Below, piece by piece: positions 1 through 64,000 of a stretch of DNA of 64,000 nucleotides. Both the position numbers and the translations under genes were made by a program. Source of the DNA: Gymnothorax reevesii (Eukaryota; Chordata; Actinopteri; Anguilliformes; Muraenidae); contig CM056588.1 of assembly GCA_029721435.1 (NCBI GenBank), forward strand, positions 40,565,430-40,629,429, written 5' to 3'. Numbering within the stretch: position 1 is the first letter of the stretch; each line of letters starts with the position of its first letter. The notes below the pieces were generated by a model that made no database searches, was not told where the DNA came from, and saw only the letters and a list, made by a program, of their open reading frames with translations.

Positions 1-121
1 CGTTGTTTTGTGGTTTATTTCTGTGTGAAAATTTTTGAAATTGAATGTTTTCCTTAGTAGAATGGCGTCCATGCTGATAATGCTGTGATGCATTTTGGGC
101 GATGTTCCTCTCTCCCTTCAG

Positions 122-261
122 CCCAAAGGGCCTTGTGAGGAGCAATTCCCCGGTTGCTATGGAGACCAGCATGGAGACTGTGGACCCCCTGGGCGTCAAC
201 GCACCCTCTCGGCCTGAAGGCATGTTTTTGGGGGGGGATCATGGGGAACATTCCGGAAACC
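122..261 (+). CDS. ppp6r3: ppp6r3 probable coding exon
   Basis: A pyrimidine tract ending in CAG precedes position 122. The open frame then reads [19 protein letters not shown] and continues with PLGVNAP, which looks like the low-complexity C-terminal part of a SAPS protein. The only usable GT before the in-frame TGA is at 262 (GTGTTC). That is a poor donor, but it leaves exactly one base of a split codon, as needed by the exon at 332. The 70-bp intron this implies is short. The acceptor and frame are likely; the 3' edge is less sure. Confidence 0.55.
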
Positions 262-3200
262 GTGTTCTCTGACTCATCTGGACTGTGGCATAACCTCTGA
301 CCTGTGTCCTTTCACCCATTTCCCGCTGCAGACCTGGACCACTGGCCGAGCGAGGAGGGCTTGGGGGCGGATCAGGTGGGCGGGGCTAAGACAGAGGGGG
401 CGGGGCTGGAGGTGGAGGAGGAGCGGACCTCTGACCGCATCACGGAGACCGTCACCAACGGCTCCATGAAGGAGACCGTCAGCCTTACTGTCGATGCCAA
501 AACAGAAACTGCTGTTTTCAAGAGGTGAGACTGCACCCTGTTAGGTCCTGTACACACTCAAACAACTATCTCACTCACGCACATACACACATTCATAACC
601 ATACACACTCACTCCTATTCACGCTGTGACACTCCAGCATTATCCACGTGAATGCAGTATATACATGCTCAAAAAATGCGCACATGCACTCGCGCGCCCA
701 CACACACCTGCTTGTATAGCTATACCTGTTAGGACTGTGTAACCAAATCATTCCAAACCGCAACCTTAACTCAACCCTAATTTTACTCTCTATAATCTTG
801 TGAGGACCTCCCAAAATGTCCCCACAATCCCAGATGTCCTCACAACCTATGTGGTCTCTCGTTGGTTCCCACAAGTATAGCTGTACACACACACACGTGC
901 ACGCACACACTCACACACACTCACACACACTCACACACACACACTTACACTCACTCCTTCACTCACGTACAGACACACCTGGCCTCATGCTGCATGTGCG
1001 CTTCACTTGGTTTGGACACTTGTCAGAAGCCCTGCCCCTGAGCTCCTTTCTTGACCAATGCAAGAGCAGATGTGGTATAAACCACACCTCTCAGCCTTCT
1101 CTGTCAATGCTGTAATGGCGCCATGTCTGAGATGTGCACTGCTTTCTTTATCTCTGTATTTCATTTCTGCATTCTGTCCGAAATTGAACTTTTGCATGTG
1201 CATTTGTATTTGTGACCTTTTATTTGTGATTTTGTGCGTATAACCCTCGCAATGTTGGTCTCAAGTAATGTTAGACCGTTTTATTTTTAAGAAATCAGGT
1301 TCTGTGTGGGAGTAGGCATATGTCTGAGGATGTTACTGTGTGGGAGTAGGCATATGTCTGAGGATGTTACTGTGTGTGCGAGTGCGTGTGCGTGTGCGTG
1401 TGTGTGTGTGTGAGAGAGAGAGTGTGCTCGCTCGCATGCTTGTGTGTGCGAGAGACTTGGGGTAGGGAGTAAAGGTAAATTAAAATATGGCCCCTGATGG
1501 GGTTTGTGTTGTTGAATTGCTGTAATTATTTTAGCGTAAGATGGGGAACATATATGATTTTGTGACTCTTCCATTTTTTTTAGCTAGCGGGATGAATAAC
1601 GTCTGGAGAGCTATTGTCGTACCCCCGGCGTCCGCGTCCGTCCGCGTGCAGAAAAACTTTAACCTTGCCCCCCGGCGAGCTTTGTTGTCTTTCTGACAAC
1701 TCTTGTTTAACCATCTGTTTTCATACCTGAAGTGGTCAGAAACAAACAGCAACTAAATATCAGACATGGGTGCAAGACCTCCGTCTGCAGACAGATTTCT
1801 GTCATTAATTAATTCTTGGTTCCGTCAAAGTTCGTTATTCAGGGCTGTGCAGGTGCACAGTGGTGGTGGAAGTGGTGGTGCGTCTCACCATGGAACCTCC
1901 CAGATTTCCCATTGGAACGCCTTAATTTATGTTGCCGCCACTAGGGGACAGTATTTCGAGGCTAGAAGTGTTACTTAATTGTGGACACTTAATTATGGAA
2001 GACAAAGACTCATTTAGGTCAGTAAAAATGTGCACGGGAGTGGAATCACATATCACCATAACGTTTATATGTACGGGTATTTTTTGATAACGTAGAGAAA
2101 TTGTTGCTATGCATTGTTGTGTAACAGTCATGTTAATGTCATGCGAAGCGTCCGATTGAAAATCTGCCCAACCGTTTATTTGTAGAAAGATCCGTGTTTA
2201 TGATAAGTGCTCCTGCTATTGGTGTGTTTATTTCGGATTGAATTTTGAATGCGGTAGAGGTTTAACAACCTGTTCGAAGTCCTTAGTAGTTTATCAGACT
2301 GTAGCATGGTTTTAATCTAATAGCTAGAGCTAGCAGTGATGCACCTGCGTTTTTTTGGCAACGTGTTTGTGCAAAATAAAAAAAGTATAAAGTCCTGAAT
2401 CTTAAAGGGGCAAAGCCACTTTTCCATATTTGTTGTGTTTTTTCCATGCTAAGCATGCATCCTAAAATATTTCAAGAAGTGATCAGACTGTTCTCATAAC
2501 AGACACATAATGAGATGAATAGTGTGCATTTGGTCTCAAATTGTGTTCTAAGACTCTTAATTATTCAGTCTTGCCTGTTGTAAAAATGATACTTCCATCA
2601 CCATAATCTGATGGCATATTATTATTGTTGAAGATTATTTGTTGCTTCATCTAAACAGAGGGCCATTTATCTAAGAACTTGTCAGAGCTTTTCAAGTGTT
2701 GTTTAATCACACTTGCACATACTGTACAGTTTGTTTAATTTCGTACATGAATTAACTCAAGTCTCTGGAATATCTTCAATAATTTCTTTCTGATGCAATG
2801 AAAAATATCAAAATAAGAGCCCAAAGTGAAGCAAATTTATATATACTGATTGCTTACATTACTTTGTTATCAGGTTACAAGAATAAAAAGATAAGAGTTC
2901 ATTGTCTTCTCACAAGACACTATTTGCCTCAATGCCCTTACATTTTTTTTTAAAAGGTTGGCATTAAACATTGGCACAATTTAGGGCCTTTTATAATCTC
3001 AAATTCTTGACCAAACTGCCCTGAGAATGCACCAAATTCTCTGGGTGCGCATTTCTCAGGACCCTACTAGGGACTTCGCGCCTTTGCCGCTTTTCACTTG
3101 GCCCAAGCCAAATTATGTTCTGTCAAAAATATTTTTTCCACTTGCACCCATGATCAGAGGCCATGTGGAATGCATTGGGGGGGTAAAAAAAAAAACTACC

Positions 3201-5645
3201 GATATCGGCATGTATTAGGAGATGTCAGGGGTGGCAGAATCGTCAACCAACTGCTACTCTTGCCCTTTTTCCATTTACTTTACTTGCTTTACAGTCAAAC
3301 AGTCGCTCAGTCATTAAGGTGGTGATATACTGGCCAACTTCATATTGAAAGAGCATTCCTGTTTTTGGATTGCAAACTTTCAATGCTCATAAAACACTGC
3401 GGGTTTGAATAGTTGTCGCCCCTGGACGAAGTGGGGCGGTTACTATGGATTCACATCTTGTGGTCTCCGCCGCCGTGTCCATGTTTGCAGACACTTCCTT
3501 GTGCACATTCTACAGGGCTGTAATTTTTTGCCGATTACTTTCATATTTGGTATGGACATGTTATTTATACTTCTCTTACGACGTCTATCGATTTTGGTTG
3601 CCATGGCGATAGTATTGGCCCAATAATTCAAAAAAGGGGAGAAGTGGGCAAATGTGTTTATGATCTGTATCTCGCGTTCAACGATGGTTCGATGCACAAC
3701 ATATTTTCCATGATGACTGTCTGTTTATAAATGCTTTAAACTGAATCAAGTCCCATTTTGAACTAAATCTTGATTTTTGATTAATATTTCATAATCTCTG
3801 CTGAAAAAATGCTGCAGCTGTAAGTGCAGACAGTTTACTTTTCTTTCTGATCAGATTATTGCACATTCTTGCAGTTTCCTGTTTTTTTTTTTTTTTAATA
3901 ATCTGCTTCTCACTATCAATTCTCTATCATCATTTGCTGCGTATTGGTTTCAATTAGCTGGTAAATGAATGGTTGATGGTGAAACTGGAACGGGTTTAGT
4001 AATGTTGCTTTTTAAGGTCATTGAAGCTGTGCGCCATTGCTTGCGATTAGCTGACTTCACAAGTTTTTTTTTTTTCCCCATGGAAGTATTTTGCAGGTCT
4101 TTAACATTTCCTTGCTGTCTGCTTAAGACCACCTCAGGTATTGCGGTATGGTTCAAAACAGGCGTAAGATCGTCTTTTCATTTTTTCAAGATTTCATTTC
4201 ATTATGCTGAAAAAAACATGATCAACATTGCACAGCCCGAGCTCCTCGGATCACAAGGCAGGGAGGAAAAGTGTTCTTTTTTTATTTCAATATTTTGTAA
4301 ATCATCCCGAAGGTGGTTTTTTTTTTTTTTTTTTTGGTCGTCACAGAAATCCTAATCCTAAACAGTTATTTCCGGCCCTTTTGCTGGAGTTATACCATCC
4401 TACAGGTTTTCATTACAACCTTAATCTGGTGACATGCAGCTGAACATTGTCTCTAGATTTTGTGTGAGGTGCGCTTTTGCTACATGTGGTGTGAAAACAT
4501 GCAAGACAGTAGATCTCTGGGAAAAGGGCTGGTGTCCACTGTTGCAGAAAATGTCTATGGGAGGTGCAGCGCTCATTCTTCGTAACGGCAAGAAGATCGT
4601 TGGTTTGATTCTGGCCTGGGACCTCTCTGTGTGGAGTTTTCCCTGTGTTCATGCAGATTTTCTTTTGAAGCACTCATGGGTAATTCCATATCGCATCACC
4701 TAGGCCTGACACCCACCATTTCTGATGATGCTGGACTGTATGCAATTAAGTTGCATTATTTGGGAGAAAATGTATGGACTGGAAATTATTGAATTAATTT
4801 TTGTACATTTGATTAATTTTTCTCATTGAAAATGGACAATTTCGGCTCCATATGGCTTGTCCCACATGATGCAGTGGTATTGTGTACAGCCCAATCATTT
4901 ATTCGTATTGTGGGGTTCAGAAGCTTAATGAGGAGTTTTTGGGGTTGTTGTGGATTCCTTGTCCCTTAATCGGAAAAAATCTGCCAAAACTGTTCCAGAT
5001 TGGAGACATTATCATAAAATTACTAAGAGTTTAAAGATTTAAAAAAAAAAAAAAAAACTGCTGTCAACTGATGCATGACTTGCCCCATATAAATTTGCTA
5101 TTATTTATGAAACCGATGACAATTTGTACAAAGAATACTTCTGTCATCAGTGTACGCTATCTGATGTTTTCGCTGCATTGGAGATGGTGGGTGTCAAAAT
5201 TTTGTTGCTTTAGGTGACTTTGATAGGGAATATGCCATGTGTCAGGTCACTTGGACACTAAATTGCCCATAGTGTGTGGCAGGACAGTGTGTGATCCCTA
5301 CATTGCTTTAATAAGAGTGACAGGACTGACAGAATATAAAAACCTTCTTTCAAAATGCTGTAAAACCATAATTGGCCCACATTCCATTTCAAAAGCAGCA
5401 GATGAGGGCAAATATGTAAATTTCATACCCTGGTCTGAGTGTGTGTCTGTGTGCCTGTGGGTGTGTGTTTTGGTGTGGGTGTGTGTGTGTGTGTGTGTTT
5501 TTTTTTTCTTTTTGTGCGTGGGTGTGCGTGCGTCGTGTGTGCGTGCGTGCGCGCTTGCCTGGCTGCGTGCGTGTGTGTGTGTGCGTGGGTGCGCGTGCGT
5601 CGTGTGTGCGTGCGTGCGTGTGTGCGCGCTTGCCTGGCTGCGTGC

Positions 5646-5685
<40 letters not shown>

Positions 5686-8600
5686 ACTTGAATGCGTGCG
5701 TGCGTGCGTGCGTGTGTGTGTGTGTGTGCGTATGTATGAGAGGGGCCGTTCTTCAGCTGCAGCACTTACAACATGAGCTTCCTCTTTCTCCTTGCGGTGC
5801 GCGTGGCCTCAGAGTGTTGAAATCCTATCGGTATGTACAGCCAATCAGGGATCTGCATCTGTCCTCCTGTCATTCTTCATGTTCAGCTGCTTCCTGTTTT
5901 TTGTTTTCAGTTTCTTTTGTATGTATTTTGTTGTTAATGCTCATTTTGCCATCTCCATTTGCATGTTAACCTCTGATGTGTTGATGTCAACGACATGAAA
6001 CTTTCCAAATTACGCCATCAGTGGCCCACCTGAGTCAGCTACACAGGAGAGGGGTTTACCCCCACTGCCCCAACCACCCCCCGGGGCTACACGCCCGATT
6101 CAGATGCCCGACGACCTTTACTATGCCCTAATCTGGTGTCCTTGAAGGCGTACAGCCTGGTGTAGTTTCTGCAGAATATTTTGATGGCAGTGGACTGATG
6201 GTGATGTCATCATTCTCTCCATTCTAATGGGCTGCTGAAGTGAAATTCTATGGGCATCTTTCTCAATTGTGTTCACAAGCACGAGAAAAACAGTCTGCTG
6301 TACTTGGTACGGGCAATCCCAGTGATGTCAACAGTTATTCCATCTTTTGATGCCCTGTCAGATGCCTGTTTGTAATGCCATGTCGGGGTGGGGCCTTGCA
6401 GACATCTGTCTCTTTTTGACAGTGATGTGTAAGAGCTGGGGACAGCTTCTGCTCTCAAGTTCTGTAAATTCCTGGGGGAGTTGGTCAGTTGCACTTCATG
6501 CCAAGGACTGCTGGCTGTCCTGTTTGATTTAGTGGGCTTCTTGGGATCAGAGCGTGCGCACTGAGAACCATAATGAGATGGGATGAATAAAAATGATCTT
6601 GGGCCATCTATGTGGCCAAAATGGAATCATTCATCAATGGAGAGTTTTTGGTTAAAAAAAAAAAAAAAAAAAAAAAGACAATGGAGAAATCTGATTTTTG
6701 GCTCCTGAGGCTTAATAGATTAATCTCTCTGGTTACCACTGGAGTTTGCTTATAGGCAGGAATGCCAGTCCTTGCCCCTCTGGTCAAAAGCCTCCTCAGG
6801 ACAATCCTGCTTGTGCCCGTGTATGGTGTCCTGTGGTTGATGAGGCAGAAGATGGGGTTCCTGACTCACTGGGTGACCATGAACTGCCCCCTACCTCCAC
6901 CACCTTACCTTTAGTACTGGCCTTCTCTGTAAATCCAGTATATTCTGTCCATGGCATCACCTATAAGGAAGTGATCCCCAGAAACGCCCACCCCCCTCCA
7001 CCTCCCACCCCCCATACACATCCTGTCTCTAATTGGTTCAGCTGCCCCAGCTCCACCCACCCAGCCACTCCCACTCTGCATGTGTCCGTTTATCCCTCTG
7101 TCTGTGGATGCCTGGACTAATTTTTCTCACTTTGCTGGGGTTTCGTAAGCAATCTTTTCCTCTCTCTCTCTCTCTCTACCTCCCCCTCTATCTCCCTCTC
7201 CCTCTTTTTGCATCATTCATCCCTCCATCTCAGTGAGGAAGAGAGGTTATCACCCTCTGAAAACTCGTCGGTGAAGTATGTCGTGCCAGAAGGCGCCGAG
7301 GCAGAGAGAAACCCCACCCCCACAGTGACTCCGCCCACTGCAGGCTGCCAGAAGCAGAGGTGAGGCTCCACCCTCCTTTGTATTCCGCCTTGTTACCCTA
7401 TGCTTTCCTTTATTCATTATTAATGATGAAACGGGCCCAGATATCTCTGTCCAAGCCACCTTTGGGGCTGTGTAATTCTTACATTAACCAGACCAGCGGT
7501 TCCCAAACTCTTGTGCTGTGGACCCAGGTTGTCTGCTAGATTTTTTTCGTTCCAACCACAATTGCAATCCCTGAATTTTATCAATCAGTCCGTAACTCAA
7601 CTGGTCATTGACTCGCTGTGACATTCCAGTGATTCCTTTCGCTATCACGATGCCCAATCCTGTAACAAGCCTTAAAAATAGAAAATTAGTATGTTTGGCC
7701 CAAATCACTCAAAGTCTATGCCCTGTAAATGCTTGTAAATCCTTGAAAGAAGAGAACAAAATCTGCAGTAATTTACTGGAGACGTGCAGTATTTAAGGTC
7801 GTGACCTGATCTTTATAGATTGCATACGGCTCCTTCTACGGCAGTTCTGAAGAAATTCCTGAAATTCTCTTTACATTTTCAAAGAAGAATCCCGCTGGTT
7901 TTAGCCCTCAATTCCCTACAGATTCAGAAATGGCTAGTTTGGGAAACAATATCCGTATTCAGATAGAAAAAAGTGTATCTGAGGCAGTTCAGAGTAGCCT
8001 TGAATCACTCTGGAATCCTTGAGCTAGTTTCCAGTCGCCTCCATCTTGAAGGTCACAATAAGTCGATTGACGAGCACAAACGAATAGGAAGGATGGGGGA
8101 ACAGATTTCAATCTATTCATCCGTGCTCGTCAATGGACTTATCGTGACCTTCAAGATGGAGGTGACTGGAAACTAGCTCAAGGTACTGTCTGCATAAACA
8201 GTCTTTTTTAAGAAACTTCCTGTGCATGCTCAAAGTTCTCAGTGCCTCGTTTTTAATGCCAGGGCCCTGGGAATTCTACCAATGAAGTGTGGAGCTACTT
8301 TGAGCCTTGTTAATGATGAAAAAATAGTGATTTCTTTGCATGGCAACGCTATGCCCAATTCACTACCATTGTAAGCCTGTTGGGAGCTAGAAAAGCCATT
8401 TATTTCTAAATGTTGCGTTCGTACGGAGGTAGGGTATTGCGACAAAAGTTCTAATACAGTGAATGTATGCTGCGCATGCCCTAAATGGCAAAGACGATGA
8501 GATGTCTTTTTTTTCATATCCAAGCGAGGACAGAAACCAGTTGAAAATGAGTATTAATGACTGTACAGCGTTGTGACATGCACAGTGACTGATTCATAGA

Positions 8601-10038
8601 ACACTAACCCCTAACCTTAGCCCCGACCCTTTAATGCTTCAGTTGATTTTCAACCGGTTTCTGTCCTCGCTTGGTTACGACAAAAAAAATTTGCAGGAGA
8701 GTCATCAGTATCACAGCTGCTGCCTTTATATGCTGCTACCACGTACAGCAGCGCTACTAATTAAACTCTAACATTTCTTGACTGGATGTAAGCTTGATGT
8801 TTTTTGCACCCGAATGGTTCAGTCCCCAAACATTACTGTAAGCCGAAAAGGTTCTGGTTTTATTCAATATTGATGAAGGCTAAATATGGTACTATTTCCA
8901 ACACTGTTGCTCCAAAACAAACACCACAATCGGCGAGAATAACGCATTATTTACATTGGCACAAAATCTGCTTACACACGAAAACTGAACAGTTAACCAT
9001 AAAGAAAGTTGCAAAATTAATTAAACTTAACATACCAGCCACTGCACCTGCACAATTAGCGTGAACTACATTTTCGGCGGAACTTTGACCTACTGTGAAT
9101 GAATCACTGCGCTATGAGTAGTAGCGGCGGCTTAACCCATTCGGACAGAAGGTGACGCGTATCAGCTACTCTTTTTCGCCGGTGCTGAAACCTGGGAGTG
9201 TTTTGGGGCCGGCTCACTTTAGTACCCCTTTTCGACGCCTTGCACCACTCAGACAGAAAATGGAGGGGTTGCAGAGGCGTTTCAGAGCCACTGGTCTGTC
9301 TGAATAGGGCTAATGTCACACCAATTTTGAACAATTGCAAGCAGTGTCGGAAGTGTTTTTGGAGGCTTTTATCTTTTGAAATACTATGTTAGAACACTGA
9401 AACTTGGTGCACTAGATAATTCTAGCCCTGTCTTTTAGACTCTGACATCAGTGTTTGAATCTCTATCTCCATAAATTTAGGTGCCTAGAATATTTGCCCG
9501 CATGATGAACTTGTTCCATGAAGTTGGGACTTCTTCCATTTCACAAACCTGCATAAGCAAGTTTGTGACCCCATAATTTTTGTTGTAATATCACTAGAAA
9601 TTCATGACTTCTTGTGATTGTGCCAGTATAGGTCACGGATGAAATATTGGGCTCCTGGGCTTAGTAGTTTAGATCCAGCAGGGCCACAGTCATGATCCAT
9701 TTTTTTGTCGCACATCAAAATGGAGAATTGAGATGCTTATAATTCCAGAGCCTCTCTCTCTCCCCCCCCTCTGCAGTGGGAAGCACGTGGAGGAGAAGGC
9801 TCGATCTCCCTCTGAAGTTGTGAACGGCCCCCTGGAGCTCCCCGGGACAGAAGAAGCCAAGTGAGCTTTACAGCGGTGACCTGTGCCTCACCTGCATCAT
9901 TTAACCTCTTCTGCCGCACTCCTTCTCTCTGTCTCCCTCCCTCTCTCACTCACTCTCTCTCCATCTCTCGCCCTCCGTCTCTCCAGAACAGACCAGAGAG
10001 TGCCGCTGCCCGAGGCCGCTGTCAACGGGCCGGCATGA
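122..10038 (+). CDS. ppp6r3: ppp6r3 3' end: protein phosphatase 6 regulatory subunit 3, C-terminal exons (5' part outside window)
   Basis: PPP6R3 (SAPS3) is a cytosolic scaffold that binds the catalytic subunit of protein phosphatase 6 through an N-terminal SAPS domain. Only the acidic, disordered C-terminus lies here, so neither the SAPS domain nor any catalytic residue is visible. Exons 122-261 (likely), 332-524, 7234-7359, 9777-9860 and 9987-10038 join in frame. Identification rests on the conserved block [20 protein letters not shown], continuing TAVFK then SEE across the first intron, and on an ending in VNGPA; I recall mammalian PPP6R3 carrying nearly the same block and ending VNGPV. 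The next gene, gal, is also the expected neighbour of PPP6R3. All splice phases agree, and no stop appears before 10036-10038. Intron sizes are about 6.7 kb, 2.4 kb and 0.13 kb. PPP6R1 and PPP6R2 are the alternatives; synteny favours R3. Confidence 0.88.
332..524 (+). CDS. ppp6r3: ppp6r3 coding exon with the conserved [13 protein letters not shown] block
   Basis: The acceptor is CTGCAG just before 332, and the donor is GAG followed by GTGAGA at 525. The exon enters at codon position 2 and leaves two bases (AG), which pair with the T at 7234 to give Ser. The acidic Glu/Gly-rich first half runs into the conserved C-terminal block that identifies the gene. Confidence 0.9.
884..960. repeat. (CA)n microsatellite, imperfect
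   Basis: Runs of CA broken by CT and CG steps in the first ppp6r3 intron. Confidence 0.9.
1302..1369. repeat. 34-bp unit in tandem, two identical copies
   Basis: The unit beginning CTGTGTGGGAGTAGGCATAT occurs at 1302-1335 and again, identical, at 1336-1369. A (TG)/(GA) microsatellite follows directly to about 1450. The identity suggests a recent slippage duplication. Confidence 0.9.
4680..5235. mobile_element. Possible nonautonomous DNA element with diverged terminal inverted repeats
   Basis: The left end reads TAATTCCATATCGCATCACC, followed by a spaced TGACACCCACCAT. The reverse complement of the right end gives ATTCCCTATCAAAGTCACCT and then TGACACCCACCAT. The interior is AT-rich with no open frame. 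Target-site duplications are not clear, so this is tentative. Confidence 0.4.
5438..5738. repeat. 300-bp GT/GC-rich compound microsatellite
   Basis: Nearly pure alternating GT with GC and CGTG steps, including two diverged copies of a longer unit containing GCGCTTGCCTGGCTGCGTGC (at 5550 and 5626). The long frames across it on both strands are low-complexity artefacts. Confidence 0.92.
7234..7359 (+). CDS. ppp6r3: ppp6r3 coding exon
   Basis: The acceptor CATCTCAG ends at 7233 and the donor CAGAG/GTGAGG begins at 7360. The exon is 126 bases, entering and leaving in the same phase. It begins with the rest of a Ser codon followed by [17 protein letters not shown], then a Thr/Pro-rich stretch. 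This continues the TAVFK-SEE junction known from PPP6R3. Confidence 0.87.
8019..8182. mobile_element. Fold-back hairpin element (about 68-bp arms)
   Basis: The left arm starts CTTGAGCTAGTTTCCAGTCG, and the right arm is its reverse complement with only a few differences, ending in CTAGCTCAAG. The arms run almost to a central loop of about 25 bases. This is the structure of a palindromic MITE. Confidence 0.8.
8520..8674. mobile_element. Second palindromic element, CCAAGCGAGGACAGAAAC termini
   Basis: The left end reads CCAAGCGAGGACAGAAACCA and the right end is the reverse complement, ending GTTTCTGTCCTCGCTTGG. Arms match for roughly 28 bases around a spacer of about 100 bases. No coding capacity. 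Confidence 0.7.
9777..9860 (+). CDS. ppp6r3: ppp6r3 coding exon
   Basis: A long CT tract and CTGCAG precede 9777, and the donor AA/GTGAGC starts at 9861. The 84-base exon reads [18 protein letters not shown] and then a Pro/Glu-rich end, leaving two bases (AA) that form Lys with the next exon. Confidence 0.86.
9987..10038 (+). CDS. ppp6r3: ppp6r3 terminal coding exon with stop
   Basis: The acceptor CTCTCCAG ends at 9986. The exon completes a Lys codon, reads [16 protein letters not shown] and stops at TGA 10036-10038. The short 126-bp intron before it is consistent with the last intron of a 3'-terminal cluster. Confidence 0.87.
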
Positions 10039-10436
10039 TGGCCCGCCCCCCCCAGTCCCCGTCCCTTCCCACCCCCAGGGCAGCTCTAGCCCCGCCCACG
10101 GCGCACAGCTGTGCTCCCGGAGCCTCCAGTAGGGGGCAGTGCAGGCTCATACTGAGCCTCGGCTGCACAAACTTCGGATCAGGACCAGCAATATTCTCTC
10201 TCACTCAGTTTTACGGACGGATGTACAGGATGTTCCACGTGTATGAAGAGAACCCCAGGAAGGAGACAAAAAGAAAAAAAAAAAAGAACCCCGCGCTCTA
10301 TCGGATACAGAGGACTTTTCCATTTTGTTTATATACTATTGTTCTAATGAGGTGACCTGTCCGCTCCTGCCACTTAAAGTAATAGTAATGTTGCTATAGT
10401 TACAATGATTGTATGAATAAAGTATTTTATAAAAAA
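10039..10436 (+). other. ppp6r3: ppp6r3 3' UTR
   Basis: Untranslated sequence from the stop codon to the A-rich stretch after the poly(A) signal. The long frame crossing it is not coding. Transcripts could also use further downstream sites. Confidence 0.7.
10416..10421 (+). promoter_or_regulatory. Poly(A) signal of ppp6r3
   Basis: Canonical AATAAA about 380 bases after the stop, followed within 15-20 bases by an A-rich site. Confidence 0.7.
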
Positions 10437-11027
10437 AAAGATGTATACAGAAAGTGGAAAATATATAACGGAAATATACCAATTGGAACACGCAGTGTGA
10501 CCAAAAAGAATTAAGCTGTTTTTGATAGGGTTACCTCTCGCACAAAATCGGATATTTAATTTCCTTCAAAGTGAAAGCAACATCTATGAAATGTTAATCT
10601 GCAAGTTTAGGTTGGTCTTTTTTTTTTTTCTTTGCCGTACGTTAAGCTGATTATTAGGGAAACGTATAATTTTAAACATTCAACCGAAGGGTTTTTTTTT
10701 TTTTTTTTGCTACAGGTATTATTTGTAAATGTTACTTGTATCCTTGAAAACATGAGCAAAATTTGACAACTTTTGGTATAGTTTTTAACTTTATTTATTA
10801 TTGCAAAGTAGTTGATAATGTTACGTTACTAAAAGAGCCATACGCTTGTTCTCCGGCTTGATATTAAACTGTAAAACCCCCCGAGCTTAACATTTCAAAC
10901 GAGTGGTGTCCGGCCTCAGTGCCCAGCTGGGTAACGTGTCCCATTAATTTTGACTTTGAGTCTCAGTCAGAACGTCCTTCCCTCAGCAATGGTAATTTTA
11001 CTGTCCATACATGAGCATACACAAGCA

Positions 11028-11054
11028 CGCACACACACACACACACACACACAC
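11028..11054. repeat. (CA)n microsatellite
   Basis: Uninterrupted CA dinucleotides. Confidence 0.95.
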
Positions 11055-13420
11055 GCTCCCACGCACGGGCTTGTGCGGAAACACTGCATGTGTGCTAGCA
11101 TATGTGATACTTGGGTGCACCCGTGTGCGGATGTACCGCACGCTTACTTTTATGCATCCCTGTGTGTGGGCTTTCATCGACCTGGGGTACATATTTCAGT
11201 CTGAATTTTCAGTTGAAGTGATGATCCTTGCTTGCAGTTTATACGAAAACCCACCTCCGCATTTCCACCATCAGCGATGACCCCCCCCCCCCCAACCTTA
11301 GCCTCTGGTAGGCAATTTTGTGTACATTTGTTTATTTTTTTGACTGATTGATTTGATGAACAAATATAATGAGAAGTTGTGACACTGCTAGAGGAATACA
11401 TGTTTTTTGTGTTTTAATTAACCCCTCCCCCTCCCTTCCAGAGGAAAAATGAACCCTGACATGCACTGAGTCTGGCCTGCCCAACACTGTTCCTGAAGAT
11501 CTACTGTCCTGTCGGTGTTACGCCAACCCTTAGAAATGCCATCCATTCAACTGCTTGATATTTTGCTCAGGTGCTCTTGGCAGAATCCGACTTGTAAACT
11601 TATATGAAATGACCTACAGGACAGCAGGTCCTATTGGAATTGGTTTTGGCAGCTCACAGCATGGCAGGCATATTTCACAGTATAGCTATGCTGTATGCTC
11701 CGATTGCCTAAAAGCCAACTAAACATTCCTATACTGCCGCTTTGATGTAGTGGTGATGGAACAGTTGACTGGGTGGGGTGGGCAGAAAACTACTTTGGAG
11801 TTTTTTTTTTTCCTTTTTATTCAAAATGTTGGACCTTACGTATGCCAATAGCCTGCAAAGATTGTAAATTAGCTGGCTATGTGCTTGCTGAATTTTTGTT
11901 ATACTTTAATTTCACTGTAAAACTTGATGCGTGTCAATGACGCAATCTGAGAAATGAGTGTCTTGCACATTTATAGTTCATCCACAAGAGGGGGCAGTCG
12001 GTCTTCGTGTGCTGGATAGGGGGAGGCAATCTACGAATTTTCACTTGGTAATTGTGTTTTGGCAGTTATTTTATAAACTGACGTGGGCTTGTTTGGAACA
12101 CGTACGTTTTAGTTTAAATGGGGGCTACTGAAGACGCTGAAAGAAATCGAGATGGAGAGTTTTTGCGGGACTAAATTCTGTAGGTGCTTGCAGTAGTTCA
12201 TCACTTAAAAACTTCATGCAAGCAACTTATCTCGCTTGGTTTTGAGTTTAATATTGCCTCCATAACATCGCTGTGCATGCCGTTCCACTGAAAGACCAAT
12301 CTCTGTTGTGTTCATTCATGTTGTAGGCCAAATAGCTCTATACAAGACTGGTCTTTTGTCTTTCACTTTGTCCTTTGAACACATCTCTTTAGACAAAGAG
12401 GTTGACATTTTGCGATCAGAGTTGGGGGCCAGGGCTTGTTTCACAGAGCTGAATTATTGAGTTAGCTGGATAACTGCGCTGACTGAAACCCAGAAGAGGT
12501 CTTTATGCCTCTGTCCATGTTTGTGATGTGGGATGGTTCTGGGGTTTCCTTGGTGCAGCAATCCTGCTGGTTCAATGATCCTTCTTTGAGACAGGCCAAT
12601 GAACACCATGTCAGTCAGTCTGACAGGTTAAAAGTCTTCTGATGTGGTCTTGGATTCATAATGCCTGCATCTGCTCACTGAAATCTCCCATCACAAAGTT
12701 TGTTAGTCTTATTTACAACATGCCAAGAATTCACTTGCTTTGGGTTGGAAATCTGCTGTGGGTCAGAAGTTATCAAGAAAATCGGATGACCTGTAGAGGT
12801 GAATTATTTTTTTTCTGACTGGAAATTTTGTATATATGAGCACAAATGTGCTTAAGTGCAATCTCATGTGTTAAATGGTGATGGTGAAAACTGCTGCCAT
12901 AAAATATTCACCTGTGAGTAATATTTAAAAGTACAGAGCCTTCGAGCTTTCCAGACACATCGGAAATGCCAGACAACTTGAGAATTGAAGTACCATGAAA
13001 AAGGTAATTTCTGTTTGGTAATAACAGCCTTCTCGGGTCATTCGTGTGCGCCTTGCTCATCAATACAAGTTTTTGCACAGCGCATGAAGGAAGCATTTGT
13101 ATCCCTTTATGTATCGAGGGCCTGATTCCCCATCAGGAGTGCTGCTGTCAGTGGAGGTTGTCTGGGCTTTACACCTTCAGTTTCATGTAATGCAATTCTG
13201 TCCTCCGCACTTTTTCCAGGCTACATAACTAAGTATCTGTAAAATGCTTAAATTCCACTACAGGCACCTCACCTTTAAACGGCCCTCCCTCCTGTTTCAC
13301 AACCAGTTCTATACTTTTTCCCCCCTCCATCACCACCTGAGGTGTGACCGCTGCTATTGTCAAACCTGCATGGCTGAAAGATTATCCTCAACAAAAAAAA
13401 ATTGATGCATTATTATTATT

Positions 13421-13631
13421 ATCCCCCGCCAACACGAAGTGGGAGAGGGATATAGGTTTGACCTCCGTGCGTCCGTCCGTGTGTGCGTCCGTCCGTCTGT
13501 CCGTCCGAGATAAAGGGGACAGCTTTACTCAGAAACTACTACAGATACAGTAACCAAATTTGGTGTGTAGCTTCAGACCATAAAGGCCTTGATTGAGTTC
13601 GAAAATGAGAAGCGCACGATTGGCGGGGGAT
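13421..13631. mobile_element. 211-bp MITE-like element with perfect 12-bp TIRs
   Basis: It begins ATCCCCCGCCAA and ends with the exact reverse complement TTGGCGGGGGAT. The left flank is an ATT repeat, with another a little beyond the right end. The interior has the CGTCCGTCCGT-rich stretch typical of a widespread fish repeat type; related stretches occur near 1625, 27630 and 50840. Confidence 0.65.
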
Positions 13632-14589
13632 GTTGTTGACCATGTCGACTTGTTATTATTATTATTATTTACAAGTATGACGCATTGTGGCCACCTGCCT
13701 CATATGACAAACCAGTGCTGACCTGCGGAGGCATGGACTCTGCAAGACCTCTGAAGATGTCCTGAAGTATCTGTCACTGAGACCTTTGCAGCAGAGCCTT
13801 TGAGATGAAGCCGCATGATTAGACCTCTTGTTCCAGCAGAGATGCTGGTTTGAATTGAGGTATGAGGAATTTGGTGGCTAAGGCAGCGCATCAACTTTCA
13901 TTTGGTCTAAACGATTCCATGACAAAATGTGCAGTATGGCAGAGAACACTGTCCTGTGGGAAATGGCCACTGTCATCGAGGAATACCATTGCTATGAAGG
14001 GGTCCGCCTGTTCTGCAAAAATGTGTAGATTGGTGATATATAGTAGACTGGCATCCACACGGATGCCTGGACCCTGGATTTCTCAGTGAAACATTAGCCT
14101 GACCATCGCACTCCTTCCACTGGCTTGACTTATTCCCTTCATACATGCTGATGCCATTTCTTCTCCAGGTAAACACCTCTCATGCACTTGGCTGTCCACG
14201 TGACGTAACAGAATATCAGACTTTGGATCAGGGAACTTTCTGTTACTCCCAAGTCCAGTTCCAACACTAGTATGCTAAATACTGCTGATTTGGACAATGG
14301 GCAGAGGCTAGCATAGGCACCAACTGGTCTGTGGCAACACTGTCAACGGTTTTTTTTCTAACTTGTGCCACTGTAGCACTTTCCTAGATTCGGACAAGAC
14401 GAGATGGCCTTCATTGCCCTCCTACATCGAGTAACTCCGGGTTCCAAACGCCCATTTTCCATTTTTTGTTTTTTCCCTTCTTGGACCACTGGCCGGAGCA
14501 CCTGACAAGCCTCGCTGATTGGGGGATTCTCAAAACCAGTCATCTGGTTATAACTATATGGCCCTTGTCAAAGTCACTTAGGTCTGAAC

Positions 14590-15740
14590 AGTGCTGTGAA
14601 AAAGCACTTGCCCCTTTCTTGATTTCTTCCATTATTGCTTATTTGTCATATTTAAATGCTTAGATTGTCCAACTAATTTTAATGCAAGAAAGGCAATGTG
14701 AGTAAATACAAAATGCAGGTTTTGAATGATCATTTCATTTATTGAAGGCAAAGAGTTATTGAAAATCTGTATCACACGAGAAAAAATAATTATCTAGTGA
14801 CATATTGTGCCATGCTTTGCGGCAACAACAATCAAATGTTTGCGATGACTTTTTTTGAGTTTTTTTTTTCATCACTGTGATGGAACTTTGGCTCACTATT
14901 GTTTGCCAAATTGATTTAATTCAGCCACACTGGATTGTTTTTGAGCATGAACTCCATTTTAGCGGTCATGCCACAGCATTTCAATAGGATTCAGATCAGG
15001 ACTGACTTGGCCACAACAAAATGTTAATTTTGTATCTTTTGAGCCAATCAGCTGTGGACTTTTTTCTGTGCTTCAAATTGTTGTCCTGCTACATAACCGA
15101 ATTATACTTGAGCTGTTGGTCACAAACTAATGGTCAGACATTCTGCTTCAAGATATTTTGGTAGATAGCAGAATTGATGGCTCCATCAATTATGGTTAGT
15201 CGCCCGGGTCCAGAGGCTACAAACCAGCTTCATACCATCACACTACCACCACTGTGTTTGACTGTTAACATGATGTAACGGGACCGCTTTCTTCCACAAA
15301 GTTCCACTTTTACTCATCAATCCACTGAATATTTTTCCAAAAGTCCTGAGGGTCATCGTGATGTTTTTTGGCAAACGTGAGATCAGCCCTTGTGTTCTTT
15401 TTGGTCAGCAAGTGGTTTTTGCCTTGCAGGTCTCCCGTAGGCACCATTTTTTCCCAGTCTCTTAGTTATTGTGGAATCATGAACACTGACCTTTTCAGAG
15501 TAAAGTTCGGCCTGCAGTTCATTAGATTTTAATCTGGATTCCTTGGTGACCACTGGATGCATCTTCTCTGTGTTTTGGGAGGAACTTTGATTGGCCAGGC
15601 ACTCCTGGGAAGGTTTGTAGATAATGACGCTCACCATAGTTTGCTGGAGTCCCAGGGCTTTAGAGCAGAAAGGTGGTTTACCCAAGCATGCAACTGCAGA
15701 TGCTTCTAGCGATGCAAAATAGATTTCAGACATCATTGCA
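14590..15740 (-). pseudogene. Decayed Tc1-like transposon
   Basis: The left end carries CAGTGCTGTGAAAAAGCACTTGCCCC, a terminus typical of a fish Tc1 family. Downstream, minus-strand sequence resembles a Tc1 transposase gene (the plus strand shows stretches such as GGATTCAGATCAGGACTGACTTGGCC and CCTGAGGGTCATCGTGATG), but it is full of stops and frameshifts. No matching right terminal repeat was found, so the 3' limit is approximate. Confidence 0.65.
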
Positions 15741-18700
15741 TTCTGCTGGTGTCATCTGAAAATATAAGTACAAACCAAGTGTGAGTTGCAGTCTAAGCCT
15801 TGCAGTTATAGGCATGTAGGCATAGGAAAAATGAGAGAAAACTGACCCTGCTGATTTGCTTCATGTCAGTTTTCTAATGTGGTCATGGAAATGTTCTGAT
15901 TGGCTCTATATCACCCCTCTTAAGACTGATTTTTGTTACCTCCATTGGAGTGTATAAGTGCATGTTGAGTGTGTTCACTGAGGACTTGTGTTTGTGCAAG
16001 CTGGGCCAAACACTGTCATTTACTTCTGCGTATCTGTGTGAACCATGTTTCCGCCCTTAGAAATGGCTCTGTAACCCTTTCACCCTGACAGATTTTAATA
16101 ACTTTGTTTTTCATCTGTTCTTGAATTTCTTCCAATCGCAGCATCATGTGCTTCTTTTTGCTTACTTCATGTTTCCAGGCAGGTTCTATGTAAATGATGT
16201 TTAGATTCACCAGGGCTGGCAGTAGTCATGGCCTTGGGTGTGTCTAGTGAATTGAACCCAAATATCAATAAAATTTGTTTTAAAATTGTTGTTTTAGTAA
16301 TGAAGGTGACACTGACTTTTTCACTCAGTCCTAGGGTAGAGTTGGACAGCTTTTGTCCCTCAATAAATGCATCATTTAAAAAGTGAATTTTGTGTTTACT
16401 CTGGTTATCTTACCTGACTGAAATTAGTTCGAAATGAAACGTTTCAGTGAGACAAATACGCAAAAATAGACGAAATCGGGAGGAAGGAAAAAACTTCTTC
16501 ACTGCACTGTAGCTGTGCCTGCCCATTTCTCCTGCATCAAACACGCACACTAAGAGAGCCAACTGTTCACTTGCTGCTAATGTAAGCCAAACCTTCATGT
16601 GTCATCCTTATGAGATAATCCATGTCAATTTGCTTCAGCTGGAGTCATAATGTTCATCGGTGTATATCTAGGCTCAAAATCTTGTTTCAGTATTTTTCTG
16701 CAAAATAAGTTGAATGTTGCCATGTCAGGATGTCCCAATGCCTTAAGAAAATATCACTTGTCAAGGTAGCTGTGGTAGCTAATGTTCACTGCTTCTGAAA
16801 CAAAATAACTATTAATATGTCCTTTCACCAATGACCAAACCACCTGAGTCAGACTTTTTTGCAGTGTTACTCCACCAATATGAATAAGCAAAAGGACAGT
16901 GTCTGCTCTGCTTAACAAATAAAATTTTTATTTGAGATAGTGGATCGTTTACTCTCAACAGACGCAGCTGTTTTGAAGTTAATGAAGCCTTGAAAGGGTG
17001 AATCATCCTGTAGCCATTAAGTGTTCAATAATGAACAGTTTGCAGGCTCATTACAGGTCAGGAGTAATGATTGTGACTAAGACCCATAACAGCGTACAGA
17101 CAGCAGCACGACAACCACACCTGAGAAATCCAAGTGCTTGATTGGCAGGTCTTGAAGTATGAGCTGTGATGTCACACTGTCTTGATTTTTTTTTTTTTCC
17201 CTGTGTTTCTGCCACATATTGTGCTCTGATTTGGGAATGGCTGCTTAGGGATCAGCTGTTCAGATGTTACGAACAGCAGAGGAGGCCTATTGGACAAGAG
17301 GGAAAGATGGGTTTTGAGGAGATGATCTTCCTTCTGCCCACAACAGTGAGCAATATTGCCAACAATATTACACAACAATTTTTCTGATGTTTTTATAAAA
17401 CCTGAAGACACTCACAGTTGATGTGACACAGCAGGTGCCAACTCCCTCTGGAGCAATGCGTGTTAAAGGCCTTGATCGCTGCTCTGTTAGTCCAAGTCAC
17501 GCACCCTCACCCCTATAGGCTTCCCGCTCCCCTCAGACAGAACCATAGCTTAGCTTGAGCTGTTCTGCATTGTCACTGATACCCAATAAGATAGATTTGG
17601 GTTCATGCTGAACGCATCAGGAGTAGACAGCACTCCTGGGCAGCCAGAGCAAGGCAATGTTTTTAGTTTGGTTTGCCATGCGGATATTGATGGATGGTGT
17701 GAGAAATTAAATGGATGCCATTTTGAATTTGTTATATTCATTACAGATCGATGCAGATGAGACAGCGAGAGCAGTCGTTGGTGAACACTGTGCAATTAAT
17801 CGTTTAAAATCCTTTTCATTAGCTTCGGTCTGACCTCGAGACATAATTTTAAATACCATTTTTTTAGGGCGTAACACAGCGCGTGAACTATTCCTAATCT
17901 CATCATCTATTTATCGCAAATAATCTAAATATTCAGCAGGATAAACTCAGAGATTATTTCCCCTCATCTCTGCTTTGTCTCGGCCTGGCTTTAGAGAAGT
18001 TCTTTGCTTCCTTCGGCTCTGCAGTTATTGAACAGTATTTACGGTACGGGATTACAACTGAAGAGTCTCAGAGGACTCGAGACGACGGCGCGCTTTGATG
18101 TTGGGTGATTACGGTCAGACGCTTCCAGCACAAAAGCTGGGTGTCACTGATGCCGGCCGGGTCACCAGAATGGGCGCGCGCCACCAAATCCTTTTCCTTT
18201 CATGTTTTGGCTATTTGGCTAGTCTCTGGTAATGACACCGCTATCTTTCCAGTGCTTGTAAACGTGAGAAGCATCTAAGTATGGTCTGTTCTATTCAATG
18301 TTTGATGTAATTTAGTGAATATGTACTTATGATGGATTTGGAGCCAATTGGTTTATACGCATTTAGCATGCATTTTATTAGCTGCGCGCCTTTCCCCCCT
18401 AACCGGTTAATTAGAGCAAACGCCTCGTTGGCTGGTCGGTTGGTTGCAATCTGTCCACATTATAGCTATAGCTCCATGTATCACGCCGGTGATGATTTTT
18501 GGAGATGATCCAAAAGTCTTTTCAGGATTCAGTGATTACACGAAGCATATTGTACTTTCTTTGCACAGCCCGAAGGTGAACACGCAGCGCTTTCACAAAT
18601 TTAATATTGAAGTCTTAGAAATGCTGTAAAAAGACGCCTATTATCCCTATCTTTTTAAATTACCCATAATTGCAGTGTCACACTATAATGTTCTGAAATT

Positions 18701-19497
18701 GCTAATACTGTGTACCAACTTAAATTGCCGTGTCCATTATAATGTATTCTGAAGTGACTAATCAAATGTAATTTGCACATGCTAATAGCATTGACTTGAT
18801 ATTTAATGTTGTAACCCCTCTAGTGTTGTGGAGTGTTGGCCAGCTAGGCGCTAATTAATTCTGAAACAAGACTCTAATTATCAAGGGTATTTATGTTGTT
18901 TCAGTGACTTTATATCTTCACGTCACAAGCAGGGTTAAAATTGCCGCTCAGTGGCTTGAACTTTCAGCTTGCAATAATGCGTTTGCGGGCTTTGGATGTT
19001 CTGAGTGATCTTCCCAGATAGGAAGAGAAGTCACCAGTATATTGTATATTATTACTATATTATATAGGAACATGTATATTTGATCCTCACTTTGCATTTG
19101 AATAAGAAACATGCTTTTTATGATGTATATGCATGTAGACACCATATTTCCGCTGAACAAGCTATTTCAGGGGTGTTACGGACCCGAGAGTCGCTGCCAA
19201 TGTGGTCATTACCCACAAGATTTGGGTTGTTTCTTCCTGTCTGATTCCACTATAGTTTCGAAAACTGTCAACGAAATGTTTTGCACTTTGATAGTTTACA
19301 TCCACTGTTTGCCGCAATCAGCGAACGTCTTCGCACCGGAAGGTTATATTATTAGCCTATGTATAAAAAACATATTGCATGACTCATCCTTAACGTTGAA
19401 GCGGGAGTACTTCCATTGTCATTTTACTTCACCTCGGTCACTTACTTCCTGTGGCAACCAAAGCTGAGCAAGGTGATGTATCATCGGGCTCTAAATA
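15741..19497. other. Intergenic, no gene seen; possible conserved non-coding block
   Basis: No exon with support. The stretch about 17800-18950 is poor in recognisable repeats and rich in TAATTA-type homeodomain core sites, with scattered CpG. It is a candidate regulatory region only. Confidence 0.5.
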
Positions 19498-19498
19498 T

Positions 19499-20546
19499 AG
19501 GGTAGAGCGGGGTAAGATGTCCCTCTTAAGCAGGAATTTTCATGACTAAAGGTGAACAACATGAATTTTTTTTTTTTTTGCTTGAATGGATATTACGTAA
19601 AGCTTACTTGCAACCACATCTCGAAAGATTTATGACATAATCTCTATAGAAATATTTTTAAATGTTTAATTATTTTTATTTATTTTAAAAAAAGGTCATC
19701 TTACCCCACCCCTGGGATAAGATGCCCTTTAGGATGGGGCATCGGTTGTATGGGATCTAGAATAACTAGTGAAGCCTAATACATACCGGTTTCGCTGCAT
19801 TTCACATGAGTAGTTATCATATTATAGTAGTCTTAATTGTCAGGTACCCATATAAATTTCCTTGCTAAAGAAATGGGAAAAGACAGAGATACATTCTCCT
19901 AAATTTAACTTTTTATTAACTGACTAAACACTAAGGTACAGGTGATGGCAAGGTACTGTTGGCATTGCATGCATCAAGGAAGATGGTAATATCCTGTGGA
20001 CTACTAAAAAATATGAGGCACCACATTAGATAAACATAATGAATTTCACCCAATAAATTTCTTTTTTGGCCCGTATGGGTATTGATGCATATATGGTTCA
20101 TGATTGTGTAACTCCATATGGCCCTAATTTTTAACATGTATGGATACACTTAACTTTCCATTCCCAAGTGCTGTATAAACACCATCATGTCTGACTTATA
20201 TTTCCTATAAATAGAACATAATTTTTGAAAAAAAAAAATCTCCAAAAACAGAATGAATATGACTCAAAATGGGGTAAGATGCCTTCCTTCCCTCGGGGCA
20301 TCTTACCCCAAACCAAAAACAGCATCTTACCAAAATGATTAATTTGGTCATTTAAAAAAAAAAAAAAAAAAAAGACCGTAAAAACTCAAATACTTTGAGT
20401 TCACACATGTCACTTACTCTGTTGACTCATCTGTTGCTCAGGAGTTCCCTCCAGGTGGAAGTGCATTTGTCTTTGGGCACAGCTGAAATTGAATTCTAAC
20501 CGAAGGGCATCTTACCCTCAGGGGCGTCTTACCCCATTCTACCTTA
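19499..20546. mobile_element. Nonautonomous element with GGGGTAAGATG repeats and TIRs
   Basis: The left end reads GGTAGAGCGGGGTAAGATG. The reverse complement of the right end reads GGTAGAATGGGGTAAGACG. The motif GGGGTAAGATG/CATCTTACCCC recurs inside in both orientations (near 19697, 19715, 20272, 20299, 20508), like subterminal transposase-binding repeats. No transposase frame. The target duplication may be TA, but this is not certain. Confidence 0.7.
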
Positions 20547-20680
20547 GCCTTTACGGGTGCATCAAATTGTTAAATTATTCAATCCCAGCAGAATTGTTAT
20601 GGCTTTAATAAATATGGTCAGTAAGCGGTTTAAGTGTTGCTTTTGGCAAGCCTGAGGATTTGTTTTGTTCTTGTGCTGGT

Positions 20681-20711
<31 letters not shown>

Positions 20712-22902
20712 ATTTTGGCAGCCATGTGTTCATTTTCTTGAGGAGAACAATAACATTGCAAATTATCCGCATCTGACATTGTGAATTATTGGCTGTCCGA
20801 AGTGTATTCCCCTCGCCCATTGCATGCTGGGATATGACTGCAACTCTGATGAGCAGGTTGAATGGAAGGATGGTTGGGTATTATAAATTATGAAGACAAG
20901 CCTCGTGCTTAAGTAATGTTATGATTGTTTTTATGAACTAAAAGTGACAATTTTTGACTCATCCAGGTTTGGCACCATTTTGATTAAGGTTATGGAGAAA
21001 GTCTTCGCAAAATGAGACTTGGTGGTTACTTGAATGAAGCCTTGGACTTTTAAGAAGGGCTGACAAAGTGGACTACTCAAGAGTGAGTTCTGTTTGAAGA
21101 GCAAGAGATTTGCTAACTTCCATTTTCAGTACAAAGATGCATTTTATATATTATTGGAACCTCTTTTTCAAAGAGGGAGTGGGCACCATGTTTAATTGTT
21201 TCATGGTGCATGTTGCAGAGGTAGAATCTCTGAGTGTTTTCTAAACCTTGGTTAATACTGTGCGAGATGCCGTCTTGTTCCTCAGTATGCCATGTGCTTG
21301 GATCACTTCAAAGGTAGAAAATGGTGGGCTTTGTTGCTCTAAATGACCTGTCTCCTGTCTCTGGTATGTTTTGTTTATTATGTTTGCGTGGTAGATGCAC
21401 CTTGCCCTTTAGCTTGTCGCATTCATTTTAGGAAGTGAGAGAAAATCCTTTTTAATAGCATTTTCTCCTCCCGGTAATTTTGAGTCTCTACACTGATACG
21501 AAGCAGAGAACATGTAAAAGCAATTTTTACTCAATTATCCATGGCCAAAACCTAATTAAGGTCTTATTAAATAAAACCTCAGCGCAGAAGTGTAGTTCAA
21601 TCAGCACAAAGCTACATTAGTTTACATCTTGCGTCAATGTATGACAGAATGAGTATTTTATTTCATAATGGCCTCCAACCATAATTTCTGCTGAGATAAG
21701 CTTCAGCACCTCTGCAATCTTGACCAGGAGTATTTTGGAAAATGGATGGATGGACAATGACGAATAAATAATGTTCAAAAAGACCATAGTTTTTCAGCTC
21801 AGATTCCCAAAATTTTGTCCGAAATTCCCTTTCTGACAAGCAAAATCAGTGATTTTGTTTTGTTGGAATAGTCCCAAATTTTTATCCCTCTGTTTCAACT
21901 GTGTACTTTATTTTGTTTCCTTTTTGTCTGGAATGGAATGTTTTTAGCGATGAACTGATGGTAACAATTTGACATTTGAGTGTTGTTTGTACTCATAATC
22001 CCAGGCTATGTCCAATGCAAAAGATCTTGTACAAAATTTGTGACCGATTGCATCTACACTTACACATACATGCTGACCTCATGTACTCAAAACACACTAT
22101 TCTAATGATGTTTCTGGGACAAGCACAAAAGTACATCATGCATCATGTAGATATGCATGCTGTAGATGTGACTGAACAAATGTGGGCAAATGTAGTCACA
22201 TTAGAACACAGGAAAATCGTGCTGTGGTCAAGATCCTGTGATGTGACCACACTGGCCTCATTACAGGACTATAACTACATTAATGCCGCTCATTCATTAG
22301 TCCATTGTCAATAAGGATTTGATTGGCCTCCAGCTTTTCTCTTCTTTGAATCTCTCATCATGACCTCAAATACAGAGAAGAAGCTACCATTGGTTTGGCT
22401 TTATTTGTTACTGATAACGGTTCTCTGTGATTGACTGGTTTGCCATAGGTGATTAGCCAGTATTGGATGTGTGGAAAGTCGGGTTTACTAGTGACCCACT
22501 GCTGAAGGGGCACATTGATGTAAGCAGTGGGCAATTTGATGGGGGTTGAGGGGGGAAAGTCATGCTCTTTTTCAGCAAAATGACCAAAATCCACCCCCCA
22601 TACTAACTTGTGATCCCTCTCTCCTTCCCCAATTATCAGAGAGTGTGTAGGGGCAGTGGGGTCGTTTTGTTATTTTAAATCTAGTCATCTGGACCATGTT
22701 ACTTAAAATGGCTCTGCTTGTGGTGAATTGTGGGGAACATGAGAAACTCCTGCATGAATAAACTAAGTCTGCTGCATAAAATGTATAGGTCTATTCACTC
22801 TTTACTTTAATAGGCAGTTACAAAGTTGTAAAAGGGAGAGGAGGAAGATGACTGGATACAATTGATTTCTGGATTTAGAAATGCCAGAGTTTTGGTTAAG
22901 GC
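20547..22902. other. Intergenic, no gene seen
   Basis: Contains a short (AAT)n tract at 20687-20713. Repeat-poor sequence around 21480-21680 could be conserved non-coding DNA. No exon supported. Confidence 0.5.
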
Positions 22903-23713
22903 CAGTGACGTGCGGTGGAGGTTAGCTTGGTGAGGCAGAAACCTCCCCTTTGCTTGATTAGCAATCAGACCATTAACTAGTTTAGTCAGACTATTCAGCA
23001 GAATGACGGACCAGTTTAAGTTTCCGCGGTGTTATTACTCAGTATATCAAACCTGAAATGCTCTTAGGACAGCAGATTTGCTCGGACTTGCTTCCAGGAA
23101 GCCGAAGCAATGTCATCAAAAAATATTAACACCGTTCGACTTATGCAGAACCCAATTCTTAATCAATAGCCTATACAATGTATTCTCCTTTAAATACGCG
23201 CTTTTACTCCCAAACAAAAAGCGGGCGTTTATTTTCAGTCTTCTTTTGTAATCTGATTAACAAAATGTTTAAACGATATACAGAATTACCGACAGTCGAG
23301 AATTTTTCCTAATTGATTCAGATTTCCATCCTTGAAGTCTCGAATCGCAGCGTATACGTCATTGAAGTCATTTTCTCCTCTATCAGTATCAAGCTTCCTA
23401 TAGGCTTGGTCTTAATTGTTTTCACTGTCAATCAGGAACAATATGTGGGAACAGGTTCACAAAATCCTGTGATAAAAGTCACTACCTAACCGCACCGCCC
23501 GTTTCTGGCTTCCTGTTTACTAATACTCGCAAATATGCAATTACGTGGGCATTTCAAGTTTGATGTAGCCTACTGAGTAATGACGCTGCAGAAACTTAAA
23601 CAGGCCCGTCATTCTGCTGAATTGTCTAACTAAACTAGTTAATCGTCTGATTGCTAATCAAGCAAAGTCGAGGTTTCTGCCTCACCAAACTAACCTCCGA
23701 CTGCAGGTCCCAG
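22903..23713. mobile_element. hAT-like fold-back element with long TIRs
   Basis: It starts CAGTGACGTGCGGTGGAGG. Terminal arms of about 120 bases are inverted copies of each other (22903-23022 against 23590-23713). The flanks carry an 8-base duplication with one mismatch: GTTAAGGC at 22895-22902 and GTTAGGGC at 23714-23721. CAG ends and 8-bp duplications are hAT hallmarks. No transposase inside. Confidence 0.75.
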
Positions 23714-23721
23714 GTTAGGGC

Positions 23722-25793
23722 ATGCGTGTTGGCTGATGGTGTAGGTGTGGGGGTGCGCTCACATCGGGCCCACCCCGTATTAAAAATGGTCAGATCACCT
23801 GTAGTGTATGAGCCTCCATCAATGGTTCTTGTTCCCATTTATTTTCATTGAGAACCACGTTGTTGGGGGAGCTGACGGCTCAGTTCCCCTTTTTTGTCTC
23901 TCTATCATCATTCTGTCACCCTTTCTTTCTGCTTCCGTTTTGATTCTGTGAGCTGTTCTAAGAGAAAGGCCATGTCTTTGATGTGCTCACCAAAGCAATT
24001 TAATTTGAGACATTCTGAAACCGTAAGAAGAGTGTAGGCCCACTGCTTTGATTTTGATCATCTCGGGGCTTCTTGCATTTTTTTGGCGGAAGACGAGACA
24101 AGATGAGGGGACTCCGGAGGCGCTCAAACTCTCAAATGAACTTGGGCCTACTTTGTTTCAATGGGAGAGAATTCTTGAATGGTTGCCTCGCCACATGAGC
24201 CTGAGGATATGGCTGCAAAGTTCTGGTATGGACCCGCGGAGCTGATTCGTCACTTCCAATTCCTAACCGTATGAAATGAAGATGCGAGGATAAGCCGATG
24301 TTGCTGTTTTACAATATACATGGTCCTTCGGGCCTTGTCTCTGTCGATGAGAAAGGCACGATCCCGCTTGTCCTTAATTTAGAGTGCAGACCCCATAAAT
24401 CCCGTACTCAGTGCTGCAACTTCGCTCGTTCCGCTGAGGTCGACAGTGGTCTTAGCTGTTTATATGCTAATCAGGTGTGTATTATTGGCTTTGCCGAAAT
24501 TACACATCAATCTGATACAGCGGGAGAGTGGAGAGAGTCAGAGAAAATAGACTAGGTTGAATGATTACAGAGCATACACCCTACTGTTCACTTGTATCAC
24601 ACAAGCAATATTATTCATATCCGCCTATTTGGAGAGTCATTTTTCCGTAACGTTCACAATGGCACAGTGCGTCCACACTGTTCCTTCTATTAAACGTCAT
24701 CCTCTCCTTATTTCAAGGCCTAATCATTGATATTTTGTTATCTTGCTGTGTTCTCTTTGATGGCTGCTGCGGCCGTAAAGACTTCTATAAAAGCGCCAGG
24801 TAACACGTCCACCCAAGCTGTCCATCCTTAACGCGTGAATGGCTGCAAATAAGGGAGGTTCCCTACCTGAGCTATTGTACCTGTGCTAACATGACCTTGG
24901 AGCATCGGAGGAACTAAGCCTCACACAGCGCCAAGCTCTGCTGGTACGCAGCTCAGTCGCTTAGAGAGCTTGTACAGTTTTGACAGCTGGTTTCCACTTG
25001 TGCGCTCATTTGTAAGAAATGATTTATATCACGATGACGGCTAATGGCTCTGTTGCTCTTATAACTGGTAAACAAGAACAGTCCGTGCAAAACACGCAGC
25101 ATTGCTAAGGAGACAATCACACGAAACCTTTGCTATATCCTGCTGTTTAAAGAACGCACAGGATCCTGTATGAATAATAGATGTATACATCAAGCTATGT
25201 TACTTTTGCTTTTTTGGTTCAACAGTCCAAATGCCTCCTTTCTCTGAATTCTGCCATTCTTGCTGTAAGGTGTGCCATGATAAAAGCAGGTGCTTCAGGA
25301 CTCTACAAACATTTTGGAGATGGGCTATTAAAATGGACTGGTCTACTTTTGCATGAAACTGATGCTCGAGCAGCAGTGAGATGTGTTGTATTAAAGAGAT
25401 GAGACTCCGACCTGGCTGGCTACGTGTCAGATTCCGAACAACCAGATCAGCTCTGTATTTTAAATTTGGCTCCCAAATGCCGACACATTGTGCCTCACTG
25501 TGTCCTCTGAAACAAATAAGCGGAATCGGCTACAACTTCTGTTGGGAGGACATTTACTGTGAGGCAGTGTAGCCTAATAGGGTAGCAGCCCCCAGGGGCT
25601 GAGTTTCCATTGAGCTTAACTGTGGTTGTGTATTTGTTACCGATGACGAGAGTCCCCCAATCTAAGTTTGGTTGATTCAAAATTACCGGGGAGAAAAACT
25701 TCAGTATTCAATTTCTTTGTTGATTTTATTCTTTGACTGCGCTCGCATTTTTGTTTTTTTTATTATCTTCAGTTACAGCAACTGAATAAAATA
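23722..25793. other. Intergenic, no gene seen; GC-richer, repeat-poor
   Basis: No exon supported. The block about 24050-25100 lacks simple repeats and recognisable transposons and lies between ppp6r3 and gal. That makes it another candidate for conserved cis-regulatory sequence. Confidence 0.45.
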
Positions 25794-25795
25794 TA

Positions 25796-27305
25796 TACTC
25801 AGCAACAAAAGTTTCTGTGACACCATTTATGTGTATGTTATAAATGACACGCAAAGATCTCAATGCAATCAATATGTTTATTTAACAGTAGAAACACTGA
25901 CTTTTCAGTGCCAACGTCACTCAAAACGAAAAATGTCATTTTCATGCGTCATGAAGCACTTGTCTGACGTCTAACCAATTGTGACCTTCACACTTCAATA
26001 CCGGGTGTGACTTCCTCGTGCCATGATGCAAGCAACGCATCTCCGGCGCATGGACCGAATCAGATGTGCCAGAAATTGCTGTGGGATGTCATTCCAAATC
26101 TGACGTAAACATTGTCGCAATTCCTGGAGTGTAGCTGGCGGGTTATCCAACCGCCGCAAACGTCGATCCATCTCGTCCCAAAGATGCTCGATTGGGGACA
26201 TGTCTGGAGATCTGGCTGGCCATGGCAGGACATTGACATATTGTTGCATCAGATACTGCTGTACAATCCTTGCAACGTGTGGTCTGGCGTTATCATGTTG
26301 CAGCGTTATTCCGGGACCATGTTGCATCAAAAACGGTACCACCAATGGCCGTAGCACTTCATCGCGATATCTTTGACCTGTCAGATTTCCATCAATAACA
26401 AGCAAATCTGTTCTGTTTCTAGCCGTGATCCCTCCCCAAATCATGACACTACCACCTCCAAAACGATCAAATTCCTGAACACAGTTGTTGGCATAACGTT
26501 CTCCACGTCGACGGTATACACGTAAACGACCATCATATCGGTTAAGCATGAATCTTGATTCATCAGTGAAGAGTACAAGATCCCACTGACGTTGGATCCA
26601 CCGTCGATGTTGTTGTGCCCACTGTAGACGCAGTCGTCGGTGTTGTACTGTGAGTATTGGACGTCTTGCTGGCCGACGTGGGACAATGCCAAAATGACGG
26701 AGACGGCGACGGATTGTCTGTGCAGACAGTCGCCTCAAACCAGGTATCGTTCTTGCAGTTATGGTTGCAGGTTGGAATCGATTTCGGAGATGGGTTGTTC
26801 GAATCCAGTTGTCCTGTCTGGGAGTGGTTACTCGTGGACGGCCGCTGCGAGGACGGTCTCTGACATGTCTTGTCTGCTGATGACGCTGCCATAAGTTCCA
26901 AATGGTGTTTCGGTGGACATTCAGGAGATGAGCAACTTCCCTCTGCGAGGTTCCGGATTCAATCATCCCAATGGCCCTCCACCGATCATTTTCAGACAGT
27001 CTTGGCATTTAGAGGGTAGAGTTCCTGATCCGAAATGGCTGTGTTTTCGATAAGTGATGCTTCCGTCGTTCATCAGGCACAATGTGAACATTCCAAAAAT
27101 TCTCCTCTTTTATTGCCATCCATAAGCATGATTTATGCACATTTTCACGTGCAAAGTCATTTTCTCGCATTTTCATGATTTCCATTTCAATGTTGTGTTT
27201 ACGTGTACTGTTTCAGTCTGATATCACCATGTATGACAATTTCATAATTGCGTTATGAAAAATAATTAACAATATTGGTGTCACAGAAACTTTTGTTGCT
27301 GAGTA
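25796..27305 (-). mobile_element. Intact Tc1-type transposon
   Basis: A 1510-bp element bounded by perfect 30-bp terminal inverted repeats beginning TACTCAGCAACAAAAGTTTC. It is flanked by the TA target duplication at 25794-25795 and 27306-27307. It encloses one uninterrupted transposase on the minus strand and has no internal damage that I can see. Perfect terminal repeats plus an open frame point to a young, possibly still mobile, copy. Confidence 0.95.
25995..27008 (-). CDS. Tc1-family DD34E transposase, full length
   Basis: A 337-residue DNA transposase that would act in the nucleus, binding the element's TIRs and carrying out cut-and-paste transposition into TA sites. The N-terminal 120 residues form the two helix-turn-helix units of the paired-like DNA-binding domain (start MPRLSENDRW), with a GRPR-type motif at 56-59 between them. 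The catalytic domain has D149 in the context LFTDESRF, D239 in QHDNARPH, and E274 in SPIEHLW. There are 34 residues between the last two, the DD34E signature of Tc1. A glycine-rich box FGGGSVMIWGG lies at 183-193. The length equals that of active Tc1 transposases, and the frame has no stop or frameshift. Mirror frames on the other strand are shadows. Confidence 0.95.
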   Translation of the reverse strand: MPRLSENDRWRAIGMIESGTSQREVAHLLNVHRNTIWNLWQRHQQTRHVRDRPRSGRPRVTTPRQDNWIRTTHLRNRFQPATITARTIPGLRRLSAQTIRRRLRHFGIVPRRPARRPILTVQHRRLRLQWAQQHRRWIQRQWDLVLFTDESRFMLNRYDGRLRVYRRRGERYANNCVQEFDRFGGGSVMIWGGITARNRTDLLVIDGNLTGQRYRDEVLRPLVVPFLMQHGPGITLQHDNARPHVARIVQQYLMQQYVNVLPWPARSPDMSPIEHLWDEMDRRLRRLDNPPATLQELRQCLRQIWNDIPQQFLAHLIRSMRRRCVACIMARGSHTRY

Positions 27306-27307
27306 TA

Positions 27308-30058
27308 GATGTAAGAACTTTTTCTGTGGGAGTGACTTCACTCCATGAGTGTCACTGAATAGAAAATACCATGAATATTTCACACACACACAAACAATTT
27401 TTTAAAACCAGACCCAACTTCTAAATGAAAGACAACCAGCTGCAAAGCATTTTTGAGCTGACTAAACTTCAAGTTCCAATTTATTCAAAATGAGTGTGCA
27501 ATCACTGGGACTTGAAGTTGCGCAAACTCAAAAATGCTTTGCCGCTGGTTGCCTTACTTCTTTTAGTTTGGTCAACCTTTTACCTGAGGCCAAAATATGG
27601 CCATCGGGTATTGCGAAGACCTTGCGTCCGTCTGTCTGTACGTCTGTGTAGACAATAACTCCTTTCTTATTAATGTCAGGGTCATGAAATTCACAGGGAC
27701 TGTTCTTGGGACATATAGCTTGGACAAGTTTGAAGATGGGTAACCTTGACCTACTTAAAGGGGTCAAAAGGTCACATTCTTTGTAAACACTGTTTCCCTG
27801 ATTACATCCACAATTTTTGTTGTAGCCGTGTAAAACTCCCAGCGTGTATGTTCTGCATAATCAGCTTGCAGAACATTAAAGATGGATGACCTTCACCTGG
27901 TTAATGGGGTCAGAAGGTCACATTGTTTCTGAACAGTGTTACTTTCATTATGCCTTTGCACTACCATGACATTTTTTGGTGTAGCTATGTCAAATTCATA
28001 AGGTGAACTCACTGGATAATCAAGTTGGAGGATATGGAAGCTACATGGCCTTCACCTACTTTAAATAACTTCTAATAACAACTTGATGTAGCAACATTAT
28101 CAACCAAACTGTTCCGTCACCTTCAACCTAACATCGAATTTTGATGACTGAGCATCAAGACAGACTTCATATTCTGAATGGCAAATGACTTAAAGTCCCG
28201 CAGCTGTTCTGTTCCACACTTTCCACATAACCTGCCAAGTCCTCGATGAAATTGGACAATTACCTCTGTCTTTCTTTTGACTCTTGAAACTTCTCTCAGG
28301 CCCGAAAGTATTCAACACATCGTGTTACATAGGCATTCATTAAAAAACCCTTTATATGTTGTAGTTCCTTGCCTTATGCCCATACGGCTGAAGGTACTTT
28401 AGCATTGCGTTCTATGTTATTTTTTCTATAATGCACCTTGCAGCTGGAATTATTATGCATCCATACTGTTTTATTAACCTATATTTTCCTTAACATTTTC
28501 TACAGAATTCTACTTAAGATGGACGCTATTACTTTTTTGCAACATTTGGTTTCTGGAGTAACACCACTGAGCAGTAAACGGGTATCTAATTTTATTTCAT
28601 ATAGGCTGCTTGCTGATTGGTGCAGTAATTTTGAGAATATGCTATGGGAAAGAATTAGGAGCGACTTTAAGATTTATTGTGGGTCTATTTTGCAATTTTG
28701 TTGGTGTTCAAGTGACTGCTTACCATATAAAAATATAGGTATCAAAATACTAGCCCACCTAACATCTCTTCCATTGCTGACCTTCAACTGTAGAACAGAC
28801 ATTTGCAGATTGTGAGCAGATATATACATAATTTTGCCTGAATATGTTTCCAGCCATAAACCCATCATAAATGCTTTTATCTTGGTGTAGTGAACTTACA
28901 CATGGCATGTATGACCTTGCACTGATCTTTAAAAGTGTTTGCATCACACAGTAAAGGGTGCTTGAAATATTTTCTGAGCTTAAGTGCATGATGAGTGGTG
29001 TCTTCATGGAGGAGCGTTTCACATTAATTCGCTTTATGGTGCCAACGTATGGGTATGTGGGGTCTTGGACGTATTTAATTTTTTTTCTGCTTTCTGGTGC
29101 TGAAGTAGCCTACTGATTCTCTCTTTGACCTGGAGTGGTTAAGATGGTTCCAGGTCCTTTACGCACGAGGACATCCAGTGTTGAATATTCAGCCGCATAG
29201 ACCTTAATATCAACTGATTTCCTTTTCGTCTGTCCCCCGCTCCGCTCCACTTGCTGTTGGACAAGTGATCTGCAATCCTGGTCCAGACCAGGAGAGTCAC
29301 AAACTGCTAGAGTTTGTTTTCGCCTAGAAGTCAGAATCAAAGCATCAGCAAACGAGGCTATAGCACTATACCAGAACAAATTTATTTCATAGCTTACCAA
29401 ACTACTTTTTATTATTATTTTTTATTACAAGCTCTGCTTCGTCCGGATTTCCCTTCCGCAATTCTAAATCGTGGCTGGATTGAGTTCGCACGATTCTTTT
29501 CAAAAGAACCGATGCACTACGGCTTTACTTTTTGGGCAAACGGCAGGGCCTACCAATACGTACTAATGTGTTGTCATTCACAAAACTGGTTCATATTTTT
29601 CAAATTGCCTTGCTGTGGGAAGATGCTATACTGTGGATAGCAGTCGTTCAGTCCAGTTGTGCATCTATTTAAAATTATTTTATTGTCCTAAATTTATAAC
29701 TCTATTTCTACAATGTGCTCACTGCGCATTAAGATATTTGATGACATCAATCGATTATATGCTCTTAAAGGGTATAAGATTGTCTTGTACGTTCATTCGC
29801 GGCGGATATTTTATTCTAATAAAAGCCTTGACAGTTTCAATGACCAAGGAGTTCAGATTTAATCATGTTTTGCTTCGATGGGTGAGGTCAGAATAACGTC
29901 AGCCTTCGTCGGTTTGTGGCCAGGCGGGCAAATTGTAATCCGATAAACAGACTCATAATTGTTCGATTATTATAACCCCAATGTCTTACAAGAGCGCTAG
30001 GGCGCCTTCACTACAGCATTGTCCAACTTCTTATTGTAGGCTTCTGACATCGAGCGAG
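27308..30058. other. Intergenic upstream of gal, no gene seen
   Basis: Includes diverged ~130-bp tandem units at 27660-28080. The 125-residue frame at 28438-28815 has no recognisable motif and an AT-rich composition, and I do not consider it a gene. The last few hundred bases before 30060 belong to the galanin upstream region. Confidence 0.5.
27560..28080. repeat. Diverged tandem repeat (about 130 bp units) preceded by a CGTCCGTCTGTCTGT stretch
   Basis: The block AAGATGGGTAACCTTGACCT ... GGGGTCAAAAGGTCAC recurs as AAGATGGATGACCTTCACCT ... GGGGTCAGAAGGTCAC, and once more in weaker form near 28040. Each is followed by an ACTTT/ACAGTGTT stretch. It looks like part of a dispersed fish repeat, not a gene. 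Confidence 0.6.
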
Positions 30059-30072
30059 CGGGGCGGGGTAAG
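30059..30072 (+). promoter_or_regulatory. GC box of the gal promoter
   Basis: GCGGGGCGGGGTAA, an Sp1-type site some 45 bases upstream of the TATA box. Confidence 0.55.
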
Positions 30073-30078
30073 GTTAGG

Positions 30079-30086
30079 TGACGTCA
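30079..30086 (+). promoter_or_regulatory. Perfect cAMP-response element in the gal promoter
   Basis: The palindrome TGACGTCA lies 30 bases before the TATA box. CREB/ATF binding would fit the known induction of galanin by cAMP, depolarisation and injury. Function here is inferred from the motif and its position. Confidence 0.7.
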
Positions 30087-30114
30087 AAGACAGGTGGGCT
30101 TTTCTCCCCATTCT

Positions 30115-30121
30115 CTATAAG
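30115..30121 (+). promoter_or_regulatory. TATA box of gal
   Basis: CTATAAG sits about 30 bases upstream of the likely start of transcription (near 30145) and about 210 bases before the donor of the untranslated first exon. Confidence 0.65.
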
Positions 30122-30144
30122 TAGATAACCGTCCTCTCTTCATG

Positions 30145-30324
30145 CTATTGCTCAACGAGAACAGGGGAGTAAAGGATGGATAAGTTCTCCGCGGAAAATA
30201 TTTTGTGATAGTTTTATTATTCGTACTCTTAACAAGTACTTCTACTGAAACGGGTTTCTTCTCAAAATTTTCAGACTCCGCGTTGTCACTCATTTGCCTT
30301 AGAAGACCCCCGTGAAATATCAAG
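30145..30324 (+). other. gal: gal exon 1 (5' UTR, start approximate)
   Basis: From the predicted start 30 bases after the TATA box to a strong donor, CAAG/GTGAGT at 30325. No ATG-led galanin sequence occurs in it. Vertebrate GAL genes also begin with a non-coding exon. Confidence 0.55.
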
Positions 30325-30540
30325 GTGAGTTCGAAATTTGGACTTTATAAGCTTGAAATGTGCTTGAATCGTTTTCCCTTGAGTGTGGAACTGTAAAGGT
30401 AGTGATATTTTGCCTTTCAGTTTGCTTGGGATACTTTTGCATTTTAAGGAAAATTATGCCAAATAAATTGTGTCCAAATATGCCATTATTTGCATGCGGC
30501 AAATTTCCTATACTAATGATGCATCGTTTGCCTCCTGTAG

Positions 30541-30621
30541 ATGCAGAAGTGTATTGGTGTTGTTTGCGCATTCCTCATCTCGTGCGCAGCGCTATCGGAG
30601 ACAGTCGGTTTGGTGATTGCG
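30541..30621 (+). CDS. gal: gal coding exon 2: signal peptide
   Basis: The acceptor CCTCCTGTAG ends directly before the ATG, so the exon opens with the start codon. It encodes 27 residues with a hydrophobic core and ends at GCG before the donor GTATGC, phase 0. Confidence 0.92.
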
Positions 30622-30859
30622 GTATGCATGAAGTTCTTTCGTATGTATACGTCGGCTGTGACGCGAATTTTACCTTAGGGCCCTCAAGTGATCGGAGCCA
30701 AGCCTGAGTGACGCTTGGATTTGCTTTTATTGAAAGTCTTGAAGGACTTGTTGGGAAAGCATTTTGAAGTGCTTTTCAGAGGCATTTGTGGAATGACACG
30801 TCTGTCACATTAGCTGGTATTAGAGTCCCGGAGCAAATAATAATAATAATATTAATAAT

Positions 30860-30894
<35 letters not shown>

Positions 30895-33800
30895 TAATGA
30901 TAATAATAATAAAATTATTATTTTGGAAACAACATTTTGTTAAAGCATGTTGAAGTTGGTCACTGGCATTTTATTGTTATTAACGCGAGGGCTGTGACAA
31001 GCTCATTTGCAATTCGGCTTTGTTTCCTAACGGTTTGTTTTTCTCTTAACAACACAGCCTGATAACGAAGACCTGAACTATTCGTTATAGACGCGGCACA
31101 TATTACTGTATTTTATCTTAGAACTGCGATACTCTTAAAGAAAGAGTGCTTTTGCGAATTATAACCCTCTCTTTCTACCCTACTGACCGCAGGCAAAAGA
31201 GAAGCGCGGCTGGACCCTGAACAGCGCTGGGTATCTCCTGGGGCCGCGTGAGTTCTCCTTGCGAACACATATTTAGGATTCACCACAATTTTTTTTTTTA
31301 AACATTTTTCTTAAATTCGTAATGAATTATTAGTTTTATACTTTCGCATATTTTTTGTCTCGAAATGTTTTGCTTGGTATCAAAAAAATCTACATTTTAT
31401 TATGTTCATAAATTTTTTAGTTCCGATTTTCATTTTTTATTCTACTTCCTATTTTTTCAGCATAAGGTTTAACTACATGTCAGCATATAGCCTTGCCTAC
31501 ACTGACCAAGCAATATTTTAACTGGTGTTTTAAGTGTGCCTAGTCTTCCCTCTTTTAAGGTTATCACGCTCCTCTCTGGAGGAAGCAAATCTGATCTGAG
31601 GAACATTGACCAGTTTTGCTGTAGTTATCGGTGGTGCCGATGGCGCTAAATTAACGCCATCGGCGGGGGGAGACTCTTTGATGGGAGAGCATAATCCGAT
31701 TGTTAATTCAGGATTTAACCGGTTATTCGAAAAATTATGAGTGCTACTTAACATGGCTTAAAGCCCAGCAAAAACTTTTGAGCTGAGATCGTGCATACAA
31801 ATTTTGCTGGCAGTAGGCGTACGTATTGGCGACTTCGTGCAGAATGGCTGTCTATAGAACTCAAGCAAGTAAGGCCAGTTTTCGATGTTTTTGTCATTTA
31901 TCATTATCAGTCAGCTTCTTTTATCATGAATGATTGGGTAATAATATAGGTGGCTCTCCCTTTCGTTTTTCTCTATGGTGTCGAGCTCTTGGAGAGCCGC
32001 TGGTTTGCCGGTGCTTTGTCATTTTCCGGCAGAAGCCGCCTCAGTAGTCGGTGTTTTAAGATCAGGTAAAATGCCATCATCCATGTGTTTCAGGTCGTAT
32101 TGAGCACCTAATACAGATAAAGGACAGTCCAAGTGCAAGGGGGCGAGAGGACCTGCTTAACGAATGTAAGATAGCACCAGCAGGTTATTTGCGTCAACAG
32201 AATGCGCCGCTGTCTGTGTCCATCCTATTCGATGTATGTTGGGCAGAACTGAACGTCGTGAAAGGCGAGGCCCTGATTTTGAGTCTGGGCTTAAAACAGA
32301 GCAGTAACACGTTTTAACACAGTCTTTTGCTTTGCGATCAATTCATATTAATTAAAGAGCATTTAATTGCTGAAGTTTTGTTATTTAGGTTTTCTAGCCT
32401 GCTGGAATCTAGGCCGATGAGAACTTTGTTTAACCAGAATATGGTACTATATTTAGAGGTTATTAGCGAGCTTAGCTTATATGATCAGGCAATCAGGTCT
32501 TCTTAAATATTCATAAGTTTCTATTCATTTGATTAGACAAAGCAGGGGCCATCACCCTGTAGCAATGCGCTGACAAGGCCCTTGCCCAGGAGCTCAATGG
32601 CTGTTCTGATCTTACAGTGAATATGCGGGGTCTTGAACCAATAGGTTTTCAGTGTGTCCACCACATAAATACACTTACAATTATTTCTACTCCGGCTTGA
32701 AGATGATGCTGAGTCGGTTTCATTAATTGGATTTCAATGATCCGCTTGCCCCACCTGTTAAGATGGGTGAAAAACAATCATGTACTTCATTGAGGTCACA
32801 ATCTTTTGGCCTCCTTTGAAACCTGGCCATGCAGCCCTGATGAAAACTAGCATGTCCATCAGTGCTGCATAACACTGATGGAGCTGCACAGCTGCAGTCT
32901 TGCCCTTCGGTTCTTCCAACGCTCATGTCTTTGTTCCATGTTGGGAATCCCATCATCTCTCTGTCACTCTCATCTGTTTGTTGGGGGTAATTCTCCAATA
33001 TGTATGTCTTTGTTCTTCACGTTCTTCACATGTCCAGCCTTCTCGTTTTGGTCTGTTGGGGCATTTTGCGTTCCTACTTTTGTTCAGTTTGAAGTATGTT
33101 CAAATTAGCCATAGCATATCTGTAACTCAAAGTGAAACCTGTGGGGCGTTTCTTTTTGTTTTTGGTTTCATTTTGATTCCAAGAGCCCATTTTTAAAGAC
33201 ATTCCTCAGGACTTATCCAGAGACAGTGTAAGGTAGACCATTTCCTGCTTACGTAGACCAACTGCTGTTTGCAGAGGACTTGCATCTCTGACTGAGACAG
33301 CAGGAGGTATCGTTTAGCATGGCTGACCTGCATGTTTCGTGTTTGATGGACAGATGCCATTGACAGCCACAGAGTGCTCAGCAACAAACATGGACTCGCT
33401 GGGAAGAGAGACCTGCCCATTGAGGATGAGACCAAATCAAGTAAGCGCTTATGACCCAAGCCAAAACTGGAGAAACAGCCCTATGCTCCTTTGCCATGGC
33501 TAAGTACTTGCTTTGCCTGCTGAAATGTGTCACCTTTCTCCTTGCCATCCAGTCTGAACAATAGCATTTACTTTAAAATGCGGCCTGCCAAAACTTATTG
33601 CTGGAGAAATACAAGCCCATTTCCAATCATCTCTATATTCCATTCAAAATATCCCAAAGACATCAAATTTTGAAACTGAGAATTAAAAAAATATATGTAT
33701 AGATTCATTTTAAATTTGATGCCAGAAGATTTTTTTTTCCATTCTTGCTTGCTGCAGGATTTCAGCTGCACAACAGTTTTGTGGCCTCCTTTGTCCAATT

Positions 33801-35758
33801 TTTCATTTCATAGTGTGCTAGATATTTTCAGTGGGGGACAAGTCTGGACTGGAGGCAGGCTAGTTTAGTACCGAAACTTATTTTAAAATACAAATCCATA
33901 TTGTTGTAATATGTCCAGAATATGATTTGGCATTGTCTTGCTGTAATAAGCAAAGCCTTCTCTGAAAAATACATCGTCTGGATGGACTGTATATGCTGCT
34001 CCAAAACCTTAATATCATTCAGCACTAATGTTGTCCTTACAGTTTTGCAAGTCATCCATGCAACGTGCACTGAGTGCTGATAACAAGGCAGAGGGTCTCA
34101 CCCCTCTAACGCCGAGAGGACGTGGTGTTCATGATTTCAATAAAATAGTAGCTCATTTTGACTGGTGAGAACACAGGACAGTTTTCCACTTTGTCGCAGT
34201 CGATCTGACGAGAGCTTGGGCCCAGAGAAGCCGGTAGCATTTCTGGATCTTGTTTATACATGGGCGTAGCTTTACACGGTAGATTTCTAACTTGCATTTG
34301 CGGATGCAGTGACGAAGACTGTTCACCGACAGTGGGTTTCGGAAGTGTTCCTAATCCAATGCAGTGATTTTCATGACAAAATCCTGTCTATTTTTAAATG
34401 CAGTGCCACCAAAGGGCCGGAAGTAATGGCCATTCAGTTTTGTTTTTTGGCCTTGCCCCTTGCACACAGCGATTTCTCTGGATTCTCTGAATCTTTCAAT
34501 GATATTATGTACTCTAAATGATGAAATCCCCAAATAATTTTCCAATTTTTAATATATTCACATTCAGTCTCTCACAGAGTGCAGAATGGTAAAGCCCTCA
34601 CCATCTTTATTTCTGAAACACTCAACCTTTCTGGGATGTTCTTTTTATGCTCAATCCTGTTGCGAACTACGCCCATTTTGACTGAAGCACATTGGAAACC
34701 TTAAATGAATTCCATTGTGTGAAAGATGCAATGCGTGTGCGCGTGTGTACTTGTGTGTATTAGACACATGCTGCCCATCTCTCTTAACACACACATCCTA
34801 TCTGTTTGAACAGCTGGCCTGAGAACAGCGGACGAGACTGTATTACACACCATTGTCGACTTCCTGTCTTACCTGAAGCTGAAAGGTAAGGCACTCCCAA
34901 GATAATTATGAATATACCTCAGTTAAGTGAACATGGATCTAATTGTCCACCTGTAGCCAGCCCCGACTTGCATTGGTATGGCTGAGTCTAGATACCCTAC
35001 CAATAGACCCTGCTACATACTCGAATAGTGCCTTACCAGATGTCAGACTGTGGAGCACATCCACCCACTGGTACAGAGCCTTAACGATTAGCAGGCCCAT
35101 CCACACACTGGTACTCTGCCTTAACAGATACCACAGGATGGGGCCCATCCTCGCTCTAGAACAGTGCTTTAATAGATGCTTGACTGTGTAGCCCATCTGC
35201 AACCTGGAACACAGCCTTAACAGATACCAGACAATGAGGCTAATCCACACTCTGGAACATGCTCCCTTAACAGATAATTTGCTATCTGGGACATCTGCAC
35301 ATAGGAACTTAGCTGTAGTTACTGGACCATGGGGCCTATCCACACTTTGGCACAGATCATGGGGCTAATCCACACATTGGTACGGAGCCTTAACAGATAC
35401 CAAACCATGAGGCCCATCGACACGGCAGCACAGAGCTTCAATAGATACCAGGTCATGGGACCCATTTACACGGTGGAACAGAGCCTTAAGGGATACCAGA
35501 CCGTGGGACAATCCATACATTGCCAAGGTGTTTTAGCACATACCCGACCATAGGGCCTATCCAAACACTGATACAGCGCCTGAGCAGAAAGCAGGTGATG
35601 AGGCCCATCCATACCACAGAACAAAGCCTCAACAGGATGAGTTACCCAGCAGCCATATTTTCATTCTTATTCTTGTGCTCTTGACCTTTTTTTCAGAAAT
35701 GGGAGCCCTTGATAACGTCTCCCCTTCGCTCACATCAGAGGAGCTGGGCCAGCCTTAG
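30541..35758 (+). CDS. gal: gal: galanin/GMAP prepropeptide, complete
   Basis: Precursor of the neuropeptide galanin, which is secreted by neurons and endocrine cells and acts on GALR receptors. Exons 30541-30621, 31193-31247, 33354-33440, 34814-34885 and 35697-35758 join with matching phases into 118 codons plus TAG. Residues 1 to about 25 are a signal peptide (MQKCIGVVCAFLISCAALSE). KEKR, ending in a dibasic site, precedes the mature peptide GWTLNSAGYLLGP, then HAIDSHRVLSNKHGLA, then GKR. The Gly is the amide donor, so the product is a 29-residue amidated galanin. The remainder is GMAP, with the family motif ETVLHTIVDFLSYLKLKE followed by MGALD. The receptor-binding N-terminus is unchanged. 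A CRE and TATA box lie upstream, and ppp6r3 is the upstream neighbour, as expected. No frameshift or stop; a functional gene. Confidence 0.97.
30622..31192 (+). other. gal intron 2 with (AAT)n microsatellite
   Basis: A 571-bp intron. The tract at about 30836-30918 is AAT repeats with a few interruptions. Confidence 0.85.
31193..31247 (+). CDS. gal: gal coding exon 3: KEKR site and galanin N-terminus
   Basis: Acceptor GACCGCAG, donor C/GTGAGT. It encodes AKEKRGWTLNSAGYLLGP plus the first base of the His codon. This is the invariant receptor-binding part of galanin and the clearest gene signature in the window. Confidence 0.98.
31248..33353 (+). other. gal intron 3 (2.1 kb)
   Basis: AT-rich at first. 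No additional exon or clear transposon was recognised. It may hold intronic regulatory sequence, for which I have no direct evidence. Confidence 0.6.
33354..33440 (+). CDS. gal: gal coding exon 4: galanin C-terminus, amidation site, GMAP start
   Basis: Acceptor GATGGACAG, donor A/GTAAGC. It completes His and reads AIDSHRVLSNKHGLA, the GKR processing and amidation site, then DLPIEDETKS of GMAP. Confidence 0.96.
33600..34560 (-). pseudogene. Decayed Tc1 copy in gal intron 4, same family as the element at 43578-46190
   Basis: On the minus strand, LGISSFRVHNIIERFRESRE matches LGISSFTVRNIVKRFRESGE of the 43.6-kb element. Further matches follow in order, including CTTCTCTGGGCCCAAGCTC and the region around the second catalytic Asp (near 33940) and the SPIEN motif (near 33840). 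Many stops and indels. Termini not defined. Confidence 0.75.
34814..34885 (+). CDS. gal: gal coding exon 5: GMAP core
   Basis: Acceptor TTTGAACAG, donor AAAG/GTAAGG. It encodes TGLRTADETVLHT and then IVDFLSYLKLK, the conserved amphipathic GMAP segment (mammals have TIIEFLSFLHLKE). Confidence 0.95.
35001..35640. repeat. Diverged minisatellite in gal intron 5
   Basis: About a dozen irregular units of 45-60 bases share CCTTAACAGATACCA, GGGGCCCATCCACACACTGG and close variants. The long frames here come from the repeat. Its first 155 bases recur at 37761-37925. Confidence 0.8.
35697..35758 (+). CDS. gal: gal terminal coding exon with stop
   Basis: The acceptor TTTTTTTCAG ends at 35696. The exon completes Glu, reads MGALDNVSPSLTSEELGQP and stops at TAG 35756-35758. 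The M/A-GALD motif after LKLKE matches the end of GMAP in other vertebrates. Confidence 0.94.
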
Positions 35759-35988
35759 CAGGGGGTTGGCCTCACACATACTGTTTTGGTTCCCTCTAAT
35801 CTCTCACGCACTTTCCAAATGGATCCTGAGACACACTGCTGCAGCCCTGTCGCCGTGCAAGTTACTGGAGCCTTCTCCCCTGCTGAACTCTGACAAACAC
35901 ACAGGAGTGAGTTCTGTTTGGTTTTGTTGTTTAATTTATTTATTTCTGGTTGGTTGTTTTTTTTTTCTTTTTGGGAAACTGTCCCATG

Positions 35989-35994
35989 AATAAA
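35989..35994 (+). promoter_or_regulatory. Poly(A) signal of gal
   Basis: AATAAA about 230 bases after the galanin stop, giving a short 3' UTR as in other GAL genes. Confidence 0.75.
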
Positions 35995-36014
35995 ACAAGT
36001 TAAGTGCATTGATT

Positions 36015-38434
36015 CATTAAATCTTTCATTCAGATCTTTGTACAACTCAATCTTATCAGCAAGGTCCGAAACAGTTATGCGATATTAAAGTGTTAATGGT
36101 TCTCTTGAGATTCAATATCAGCAATGAGCTGCACTACAGTACAGCATAATGCTCAGATGTAGAGGAACATTTATAGACGCAAACCGACGCTTCACCATGG
36201 CATGGTATCCCCCAAGTAGTTCCTGACTTGTCCGTGGTCCTTTTCGGGCAGCCCAGCGATAACCGACAGCACAGCTGAGGCGCCCTGCTCCATACTCAGG
36301 TCTCCCTGCAGCAGCAAAGAAATGGGACCAATGGCCTAGTTGACCACCAGCTAGCATTCAAAACCAGTCTGGGCAAGACCTTAAGAATCTCACCCTGTCA
36401 CAGCCTATTGGGCAGCAACTAGAGGCCATAGTTGCATCACGTTTCGCCATAATTTAAGTAGGGCATATTTACTAAATCAGGAAGTTTTAATTGTAAAACA
36501 TTGTTGAAAACCCAAAAGTGACATTTTTTTTTAAACTGCAAAAAACTTTGAGACACGGTCCAAAGGAAGCTCCATATAAAATATGAGGTGAATTTGGCCA
36601 GGGGTTTCAGAGGAGAAGATAATGAGAGATTTTGCCAATGAAACACAACCGCAACTATAATGATGGCCCCTGGACGCAATTATCCCAATATCTCAGGCTG
36701 CTTATTGGCCGGTGAGCTAAAAACAAACAGATGCAGGGGGCTGTCTCAGTTACAGCTTGCAAAAATATCAACCCGTGGGACTGAATGAATATCCAATGGA
36801 GTTGAGGGTGGTTTCACTTATTACATTCGAAAAAAGCACTGGCGCTAAACTTATAGCAAACCTGCAAACGTATTTACTTAATGTGCATTTTTGTGAATTT
36901 ACTAAATTGACTGAAAACTGAATTAAGAGCAGCCATGATATCCAGGCTCACAAAATATTCCTCTGTATTAAATGTTTTGTGTATACAAAACATCTGATCC
37001 ATCAGGTGCATCCATCAGGTCCTCAGCAGTACCGTCACTGTCCTAAGATTTTAAAACGCATAAATCTGCATGTATAGAAGTGTTGATCTGAGTGAAGGTG
37101 GCATGACCAAGCAAAAGATGACATCAGTTGATTGAAGAACATGAAGAATCTCCAAGCTAGAATAATTGGTTAGAACAGGCCGAAGGGGGAACCATGAAAG
37201 AACTATTCTTGACATGTAACTGTTCATCACAAGATCATGACCTCTGTTAAAATTTTGTTGGAGATTAATAGCCCACCAGGTAGAATTCACCTTGCTGGTT
37301 CTCCAGGCACTTTATAAATGCTGGCATTGTTTCATGAATGAAGATTCATAATGTGCATGGGCCCAAAATTTAACACTCTTCCTTTGGCCTGGAGTCTGAC
37401 AACTCCATTTAGCCACCTATTTTTACCTCTTTACTGCCTCCTTTCATGGGATGCTTTCTGCACTCCCCTGGTAGGACACACGGAACAATAGCGAGGGAGG
37501 AATTTTAGAACATGGAAATGGAGAGTGTATGTAACGATAATGGACTGTATTTGTCCAGCATCAATCTGAGGCCATGTCTATTACAGTCAAGACTGATGTG
37601 ATGGTGGATCCGTTGGTCAATCATTTATTGGAAAAAAATACAAAGCGCTTGTATTTACTTGCTCAAGTATTCTGTGGGAGCTTTCAACTCCACATTTCTG
37701 CCTCCTGAAATATTTTTAAAGATGGTGGACAATATCCTGGTCAGTTAAGAGCTGAGGAGACCAATAGACCCTGCTACATACTAGAATAGTGCCATACCAG
37801 ATTTCAGACTGTGGAGCACATCCACCCACGGGTACAGAGCCTTAACGATTAGCAGGTCATGGGGCCCATCCACACACTGGTACTCTGCCTTCACAGATAC
37901 CACAGGATGGGGCCCATCATCGCTCAGCTCGTCAGCTGAGAGCTGAAGAGAGGGTCCTTATCAGGTGACCACTAATGACTTGATGGAAGTTCTGTGCCGT
38001 ACCAAGACACACAGATTAGACTAACTGGAGTTGGGAGGGGGCAATCATAATTTCTCTATCTGAAGTTTTCAGTAATCACATCTTCATTCTTCAAGGTTAT
38101 TCACAGATTAATACAATTTTCCACTCTAATGAAACACGAAATAGTTTCTTTGGAGGTTTTCAGAAAACTGATTTGAGTGAATATCCTCAGGAGATTGTCC
38201 AATGATGATTTAACGAGGGCCAGAGAGATAAGATTGTGTAGCGTGGAATGAGCTTCAGGAAAACTGGGCCATGTGGTCTGTGTTTTTAATGGAGAGCCCC
38301 AAACAACTAGATGCCCAATCATGCCCCAACCCCACCCCAAACATTCCCAATGAACCCACCCATAACCCAGAGCCCACCCCAAACAATCACCATGGGCCCC
38401 CTCATGACCCCAAATCCCCACCCACAACACTCAC
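36015..38434. other. Intergenic, no gene seen apart from a local duplication
   Basis: Nothing with support except the copy of gal intron 5 sequence at 37761-37925. The minus-strand frame at 36118-36357 has no recognised motif. Confidence 0.5.
37761..37925 (+). repeat. Second copy of a ~160-bp segment from gal intron 5
   Basis: It begins CCAATAGACCCTGCTACATA and stays nearly identical to 35000-35156, apart from about eight extra bases (TCATGGGG) and a few substitutions. The copies are 2.7 kb apart in the same orientation. Confidence 0.88.
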
Positions 38435-38601
38435 CGCGGGCCCCACAGTATCCATTCGTACCAGTCCCGGATGGAGAGCCATGCACAGGATCCTGTCTGA
38501 CTGCAGATCCACAGCCAGGCACCTTGTCACCATGTTGAGCGCCACCTGTGGGCAGGTGGAGGAAATGTTGTGGTTTTCATTCAGACATATTTTCATATCA
38601 T

Positions 38602-39500
38602 GAGGTTCCCCCATCTTCAAGCAATTGGAGATAGACAGATTCTTCAGAAAATTAGGCTTTATTGAGGCATATTGATAAATATAAAGCCAAGTTATTTTTG
38701 CGCTAGAAGAACTTACATTCTGCTTTTCACACCAGTTTTTATACCTTCATCACAGGAAATATCTTCCAAATATGGTTTTTCTGCCTTCTCGTTCTCACGC
38801 TACATTGGTTCAATAATGTAATGTCTGCGACTTACTTGTTTTTCTCTTTTTATCATTAGTTGGCATCCCTTACAAAATAAATTCAATAAAGGCTACTTGT
38901 TTCACAGGACTTTTAGTTGGGTCACAGGTTTTCCCACAGACAGGCAAACCAAAATACTGCCAACCTGCCTTGAAAACTGCAACCAAAAGATAACAACCCT
39001 CTTCCAGTTTAATACTAGAGCATGCATAACACTAAAAAGGACTGGAAAATTATAGCCAAGAGAGGAGAAAAATACAGTCATAGGAATAAGATACAAGTAG
39101 ATATAAAAATGATTCAACTGGTTATGTATTCAGATCAACTAAACAGAAGCCTGCTTACTAATCAAAGCTACAGAAGCCCGCTGCTTATGTGTGTGTGAGT
39201 TGATCATGCATGTGTGAATTGTATTGCTTGTATGTGTGTGTGTGTACGTGTGCTGCTTGTGCCTGTGTATGTGTGTGTGCATGTATCTGTGTGTACTGCT
39301 CATGCGTGTGTGTGAACAGCTTGTATATATGTGTGTGTGTGTGTGTGTGCGTGCATGTGTACGTGTGCATATGCCTGTGCGTGTATTACTGCTGCTCACA
39401 TAATATGGTTACTGATTATAATTATTGATGATGGTTATTAATAATGGTTATTGGTTTACTGATTAATATGATGAGAAATATTGAAATATGATCCTCAACA
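38602..39500 (-). mobile_element. LTR-like dispersed repeat, copy A
   Basis: It aligns over its whole length with 53891-54749, from GAGGTTCCCCCATCTTCAA to GATCCTCAACA. Read on the minus strand it starts TGTTGAGGATCATATTTCA and has an AATAAAGCC poly(A) signal about 50 bases before its end, the layout of an LTR. A TG microsatellite has expanded inside this copy (39186-39390). No clear target duplication. Confidence 0.65.
39186..39390. repeat. (TG)n-rich microsatellite
   Basis: Imperfect TG repeats with ATG and CGTG interruptions, within the LTR-like repeat. Confidence 0.9.
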
Positions 39501-40742
39501 GCAACAAGTTGAGAGATCTAATCAAGTCATAGGTGGGATAAGAACCTCAAGCTCTCATTCAAACCAAAGGGTTTGTTGTAGGAAAACGCAATTTCATTGA
39601 GCTTAGCTTTATGATTCTCTATGAGTGGTCCTTAGGAGCAGTCCTTAAATGTGGCCTCAGGGTCCTGACAGAGTTGCAGGGAGCCCAGCCTGGCGGACAT
39701 GTTGATCACCAAGGCCCGATGAGCCCCCATCCCATCGCCCTGCCTAGCGGCTGCCCTTAGCAGGGGCAGGAAGGCCTACATCAAAGAACATACAGGATCA
39801 ACTCAGCCAGTTAGCTACACCGAAACGGCGTCACACGATTGATGGGACTGCGGGCTTCAGCTTGCGCCTAATTTTTATTGTATTTATTGGTTTGTTTATT
39901 AGTCAGTGGCTACGCAGAGAGAGCACGATTACGCATGACGAACACATCCATCAGAACAGATGCTCATAACGAGATAGCAGCTAAAGCCCATTTGCGACTG
40001 CTGTCCCTATCACCTTAAAAATCAGACCCCGGAAACAAGAAGAGGTAACAGCTGAATGGACAGCTTTAATAAGTCTATTAAGGGCTTAGCAACAATGAAA
40101 TGAAAATCCATAGACCCTGCAGCAATCCAGGGTTATGGTTGCAGACCAGGGAACAAATAAGGATTATGACTGAACTTGTTTGCATATTAGAAATGGGCTA
40201 AATAGCTGTTCTCATCACTTTCTCCCTATTGATGAAGGTGAAATTTAAGAACAGTTCCGATTTATTTAAAATAACCATCCATTCTCACTGATAATCAAAG
40301 CGCAGTTCTTCTGTACTGCTGGCGACAGCAATCCGGAATGTGCCTTCAGAAGCATTTGGTCACTGTAACCATGTTATGTTAAGGGTTTAAGAAATATACA
40401 TATTTCTTGGTGGGATGGTGTGAGCATATGCGCACAGGTTTGTGCTTGTGCATAGGTGTGTCCTGAGTTATGGATGTCAATGTGCACATATGCTCACGTG
40501 TACGTGTGTGCGTGTGTGTGTGTGTGTGTGCTGACAGAGCAGCAGGTGAGTGGTAATCAGAGTTTATGGTGACTGGGTCATGTGGATCATGAAGGGGAAG
40601 ACATAAATACAGGCAGACCTTTCATGTATTTACACAGAAATGAAAAACTGATACATTTACTTTGGTGACCATGAGAGGGGCCACAGTATTGGTCCCAAAG
40701 TGCTTCATCATGCAGCTGGTGTCCACAGTCCCTACTTCAGAG

Positions 40743-40812
40743 CATGAGGAGGACGCGAGGAAGCATTAGTTATCATGAGAGAGGAGGGCATGAGGAATTA
40801 TTAGTTATCATG
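40743..40812. repeat. Left part of a 35-bp minisatellite, cut off by an insertion
   Basis: Two units containing TTAGTTATCATGAGAGAGGA and GCATGAGGAA. The array stops at CATG 40809-40812 and resumes in register at 42434. Confidence 0.92.
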
Positions 40813-42433
40813 TGTAGAACCTGAATATTTAATTTGGTTCACAATATATGTCAAAAATCATATTGTTGGAACATGTGCCCATTATGCATGTAAAATCTGA
40901 ATGTTTGGTTGATCTGGTGCAGCCCAAAAGCTAGCAGTAAAGTTTTATAACCCTAGAATGGTCTTATTGCCTGCCGGTGAGAGTGGCATCCTTTGTTCCC
41001 CACGGCGGGGGGTGGGAGCCATCAAGTCTAGCAGGCCCAGCATCTCAAATTCACTGGTTTCATTGAAGTTAAAGCGCAGCTACCTTAATCGGCTTAAAAC
41101 AACCTAAACTTCTATCAAATTCATAATATATTTCTATTCTATATCCTAAAAGGAACCTCTCATATATTTATCACACTATTGGGCTATAATATTCCATTTT
41201 AAGGCTTTTCCATGACAACTGCATCATTTTAGCACACATTCCTATCATGTTTGGTCTCTTTATTCTCGGGGGAGTCCAAGGAGTTGAATGGAACATGTTT
41301 CATTTCCCTTGGAATTATGGTTCGTTTGTAAGATTCATTCAAGCAACTACCCTAGTCTCCCTGTGCAAATTATCTTATCACCTAGGCCAGTAAAACACTG
41401 ATTCGGCCAACCTTCCCTCTACCTTGTTCGGAGGTGTGGTTTGGAGTCTTTAAAGGTACGAGATCCTGAGGGGTGGGGGGCTTCTCTCTTCTCTTCTTGC
41501 TCCTGCTCTTCTTCTTCCTGTCCTGGCCTTTCTTGGTCAACTTCTGACGTGCGAATAGGTAAGCGGGGAGAGGTCACGTGCTGCCTTGTTCCGGAGCGGG
41601 GGAACATGTGAGTTCTCCCCGACCACGTGGAGTGATTTTAGCTCCGTGTGGTCATTCATCTTTTCCAGGTATGAAAATACTCTAAATCCTTCTAAATTAT
41701 ATGTAACGGTAATTGGCTTATCATTGATTTGTTTGATTCAAGTTGTGCCTACCTGGTGAATTAAATTATTGTTATTCTTTTTCCAGCCTGCGTGTTCTCA
41801 TTGTATATTCTTTCTGTCCTTGTTGCGATTGGGACTTAAGGGGAGACTCCTACCAAGACATGTGTAGGTAGCGATACTTCTAAGTTAGATTGAGATTGGG
41901 TTCTACCTATTAAGGGGTTATGAAATTACCGGCTCTTAAGATTTAGCTATTGGTTAATCTTTCTAAGGGGCCCTTTGATATACATAAACCTAGGTTCGTG
42001 GTACGTTCATACTCAGAGCTATTTGCCTGATGTTGCTACCATGCCAGTCTCCTCTATCCAATGGAAGTATTGTCGAATTAGACCAGGCAGTGACGCCTAT
42101 TTTAACCCTAGGGGGTGTTCTGCTTAGTGACAGTGGTTTTCGCAGATAGAGTTCGGGTGCGTAACTGCCCTGAGATTCACGCATGCTGTTTCAATTCTAA
42201 TTCTAATTTGGAGTCAGATTTTTAACGAGGATTATAGCTAAATTTTGTATTCTAACTGTTATATGGAGTCAGATAAATCGTAACCATTGCGCTTTCATGC
42301 CCCGTCCTCGGACGGTGAATAATATCCTTTATATTGTGATTCACACCAGCCAGAAGAATGCTCTAATTAAAGTTAGACTAAGAGAACACGTGAGGCCTTC
42401 ACCCCGGCAATATCCGCCTTTTGGGGTTTTACA
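40813..42433. mobile_element. 1621-bp solo-LTR-like insertion in the minisatellite
   Basis: It begins TGTAGAACC and ends GGTTTTACA: TG...CA ends within a short imperfect inverted repeat. It is flanked by the 4-base duplication CATG (40809-40812 and 42434-42437). Removing it restores an exact 35-bp repeat unit, so it is certainly an insertion. No gag, pol or env frame is present. ATTAAA signals and a CT-rich stretch fit an LTR left by recombination between the two ends of a provirus or retrotransposon. Family unknown. Confidence 0.8.
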
Positions 42434-43421
42434 CATGAGAGAGGAGGGCATGAGCAAGCGTTTGTTATCATGAGAGAGGAGGACATGAGGAAGTATTAGT
42501 TATCATGAGAGAGGAGGACATGAGGAAGCGTTAGTTATCATGAGAGAGGAAGACGTGAGGAAGCGTTAGTTATCATGAGAGAGGAGGGCATGAGGAAGCG
42601 TTAGTTATCATGAGAGAGGAGGACATGAGGAAGCGTTAGTTATCATGAGAGAGGAGGGCATGAGGAAGCGTTAGTTATCATGAGAGAGGAGGGCATGAGG
42701 AAGCGTTAGTTATCATGAGAGAGGAGGACATGAGGAAGCATTAGTTATCACGATAGAGGAGGACATGAGGAAGCATCAGTTATCATGAGAGAGGAGGACA
42801 TGAGGAAGCATTAGTTATCACGATAGAGGAGGACATGAGGAAGCATCAGTTATCATGAGAGAGGAAGACGTGAGGAAGCATTAGTTATCATGAGAGAGGA
42901 GAGTGTGAGAGAAAGCATTAGATATCATGAATGAGGAGGACGCGAGGAAGCATTAGTTATGATGGGAGAGGAGGACGTGAAGAAGCATTAGTTATCATGA
43001 GAGAGGAGGACATGAGGAAGCATTAGTTATCATGAGAGAGGAGGACATGAGGAAGCATCAGTTATCATGAGAGAGGAAGACGTGAGGAAGCATTAGTTAT
43101 CACGATAGAGGAGGGCATGAGGAAGCATTAGTTATCATGAGAGAGGAGGGCATGAGGAAGCATTAGTTATCATGAGAGAGGAGGGCATGAGGAAGCATTA
43201 GTTATCATGAGAGAGGAGGACATGAGGAAGCATTAGTTATCATGAGAGAGGAGGGCATGAGGAAGCATTAGTTATCATGAGAGAGGAGGGCATGAGGAAG
43301 CGTTAGTTATCACGATAGAGGAGGACATGAGGAAGCATCAGTTATCATGAGAGAGGAAGACGTGAGGAAGCATTAGTTATCATGAGAGAGGAGGGCATGA
43401 GGAAGCATTAGTTATCATGAA
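42434..43421. repeat. 35-bp minisatellite array, about 28 units
   Basis: The unit is TTAGTTATCATGAGAGAGGA followed by GGACATGAGGAAGCA. Variants (GGGCATG, AAGACGTG, CACGATAGAGG) recur in blocks, suggesting higher-order amplification. Not coding. Confidence 0.97.
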
Positions 43422-43965
43422 AGATATGCTCCCATCTAGATGGTATTTTTTTCCAGAAATGTTCCAGCATTTTCCAGTAAAGCAATATCAAACCACATTC
43501 TGCATGGATTACAATTACACTGGCTGCATACGCTGTGAATGTGGGCACTAGATCCACTTACCTATAGGCTTGATATACAAAACCCAAAACCAGTGAAGAT
43601 TTACACATTATGTAAATCGGAAATAAAAACAGAATACAATTTGCAAATCCTTTTCAACCTATATTCAATTGAATACACTGCAAAGACAAGTTACTTTATG
43701 TTCGAACAGGTAAACTTTGTAATTTTTTGCAAATATTAGCTCATTTGGAATTTGATGCCTGCAACATGTTTCAAAAAAGCTGGCACAAGTGGCAAAAAAG
43801 ACTGAGAGAGTTGAGGAATGCTCATCTAACACTTATTTGGAACATCCCACAGGTGAACGGGCTAATTGGGAACAGGTGGGTGCCATGATTGGGTATAAAA
43901 GCAGCTTCCCTGAAATGCTCAGTCATTCACAAACAAGGATGGGTTGAGGTTCACCACTTAGTGAA

Positions 43966-45950
43966 CAAATGCGTGAGCTGATTGTCGAACAGTTTAGAAA
44001 CAACATTCCTCAACGAGCTATTGCAAGAAATTTAGGGATTTCATCATTTACGGTTCGTAATATTGTCAAAAGGTTCAGAGAATCTGGAGAAATCACTGCA
44101 TGTAAGCGACAAAGCCGAAAACCTACATTGAATGCCCGTGACCTTCGATCCCTCAGGCGGTACTGCATCAAAAACCGACATCAGTGTGTAAAAGACATTA
44201 CCACATGGGCTCAGGAACACTTCAGAAAACCACTGTCAGTAACTAAAGTTCGTCGCTACATCTGCAAGTGCAAGTTAAAACTCTACAATGCACCCAGAAA
44301 CGCTGCCAGCTTCGCTGGGCCCAAGCTCATCTAAGATGGACTGATGCAAAGTGGAAAAGTGTTCTGTGGTCTGACGAGTCCACATTTCAAATTGTTTTTG
44401 GAAACTGTGGACGTCGTGTCCTCCGGACCAAAGAGGAAAAGAACCATCCGGACTGTTATAGGTGCAAAGTTCAAAAGCCAGCATCTGTGATGTTATGGGG
44501 GTGTATTAGTGCCCAAGGCATGGGCAACTTACACATGTGAAGGCACCATTAATGCTGAAAGGTGATATGGAATCAGTTAGACACCAAAAGCGGGGTGAAG
44601 GGAAATGAGGATTTATTAAACAAAAAACAACAGGCACGAGGGCCAACGAAAAACTTGGCCCAAAGGGTTGCAAAAGAAACTAAAGTATGCTGCACAGAGC
44701 TATAAACAAAGAATGCAAAACGACAAAAAAAAAACAAAAGGCACTGGAAACTCCAGGCGAGAAGATCAAGAAAAATAAATAACAAGACTAAATATATATA
44801 CACAAAACAAGAGGCTAGGACGAGACTTGAAACTAGAAAAGCTAGGGAACTTGACAACAAGAACTTGGCTACACTTGCACATGCAATGAGACGCGAGACA
44901 CTGTCTGCCAGCCAACTTCCACCGCATCCAGATAAAGGCTTGGAAATCATGACATGAGGGGTAACACCTGGAGAGAGAGAAACAAGAGGCATGGCAAGAT
45001 CAAGACATGGACAGAGATTGGATGACATGACCTGCTCATTAAGAGAATGAGCGTGCTCAGCTTAAGTACCAATTAAGTATGCAGCTTGGAAGCAAGCATG
45101 AATGTTAAGAACAGAAAAGCACAGCAAGATCTTGAAATAGCAAAGCCGGAATCATGACAATAAACTCCCTGTCTAAATTAGTAGTATTAGTAATGTGCCT
45201 GTCTAAGAATTACACCAACCCAGTGAGTGTTAGTAAATGTTAGTAACTTAAAAACAGTTAATTGTCAATTAAGCTTAGAAAGGCCCGAATCCAGCACAGC
45301 ACAGAAGGAAGGGGAAATACCAAAGCCAACCATAGCTCAGAAATGTGCAACAACGAAGGCACGGGGCGGAACGCAGACAAGCGGTGGAGTGGCATGGCAG
45401 ACCTGGCAAAAACAAAAACATGGCAAAGTAAAAACATGGACATGGAACATGAATTATGAAATGAGTAATCCTAAACAAGAAACTGTTAAAACTGTGACAT
45501 GAACATGAACTATGAACTATGGAATCTTGGAACATGAAACTGTTAAAACCATGAATAATACTGTTCTGGCCAAGGCCAGAACCCTGGAACACAACAGAAA
45601 GGTACATACAGGTTTTGGAGCAACATATGTTGCCATCCAAGCAACGTCTTTTTCATGGACGCCCCTGCTTATTTCAGCAAGACAATGCCAAGCAACATTC
45701 TGCACGTGTTACAACAGCATGGCTCCGTGGTAAAAGAGTGCGGGTACTAGACTGGCCTGCCTGTAGTCCAGACCTGTCTCCCATTGAAAATGTGTGGCGC
45801 ATCATGAAGCGTAAAATACAATAACGGAGACCCCGGACTGTTGAACAACTGTACATCAAGCAAGAATGGGAAATAGTTCCACCTGAAAAGCTTCAAAAAT
45901 TTGTCTACTCAATTCCAAAACGTTTACTGAGTGTCGTTAAAAGGAAAGGC
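43966..45950 (+). pseudogene. Broken Tc1 transposase (interrupted by frameshifts and an LTR)
   Basis: The N-terminal part (from 43969) has the helix-turn-helix IPQRAIARNLGISSFTVRNI. After a frameshift near 44280, the first catalytic Asp appears in WSDESTF, then the box SVMLWGCISAQGMG. A second frameshift ends this frame at 44540. Past the LTR, the frame resumes at 45603 with the second Asp in QQDNAKQHSA and the Glu in SPIENVW (34 residues between, DD34E), then a stop codon near 45823. At least two frameshifts, one nonsense change and one insertion make it dead. It is a different family from the intact Tc1 at 25.8 kb. Confidence 0.9.
44563..45596 (-). mobile_element. 1034-bp solo LTR nested in the Tc1 element
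   Basis: It starts TGATATGGAATC and ends GGAACACAACA, with the 6-base duplication GAAAGG at 44557-44562 and 45597-45602. Read on the minus strand it runs TGTTGTGTTCC to CCATATCA, with AATAAA about 55 bases before the end, as in an R-U5 boundary. Excising it rejoins the Tc1 transposase sequence (GAAAGGT/ACATACAGG). No retroviral gene is present. The class is not determined. Confidence 0.8.
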
Positions 45951-46190
45951 GATGTAACACAGCGGTAAAAAGGCCCCTGTGCCAACTTTTTTGCAATGTG
46001 TTGCTGCCTTTAAATTCTAAGTTAATGATTATTTGCAAAAAATATATAAAGTTTCTCAGTTTGAACATTAAACATCTTGTCTTTGCAGTGTATTCAATTG
46101 AATATAAGTTGAAAATGATTTGCAAATCAATGTATTCTGTTTTTATCTACGATTTACATAACGTGCCAACTTCACTGGTTTTGGGTTTTG

Positions 46191-46620
46191 TATCTCTGAT
46201 GATGCATAGCTCTATATAAAGGGAAATACATAGCAAAAGAGGCCCCATACAATTGCACACTTCAACATTCCACTTGCTAGATTTTACCAAGTGATGTCGT
46301 CAGTGCCCAATCATTTAATACATGTGAATAAAAGGCATGGTGGTTTTACATTGAGGTTACAGGCGACTGCGTCAACTTTTTGGCTAAACTGAGACAAAGT
46401 GGGGGTCAGCGAGTGACTGATTTACAATGTTATACCATTGTATAGCAGAATGTTGGGAGCTCCCCTACTGGCCATTGCCATTTTCTAAATGAATGGCCTC
46501 AAACACGGTTTAGTAATTTATATTAATTTGATGCAATCATCGCATAATATAATTTCAATAGACAATTAAATTCAGAACATCAAAAAAAAAAATGTGCTGC
46601 TGTGTTGTTATAAGTATTGT
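46191..46620. other. Intergenic, nothing recognised
   Basis: AT-rich sequence between two mobile elements. Confidence 0.5.
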
Positions 46621-46887
46621 CCCTGCTGAAAATTCCAGCTTTGACCAGCCTAGACCATCTTAAACCAGCTTAGAGTTCTAGCTAAGCTGGTTTAAGATGG
46701 TCTAAGCTGTGTTATTAGCTGGTCATAGTTGGTCTTGATGGTCTCTGTAGCTTGATGAAGGTGGTCAAAGCTGGTTAAGCTGCTATTTTCAGCTGGAGAA
46801 GGGCTGGTCGACCAACTAAAACTGTTCAAAACCGCGTAAACCAGCCTGATCAGCCTTGGCTGGTCAAAGCTGGAATTTTCAGCAGGG
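46621..46887. mobile_element. 267-bp MITE with perfect 30-bp TIRs (CCCTGCTGAAAATTCCAGC)
   Basis: Both ends read CCCTGCTGAAAATTCCAGCT inward and match for 30 bases. The interior is built of AGCTGGT/ACCAGCT motifs and contains a second hairpin at 46648-46700. GT follows the right end and precedes the left end. This type of AGCTGG-rich element is common in fish and amphibian genomes. Confidence 0.85.
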
Positions 46888-47317
46888 GTGGAGGGTGAAT
46901 GGACTTTTTGATTTTATTTGCATTCGCCATGATATGCCAACTTTCTCAGAAATGGGATCATACATACTGTGCTTTATTATTTGAAGAATTTACGACAAAT
47001 TAAACTAACAATCAGAGCAGGCCATGTTTAGTGATATAGACGGGTTTCTTGTGTGCAGCCAATACTAGGTGCGCGTGCAACCAAGGGGCAAAAAAGCTGC
47101 TTCGAAGTGAACTGATATCAATGTAGATGCCTTATTGTTTGTAAGTTCTCGCTGACTCAATTGCAAAAAAATGTAATTTCATAGAAAAACCTGTTTGCTT
47201 TTCATTGCATCACAAATCAGAAAAACACTTGCTGAAATGTCCATGTATTTTACTCAACTTACCAGGTTGTGATGGTTGTTGAGCATGGTGGTTATGTTAG
47301 TGAACGCTAACAAAATC

Positions 47318-47737
47318 AAAGTAAAAATGTTCACGACGAGGCTACTGTACGGCCTGCCAACTTTTATAAGAAAAATATATCGCCAATGTCACCGTAAATA
47401 TACGTTCCACTACACGTCTGATTGCTCGTTAGCTAGGTGTGGAACAAATATGACTCAGACCAATTATATCAACCAATTATATCAACACCTAAGCAGCTCA
47501 GACTGCACCGATTACCTCAAGAAACTGGTCCTCGGTAATGGTGAGACATTACCAGACCCTTATAATATTCCCAGTGACGAATGGATTTCAGATATGTCCA
47601 AATGGCCAGCTATCATATGGCCCGACATGTACAGTTATCTCAATGAGAAGCCCAAGGACAATTTGCATGCATATAAATCTTTAGACGCTTTCAATTACGT
47701 GCTATGTGCTCATGTGCAAAACTCCTATGTTTTATGA
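47318..47737 (+). pseudogene. Fragment of a transposon-type protein (domain found before SWIM/YqaJ nuclease in fish)
   Basis: An open frame whose second half reads LPDPYNIPSDEWISDMSKWP, then DMYSYLN, HAYKSLDAFNYVLCAHVQ. The pattern LPDP...W..DM..WP...YL...AYKSLDAYNYF.SG.V is one I associate with repetitive multi-domain fish proteins that carry a SWIM zinc finger and a YqaJ-like nuclease. Those later domains are absent, and the frame stops at 47737. The start is uncertain, and the first 60 residues have no match I recognise. Family recognition is from memory. Confidence 0.5.
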
Positions 47738-48164
47738 CACGGGTTCAGGGTTATGCGCTTTGAGGCAGGTGTCCTGCCCAGCCAGAGAGAGGGACTAAAG
47801 ACAAAACCTTATGATGCCTGGGTGGGCGTGCACAGGGATCTTGGGTACATTCTAAACGCAAACTGCTAAGTCTCACAGCAGATACTGTGAGCTCATGATT
47901 TCTCTTACTTCTGCTAATAGATCTATGCATCGCACCAGTCTCGCTTCTTGTTGCAGTCATGCTGCAGCCATCATGTGCCAAAGTTGAGCTGTCAGGGCGC
48001 AGACGCACCGAGGAGGAGGTCGCCTGCACGTCCCAACCAAATCGTTGGACGGACATGTCCCGAAAAGCCACAAAAGCTGAAAAACATCAACTTCAGCCGA
48101 CCAAAGCGACACCTGACAGAGTTGCCTCAAGTCAATTACACACCAACACCCCAAAATATACCAA

Positions 48165-48275
48165 ATATAATCTTCGTCTTTTGGCAAAAGGATGAGATCC
48201 CCTCGGGATACAATAAAATTTCCATCCATCCTTTTGCCGGTTCGTGCAGATAACAGCACAACAACTCCTCGTCAT
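48165..48275 (-). pseudogene. THAP-type zinc-finger fragment
   Basis: The minus-strand frame from ATG 48273-48275 reads MTRSCCAVICTNRQKDGWKF, then YCIPRGSHPFAKRRR. This is the start of a C2CH THAP domain (CCAVxCTNR...FYRIP.....R...W). The frame loses similarity after RRRL and lacks the later Cys/His and the AVPTIF box. THAP domains occur in transposon proteins of the type seen at 47.3-47.7 kb, but the two fragments face each other. Confidence 0.6.
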
Positions 48276-48634
48276 CTTCTTTTTTCTGCTTGACTCCGCT
48301 TGATAACAATAAAAAAATGTCCCGCTTTCTGCCCCCTGGCTGCGCGCGCATATCTGCGATGATGTTGCACAGAAACCCATCTATATTCAGGGTAAACGTG
48401 CTTTCTGGCGACGAGGACAAACTGGGAAAACCCTGTAACTCGCTTGTTCCACGTGCTGCCAGTCAGTATTGTCGCTAGAACATTCTTTAACTGTGTACGA
48501 CTACGGTAAATAGCGAAAGGAACGTTAATGTTCATATACTGCCACCCACGGGCTTTATCAGGAATTGACTCTCAAAGTGCAGCAAATGTTATTACCTGGC
48601 CCCTCCCCTAGGGGGCCAGGTTAAGCAATGATCA

Positions 48635-48635
<1 letters not shown>

Positions 48636-48664
<29 letters not shown>
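48636..48664. repeat. (TG)n microsatellite
   Basis: Uninterrupted TG run. Just upstream lies a palindrome, ACCTGGCCCCTCCCCTAGGG followed by GGCCAGGT (48593-48621). Confidence 0.9.
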
Positions 48665-48667
<3 letters not shown>

Positions 48668-50962
48668 CTGTCAGTCTGTCTGTCAGCCCGTGGCTGGGGC
48701 CAGGTCTGCCATCTCTGATTGCCTTGTTCCTCTATGCAAGCAAAACAGTTTCGTATTTGGGAACATTTTTAGCTGATGGGAGGTCAGTGCTCAATTTATC
48801 TCCTATGATGGCGAAAAAAGGAGAAAAGTGAAAATAAAGTCGGCAATAACCAATAAAATTGAATTACAAGTGCTGTGTTTTTTCAGTACCTGCCGCTTGT
48901 AACTGCAGTGCTCAGGGTTCCCCTGTACACAAAACCAACACCCCCTGCCACTCAGGACACTAGTACCAATAAACAATTCTTAAATGGAAATTTATTACTT
49001 AATAATTGGCAATATCACAACATTGGTAGGACGCCAATTTTAGCATACAAAATCAATATTATTGTTGAGAAAGTAGAGGGACGTACAGAACCAAACAAGT
49101 TATTGCTGTTGCTCACTCATAAAAACGGCACCCATATATACGCCCAGTTTTGCTCTGTTTATGCTGAAGGAATCTTTCGTAGTGTAATCAAGCCAATATA
49201 AATAGCAATTTATTTGGTGATGTACTCAAATCTTGTGCTTAATAGATTGGCAACTTGCCTAAAAATGGAGTACATGTTTTGAAGTGCTTGCATGAAATGT
49301 TCTTCCTTGCATCAGGCATATTTTTGCTCCAGTTGTGGAAATGATTTACTGATCCATCTGAAATTTCTAAGCTTAAATAATTACCATTTTCTTTGAGTTT
49401 GATCTTTGACTGTGTCTTGTCCATCAAAAAATAAGAAACAATCTGTGTTTTACACACAATTACAGGAACGACCAATCCATTCATGTTTTTAAAAAATGTA
49501 CCGTAGCTAAATAGAAAGAAAATAGCCCATGAGACATATCAGCTCATCATCAATATGATCATCCAATAACGCACAAAGGTAGATAAAGGGTAAGTCCTGG
49601 TAAACAATTGATTTGTCTTTTGACAAACAGCAAAATGAATAAAGCTAAACAATATTCGAAATGGTTGACTGCATTATTCCGAGGGGCTGCCGTCATTGCC
49701 TTTGTATTTCTAAAAGATGTCATGCGTCGCTTACTTTTCCTGCTTCAAGGAAAATTGCCTTGGTTCATACCTGTAATAATCAGGTTATAATGAACAATCC
49801 TGCTGTCTCTTTATCAAAACCTGTTTGCTACTATATTAATCCTTGCTATTTTTGTCCGAAAAATCGGTCCTTTGTGAAAATTGAGGTGTCACGAGGGATA
49901 CGTCAGCCAACACAGTTAAAAGATATTAAAGGATAATATCAAGTTTCACAGGTTTTTTTTTTTTTAAATAATTGCAATATTTTTCTCATTTCGGCCAAAT
50001 CATTCTACCCCAAACAGATACATTAAACTCATTGTGGATGGATGAAAGGGAAGTGAACTGAATCGGCTCAGAAAATGGGTCTAGAATGCCTTGGCCTAAT
50101 TGCAGATTATAGGTCATATTGAAACACACAAAATGAAAATTATTACCAGACTATCAGCCCTACATATCTATAGTCAACAGAAGAGGAAAGAGGAAAAATA
50201 AGGCATGTTGTTTGGTCTTTCAGAAAAAGTCCTGTGAGGCAATGGTGCTCTTTTGACATTGATGAATTAGATAGATGTCAATAGTAATATTGGTGAAAAA
50301 TAACTACCATTATCATTGCTATTGATAGCCCGAGTGTCAAAGAAGTTGATGCCAATTGTTGGGGACCACAGTGGGAGAGAGTCCACAAAAATTGGTGGGT
50401 CTAGAGCCAGAGTGGGCAACGAGGGCTGTATCTGCCCCTGGTTTTCACATCAACCTCTAGCCTTCAATTTGTAAAACATTAATAAAATCTGAAAGTTTTG
50501 CAGAATTTCTTTAAATTCTCGTGAACGACTGCCAAAAACTATTCTTGTTTACCAATATGAAAATTTTTTCTTTGACCTAATGAATGAGCAAACCCATGTT
50601 TGTATATACAACTAATTGGCTCAATTAATCAGGGTAATTGGTGACAATAAAAACCTGCCCTCCTGGACTTGCATTGCCCACCCCCTGGGTGAGAGAAATA
50701 TAGTTGTAGGGGCCCAGAATTTCCTCCCGAGTTCCGTTCCTGCTCAGCACAGAGCTCTTTTACAAAGTTGAGGTGAAACTTTACTGTTATCCCATCAGGC
50801 GAAAGCCCAAAAGGGGGACTATACCGTGGCAGAGTTTGTCTGTCCATCCATCCATCTGTCTGTATCAAAAGGTACTTGGCTGGTGAAATCAACTCCTCCT
50901 ACAGTTTTCACAGGACATCTTTCAAACTTTGCACATATGCTGCACATAGACTGATGATATGC
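48665..50962. other. Intergenic, no gene seen
   Basis: The 108-residue frame at 48875-49201 has no family motif. A dispersed repeat is suggested around 50400-50700 (AGAGTGGGCAACGAGGGCTG ... TTGCCCACCCCCTGG), with a CCATCCATCCATCTGTCTGT stretch near 50845. Confidence 0.5.
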
Positions 50963-51496
50963 GGTGCCAGAACTGGAAATGTGGGGCGGGGGCTCAGAAC
51001 ATTCCTAGTTCTCAGTCATTTTCTTTTCTTGATATGTTTTCCAATTATAGCAATAATCCATTGGCCATTGAAGACACGGCTTCTCTCCCTATGCAATCTA
51101 ACAGCGATCAAATAATGGGCTAAATTCAGTACAGAAAAATAATTTACTAATAAATAGGCCTGTGGTTTGCAAAAGACAAACAGCTCTGAAACTTCCGCGC
51201 TACCTTTTCGGCATATCAGGCGATCTAACTTGCGCTTCATGATCTTTAAATTTAAAATGTAATAAAGACCATTTGAAACGCCTTCATGCAATTTTGAATA
51301 ACGCTGATTTAAATGCACCACAGAGCGCATCCAAATGCATGATTGCCATCTTACTTTAATGCAGAGAACTAGCAAGGCCTAATAGTGTGGAGTTTTTTTG
51401 GAGTGAATGTATTGTTCATTTAGAAAATTTAGACTGAGACTAATAATTATTTATAGGAATGTTCTGTCCCCCCTGATTTCCAGTTCTGGCTCCACC
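50963..51496. mobile_element. Nonautonomous element with ~60-bp inverted ends
   Basis: The left end is GGTGCCAGAACTGGAAATG. The reverse complement of the right end is GGTGGAGCCAGAACTGGAAA. Its stretch GAAGACACGGCTTCTCTCCC (about 51070-51150) is shared with the hAT element at 52848, so the two are related internally though their tips differ. Confidence 0.6.
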
Positions 51497-51841
51497 ACTT
51501 TATATCGCAGTCAGGACTCTGGTAGGGGGTGCAGCGCTCCTACAGCAGTCTTGTTTTGGAAGCATTGCTTATAGCTATATTATTAAAATATTATTAATCC
51601 AAAAGGCCATATCTGGCTATTGTTCATTACTCAATGGTCAAATTGCATGTGATAGTTAGTGATTATGGGTCATTCCGCACCTGTTTTCAGCAGCTCTTCC
51701 TCATTATAGGCCAATTAAGTAAATTTAACTCATTAAAATGGACAGCAAAGTAATAATTATTTGCGGCTCTTTCTTTTAATCACAGCCTTTAATCTTTTTA
51801 CATCGGCAGTATCTTTTACTTTTCTCTCCAAATCAAAGCAG

Positions 51842-52400
51842 TAGTCATGTTTCCATTTTATAAAAGAAATTTTGAATTACCTGCATTTCCATCAACTGGC
51901 TTGGAGCAAATAAACTCCCATAAACTAAGCCAATTTTGCCACAAGATGGCGGTACAGGACACTCGTAAAATGTATAGAACAGCAGAAGAAGAAGAGGTTG
52001 CAAAATGGAAGAGGACCTCAAGTGAAACAACTGGAGACACTAAAAATGGAGAGAGGTCTAGAAGAGTTGCATGCAACTCAGCAAATTGTCATAGAGCTTT
52101 TCTTTCAGTTAATGATTGCAATGTTTGACGCTGTCCGGAGACGAAGACCTAGTCGAATGCTAATGCATGAAGTGGCAGCAAGGCCACTACGTCAGAACTT
52201 AGTCGGCTAAGGCCGCTTAACTGTTCCCATCCCACATTTTGCGCATTAACTCGTAATTGCATGATGCAAAAAGAACCTCAAGCAAGTATATAAACTTTAA
52301 TGCAACTTAGAAGTTAATTTGCATTTTGCCATTTCTATCTGCTTTTTCAGGTGCAAATTTTCCAAATGTGCATAAAAATAGTGAGATGGAAACTTGACTA
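51842..52400. mobile_element. 559-bp TIR element (TAGTCAWGTTTCCAT ends)
   Basis: The left end is TAGTCATGTTTCCAT and the inverted right end is TAGTCAAGTTTCCAT, with weaker similarity continuing inward. The interior contains GA-rich, partly open frames (51943-52208) with no identifiable domain. TA at both tips may be the target duplication. Confidence 0.6.
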
Positions 52401-52847
52401 ATGGGTGGACTGAATTGGCCCATATGAACAGGCGAGCAGGACCTCATGCACAGGATGGTCCCATAGCTGTATGCATCATACCACACGTCGAGGTAGAGCT
52501 ATTGGTCAACATGGTGGGCAGGTATACCCTGCAGTCATTGAACCAAATGAAGAAGCTGATGGTCTATATCCATTTCATTATTGCAATCAAATTGCGAGGA
52601 ATCAATTAATGAACAGTTGAAAACAAAAACATTGTGGATATCCATGGCACCCCTAGTACCAGAGAGGAAGCCCCTAGAATTGGTAAATTAGTATAAAAAC
52701 AAAGGGCGCTGTTCTTTCTAGAGGAGTCCATGTTGATTAGACATGGGAAAACCAATGAATGACCTACAAAGGGTTTTGGAGAGAAATGATAAAAATGGAA
52801 GGGGGTCGTGGAGGAAGAAAGGTCGAAGAATGGTAAGGGTGGTGAAG

Positions 52848-53554
52848 CAGGGCCGGCGCCAGACGGCTAAATTTGGGGTAAAATATCCTACCCTTTATTG
52901 ACTACAATTAGTCCTGGCTAATTCTAGATGGTTTTCCTTATAAACACGTTTTCCAATTCAAGATTAACTAAGTGGCAATTGAAGACACGGCTTCTCTCCC
53001 CCATGCGATCTAACAGCGACAAAATAATGGGCTACAGTCAGTACAGAAAAATAATTAAATTATAAATAAGTCTATGCACTGGCACAGAGCAACGGTAATT
53101 TTTTCCCAGCGAGAGCAGCATTTCAGAACTCCCTTGCGAAAGAAGGTAATTTCGGCGACAAGTGCGCACACCTGTTTTTGCTGCACGGTCACGCAACTTG
53201 CTGTCAAAAATAGACAGCTGTCCGATTGGAAAATGTAAACGGACGAAACCACGGACTTGTCACCAGAATTACCTGAAGATTTCTGAAATGCCGCTCTTGC
53301 AGGAAAAAAGTTACGTCGCTGAGTGCCAGTGCATAGACCAAATTATAATTATTTTTCTGAACTGAATGTAGCCCATTTGTCGCTGTTAGATCGCATAGGG
53401 GGAGAGAAGCCGTGTCTTCAATTGCCACTTGATTATTCTTAAATTGGAAAGCGTGTTAATAAAGGAGAACTATTAAGAACAAGCCAGGACTAATTGTTGC
53501 CAATAAAGGGATGGATTTTTGCCTAGGCAATCGTATAGGCAAGGGCCGGCCCTG
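52848..53554. mobile_element. hAT-like fold-back element, ~230-bp arms
   Basis: It starts CAGGGCCGGC and ends GCCGGCCCTG. The arms, 52848-53082 and 53325-53554, are inverted copies (e.g. CAATTGAAGACACGGCTTCT in both). The flanking 8-mers TGGTGAAG (52840-52847) and TGGTGAGG (53555-53562) form an 8-bp target duplication with one mismatch. No transposase. Confidence 0.8.
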
Positions 53555-53890
53555 TGGTGAGGAAAGCAGCCAATCCACCAAAGGGCAAAAACGCCATTCA
53601 TTTCAGAAACTATTGAATTTTTACGTGCCTATAAACTGCAGAAAGGTGCACAGACAAGGAGGGAACATGCAAATTCCACAAAGAGCCTGGGCCCTTTAAG
53701 GTGTGAGGCAACAGCAGCAGTGTGGCACACTACTGTGCAACGCTATTTCTGAAGACATCATTTCAGGGGAGGATCCACAGTTAAAACAGGCATTTTCAGC
53801 AGGATATGCCATTCCTGAGATATAAATAGCTACTATAACTCCAACGATTTTATGTGTTTTGCATAGCATTCAGAAATGTTTTTGTTTTTC

Positions 53891-54749
53891 GAGGTCCCCC
53901 CATCTTTGAACAATTGGAGTGAGACAGACTCTTCAGGAAATTAGACTTTATTAAGGTATATGAACCAGTACAAAGCTCAGCTCTTGTTGGCCAAGAAGAA
54001 CAGACATCCTACTTTTCACACTCAATCCTTATACCAACGTCACAAGATTTTTCCTCCAAAAATGGTTTTTCCAACCTCTCATGCAACAGAGGTTCAATAA
54101 TATACAGTAATGTCTGCTTTTTTACTTGTTATATCAATGGTTCAATAACGTAATGTTTGCTTCTTATTAATTTTTCTTTTTTTCACATTGGCTGGCATCA
54201 TTTCCAACATAACCACTTCAAGGTTACTTCATTGTTTAAGAGGACTTCCAAATGGGTCACGGGTTGTCCTAAAGACAGGCAAACCAAATCACTGCCTGAA
54301 AACTGCAGCCCTGAAAACTACAACCAAAAGATTACACCCCACTCACAGTCTAATATTGGTTATACACATTTCTAATTCATGTAACGCATATAGCTGTGCT
54401 ACCATAGTCAGCACTTCTAATATGAAGCAAGCATGCATAACTATATGATTACTGATGAATAATGGTGAATAATGCTGATGACTGCACAGATATTGACTGA
54501 ATCAACTAAACAGATGTTTATCAAAGCTACATAAATCAACTGAAAAAATATTGATTAAATCAACTGAACAAATATTGATTGAATCAACTGAAAAAAATAT
54601 TCATCAAAGCTACAGAAATCAACTGCTTAAGTGAGTGTGAACTGTTTGTGTGTGTGTTTGTTACTGCCGGTGACATTACAGGGTTACTGATCATCATTAT
54701 TGATTTGCTGCTGAATATGATGAGTAACACTGAAATATGATCCTCAACA
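53891..54749 (-). mobile_element. LTR-like dispersed repeat, copy B
   Basis: Full-length partner of 38602-39500. On the minus strand it begins TGTTGAGGATCATATTTCA, has a possible TATAAGG box near 54033 and AATAAAGTC near 53953, then ends GATGGGGGGACCTC. That order of signals is as expected for U3-R-U5. No adjacent coding region, so probably a solo LTR. Class unknown. Confidence 0.65.
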
Positions 54750-56700
54750 CATGTAACAAATGAATCCCAAATCAATTCACCATGGTATCAAGAACCATGA
54801 GACCTTTTTCTCACATTACATATTTCCTGTGCAAAAAAAAAAAAAATAATAAAAAATTAATTAAATAAAACTGTCTCCAACTCATAGGTAATGATACCAA
54901 ATTTATTGAAGTACGTCTTAAACGAGATAGCTGGTAATCAGAAGCTTTTAATGATATGCTGTCACTTTCTTTTTTACTTATCTTGTGAAGAAAAAAGCAA
55001 AATTACCAACTTTTCTCAAAGAACAAAAGTGTGCAAAAGTCTAAGGCACCAACAATTTCTTTTAAATTGAATTTGATCCTGGACGTTCCTTTATTTTTGT
55101 TTTGAGAATTAGTGGAGACATAGAAGAGTTGCATGCAGAAATCTTGAGGGGAGAATTTCTGCTAAAGATTAGCCAGATTTTTAAAGGAAGTATTCAGGCA
55201 TCTGGAGGGTAGAGACAGCGTACTGGAACATCTAGAATGTGAAAGAATTTATTTATGACCCTGGTTGAAGGAAATGACTTCAGCAGGCTTCACATGCCAC
55301 GCGCTCGGTGTCCTCAAATGGCCCACCCGCTCCTGCAGACTATAATGGCGTCACTTTTCAGCGGCTGCAGACTGCAGTCTAGCTCGGATTTCGCGCAGGC
55401 TGGAACTCAACTTAATTCCTAACGGCTGACAGCTCTCAAAAATTTAACGAGCTAATATTACTAGCAGAATTATTATGGTAACAAAAATGATGAAACCCAG
55501 ATTTTGTCAAAGCACATGAAAAACGGAATGAATGAAGACAATACAAAAAAATATTAGCCAGCCTTATACTAAAGCCTACGGTGTTTGGTTATATTTTCGG
55601 TGAGCAATACGGGTGGGGACGATAGCTTTTGCTAGGGCATACAGAACCGCTACTCTAGAATTCTTACGAGAAACATTATAGCCCTATCTGTTTCCCGTTT
55701 TCGCATTATTTTGAAGCTGCCTTAAGATCGATTCGCGGTCAGATACACGTAGACGACTCACTGAAATACCAATGTTAATTCTCTTATCGCTGCCCTCGAA
55801 ACGAACCAGCGCCAAAATGCGGGATTAAAATGCAGTCCGACTGTCGCTGGATTACCTCTGAGCTCAAATATAGCCGTACGTATGTATAAACTGCATAGTC
55901 AAAATAGGCGAGCTGGTCTGGCTGTCTGGATAGAAACTTGCTCTTTCCAGATCACCTGGAGACACAACTGCAGTGTCTGGTTTCCATGTTCAACCCAGCG
56001 CTCCCTAATACCGCATGATTTAGCATTATTTCACATGAAAATTACGATGGCTATATTGCCTTTTTTTTTGTCAAGCTGGCATTAATAACACCAAGCGTCA
56101 CGAGTTCAATGCCGCATTTATATGTGATGCAGAACTAAATTTAGTTCGCAGAATGAAAATGATCTGATGACAAAGTTAAAATCCAACAAGCGACAGTAGT
56201 TTAAAACAGAAAAAGGCTGACAATTGGCTATTTTAGTACGGAATTAAGCAACTTACGGAAGAAATAGCAGTCCAACATGAGGCGAATGTATTTAATGTAT
56301 ATGAGTGATATTGCACGGCAGAATGACGCTTGTCAACAACTGACATTTTGTCCGTCCACTGGCGGGGAAATGTTCAGCAGACACCTGCTCGGTCTAATGC
56401 AAGTAATTATTATCACAAAACTTATGTTTACGATTGTCCACCTCAGAACAGCACATTTCCTCTTACATACATTGAAGCCGTTTATCCAAATGTGGGGATC
56501 CAGTGGGCATAACAAGGGTTCGCGTCTATGTCGTCTGAAGGTGCGGCTTTTGCGAAGCCCAACCAATTAAAACGCTGGAGGCAATTTTAGCCTTTATAGA
56601 TTGGAGTACAGCGTCACGGGTTTATGATGACCTTAGATTACATTCGGAGAAGTATCACTATGTTGCGCTCGTAGTTTTTTGAAGGGCACACGCACTCGAA
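54750..56700. other. Intergenic upstream of cox8b
   Basis: The stretch 55020-55250 includes GTGCAAAAGTCTAAGGCACC, which resembles the end of a Tc1-type element. Otherwise no feature recognised. The last part, CpG-containing and free of repeats, should include the cox8b promoter. Confidence 0.5.
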
Positions 56701-56773
56701 CACTGGCATTGCCCGCGCCTTCTTCACTCGCCGAGTAGGATTTTAAAAGCTAAATAAGGCCAAAGACGGAATA

Positions 56774-56884
56774 ATGTCGGGCTTTAATCGTTCCTTCCAT
56801 TTGCTGAGAACCACACTGAGAACCACCATCACTCCTAAAGCCAACATTACGGCGAAGCCCGCCAAGCATGTACTTTCTTTCGGG
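56774..56884 (+). CDS. cox8b: cox8b exon 1: presequence and mature N-terminus
   Basis: ATG at 56774 is the first in frame after a short leader. The exon has 37 codons and ends at GGG before the donor GTAAGT. No upstream ATG in this frame extends it. Confidence 0.92.
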
Positions 56885-59800
56885 GTAAGTATGGCTTTGC
56901 CCTAGCGGTCTTCGGGAAACACAGCGGTACATTGCGCATTTCTCAGCTCTCCGAAGTGAGGGCGTTGGAGAGTTATTGCGCAGCGCTATTAAAAGTATTT
57001 TGGGTCTACGTGAATTTAAATAGCGGGTTCATTTAGTCGAAAATGCAGTGGCATGGCATCACTTAATAATTATTTAACCTTAATTTGCTTAATTTTACTG
57101 ATTAAATTTAATATCATATCTTGCATTCAGATACGTAACCGAACGTCGTGAGGACTGTAAATTTTGCGATTTGTTTATTTAAAATGTGTGATACTGACGC
57201 CATATTAAATCCACCCATCGCCATTGATCTTTCAAAGTCGCTCACGTACAAAGGAGGAAATTCGAAGTGGTGTGACAAAGAAACAATTCAGCTGGCGCCT
57301 TTTTAATATCAAGGCAGTATCTAGTGATCTGATCTGTCAAAATTTGTGGCTTAATTTTCAACGAATTGAATTCCAACCTGCATAGCCGACCAAAACACTA
57401 GGTTGACCTCATTTGCCCTTTGCACATACGATTCCCCTTTTATATTATGACAAGCATTACCTTATAGCGCAAGTTAAACATCGAATGCACGATTGGCGGC
57501 ATGTTTATATCTTTGTTTTAATAATTGTGTTTTCAGTCTGCGTTCATAATGGGCGAGTGGAATGAACGTGTTTGTACATGAAAGTTGGAAGGTGATGTTA
57601 CTGAGAGCAATAAGGGTCGTCGTTGTTTTAATTTGTGCAGATTTTGAGAATGTTAGGCAAGCTTGTGTAAATGAGTAATTTTGTGGAGCAGGTACTTTTT
57701 TTGCGAACAGTTTCATTGCATAGTTCCAAAATGGCGAGGGCATTTTTAATACAAAATGGTTGCCTATCAAATGAACTCACTCAATATTTTGCTGGGGCCC
57801 AGAGGCTTCCGGGAGGTTAATTTGGCTGTAAGACACCTGGTATACTATTAAACTAGATCAGGTGTGAACAGTGAAAGGTGGAAAATTTATTGGAATTTCA
57901 CATTTAAAGAACTGAACAAATTTCATTAGCAAAATTCATAACAATTGTCCTTAAAATACACATTGCCAAGTTTGAAATGAAAACATTTTGAACTACTGTT
58001 GACACAACACTTGAATCCCTATGAATGCACTGCCTGCTTTTGAGGGAGGTACACCAAGAAATTCTGTAAATTTGAAAAGTGAGCTGGGATATTCGGAGCA
58101 TGACATGTACATGGCGATTGTACTACCCACGCTATAAGTAGGTTTTGTCAGCAGTAATTTGCCTAAGCTTTATGGACTAGTGGTCCCCAGTCAAATACAT
58201 ACCAGCTAAATTTGAAAAGTCTTCCTCTGATCTGGTCCGGTCTGTATGAGCTTGGCTATGGACAGTCTGGGATATCTGAACTCTCTGAGTGAAATGTGGG
58301 GTTTGCCATTTTAAATACTGTTGGGGTTACAGGCAAGGGGACATTGCCAGTTTGGGTTTGACATTGAACGGGCCCTGCCCCATGCTGTGAGCCAAATTTG
58401 AGGGGGGAACAAAGTTCTCTCTCTCTTCCAACTTGGACCCAGCAATCGTACTGCTGAGATATCCAAACAATAGCAAGATCAGTCAACTTTAGTATTCCAT
58501 TTGGAAATAAAAAGACAAGTAACAAAAAAACAGGTAAAACATGTGTAAAATTAAACAAACGGGCCAGGTCACGCAGTAACGGAGTTACAAAATTGGTGTA
58601 TTTTGCATCATAGCTCCAAAACTAAGTAACATGGTTACAATTTGAATGGCTTTGTGAAGGTCTTCCCTAGTACTTCAAAAAACAAAATAGGGAATTTTGT
58701 GTAGCGGGGTTGTGTTTTACACGGATCCACGCGCAGAATCAGGAAGTCTAAAAGCTACCTAAAACACTAGGCAACCACTAAATCTGCTAACAGACTAATC
58801 AGAGAGAGAGACAGGGAAAATAAAAGCAATATTGTCTCTCGGGCCAATTTATATTATATAACTAGAACCCAAAACTACAGAGCAAAGCTCCGGAAAAGAG
58901 AAACGAAAACGAACTATGAGTTCAGTTAATTTGAGCGACTCGGGAAGGAAAAGGCCAGCTGTTCCCGATCGCGAAAAACAATGAATCTCTTTTGAAGCAC
59001 GAATTGAGAACGAAGAATCTCGAATGCAAGAACCTGGGCTTTGAACCACAAGAGTTGACAAAGCTGACAGGCAAATCCTAAACACTATGATGTAACTCGC
59101 AAAGACGAGGACTAAACCTGGAGGAGTTTGCTATAAGGACCTCCAAATACCGGCTCCAGCACGACCAAATGGCAACACTAAAGCGCCAACAAAAGGACAA
59201 TGTGTGATTTAAATAGACAAGAACGGATAGACAACACCTGTCGCAAGATGAGCAAAAATCACTCCCCCCAGGAGAAGAAATGAGGACCCCGCCTCCAAAT
59301 CATGACATTTTGTTCATTTGATTTATTTTGGGTGAAAACGACAAAAAACTGGTCGGTGATGCAGTTAGAACCGTTACCGACCAGTTTTTTTGCCGTTTTC
59401 ACCCAAAATAAATCAAATGAACAAAATTGGCAATTTGGTTTTTTTGAAGTATTAGGGAAGACCTACACAAAGCCATTTAAATCGTATCGCTCTCTTACTT
59501 CGTTTTAGAGCTCTGATACAAAATACACCAATTTTGCTACTCCGTTGCCGCGTGACCTGACCCAAGGGGATTAAAAATAAACGGAAAAAAGGGGAAAAAA
59601 ATACAGAGACAGAAAGGTAGTATTCAAATAATCGCTGTTTTCTTCCTTTCCTTGTTATTTGCTGTTGTTATCAATTTTTGGAGCAAATTTTTGATTTGTA
59701 CAAATTTATTGGTTGGTATCTGTTTGAGAGTGATGACAAGTTTTGAGAGATCATTTTGGAGATCAGTCAACTTTAGGGTACTGCAGTGCTTAACAAATGG

Positions 59801-60236
59801 CTGGTATAGCTGCTGTCAGGGTTTGTTTCCAAACGCAAGAAAATGCAATTGAACGTCTCCGAAAGTAGCTTACACATTTAGAAAGGCATTCTAAGACTTA
59901 AAAAAGAGGTGTGTTTTTGCTTTGCTTGTTTTTATGGTAAATATCTCCATAATTACGTCACATACACAGTGATGAACACTACTCGATTTCAAGTTTTTTG
60001 GCAAACAAGGTTTTCTTCAGATCTCAGAGTTCTGAATAGCTGGTAATAGCTGGCAAATAAGACTAGAAATTTAAGGTTGATAATGTTTGGAAGCAGCATA
60101 ATTGGTAAATAGGAGGTTATAAAATGTTGTATTTGCCCGGCAGGAACAGGCTATTGGGATGGTCACCATGTTCGCCATCATTCTGGTGCCGTCTGGATGG
60201 GTCCTTTCCCACTTGGAGGAGTACAAGAAACGCTGA
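56774..60236 (+). CDS. cox8b: cox8b: cytochrome c oxidase subunit VIII, complete
   Basis: Nuclear-encoded small subunit of respiratory complex IV in the inner mitochondrial membrane. It has no catalytic residue and contributes one membrane helix to the holoenzyme. Two exons, 56774-56884 and 60144-60236, join in phase 0 to give 67 residues. Residues 1 to about 24 are an Arg-rich presequence without acids (MSGFNRSFHLLRTTLRTTIT). The mature part begins around ITAKPAKHVLSFG, the helix is AIGMVTMFAIILVPSGWVL, and the tail is SHLEEYKKR. The ITAKPAK start, EQAIG and KK-rich tail resemble the heart/muscle isoform COX8B more than COX8A. Length is normal for the family. Two AATAAA signals follow. The 3.3-kb intron contains a nested transposon. 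No defect seen; cox8a is the only serious alternative name. Confidence 0.93.
58561..59563. mobile_element. Palindromic fold-back element, interrupted by an LTR
   Basis: The left end GGGCCAGGTCACGCAGTAAC is matched by the inverted right end GGGTCAGGTCACGCGGCAAC, and similarity continues inward. Without the insertion at 58700-59307 the element is about 390 bp and almost wholly palindromic. The centre is near 59365 (TTTTGGGTGAAAACG against CGTTTTCACCCAAAA). Confidence 0.8.
58700..59307 (-). mobile_element. 608-bp solo LTR nested in the palindromic element
   Basis: It begins TGTAGCGGGG and ends ATCATGACA on the plus strand; on the minus strand it runs TGTCATGATTTGG to CCCCGCTACA. TG...CA ends and the 5-base duplication TTTTG (58695-58699 and 59308-59312) mark an LTR integration. 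No internal genes. The TGTCATGATT start also occurs inside the 1034-bp LTR at 44.6 kb, hinting at a shared superfamily. Confidence 0.85.
60144..60236 (+). CDS. cox8b: cox8b exon 2: transmembrane helix and C-terminus
   Basis: Acceptor CCCGGCAG ends at 60143. The exon reads EQAIGMVTMFAIILVPSGWV and ends SHLEEYKKR with TGA at 60234-60236. Confidence 0.95.
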   Translation, partial: EQAIGMVTMFAIILVPSGWVLSHLEEYKKR

Positions 60237-60304
60237 AGCGGCGCAGAGGAACATAGATCCCTCAACAACCTAAGACTTTGTCCTGCCCCCCACAATCAAA
60301 GCCA

Positions 60305-60379
60305 AATAAACCTTTGTAAACAACAGACTGTACTCTGAGAATGAATGCTTCCCTGAAGCTCTACAACCTTGTCAATAAA
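60305..60379 (+). promoter_or_regulatory. Two poly(A) signals of cox8b
   Basis: AATAAA at 60305-60310 and 60374-60379, 70 and 140 bases after the stop, consistent with the very short 3' UTR of COX8 mRNAs. Confidence 0.75.
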
Positions 60380-60742
60380 TGTCAACCTTAAACAATTTGC
60401 TTGTCATTATTGAGTGGTACGAACCCCGGGTTTTCATCGTGGCCCAGGAGAGCTGGGGCGTTTCCTGAATTTAATGGAACTGGAGCAGTTAATTGCACGC
60501 GTCTCATTACTCAAAGAATCAAAGGGTCTGAACTGCTTGCTCATTTATAGGTGAAAACAATATCCTGCATGTCTCATTGCTTGCTGGGATCACAGAGCCA
60601 CAACTCAGCAAAAACCAAAATATAAGTCAATCCTAAATGCACAAGTTCATTTTTGATCCTTGCTCCTTTGATAATTGTCTGATGATTGTCGTCAGAGGGT
60701 GAGACTAAGCTGGGGCCTGCACCTTTGGCTAAAATAAAGCAT

Positions 60743-61544
60743 CAGGGCCAGTATTCAATTCAATACTTAGTCCAAGTAAAACTTAAACTTGGCTAAGAAA
60801 AATGCTTAATTTGTATTCAAGATGCGTCCAAGACATTTACTTAGTCAGACGATATCGAAGAAAATTACTTAGCCAAAATTATGACTAATTGACTGAGGGC
60901 AGCTTTTGCTTCAGCAATTTTTTTTTTTTTTTTTACGTTGATCGTCTGTCTGGGATCTGGACGCCTGGGAGATGTGGGTGGCGTCTCCATCTGTGCGCTG
61001 AAAAGCATCCTGTGGTGTAGAAATGCAGGGCTGTGCGCAGCCTATCCACGGGTGCGATTGGATGATTGGTATTGCCCTTGGGGGCGATGTCATCCTCCAT
61101 GAACTGAGTTAGGCGCAGGATCCCTTCCCTGTTAAAAAGATACCTTTTGATAAGTGCTGTATCATTTTACGTGTCGACTGGATGTAAACGCTGGTTTGCC
61201 AAATGCTGACGAAGTTCACGTTGATGGTTGAATTGAAGACGGAGGAGAGCAGCCATGATGATGCGTCTTGTCCTGACCAATGATTCTTTGAGAATGATCT
61301 TTTACTTAAGTGTCCCATCGGGACAAGACAAAATACTTAATTGTACGCACTTGAATACCAAAAATACTTCAGTACTTACATTTTTACTTAATATGACCGA
61401 GAATTTCATTTAGAATAAGTAAAATTCTCAGTCAAAAACTCAGCAAAATACTCAGCCAAAAGATTATTTGAATACCAACTTTGACCAATTTTTACTTCAG
61501 TAAAGCACTTAAGTATTGAACTGAACTCCAGCCCTGATGCCAAA
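60743..61544 (-). mobile_element. PIF/Harbinger-type relic with TIRs
   Basis: The left end reads GCATCAGGGCCAGTATTCAA. The reverse complement of the right end reads GCATCAGGGCTGGAGTTCAG. The minus strand from about 61125 to 60985 can be read ILRLTQFMEDDIAPKGN, then NHPIAPVDRLRTALHFYTTGCF. This resembles the N-terminal region of Harbinger transposases (..PI.P...LL.ALRFYATG.F). The rest of the enzyme and the Myb-like partner are missing. Confidence 0.6.
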
Positions 61545-64000
61545 GCTGCAAGCTGGGACTGACTAAGCAGCCATTATTCAAAGCTGGGCCACAGATAAGA
61601 GTTAACCTGTGTATAGGTCATCCAGTTATCATGACCTCATCTCATTTGTTGCTTTTTGTACTGCTCTCTAGTCTACATTCAAGATTGGTCGCAAACCTTT
61701 ACTCATCCGTATTAGATTTGCATGACCAGGACCATGCGGGTGCATACGGAAACCTTTGCAATAGGAAATTTAAAAAGGAAAACAAGTTGCAAGACTTTCT
61801 AAACAATGGGCCTTTTGTGCTCAGGAGAACAGTCAGTATTCATTCATTATTGAGTTGCCAGCATGATGCCAAAATATTACATAGATTATTGGGGGTTTCT
61901 TTTCAGTTGCATTACTAAATTATTACATTACATTGGTGTGAGTAACCCATAATTTTGGAAATTAAGCAGCACCAAAATAAACGAATCGCCTAAAGCCAGT
62001 GCACCTTAATCTCAAATGGAGAGGGAAGACGTTCATTTTTGTGAAAGCATTAGTCTGGAATACATGAGTAAATAAAGTGTAGTGATCTAACAGTATGGGA
62101 ATGAGGATACTTGGCACGATGATCAAAAGTTTTATCAGTAACCACTTCTCAAGAATCGCTTCCGGATCTACTGCATGTTTTTCCTTAAGCTGGCAGTGTT
62201 AGTTGTTACTCCAGTTTATCAACAGTTTTGGCTCAAGTCCTGAGCATGACGGTTGAATTTACTGAGCAACAATGACTACTGCTCGGGCGAAATTAGAGGA
62301 GGCACAAAACATCCCCTGAACTACTGGTTTGTCTTCCCCTGTTTTCAGTCATTTTCCTAAAATGTTTTAGAATGATTGGAATAATCTATCAGCATTTAAA
62401 TACAGCTCCCCCTCCTGATGCTGTTACAATGGTTTAAATAGTAAATTAAACATCTAAATTGAATTTACTCAGTATACCTTACAATAACAATAAGCTACTG
62501 ATAACTTTCATGTTGCTTACAGCACATTCTGCAATGTATGCCATCTAACCTATGCAACATTATCAACGCATATCCACGATTTTGAATAATGTTGTTATAG
62601 ATACAATCTTGTGTCCAGATGAAGCATTTTATTTCTCGTCTAAAAGAATACAGGAGGCACTGGATAATGATGAGTGTTTTTGGGAGTTCACACATTGTTA
62701 ATTTATATATTTAAAAAAAGATTGAAATCATGTCACAACAAATCAATTGTTTCCTTCCCCCCCCCCCCCCCCCCATTATCAGCCCAGCAGCCACCATAGC
62801 TGAGCAGTGCATGAGGTGAGATGATGGGAGACAAGGTCTGAACTACAACTCCCATAAGCCAATTGCTGCATCAAAAACTCCAGCTCACCACTGGCAAATA
62901 AAACCCATTATTGGCTCTTTTAAAATACAGTGATCTATTGAGTGGGATGGATCACATTTTACAGTGACAGATTACAATTCATTGCATGCTTTTAGCGGGC
63001 CCAAACAGCCTTTATCTGCATGAAACACATTTTATATGCATGTTTCGGAGAACCAGCTGAACTCTAGTTACACCAGCACCTATCAGCCAGTACTAGTGTA
63101 TAAATTATGCGAATAATTATCCAAGTAGTATTCTAGCTGGTCCTGTTCTAATTCACATGTACTCGCAGCACCCATAATAACTATAGAACCAACACAATAT
63201 AAAAAGTCAGTATTTATGATTGTGGCTATAAGAACAACTAACACGATTCCCACTACATTAAACTCTCTGGACACATGACCGAGCTCCAGTTCCTGCCGAT
63301 CAACGGATCTCATCATAGACGCACAAGCAGCAAGAACTCCCATTACCATTAACAACTCGTGTCTGTGCTGGTCTCGTATGTTGCATACTTTACTCTTTGC
63401 TCCCCCTGGTGACAATGCTATGGTGACAACGCAGAGCAAATTACCTCCAAATGTAACCTTACCAAGCAATGCGGTGAGTGTTCATGGTGCATTCCATTTA
63501 CCTTCCGGAGATTCAGGAAGGTTCTATCGGGAGTAGTCCAATGTGGCAATGCGCGAGTATGCGCGCGCAATTTATCGGAATAAAAACAACTATCAGTTAG
63601 CCCTTAGAGAATTTAGCGCCAAACCTGCAAAACCTTTAACCCAGCACAGTTAAATTTACTTTGCAACTGAACAGTTAATCTGGTTAATTATTTGAAAGTC
63701 TGTCGATACAATTTCAAGTTTTGTTCCATCCTTTTATTACAGGTCTTCGTATTTATGACCCATTTGTATCCATAGGGGTCTTTTTTCTTTCTTTTACAAA
63801 AATAAGGACAGCATGCTGTATGGGAAGCAGCTCGGAAATTCAGCTATTGGAATGAAAATAGCTCCCTCTTGTGGATCATTTCCAGCCAGCGAAAGTAAAA
63901 TAATCAGGGCTGAGAAGCAAAAACCCCAGGTTTTGCCCTTTGCCCTTCTCTGCTTTCTCCCCGGTTGTAACAGTCACCATATCCCAGTCTCTGCGCAATA
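61545..64000. other. No convincing gene
   Basis: A C-run at 62759-62774 and otherwise unremarkable sequence. The 95-residue frame at 61631-61918 and the 128-residue minus frame at 63083-63469 are not supported as genes. A gene off the right edge cannot be excluded. Confidence 0.5.

What the first reader, a model, noticed from the sequence alone, without database searches (positions are those of the whole stretch)
25796..27305. Intact, possibly active Tc1 transposon between ppp6r3 and gal
Perfect 30-bp inverted ends, TA target duplication and an unbroken 337-residue DD34E transposase with all catalytic residues. Most fish Tc1 copies, including the two or three relics in this same window, are riddled with stops. 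An intact copy implies recent invasion and possibly current activity. Tc1 families are known to move horizontally between fishes and their parasites such as lampreys, which would be a natural explanation to test.
Basis: partly seen in the sequence, partly recalled or inferred. Interest (0 to 1): 0.8.

Follow-up and report, generated by a model that had tools for sequence, protein, structure and literature searches.

The report
Young Tc1 transposon burst in moray
An intact jumping gene in a moray eel genome is one of about 3,400 nearly identical copies that spread in one recent burst; its kind is well known, and where it came from is still open.

Summary
The element is real: a complete Tc1-type (DD34E) DNA transposon, window 25796-27305, with perfect 30-bp ends and an open 337-aa transposase. 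The genome matches the published Reeve's moray assembly in length and scaffold N50. The copy is not special: there are about 3,400 (6,805 end matches and 3,381 ORF-centre matches at up to 3 mismatches). In a consecutive sample, 55 of 57 are full length and 34 of 57 keep a 337-aa frame; mean distance from consensus is 0.62% and the copies form a star. This is one recent burst, roughly a million years ago at a zebrafish rate, without abundant miniature derivatives.
Two corrections. The youngest sampled copies already carry mutations, so current activity is not shown.
Horizontal arrival is plausible: no older generation was seen, CpG depletion is absent, and among 120 listed relatives only one exceeds 77% identity. 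It is not demonstrated, because other vertebrate genomes could not be searched. The lamprey link is not supported: a primer test says this is not the published lamprey/teleost family.

The parts
25794..25795 (.). left target-site duplication, TA
   Evidence: empty sites of copy L060 show the insertion adds 1512 bp = 1510-bp element + 2-bp TA lying outside TACTCAG...CTGAGTA; assigned to this copy by analogy
25796..27305 (.). complete DD34E Tc1-type transposon, 1510 bp, beginning and ending with TA
   Evidence: 55 of 57 sampled copies align over at least 1,500 bases
25796..25825 (+). left terminal inverted repeat, 30 bp
25995..27008 (-). transposase ORF, 337 aa plus stop
26604..26996 (-). DNA-binding region, residues 5-135 (HTH_23 under its cut-off, HTH_Tnp_Tc3_2 over its cut-off; GRPR motif at residues 56-59)
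26127..26576 (-). DDE_3 catalytic domain, residues 145-294, triad D149/D239/E274
   Evidence: nearest solved structure Sleeping Beauty catalytic domain
27276..27305 (-). right terminal inverted repeat, 30 bp
27306..27307 (.). right target-site duplication, TA
   Evidence: as for the left TA

Best explanation
This is an autonomous cut-and-paste DNA transposon of the DD34E/Tc1 kind in the Reeve's moray genome. By family knowledge, its transposase binds the 30-bp ends, excises the element with the DDE triad, and inserts it at an AWA-TA-TWT-like site, duplicating TA. Shown here: complete anatomy; about 3,400 copies with matching numbers of ends and centres; a star-like, neutrally decaying sample about 0.4-0.6% from consensus; empty sites with a single TA. 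Inferred: one burst about a million years ago, largely over; the window copy is probably still competent in sequence but is a derivative with 4 amino-acid changes, none at an invariant or nearly invariant position; probable horizontal origin from an unknown donor.
For: Anatomy. Copy number: 6,085 exact 27-nt ends and 0 reversed-pattern controls; 6,805 ends and 0 controls at up to 3 mismatches; 3,381 ORF centres and 0 controls at up to 3 mismatches. Ends per centre is 2.01, so end-only miniature derivatives are not abundant. Sample of the 57 elements behind the first 100 listed end matches: 55 of 57 full length, 34 of 57 with a 337-aa frame, mean 0.62% and maximum 1.32% from consensus. Neutral decay: syn/non/stop 77/225/16 against 73/222/23 expected, standard deviations 7/8/4. 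Star shape: 48 of 398 variant states shared; of the 47 other than site 1341, 29 lie at CpG. Empty sites of L060: the 40 listed paralogues all span the site; 37 are 4 bases and 3 are 5 bases shorter than the joined flanks, and 7 of 8 fetched read ACACATATGTG. CpG observed/expected 0.94 in the element against 0.54 in the window.
Against: No activity was measured. No sampled full-length copy is free of non-CpG substitutions, which argues against strong present activity. The consensus was built from 30 copies chosen for similarity to the window and differs from the family majority at site 1341. The rate behind the age is a zebrafish figure, not a moray one. 6 of 53 sampled junctions depart from outer TA on both sides, four by one extra base and two lacking the outer right TA, and 2 of 30 window-like copies depart too; these are unexplained. 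One window paralogue of the L060 site is two bases shorter still.
Confidence: 0.92

Rival explanations
1. The family was inherited vertically at low copy number in eels and amplified recently; no horizontal transfer took place.
For: Tc1-like sequence seems abundant in this genome: a loose first look with a 75% relative gives 140,280 candidates, of which 119 were scored, and four relics lie in the window. A young burst alone does not need a transfer.
Against: No older generation was seen: the end matches with 1-3 mismatches (720 of 6,805) fit about 0.4% divergence alone, and the 119 scored host matches to the outgroup P0003 all have 75-76% identity, which I take to be this family. That list is saturated by the young copies, so old relics could be hidden.
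Confidence: 0.35
2. The element moved between fishes and lampreys as the published Group 1 Tc1 did.
For: Same superfamily, similar size, thousands of young copies, as in sea lamprey (PMC3516227).
Against: Six of six Group 1 primers miss the family consensus by 6-10 bases. The published consensus is 1,610 nt against 1,510. No moray is in Table 1 of species carrying Group 1 elements.
Confidence: 0.03
3. The ORF is a domesticated host gene rather than a mobile element.
For: Intact frame of 337 aa.
Against: About 3,400 copies with TIRs, empty sites and neutral decay of the frame.
Confidence: 0.01

Closest known systems
Sleeping Beauty (DD34E/Tc1)
   Same: DD34E triad and TA duplication (recalled for Sleeping Beauty); top structural match 5cr4, 31% identity, also top by sequence
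   Different: Sleeping Beauty-type elements have about 200-bp ends with internal direct repeats (recalled); here the ends are 30 bp and one search reported no such repeats
ZB of zebrafish (PMC7913693, passages seen)
   Same: young, nearly identical intact DD34E copies in a fish
   Different: ZB: 1,597 bp, 201-bp ends, 341 aa, 20 full-length copies; here 1,510 bp, 30-bp ends, 337 aa, about 3,400 copies
Traveler DD35E (PMC7093834, passages seen)
   Same: about 1.5 kb, short ends (13-68 bp), recent invasion; Rhinella marina holds over 8,000 copies, over 2,000 intact
   Different: triad spacing 35 rather than 34; Traveler ends carry CAGTC (51 of 78) or CAGCC (23 of 78) at the TA, here TACT lies between the TA duplication and CAGC
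Group 1 Tc1 of lampreys and teleosts (PMC3516227, outline, abstract, section 4 and part 1 of 2 of section 9 seen)
   Same: Tc1 superfamily, thousands of young copies
   Different: different sequence family by the primer test
Unnamed proteins P0001, P0002, P0003
   Same: P0001 differs from the family consensus at 2 of 323 residues; P0002 and P0003 are 77% and 75% identical to the window protein
   Different: hosts unknown; P0001 may be the same or a related species

Membership tests
DD34E/Tc1 of the Tc1/mariner superfamily | DDE triad with 34 residues between second D and E | tested here: met
   D149, D239, E274; the two D invariant and the E in 90% or more of 52 aligned proteins
DD34E/Tc1 of the Tc1/mariner superfamily | TA target-site duplication | tested here: met
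   empty sites of other copies with a single TA; outer TA on both sides in 47 of 53 sampled copies and 28 of 30 window-like copies
DD34E/Tc1 of the Tc1/mariner superfamily | terminal inverted repeats around one transposase ORF of about 340 aa, 1.3-2.4 kb in all | tested here: met
   30 bp, 337 aa, 1,510 bp; ranges from PMC7093834
DD34E/Tc1 of the Tc1/mariner superfamily | Tc1-type DNA-binding and DDE domains | tested here: met
   HTH_Tnp_Tc3_2 and DDE_3 over cut-off
DD34E/Tc1 of the Tc1/mariner superfamily | transposition activity | not testable with these tools
   no assay possible
Traveler (DD35E) | 35 residues between second D and E | tested here: not met
   34
Group 1 Tc1 of lampreys and teleosts | 92.5-100% nucleotide identity to the Group 1 consensus | tested here: not met
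   tested only through six primers: best 6-10 mismatches in this family's consensus; the full Group 1 consensus was not at hand
Sleeping Beauty/ZB-type long-end elements | about 200-bp ends | tested here: not met
   30-bp perfect ends; one search found one inverted pair, 42 nt with flanks
Horizontally transferred transposon | patchy host distribution with identity higher than vertical descent allows | tested here: inconclusive
   no other vertebrate genome searchable; among 120 listed proteins one at 98% of unknown host, next 77%

The most novel reading that the evidence does not exclude
A previously undescribed Tc1 family entered the moray lineage horizontally about a million years ago, from an unsampled, perhaps invertebrate marine donor. 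It made about 3,400 nearly all full-length copies without shedding abundant miniature derivatives, and may since have passed between morays and animals linked to them by diet, such as sea kraits.
Probability: 0.5. Interest if true: 0.6.

Novelty: new member of a known kind. Interest (0 to 1): 0.43.

Why it matters
It is a clean, datable invasion of a vertebrate genome: about 3,400 copies, more than half of those sampled still coding, with many single-TA insertion sites to read. That makes the donor question testable by one similarity search of other eel, sea-snake and reef-animal genomes, and it offers a native short-ended Tc1 system to compare with Sleeping Beauty and ZB. As a type of event it is known (ZB, Traveler, lamprey Group 1).

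Tried and rejected
Lamprey Group 1 identity was tested through the published primers and rejected for this element. One of the six primers has a 2-mismatch match elsewhere in the window (10968-10987), not followed up. Viral vectors: the six peptide patterns and the exact 27-nt end gave 0 in viral contigs. Prokaryote genomes: 9 stretches matched a pattern and 1 encodes a relative, 32% identical, in a mussel-symbiont assembly; not pursued. A strong TATATA target preference (47 of 53; 0.5-1.3% background) was my first reading; empty sites showed it to be the element's terminal TA beside the TA duplication, so it was dropped. A 4-bp duplication was rejected because the bases beyond the outer TA are not shared (72% A on the left, 66% T on the right).

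Literature: seven searches. Exact end strings: 0 papers. Moray with transposable element and horizontal transfer: 0. Gymnothorax with Tc1 and transposon: 2, neither describing this family in the parts seen. Searches were read as listings; no title or abstract opening names a moray family, but most of those papers were not opened, so a description in them or in papers not held is not excluded. One search gave the moray genome paper.

The first alignment mixed strands and its divergence figures were discarded; one search repeats it oriented. The repeat at 61421-61460 with an end-like unit was read and looks like an unrelated simple repeat. NCBIfam gave IS630 over its cut-off and IS481 far under it. 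Rfam and tRNA scans of the window were empty.

Full report
What is there. The window carries a complete Tc1-type element at 25796-27305: a perfect 30-bp inverted pair (read; its 27-nt core found twice in the window and in 0 of 100 shuffles) around one minus-strand ORF of 337 aa at 25995-27008. Pfam finds HTH_Tnp_Tc3_2 and DDE_3 over their cut-offs. The triad is D149, D239, E274 with 34 residues between the last two. I aligned the window protein with 51 of the 120 listed relatives: D149 and D239 are invariant, E274 is present in 90% or more. The AlphaFold model (mean pLDDT 85) matches the Sleeping Beauty catalytic domain best (Foldseek E 2.8e-15), as does the sequence.

The host. Handle G000 has 2,173,976,663 bases. 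The published Gymnothorax reevesii assembly is 2.17 Gb with scaffold N50 112.89 Mb and 21 chromosomes (PMC10387071, outline, abstract and passages seen). Contig C8 is 112,885,341 bases, and the sum of C1-C8 crosses half of the assembly there (lengths; this assumes that contigs are numbered by size), so the N50 agrees. Window GC is 41.6% and the paper's 41.61%, of little weight. RAG1 from G000 is fish-like: 91% to an unnamed protein, 84% to Cirrhinus; it does not name the species. The identification rests on these numbers.

Copy number and completeness. The 27-nt end has 6,085 exact matches and no reversed-pattern control match; with up to 3 mismatches 6,805. A 34-nt piece of the ORF centre has 3,381 at up to 3 mismatches. 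Two ends per centre (2.01) means about 3,400 copies, about 5 Mb or 0.24% of the genome, and no abundant miniature derivatives. The first DNA search scored 40 of 164 candidates, full or nearly full length at 99-100%, but it is biased towards the window copy. For a set not chosen by similarity to the window I took every element behind the first 100 listed end matches (C1:0.7-40.9 Mb): 57 elements, 43 with both ends perfect and 14 with one, fetched. Of these, 55 of 57 are full length (at least 1,500 aligned bases; the other two are truncated), 34 of 57 have a longest frame of exactly 337 aa, and substitutions from consensus average 0.62% (range 0.26-1.32%). The sample leaves out copies with no perfect end, so it may slightly favour young copies.

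Age and shape. Leaving out two shared variants and the two truncated copies, the 55 copies carry 0.54% substitutions, 0.42% at non-CpG sites. The ends give much the same: 720 of 6,805 have 1-3 mismatches, about 0.4% per base (my arithmetic). At the 4.13e-9 per site per year used for zebrafish in PMC7913693 (passages seen) this is about 1.0-1.3 million years; no moray rate was at hand. Frames decay neutrally: 77 synonymous, 225 non-synonymous and 16 stop changes against 73, 222 and 23 expected, with standard deviations 7, 8 and 4. The copies form a star: 48 of 398 variant states are shared, one of them (site 1341) by 53 of 55 because my consensus came from window-like copies, and 29 of the other 47 lie at CpG. 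No full-length copy has zero non-CpG changes (minimum 1, mean 5.7) and no pair differs at fewer than 6 sites. So the burst looks finished or much slowed. Element CpG observed/expected is 0.94 against 0.54 for the window, as expected for sequence that has not long been in a methylated vertebrate genome.

The window copy. It has 8 changes from consensus, 4 in the protein (R28L, C158Y, H257Y, R300C). None is at a column that is invariant or nearly invariant among the aligned relatives, though column 257 is N in 44 of 52. Elsewhere 2 of 57 sampled copies encode exactly the consensus protein, and both sit in a class of 42 of 119 listed host matches with an identical score (counted by eye). The window copy is thus a likely but not an outstanding candidate for activity.

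Where the element ends. I found TA outside that TA on both sides in 47 of 53 sampled copies and 28 of 30 window-like copies, and first took it for target preference. Empty sites decided it. Copy L060 sits in another repeat; joining its flanks while keeping one inner TA gives 242 bases. All 40 listed paralogues (of 1,435 candidates) align across the site at 97-98%: 37 are 4 bases shorter and 3 are 5 bases shorter. Of eight fetched, seven read ACACATATGTG and one ACACATATATG. The insertion therefore adds 1,512 bases: a 1,510-base element that begins and ends with TA plus a 2-base TA duplication. L078 against one 79% paralogue agrees without ambiguity; L060 against L002 agrees; L042 against three paralogues shows one base more; and a 95% paralogue of L060 in the window is two bases shorter than the rest. 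The target consensus becomes A-W-A-TA-T-W-T. The 6 departing junctions of 53 (four with one extra base, two without the outer right TA) are unexplained. For the window copy the assignment is by analogy.

Origin. Of 2,697 relatives in 5.8 billion proteins the best 120 are listed: one (P0001) is 98% identical, the next are 77% and 75%, the rest at most 64%. P0001 differs from the family consensus at 2 of 323 residues, and P0002/P0003 are the nearest neighbours in a FastTree tree of these 120 proteins plus the consensus (support 0.99). None of these three has a named host. Named relatives in the lists are chelicerates (Stegodyphus, Cordylochernes) and Hucho, at 38-52%. Viral contigs gave nothing with the patterns used. 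The 119 scored host matches to P0003 all have 75-76% identity; several are known copies of this family and I take the rest to be so. No second, older lineage nearer to P0003 is visible, but the young copies saturate that list. Absence of an old generation, high CpG and isolation of the sequence fit horizontal arrival; a vertically kept low-copy lineage that burst late fits too. I give horizontal arrival about 0.6 and cannot name a donor.

The lamprey idea. The published Group 1 elements of lampreys and teleosts are another family by a primer test: the six published primers have 6-10 mismatches at best in this family's consensus, and the paper's table of carriers has no moray (PMC3516227, outline, abstract, section 4 and part 1 of 2 of section 9 seen). 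Sea kraits hunt eels and have probably received several transposons from aquatic animals (PMC8872380, abstract, passages and the section of legends and tables seen); this element is not reported in what I saw, so the link is only a place to look.

Verdict. It is a new family of a known kind in an unusually clean recent burst. Comparable cases are known: ZB in zebrafish with 20 full-length copies and Traveler in Rhinella marina with over 8,000 copies, over 2,000 intact.

Noticed in passing
window 14797-15487, 33686-34533, 43957-44624, 45576-45962: Four broken or fragmentary Tc1-like transposase stretches of other families.
   Followed up: partly
window 10968-10987: One Group 1 Tc1 primer of PMC3516227 matches here on the minus strand with 2 mismatches (0 of 100 shuffles): perhaps a relic of another Tc1 family that one search did not pick up.
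   Followed up: no
window 44338-44563 and the repeat around L060: The repeat that L060 interrupts is itself Tc1-like and has at least 40 places matching the joined flanks at 97-98%; a 94.8% copy is in the window. It may be another fairly young Tc1 family of the moray.
   Followed up: no
window 42434-43424: Array of 28 copies of a 35-bp unit at 91% match, with a shorter 35-bp array at 40746-40812, close to Tc1 relics.
   Followed up: no
element site 1341 (consensus numbering): 16 of 30 window-like copies carry T where 54 of the 56 sampled copies that cover the site carry C: the window copy belongs to a minority subfamily.
   Followed up: partly
L042, L043, L050, L054, L068, L072 junctions: Four junctions have one extra base between the end and the outer TA, two lack the outer right TA: end cleavage may be slightly imprecise.
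   Followed up: partly
L088: A 32% Tc1-like match in a Bathymodiolus symbiont assembly, possibly host-mussel contamination.
   Followed up: no
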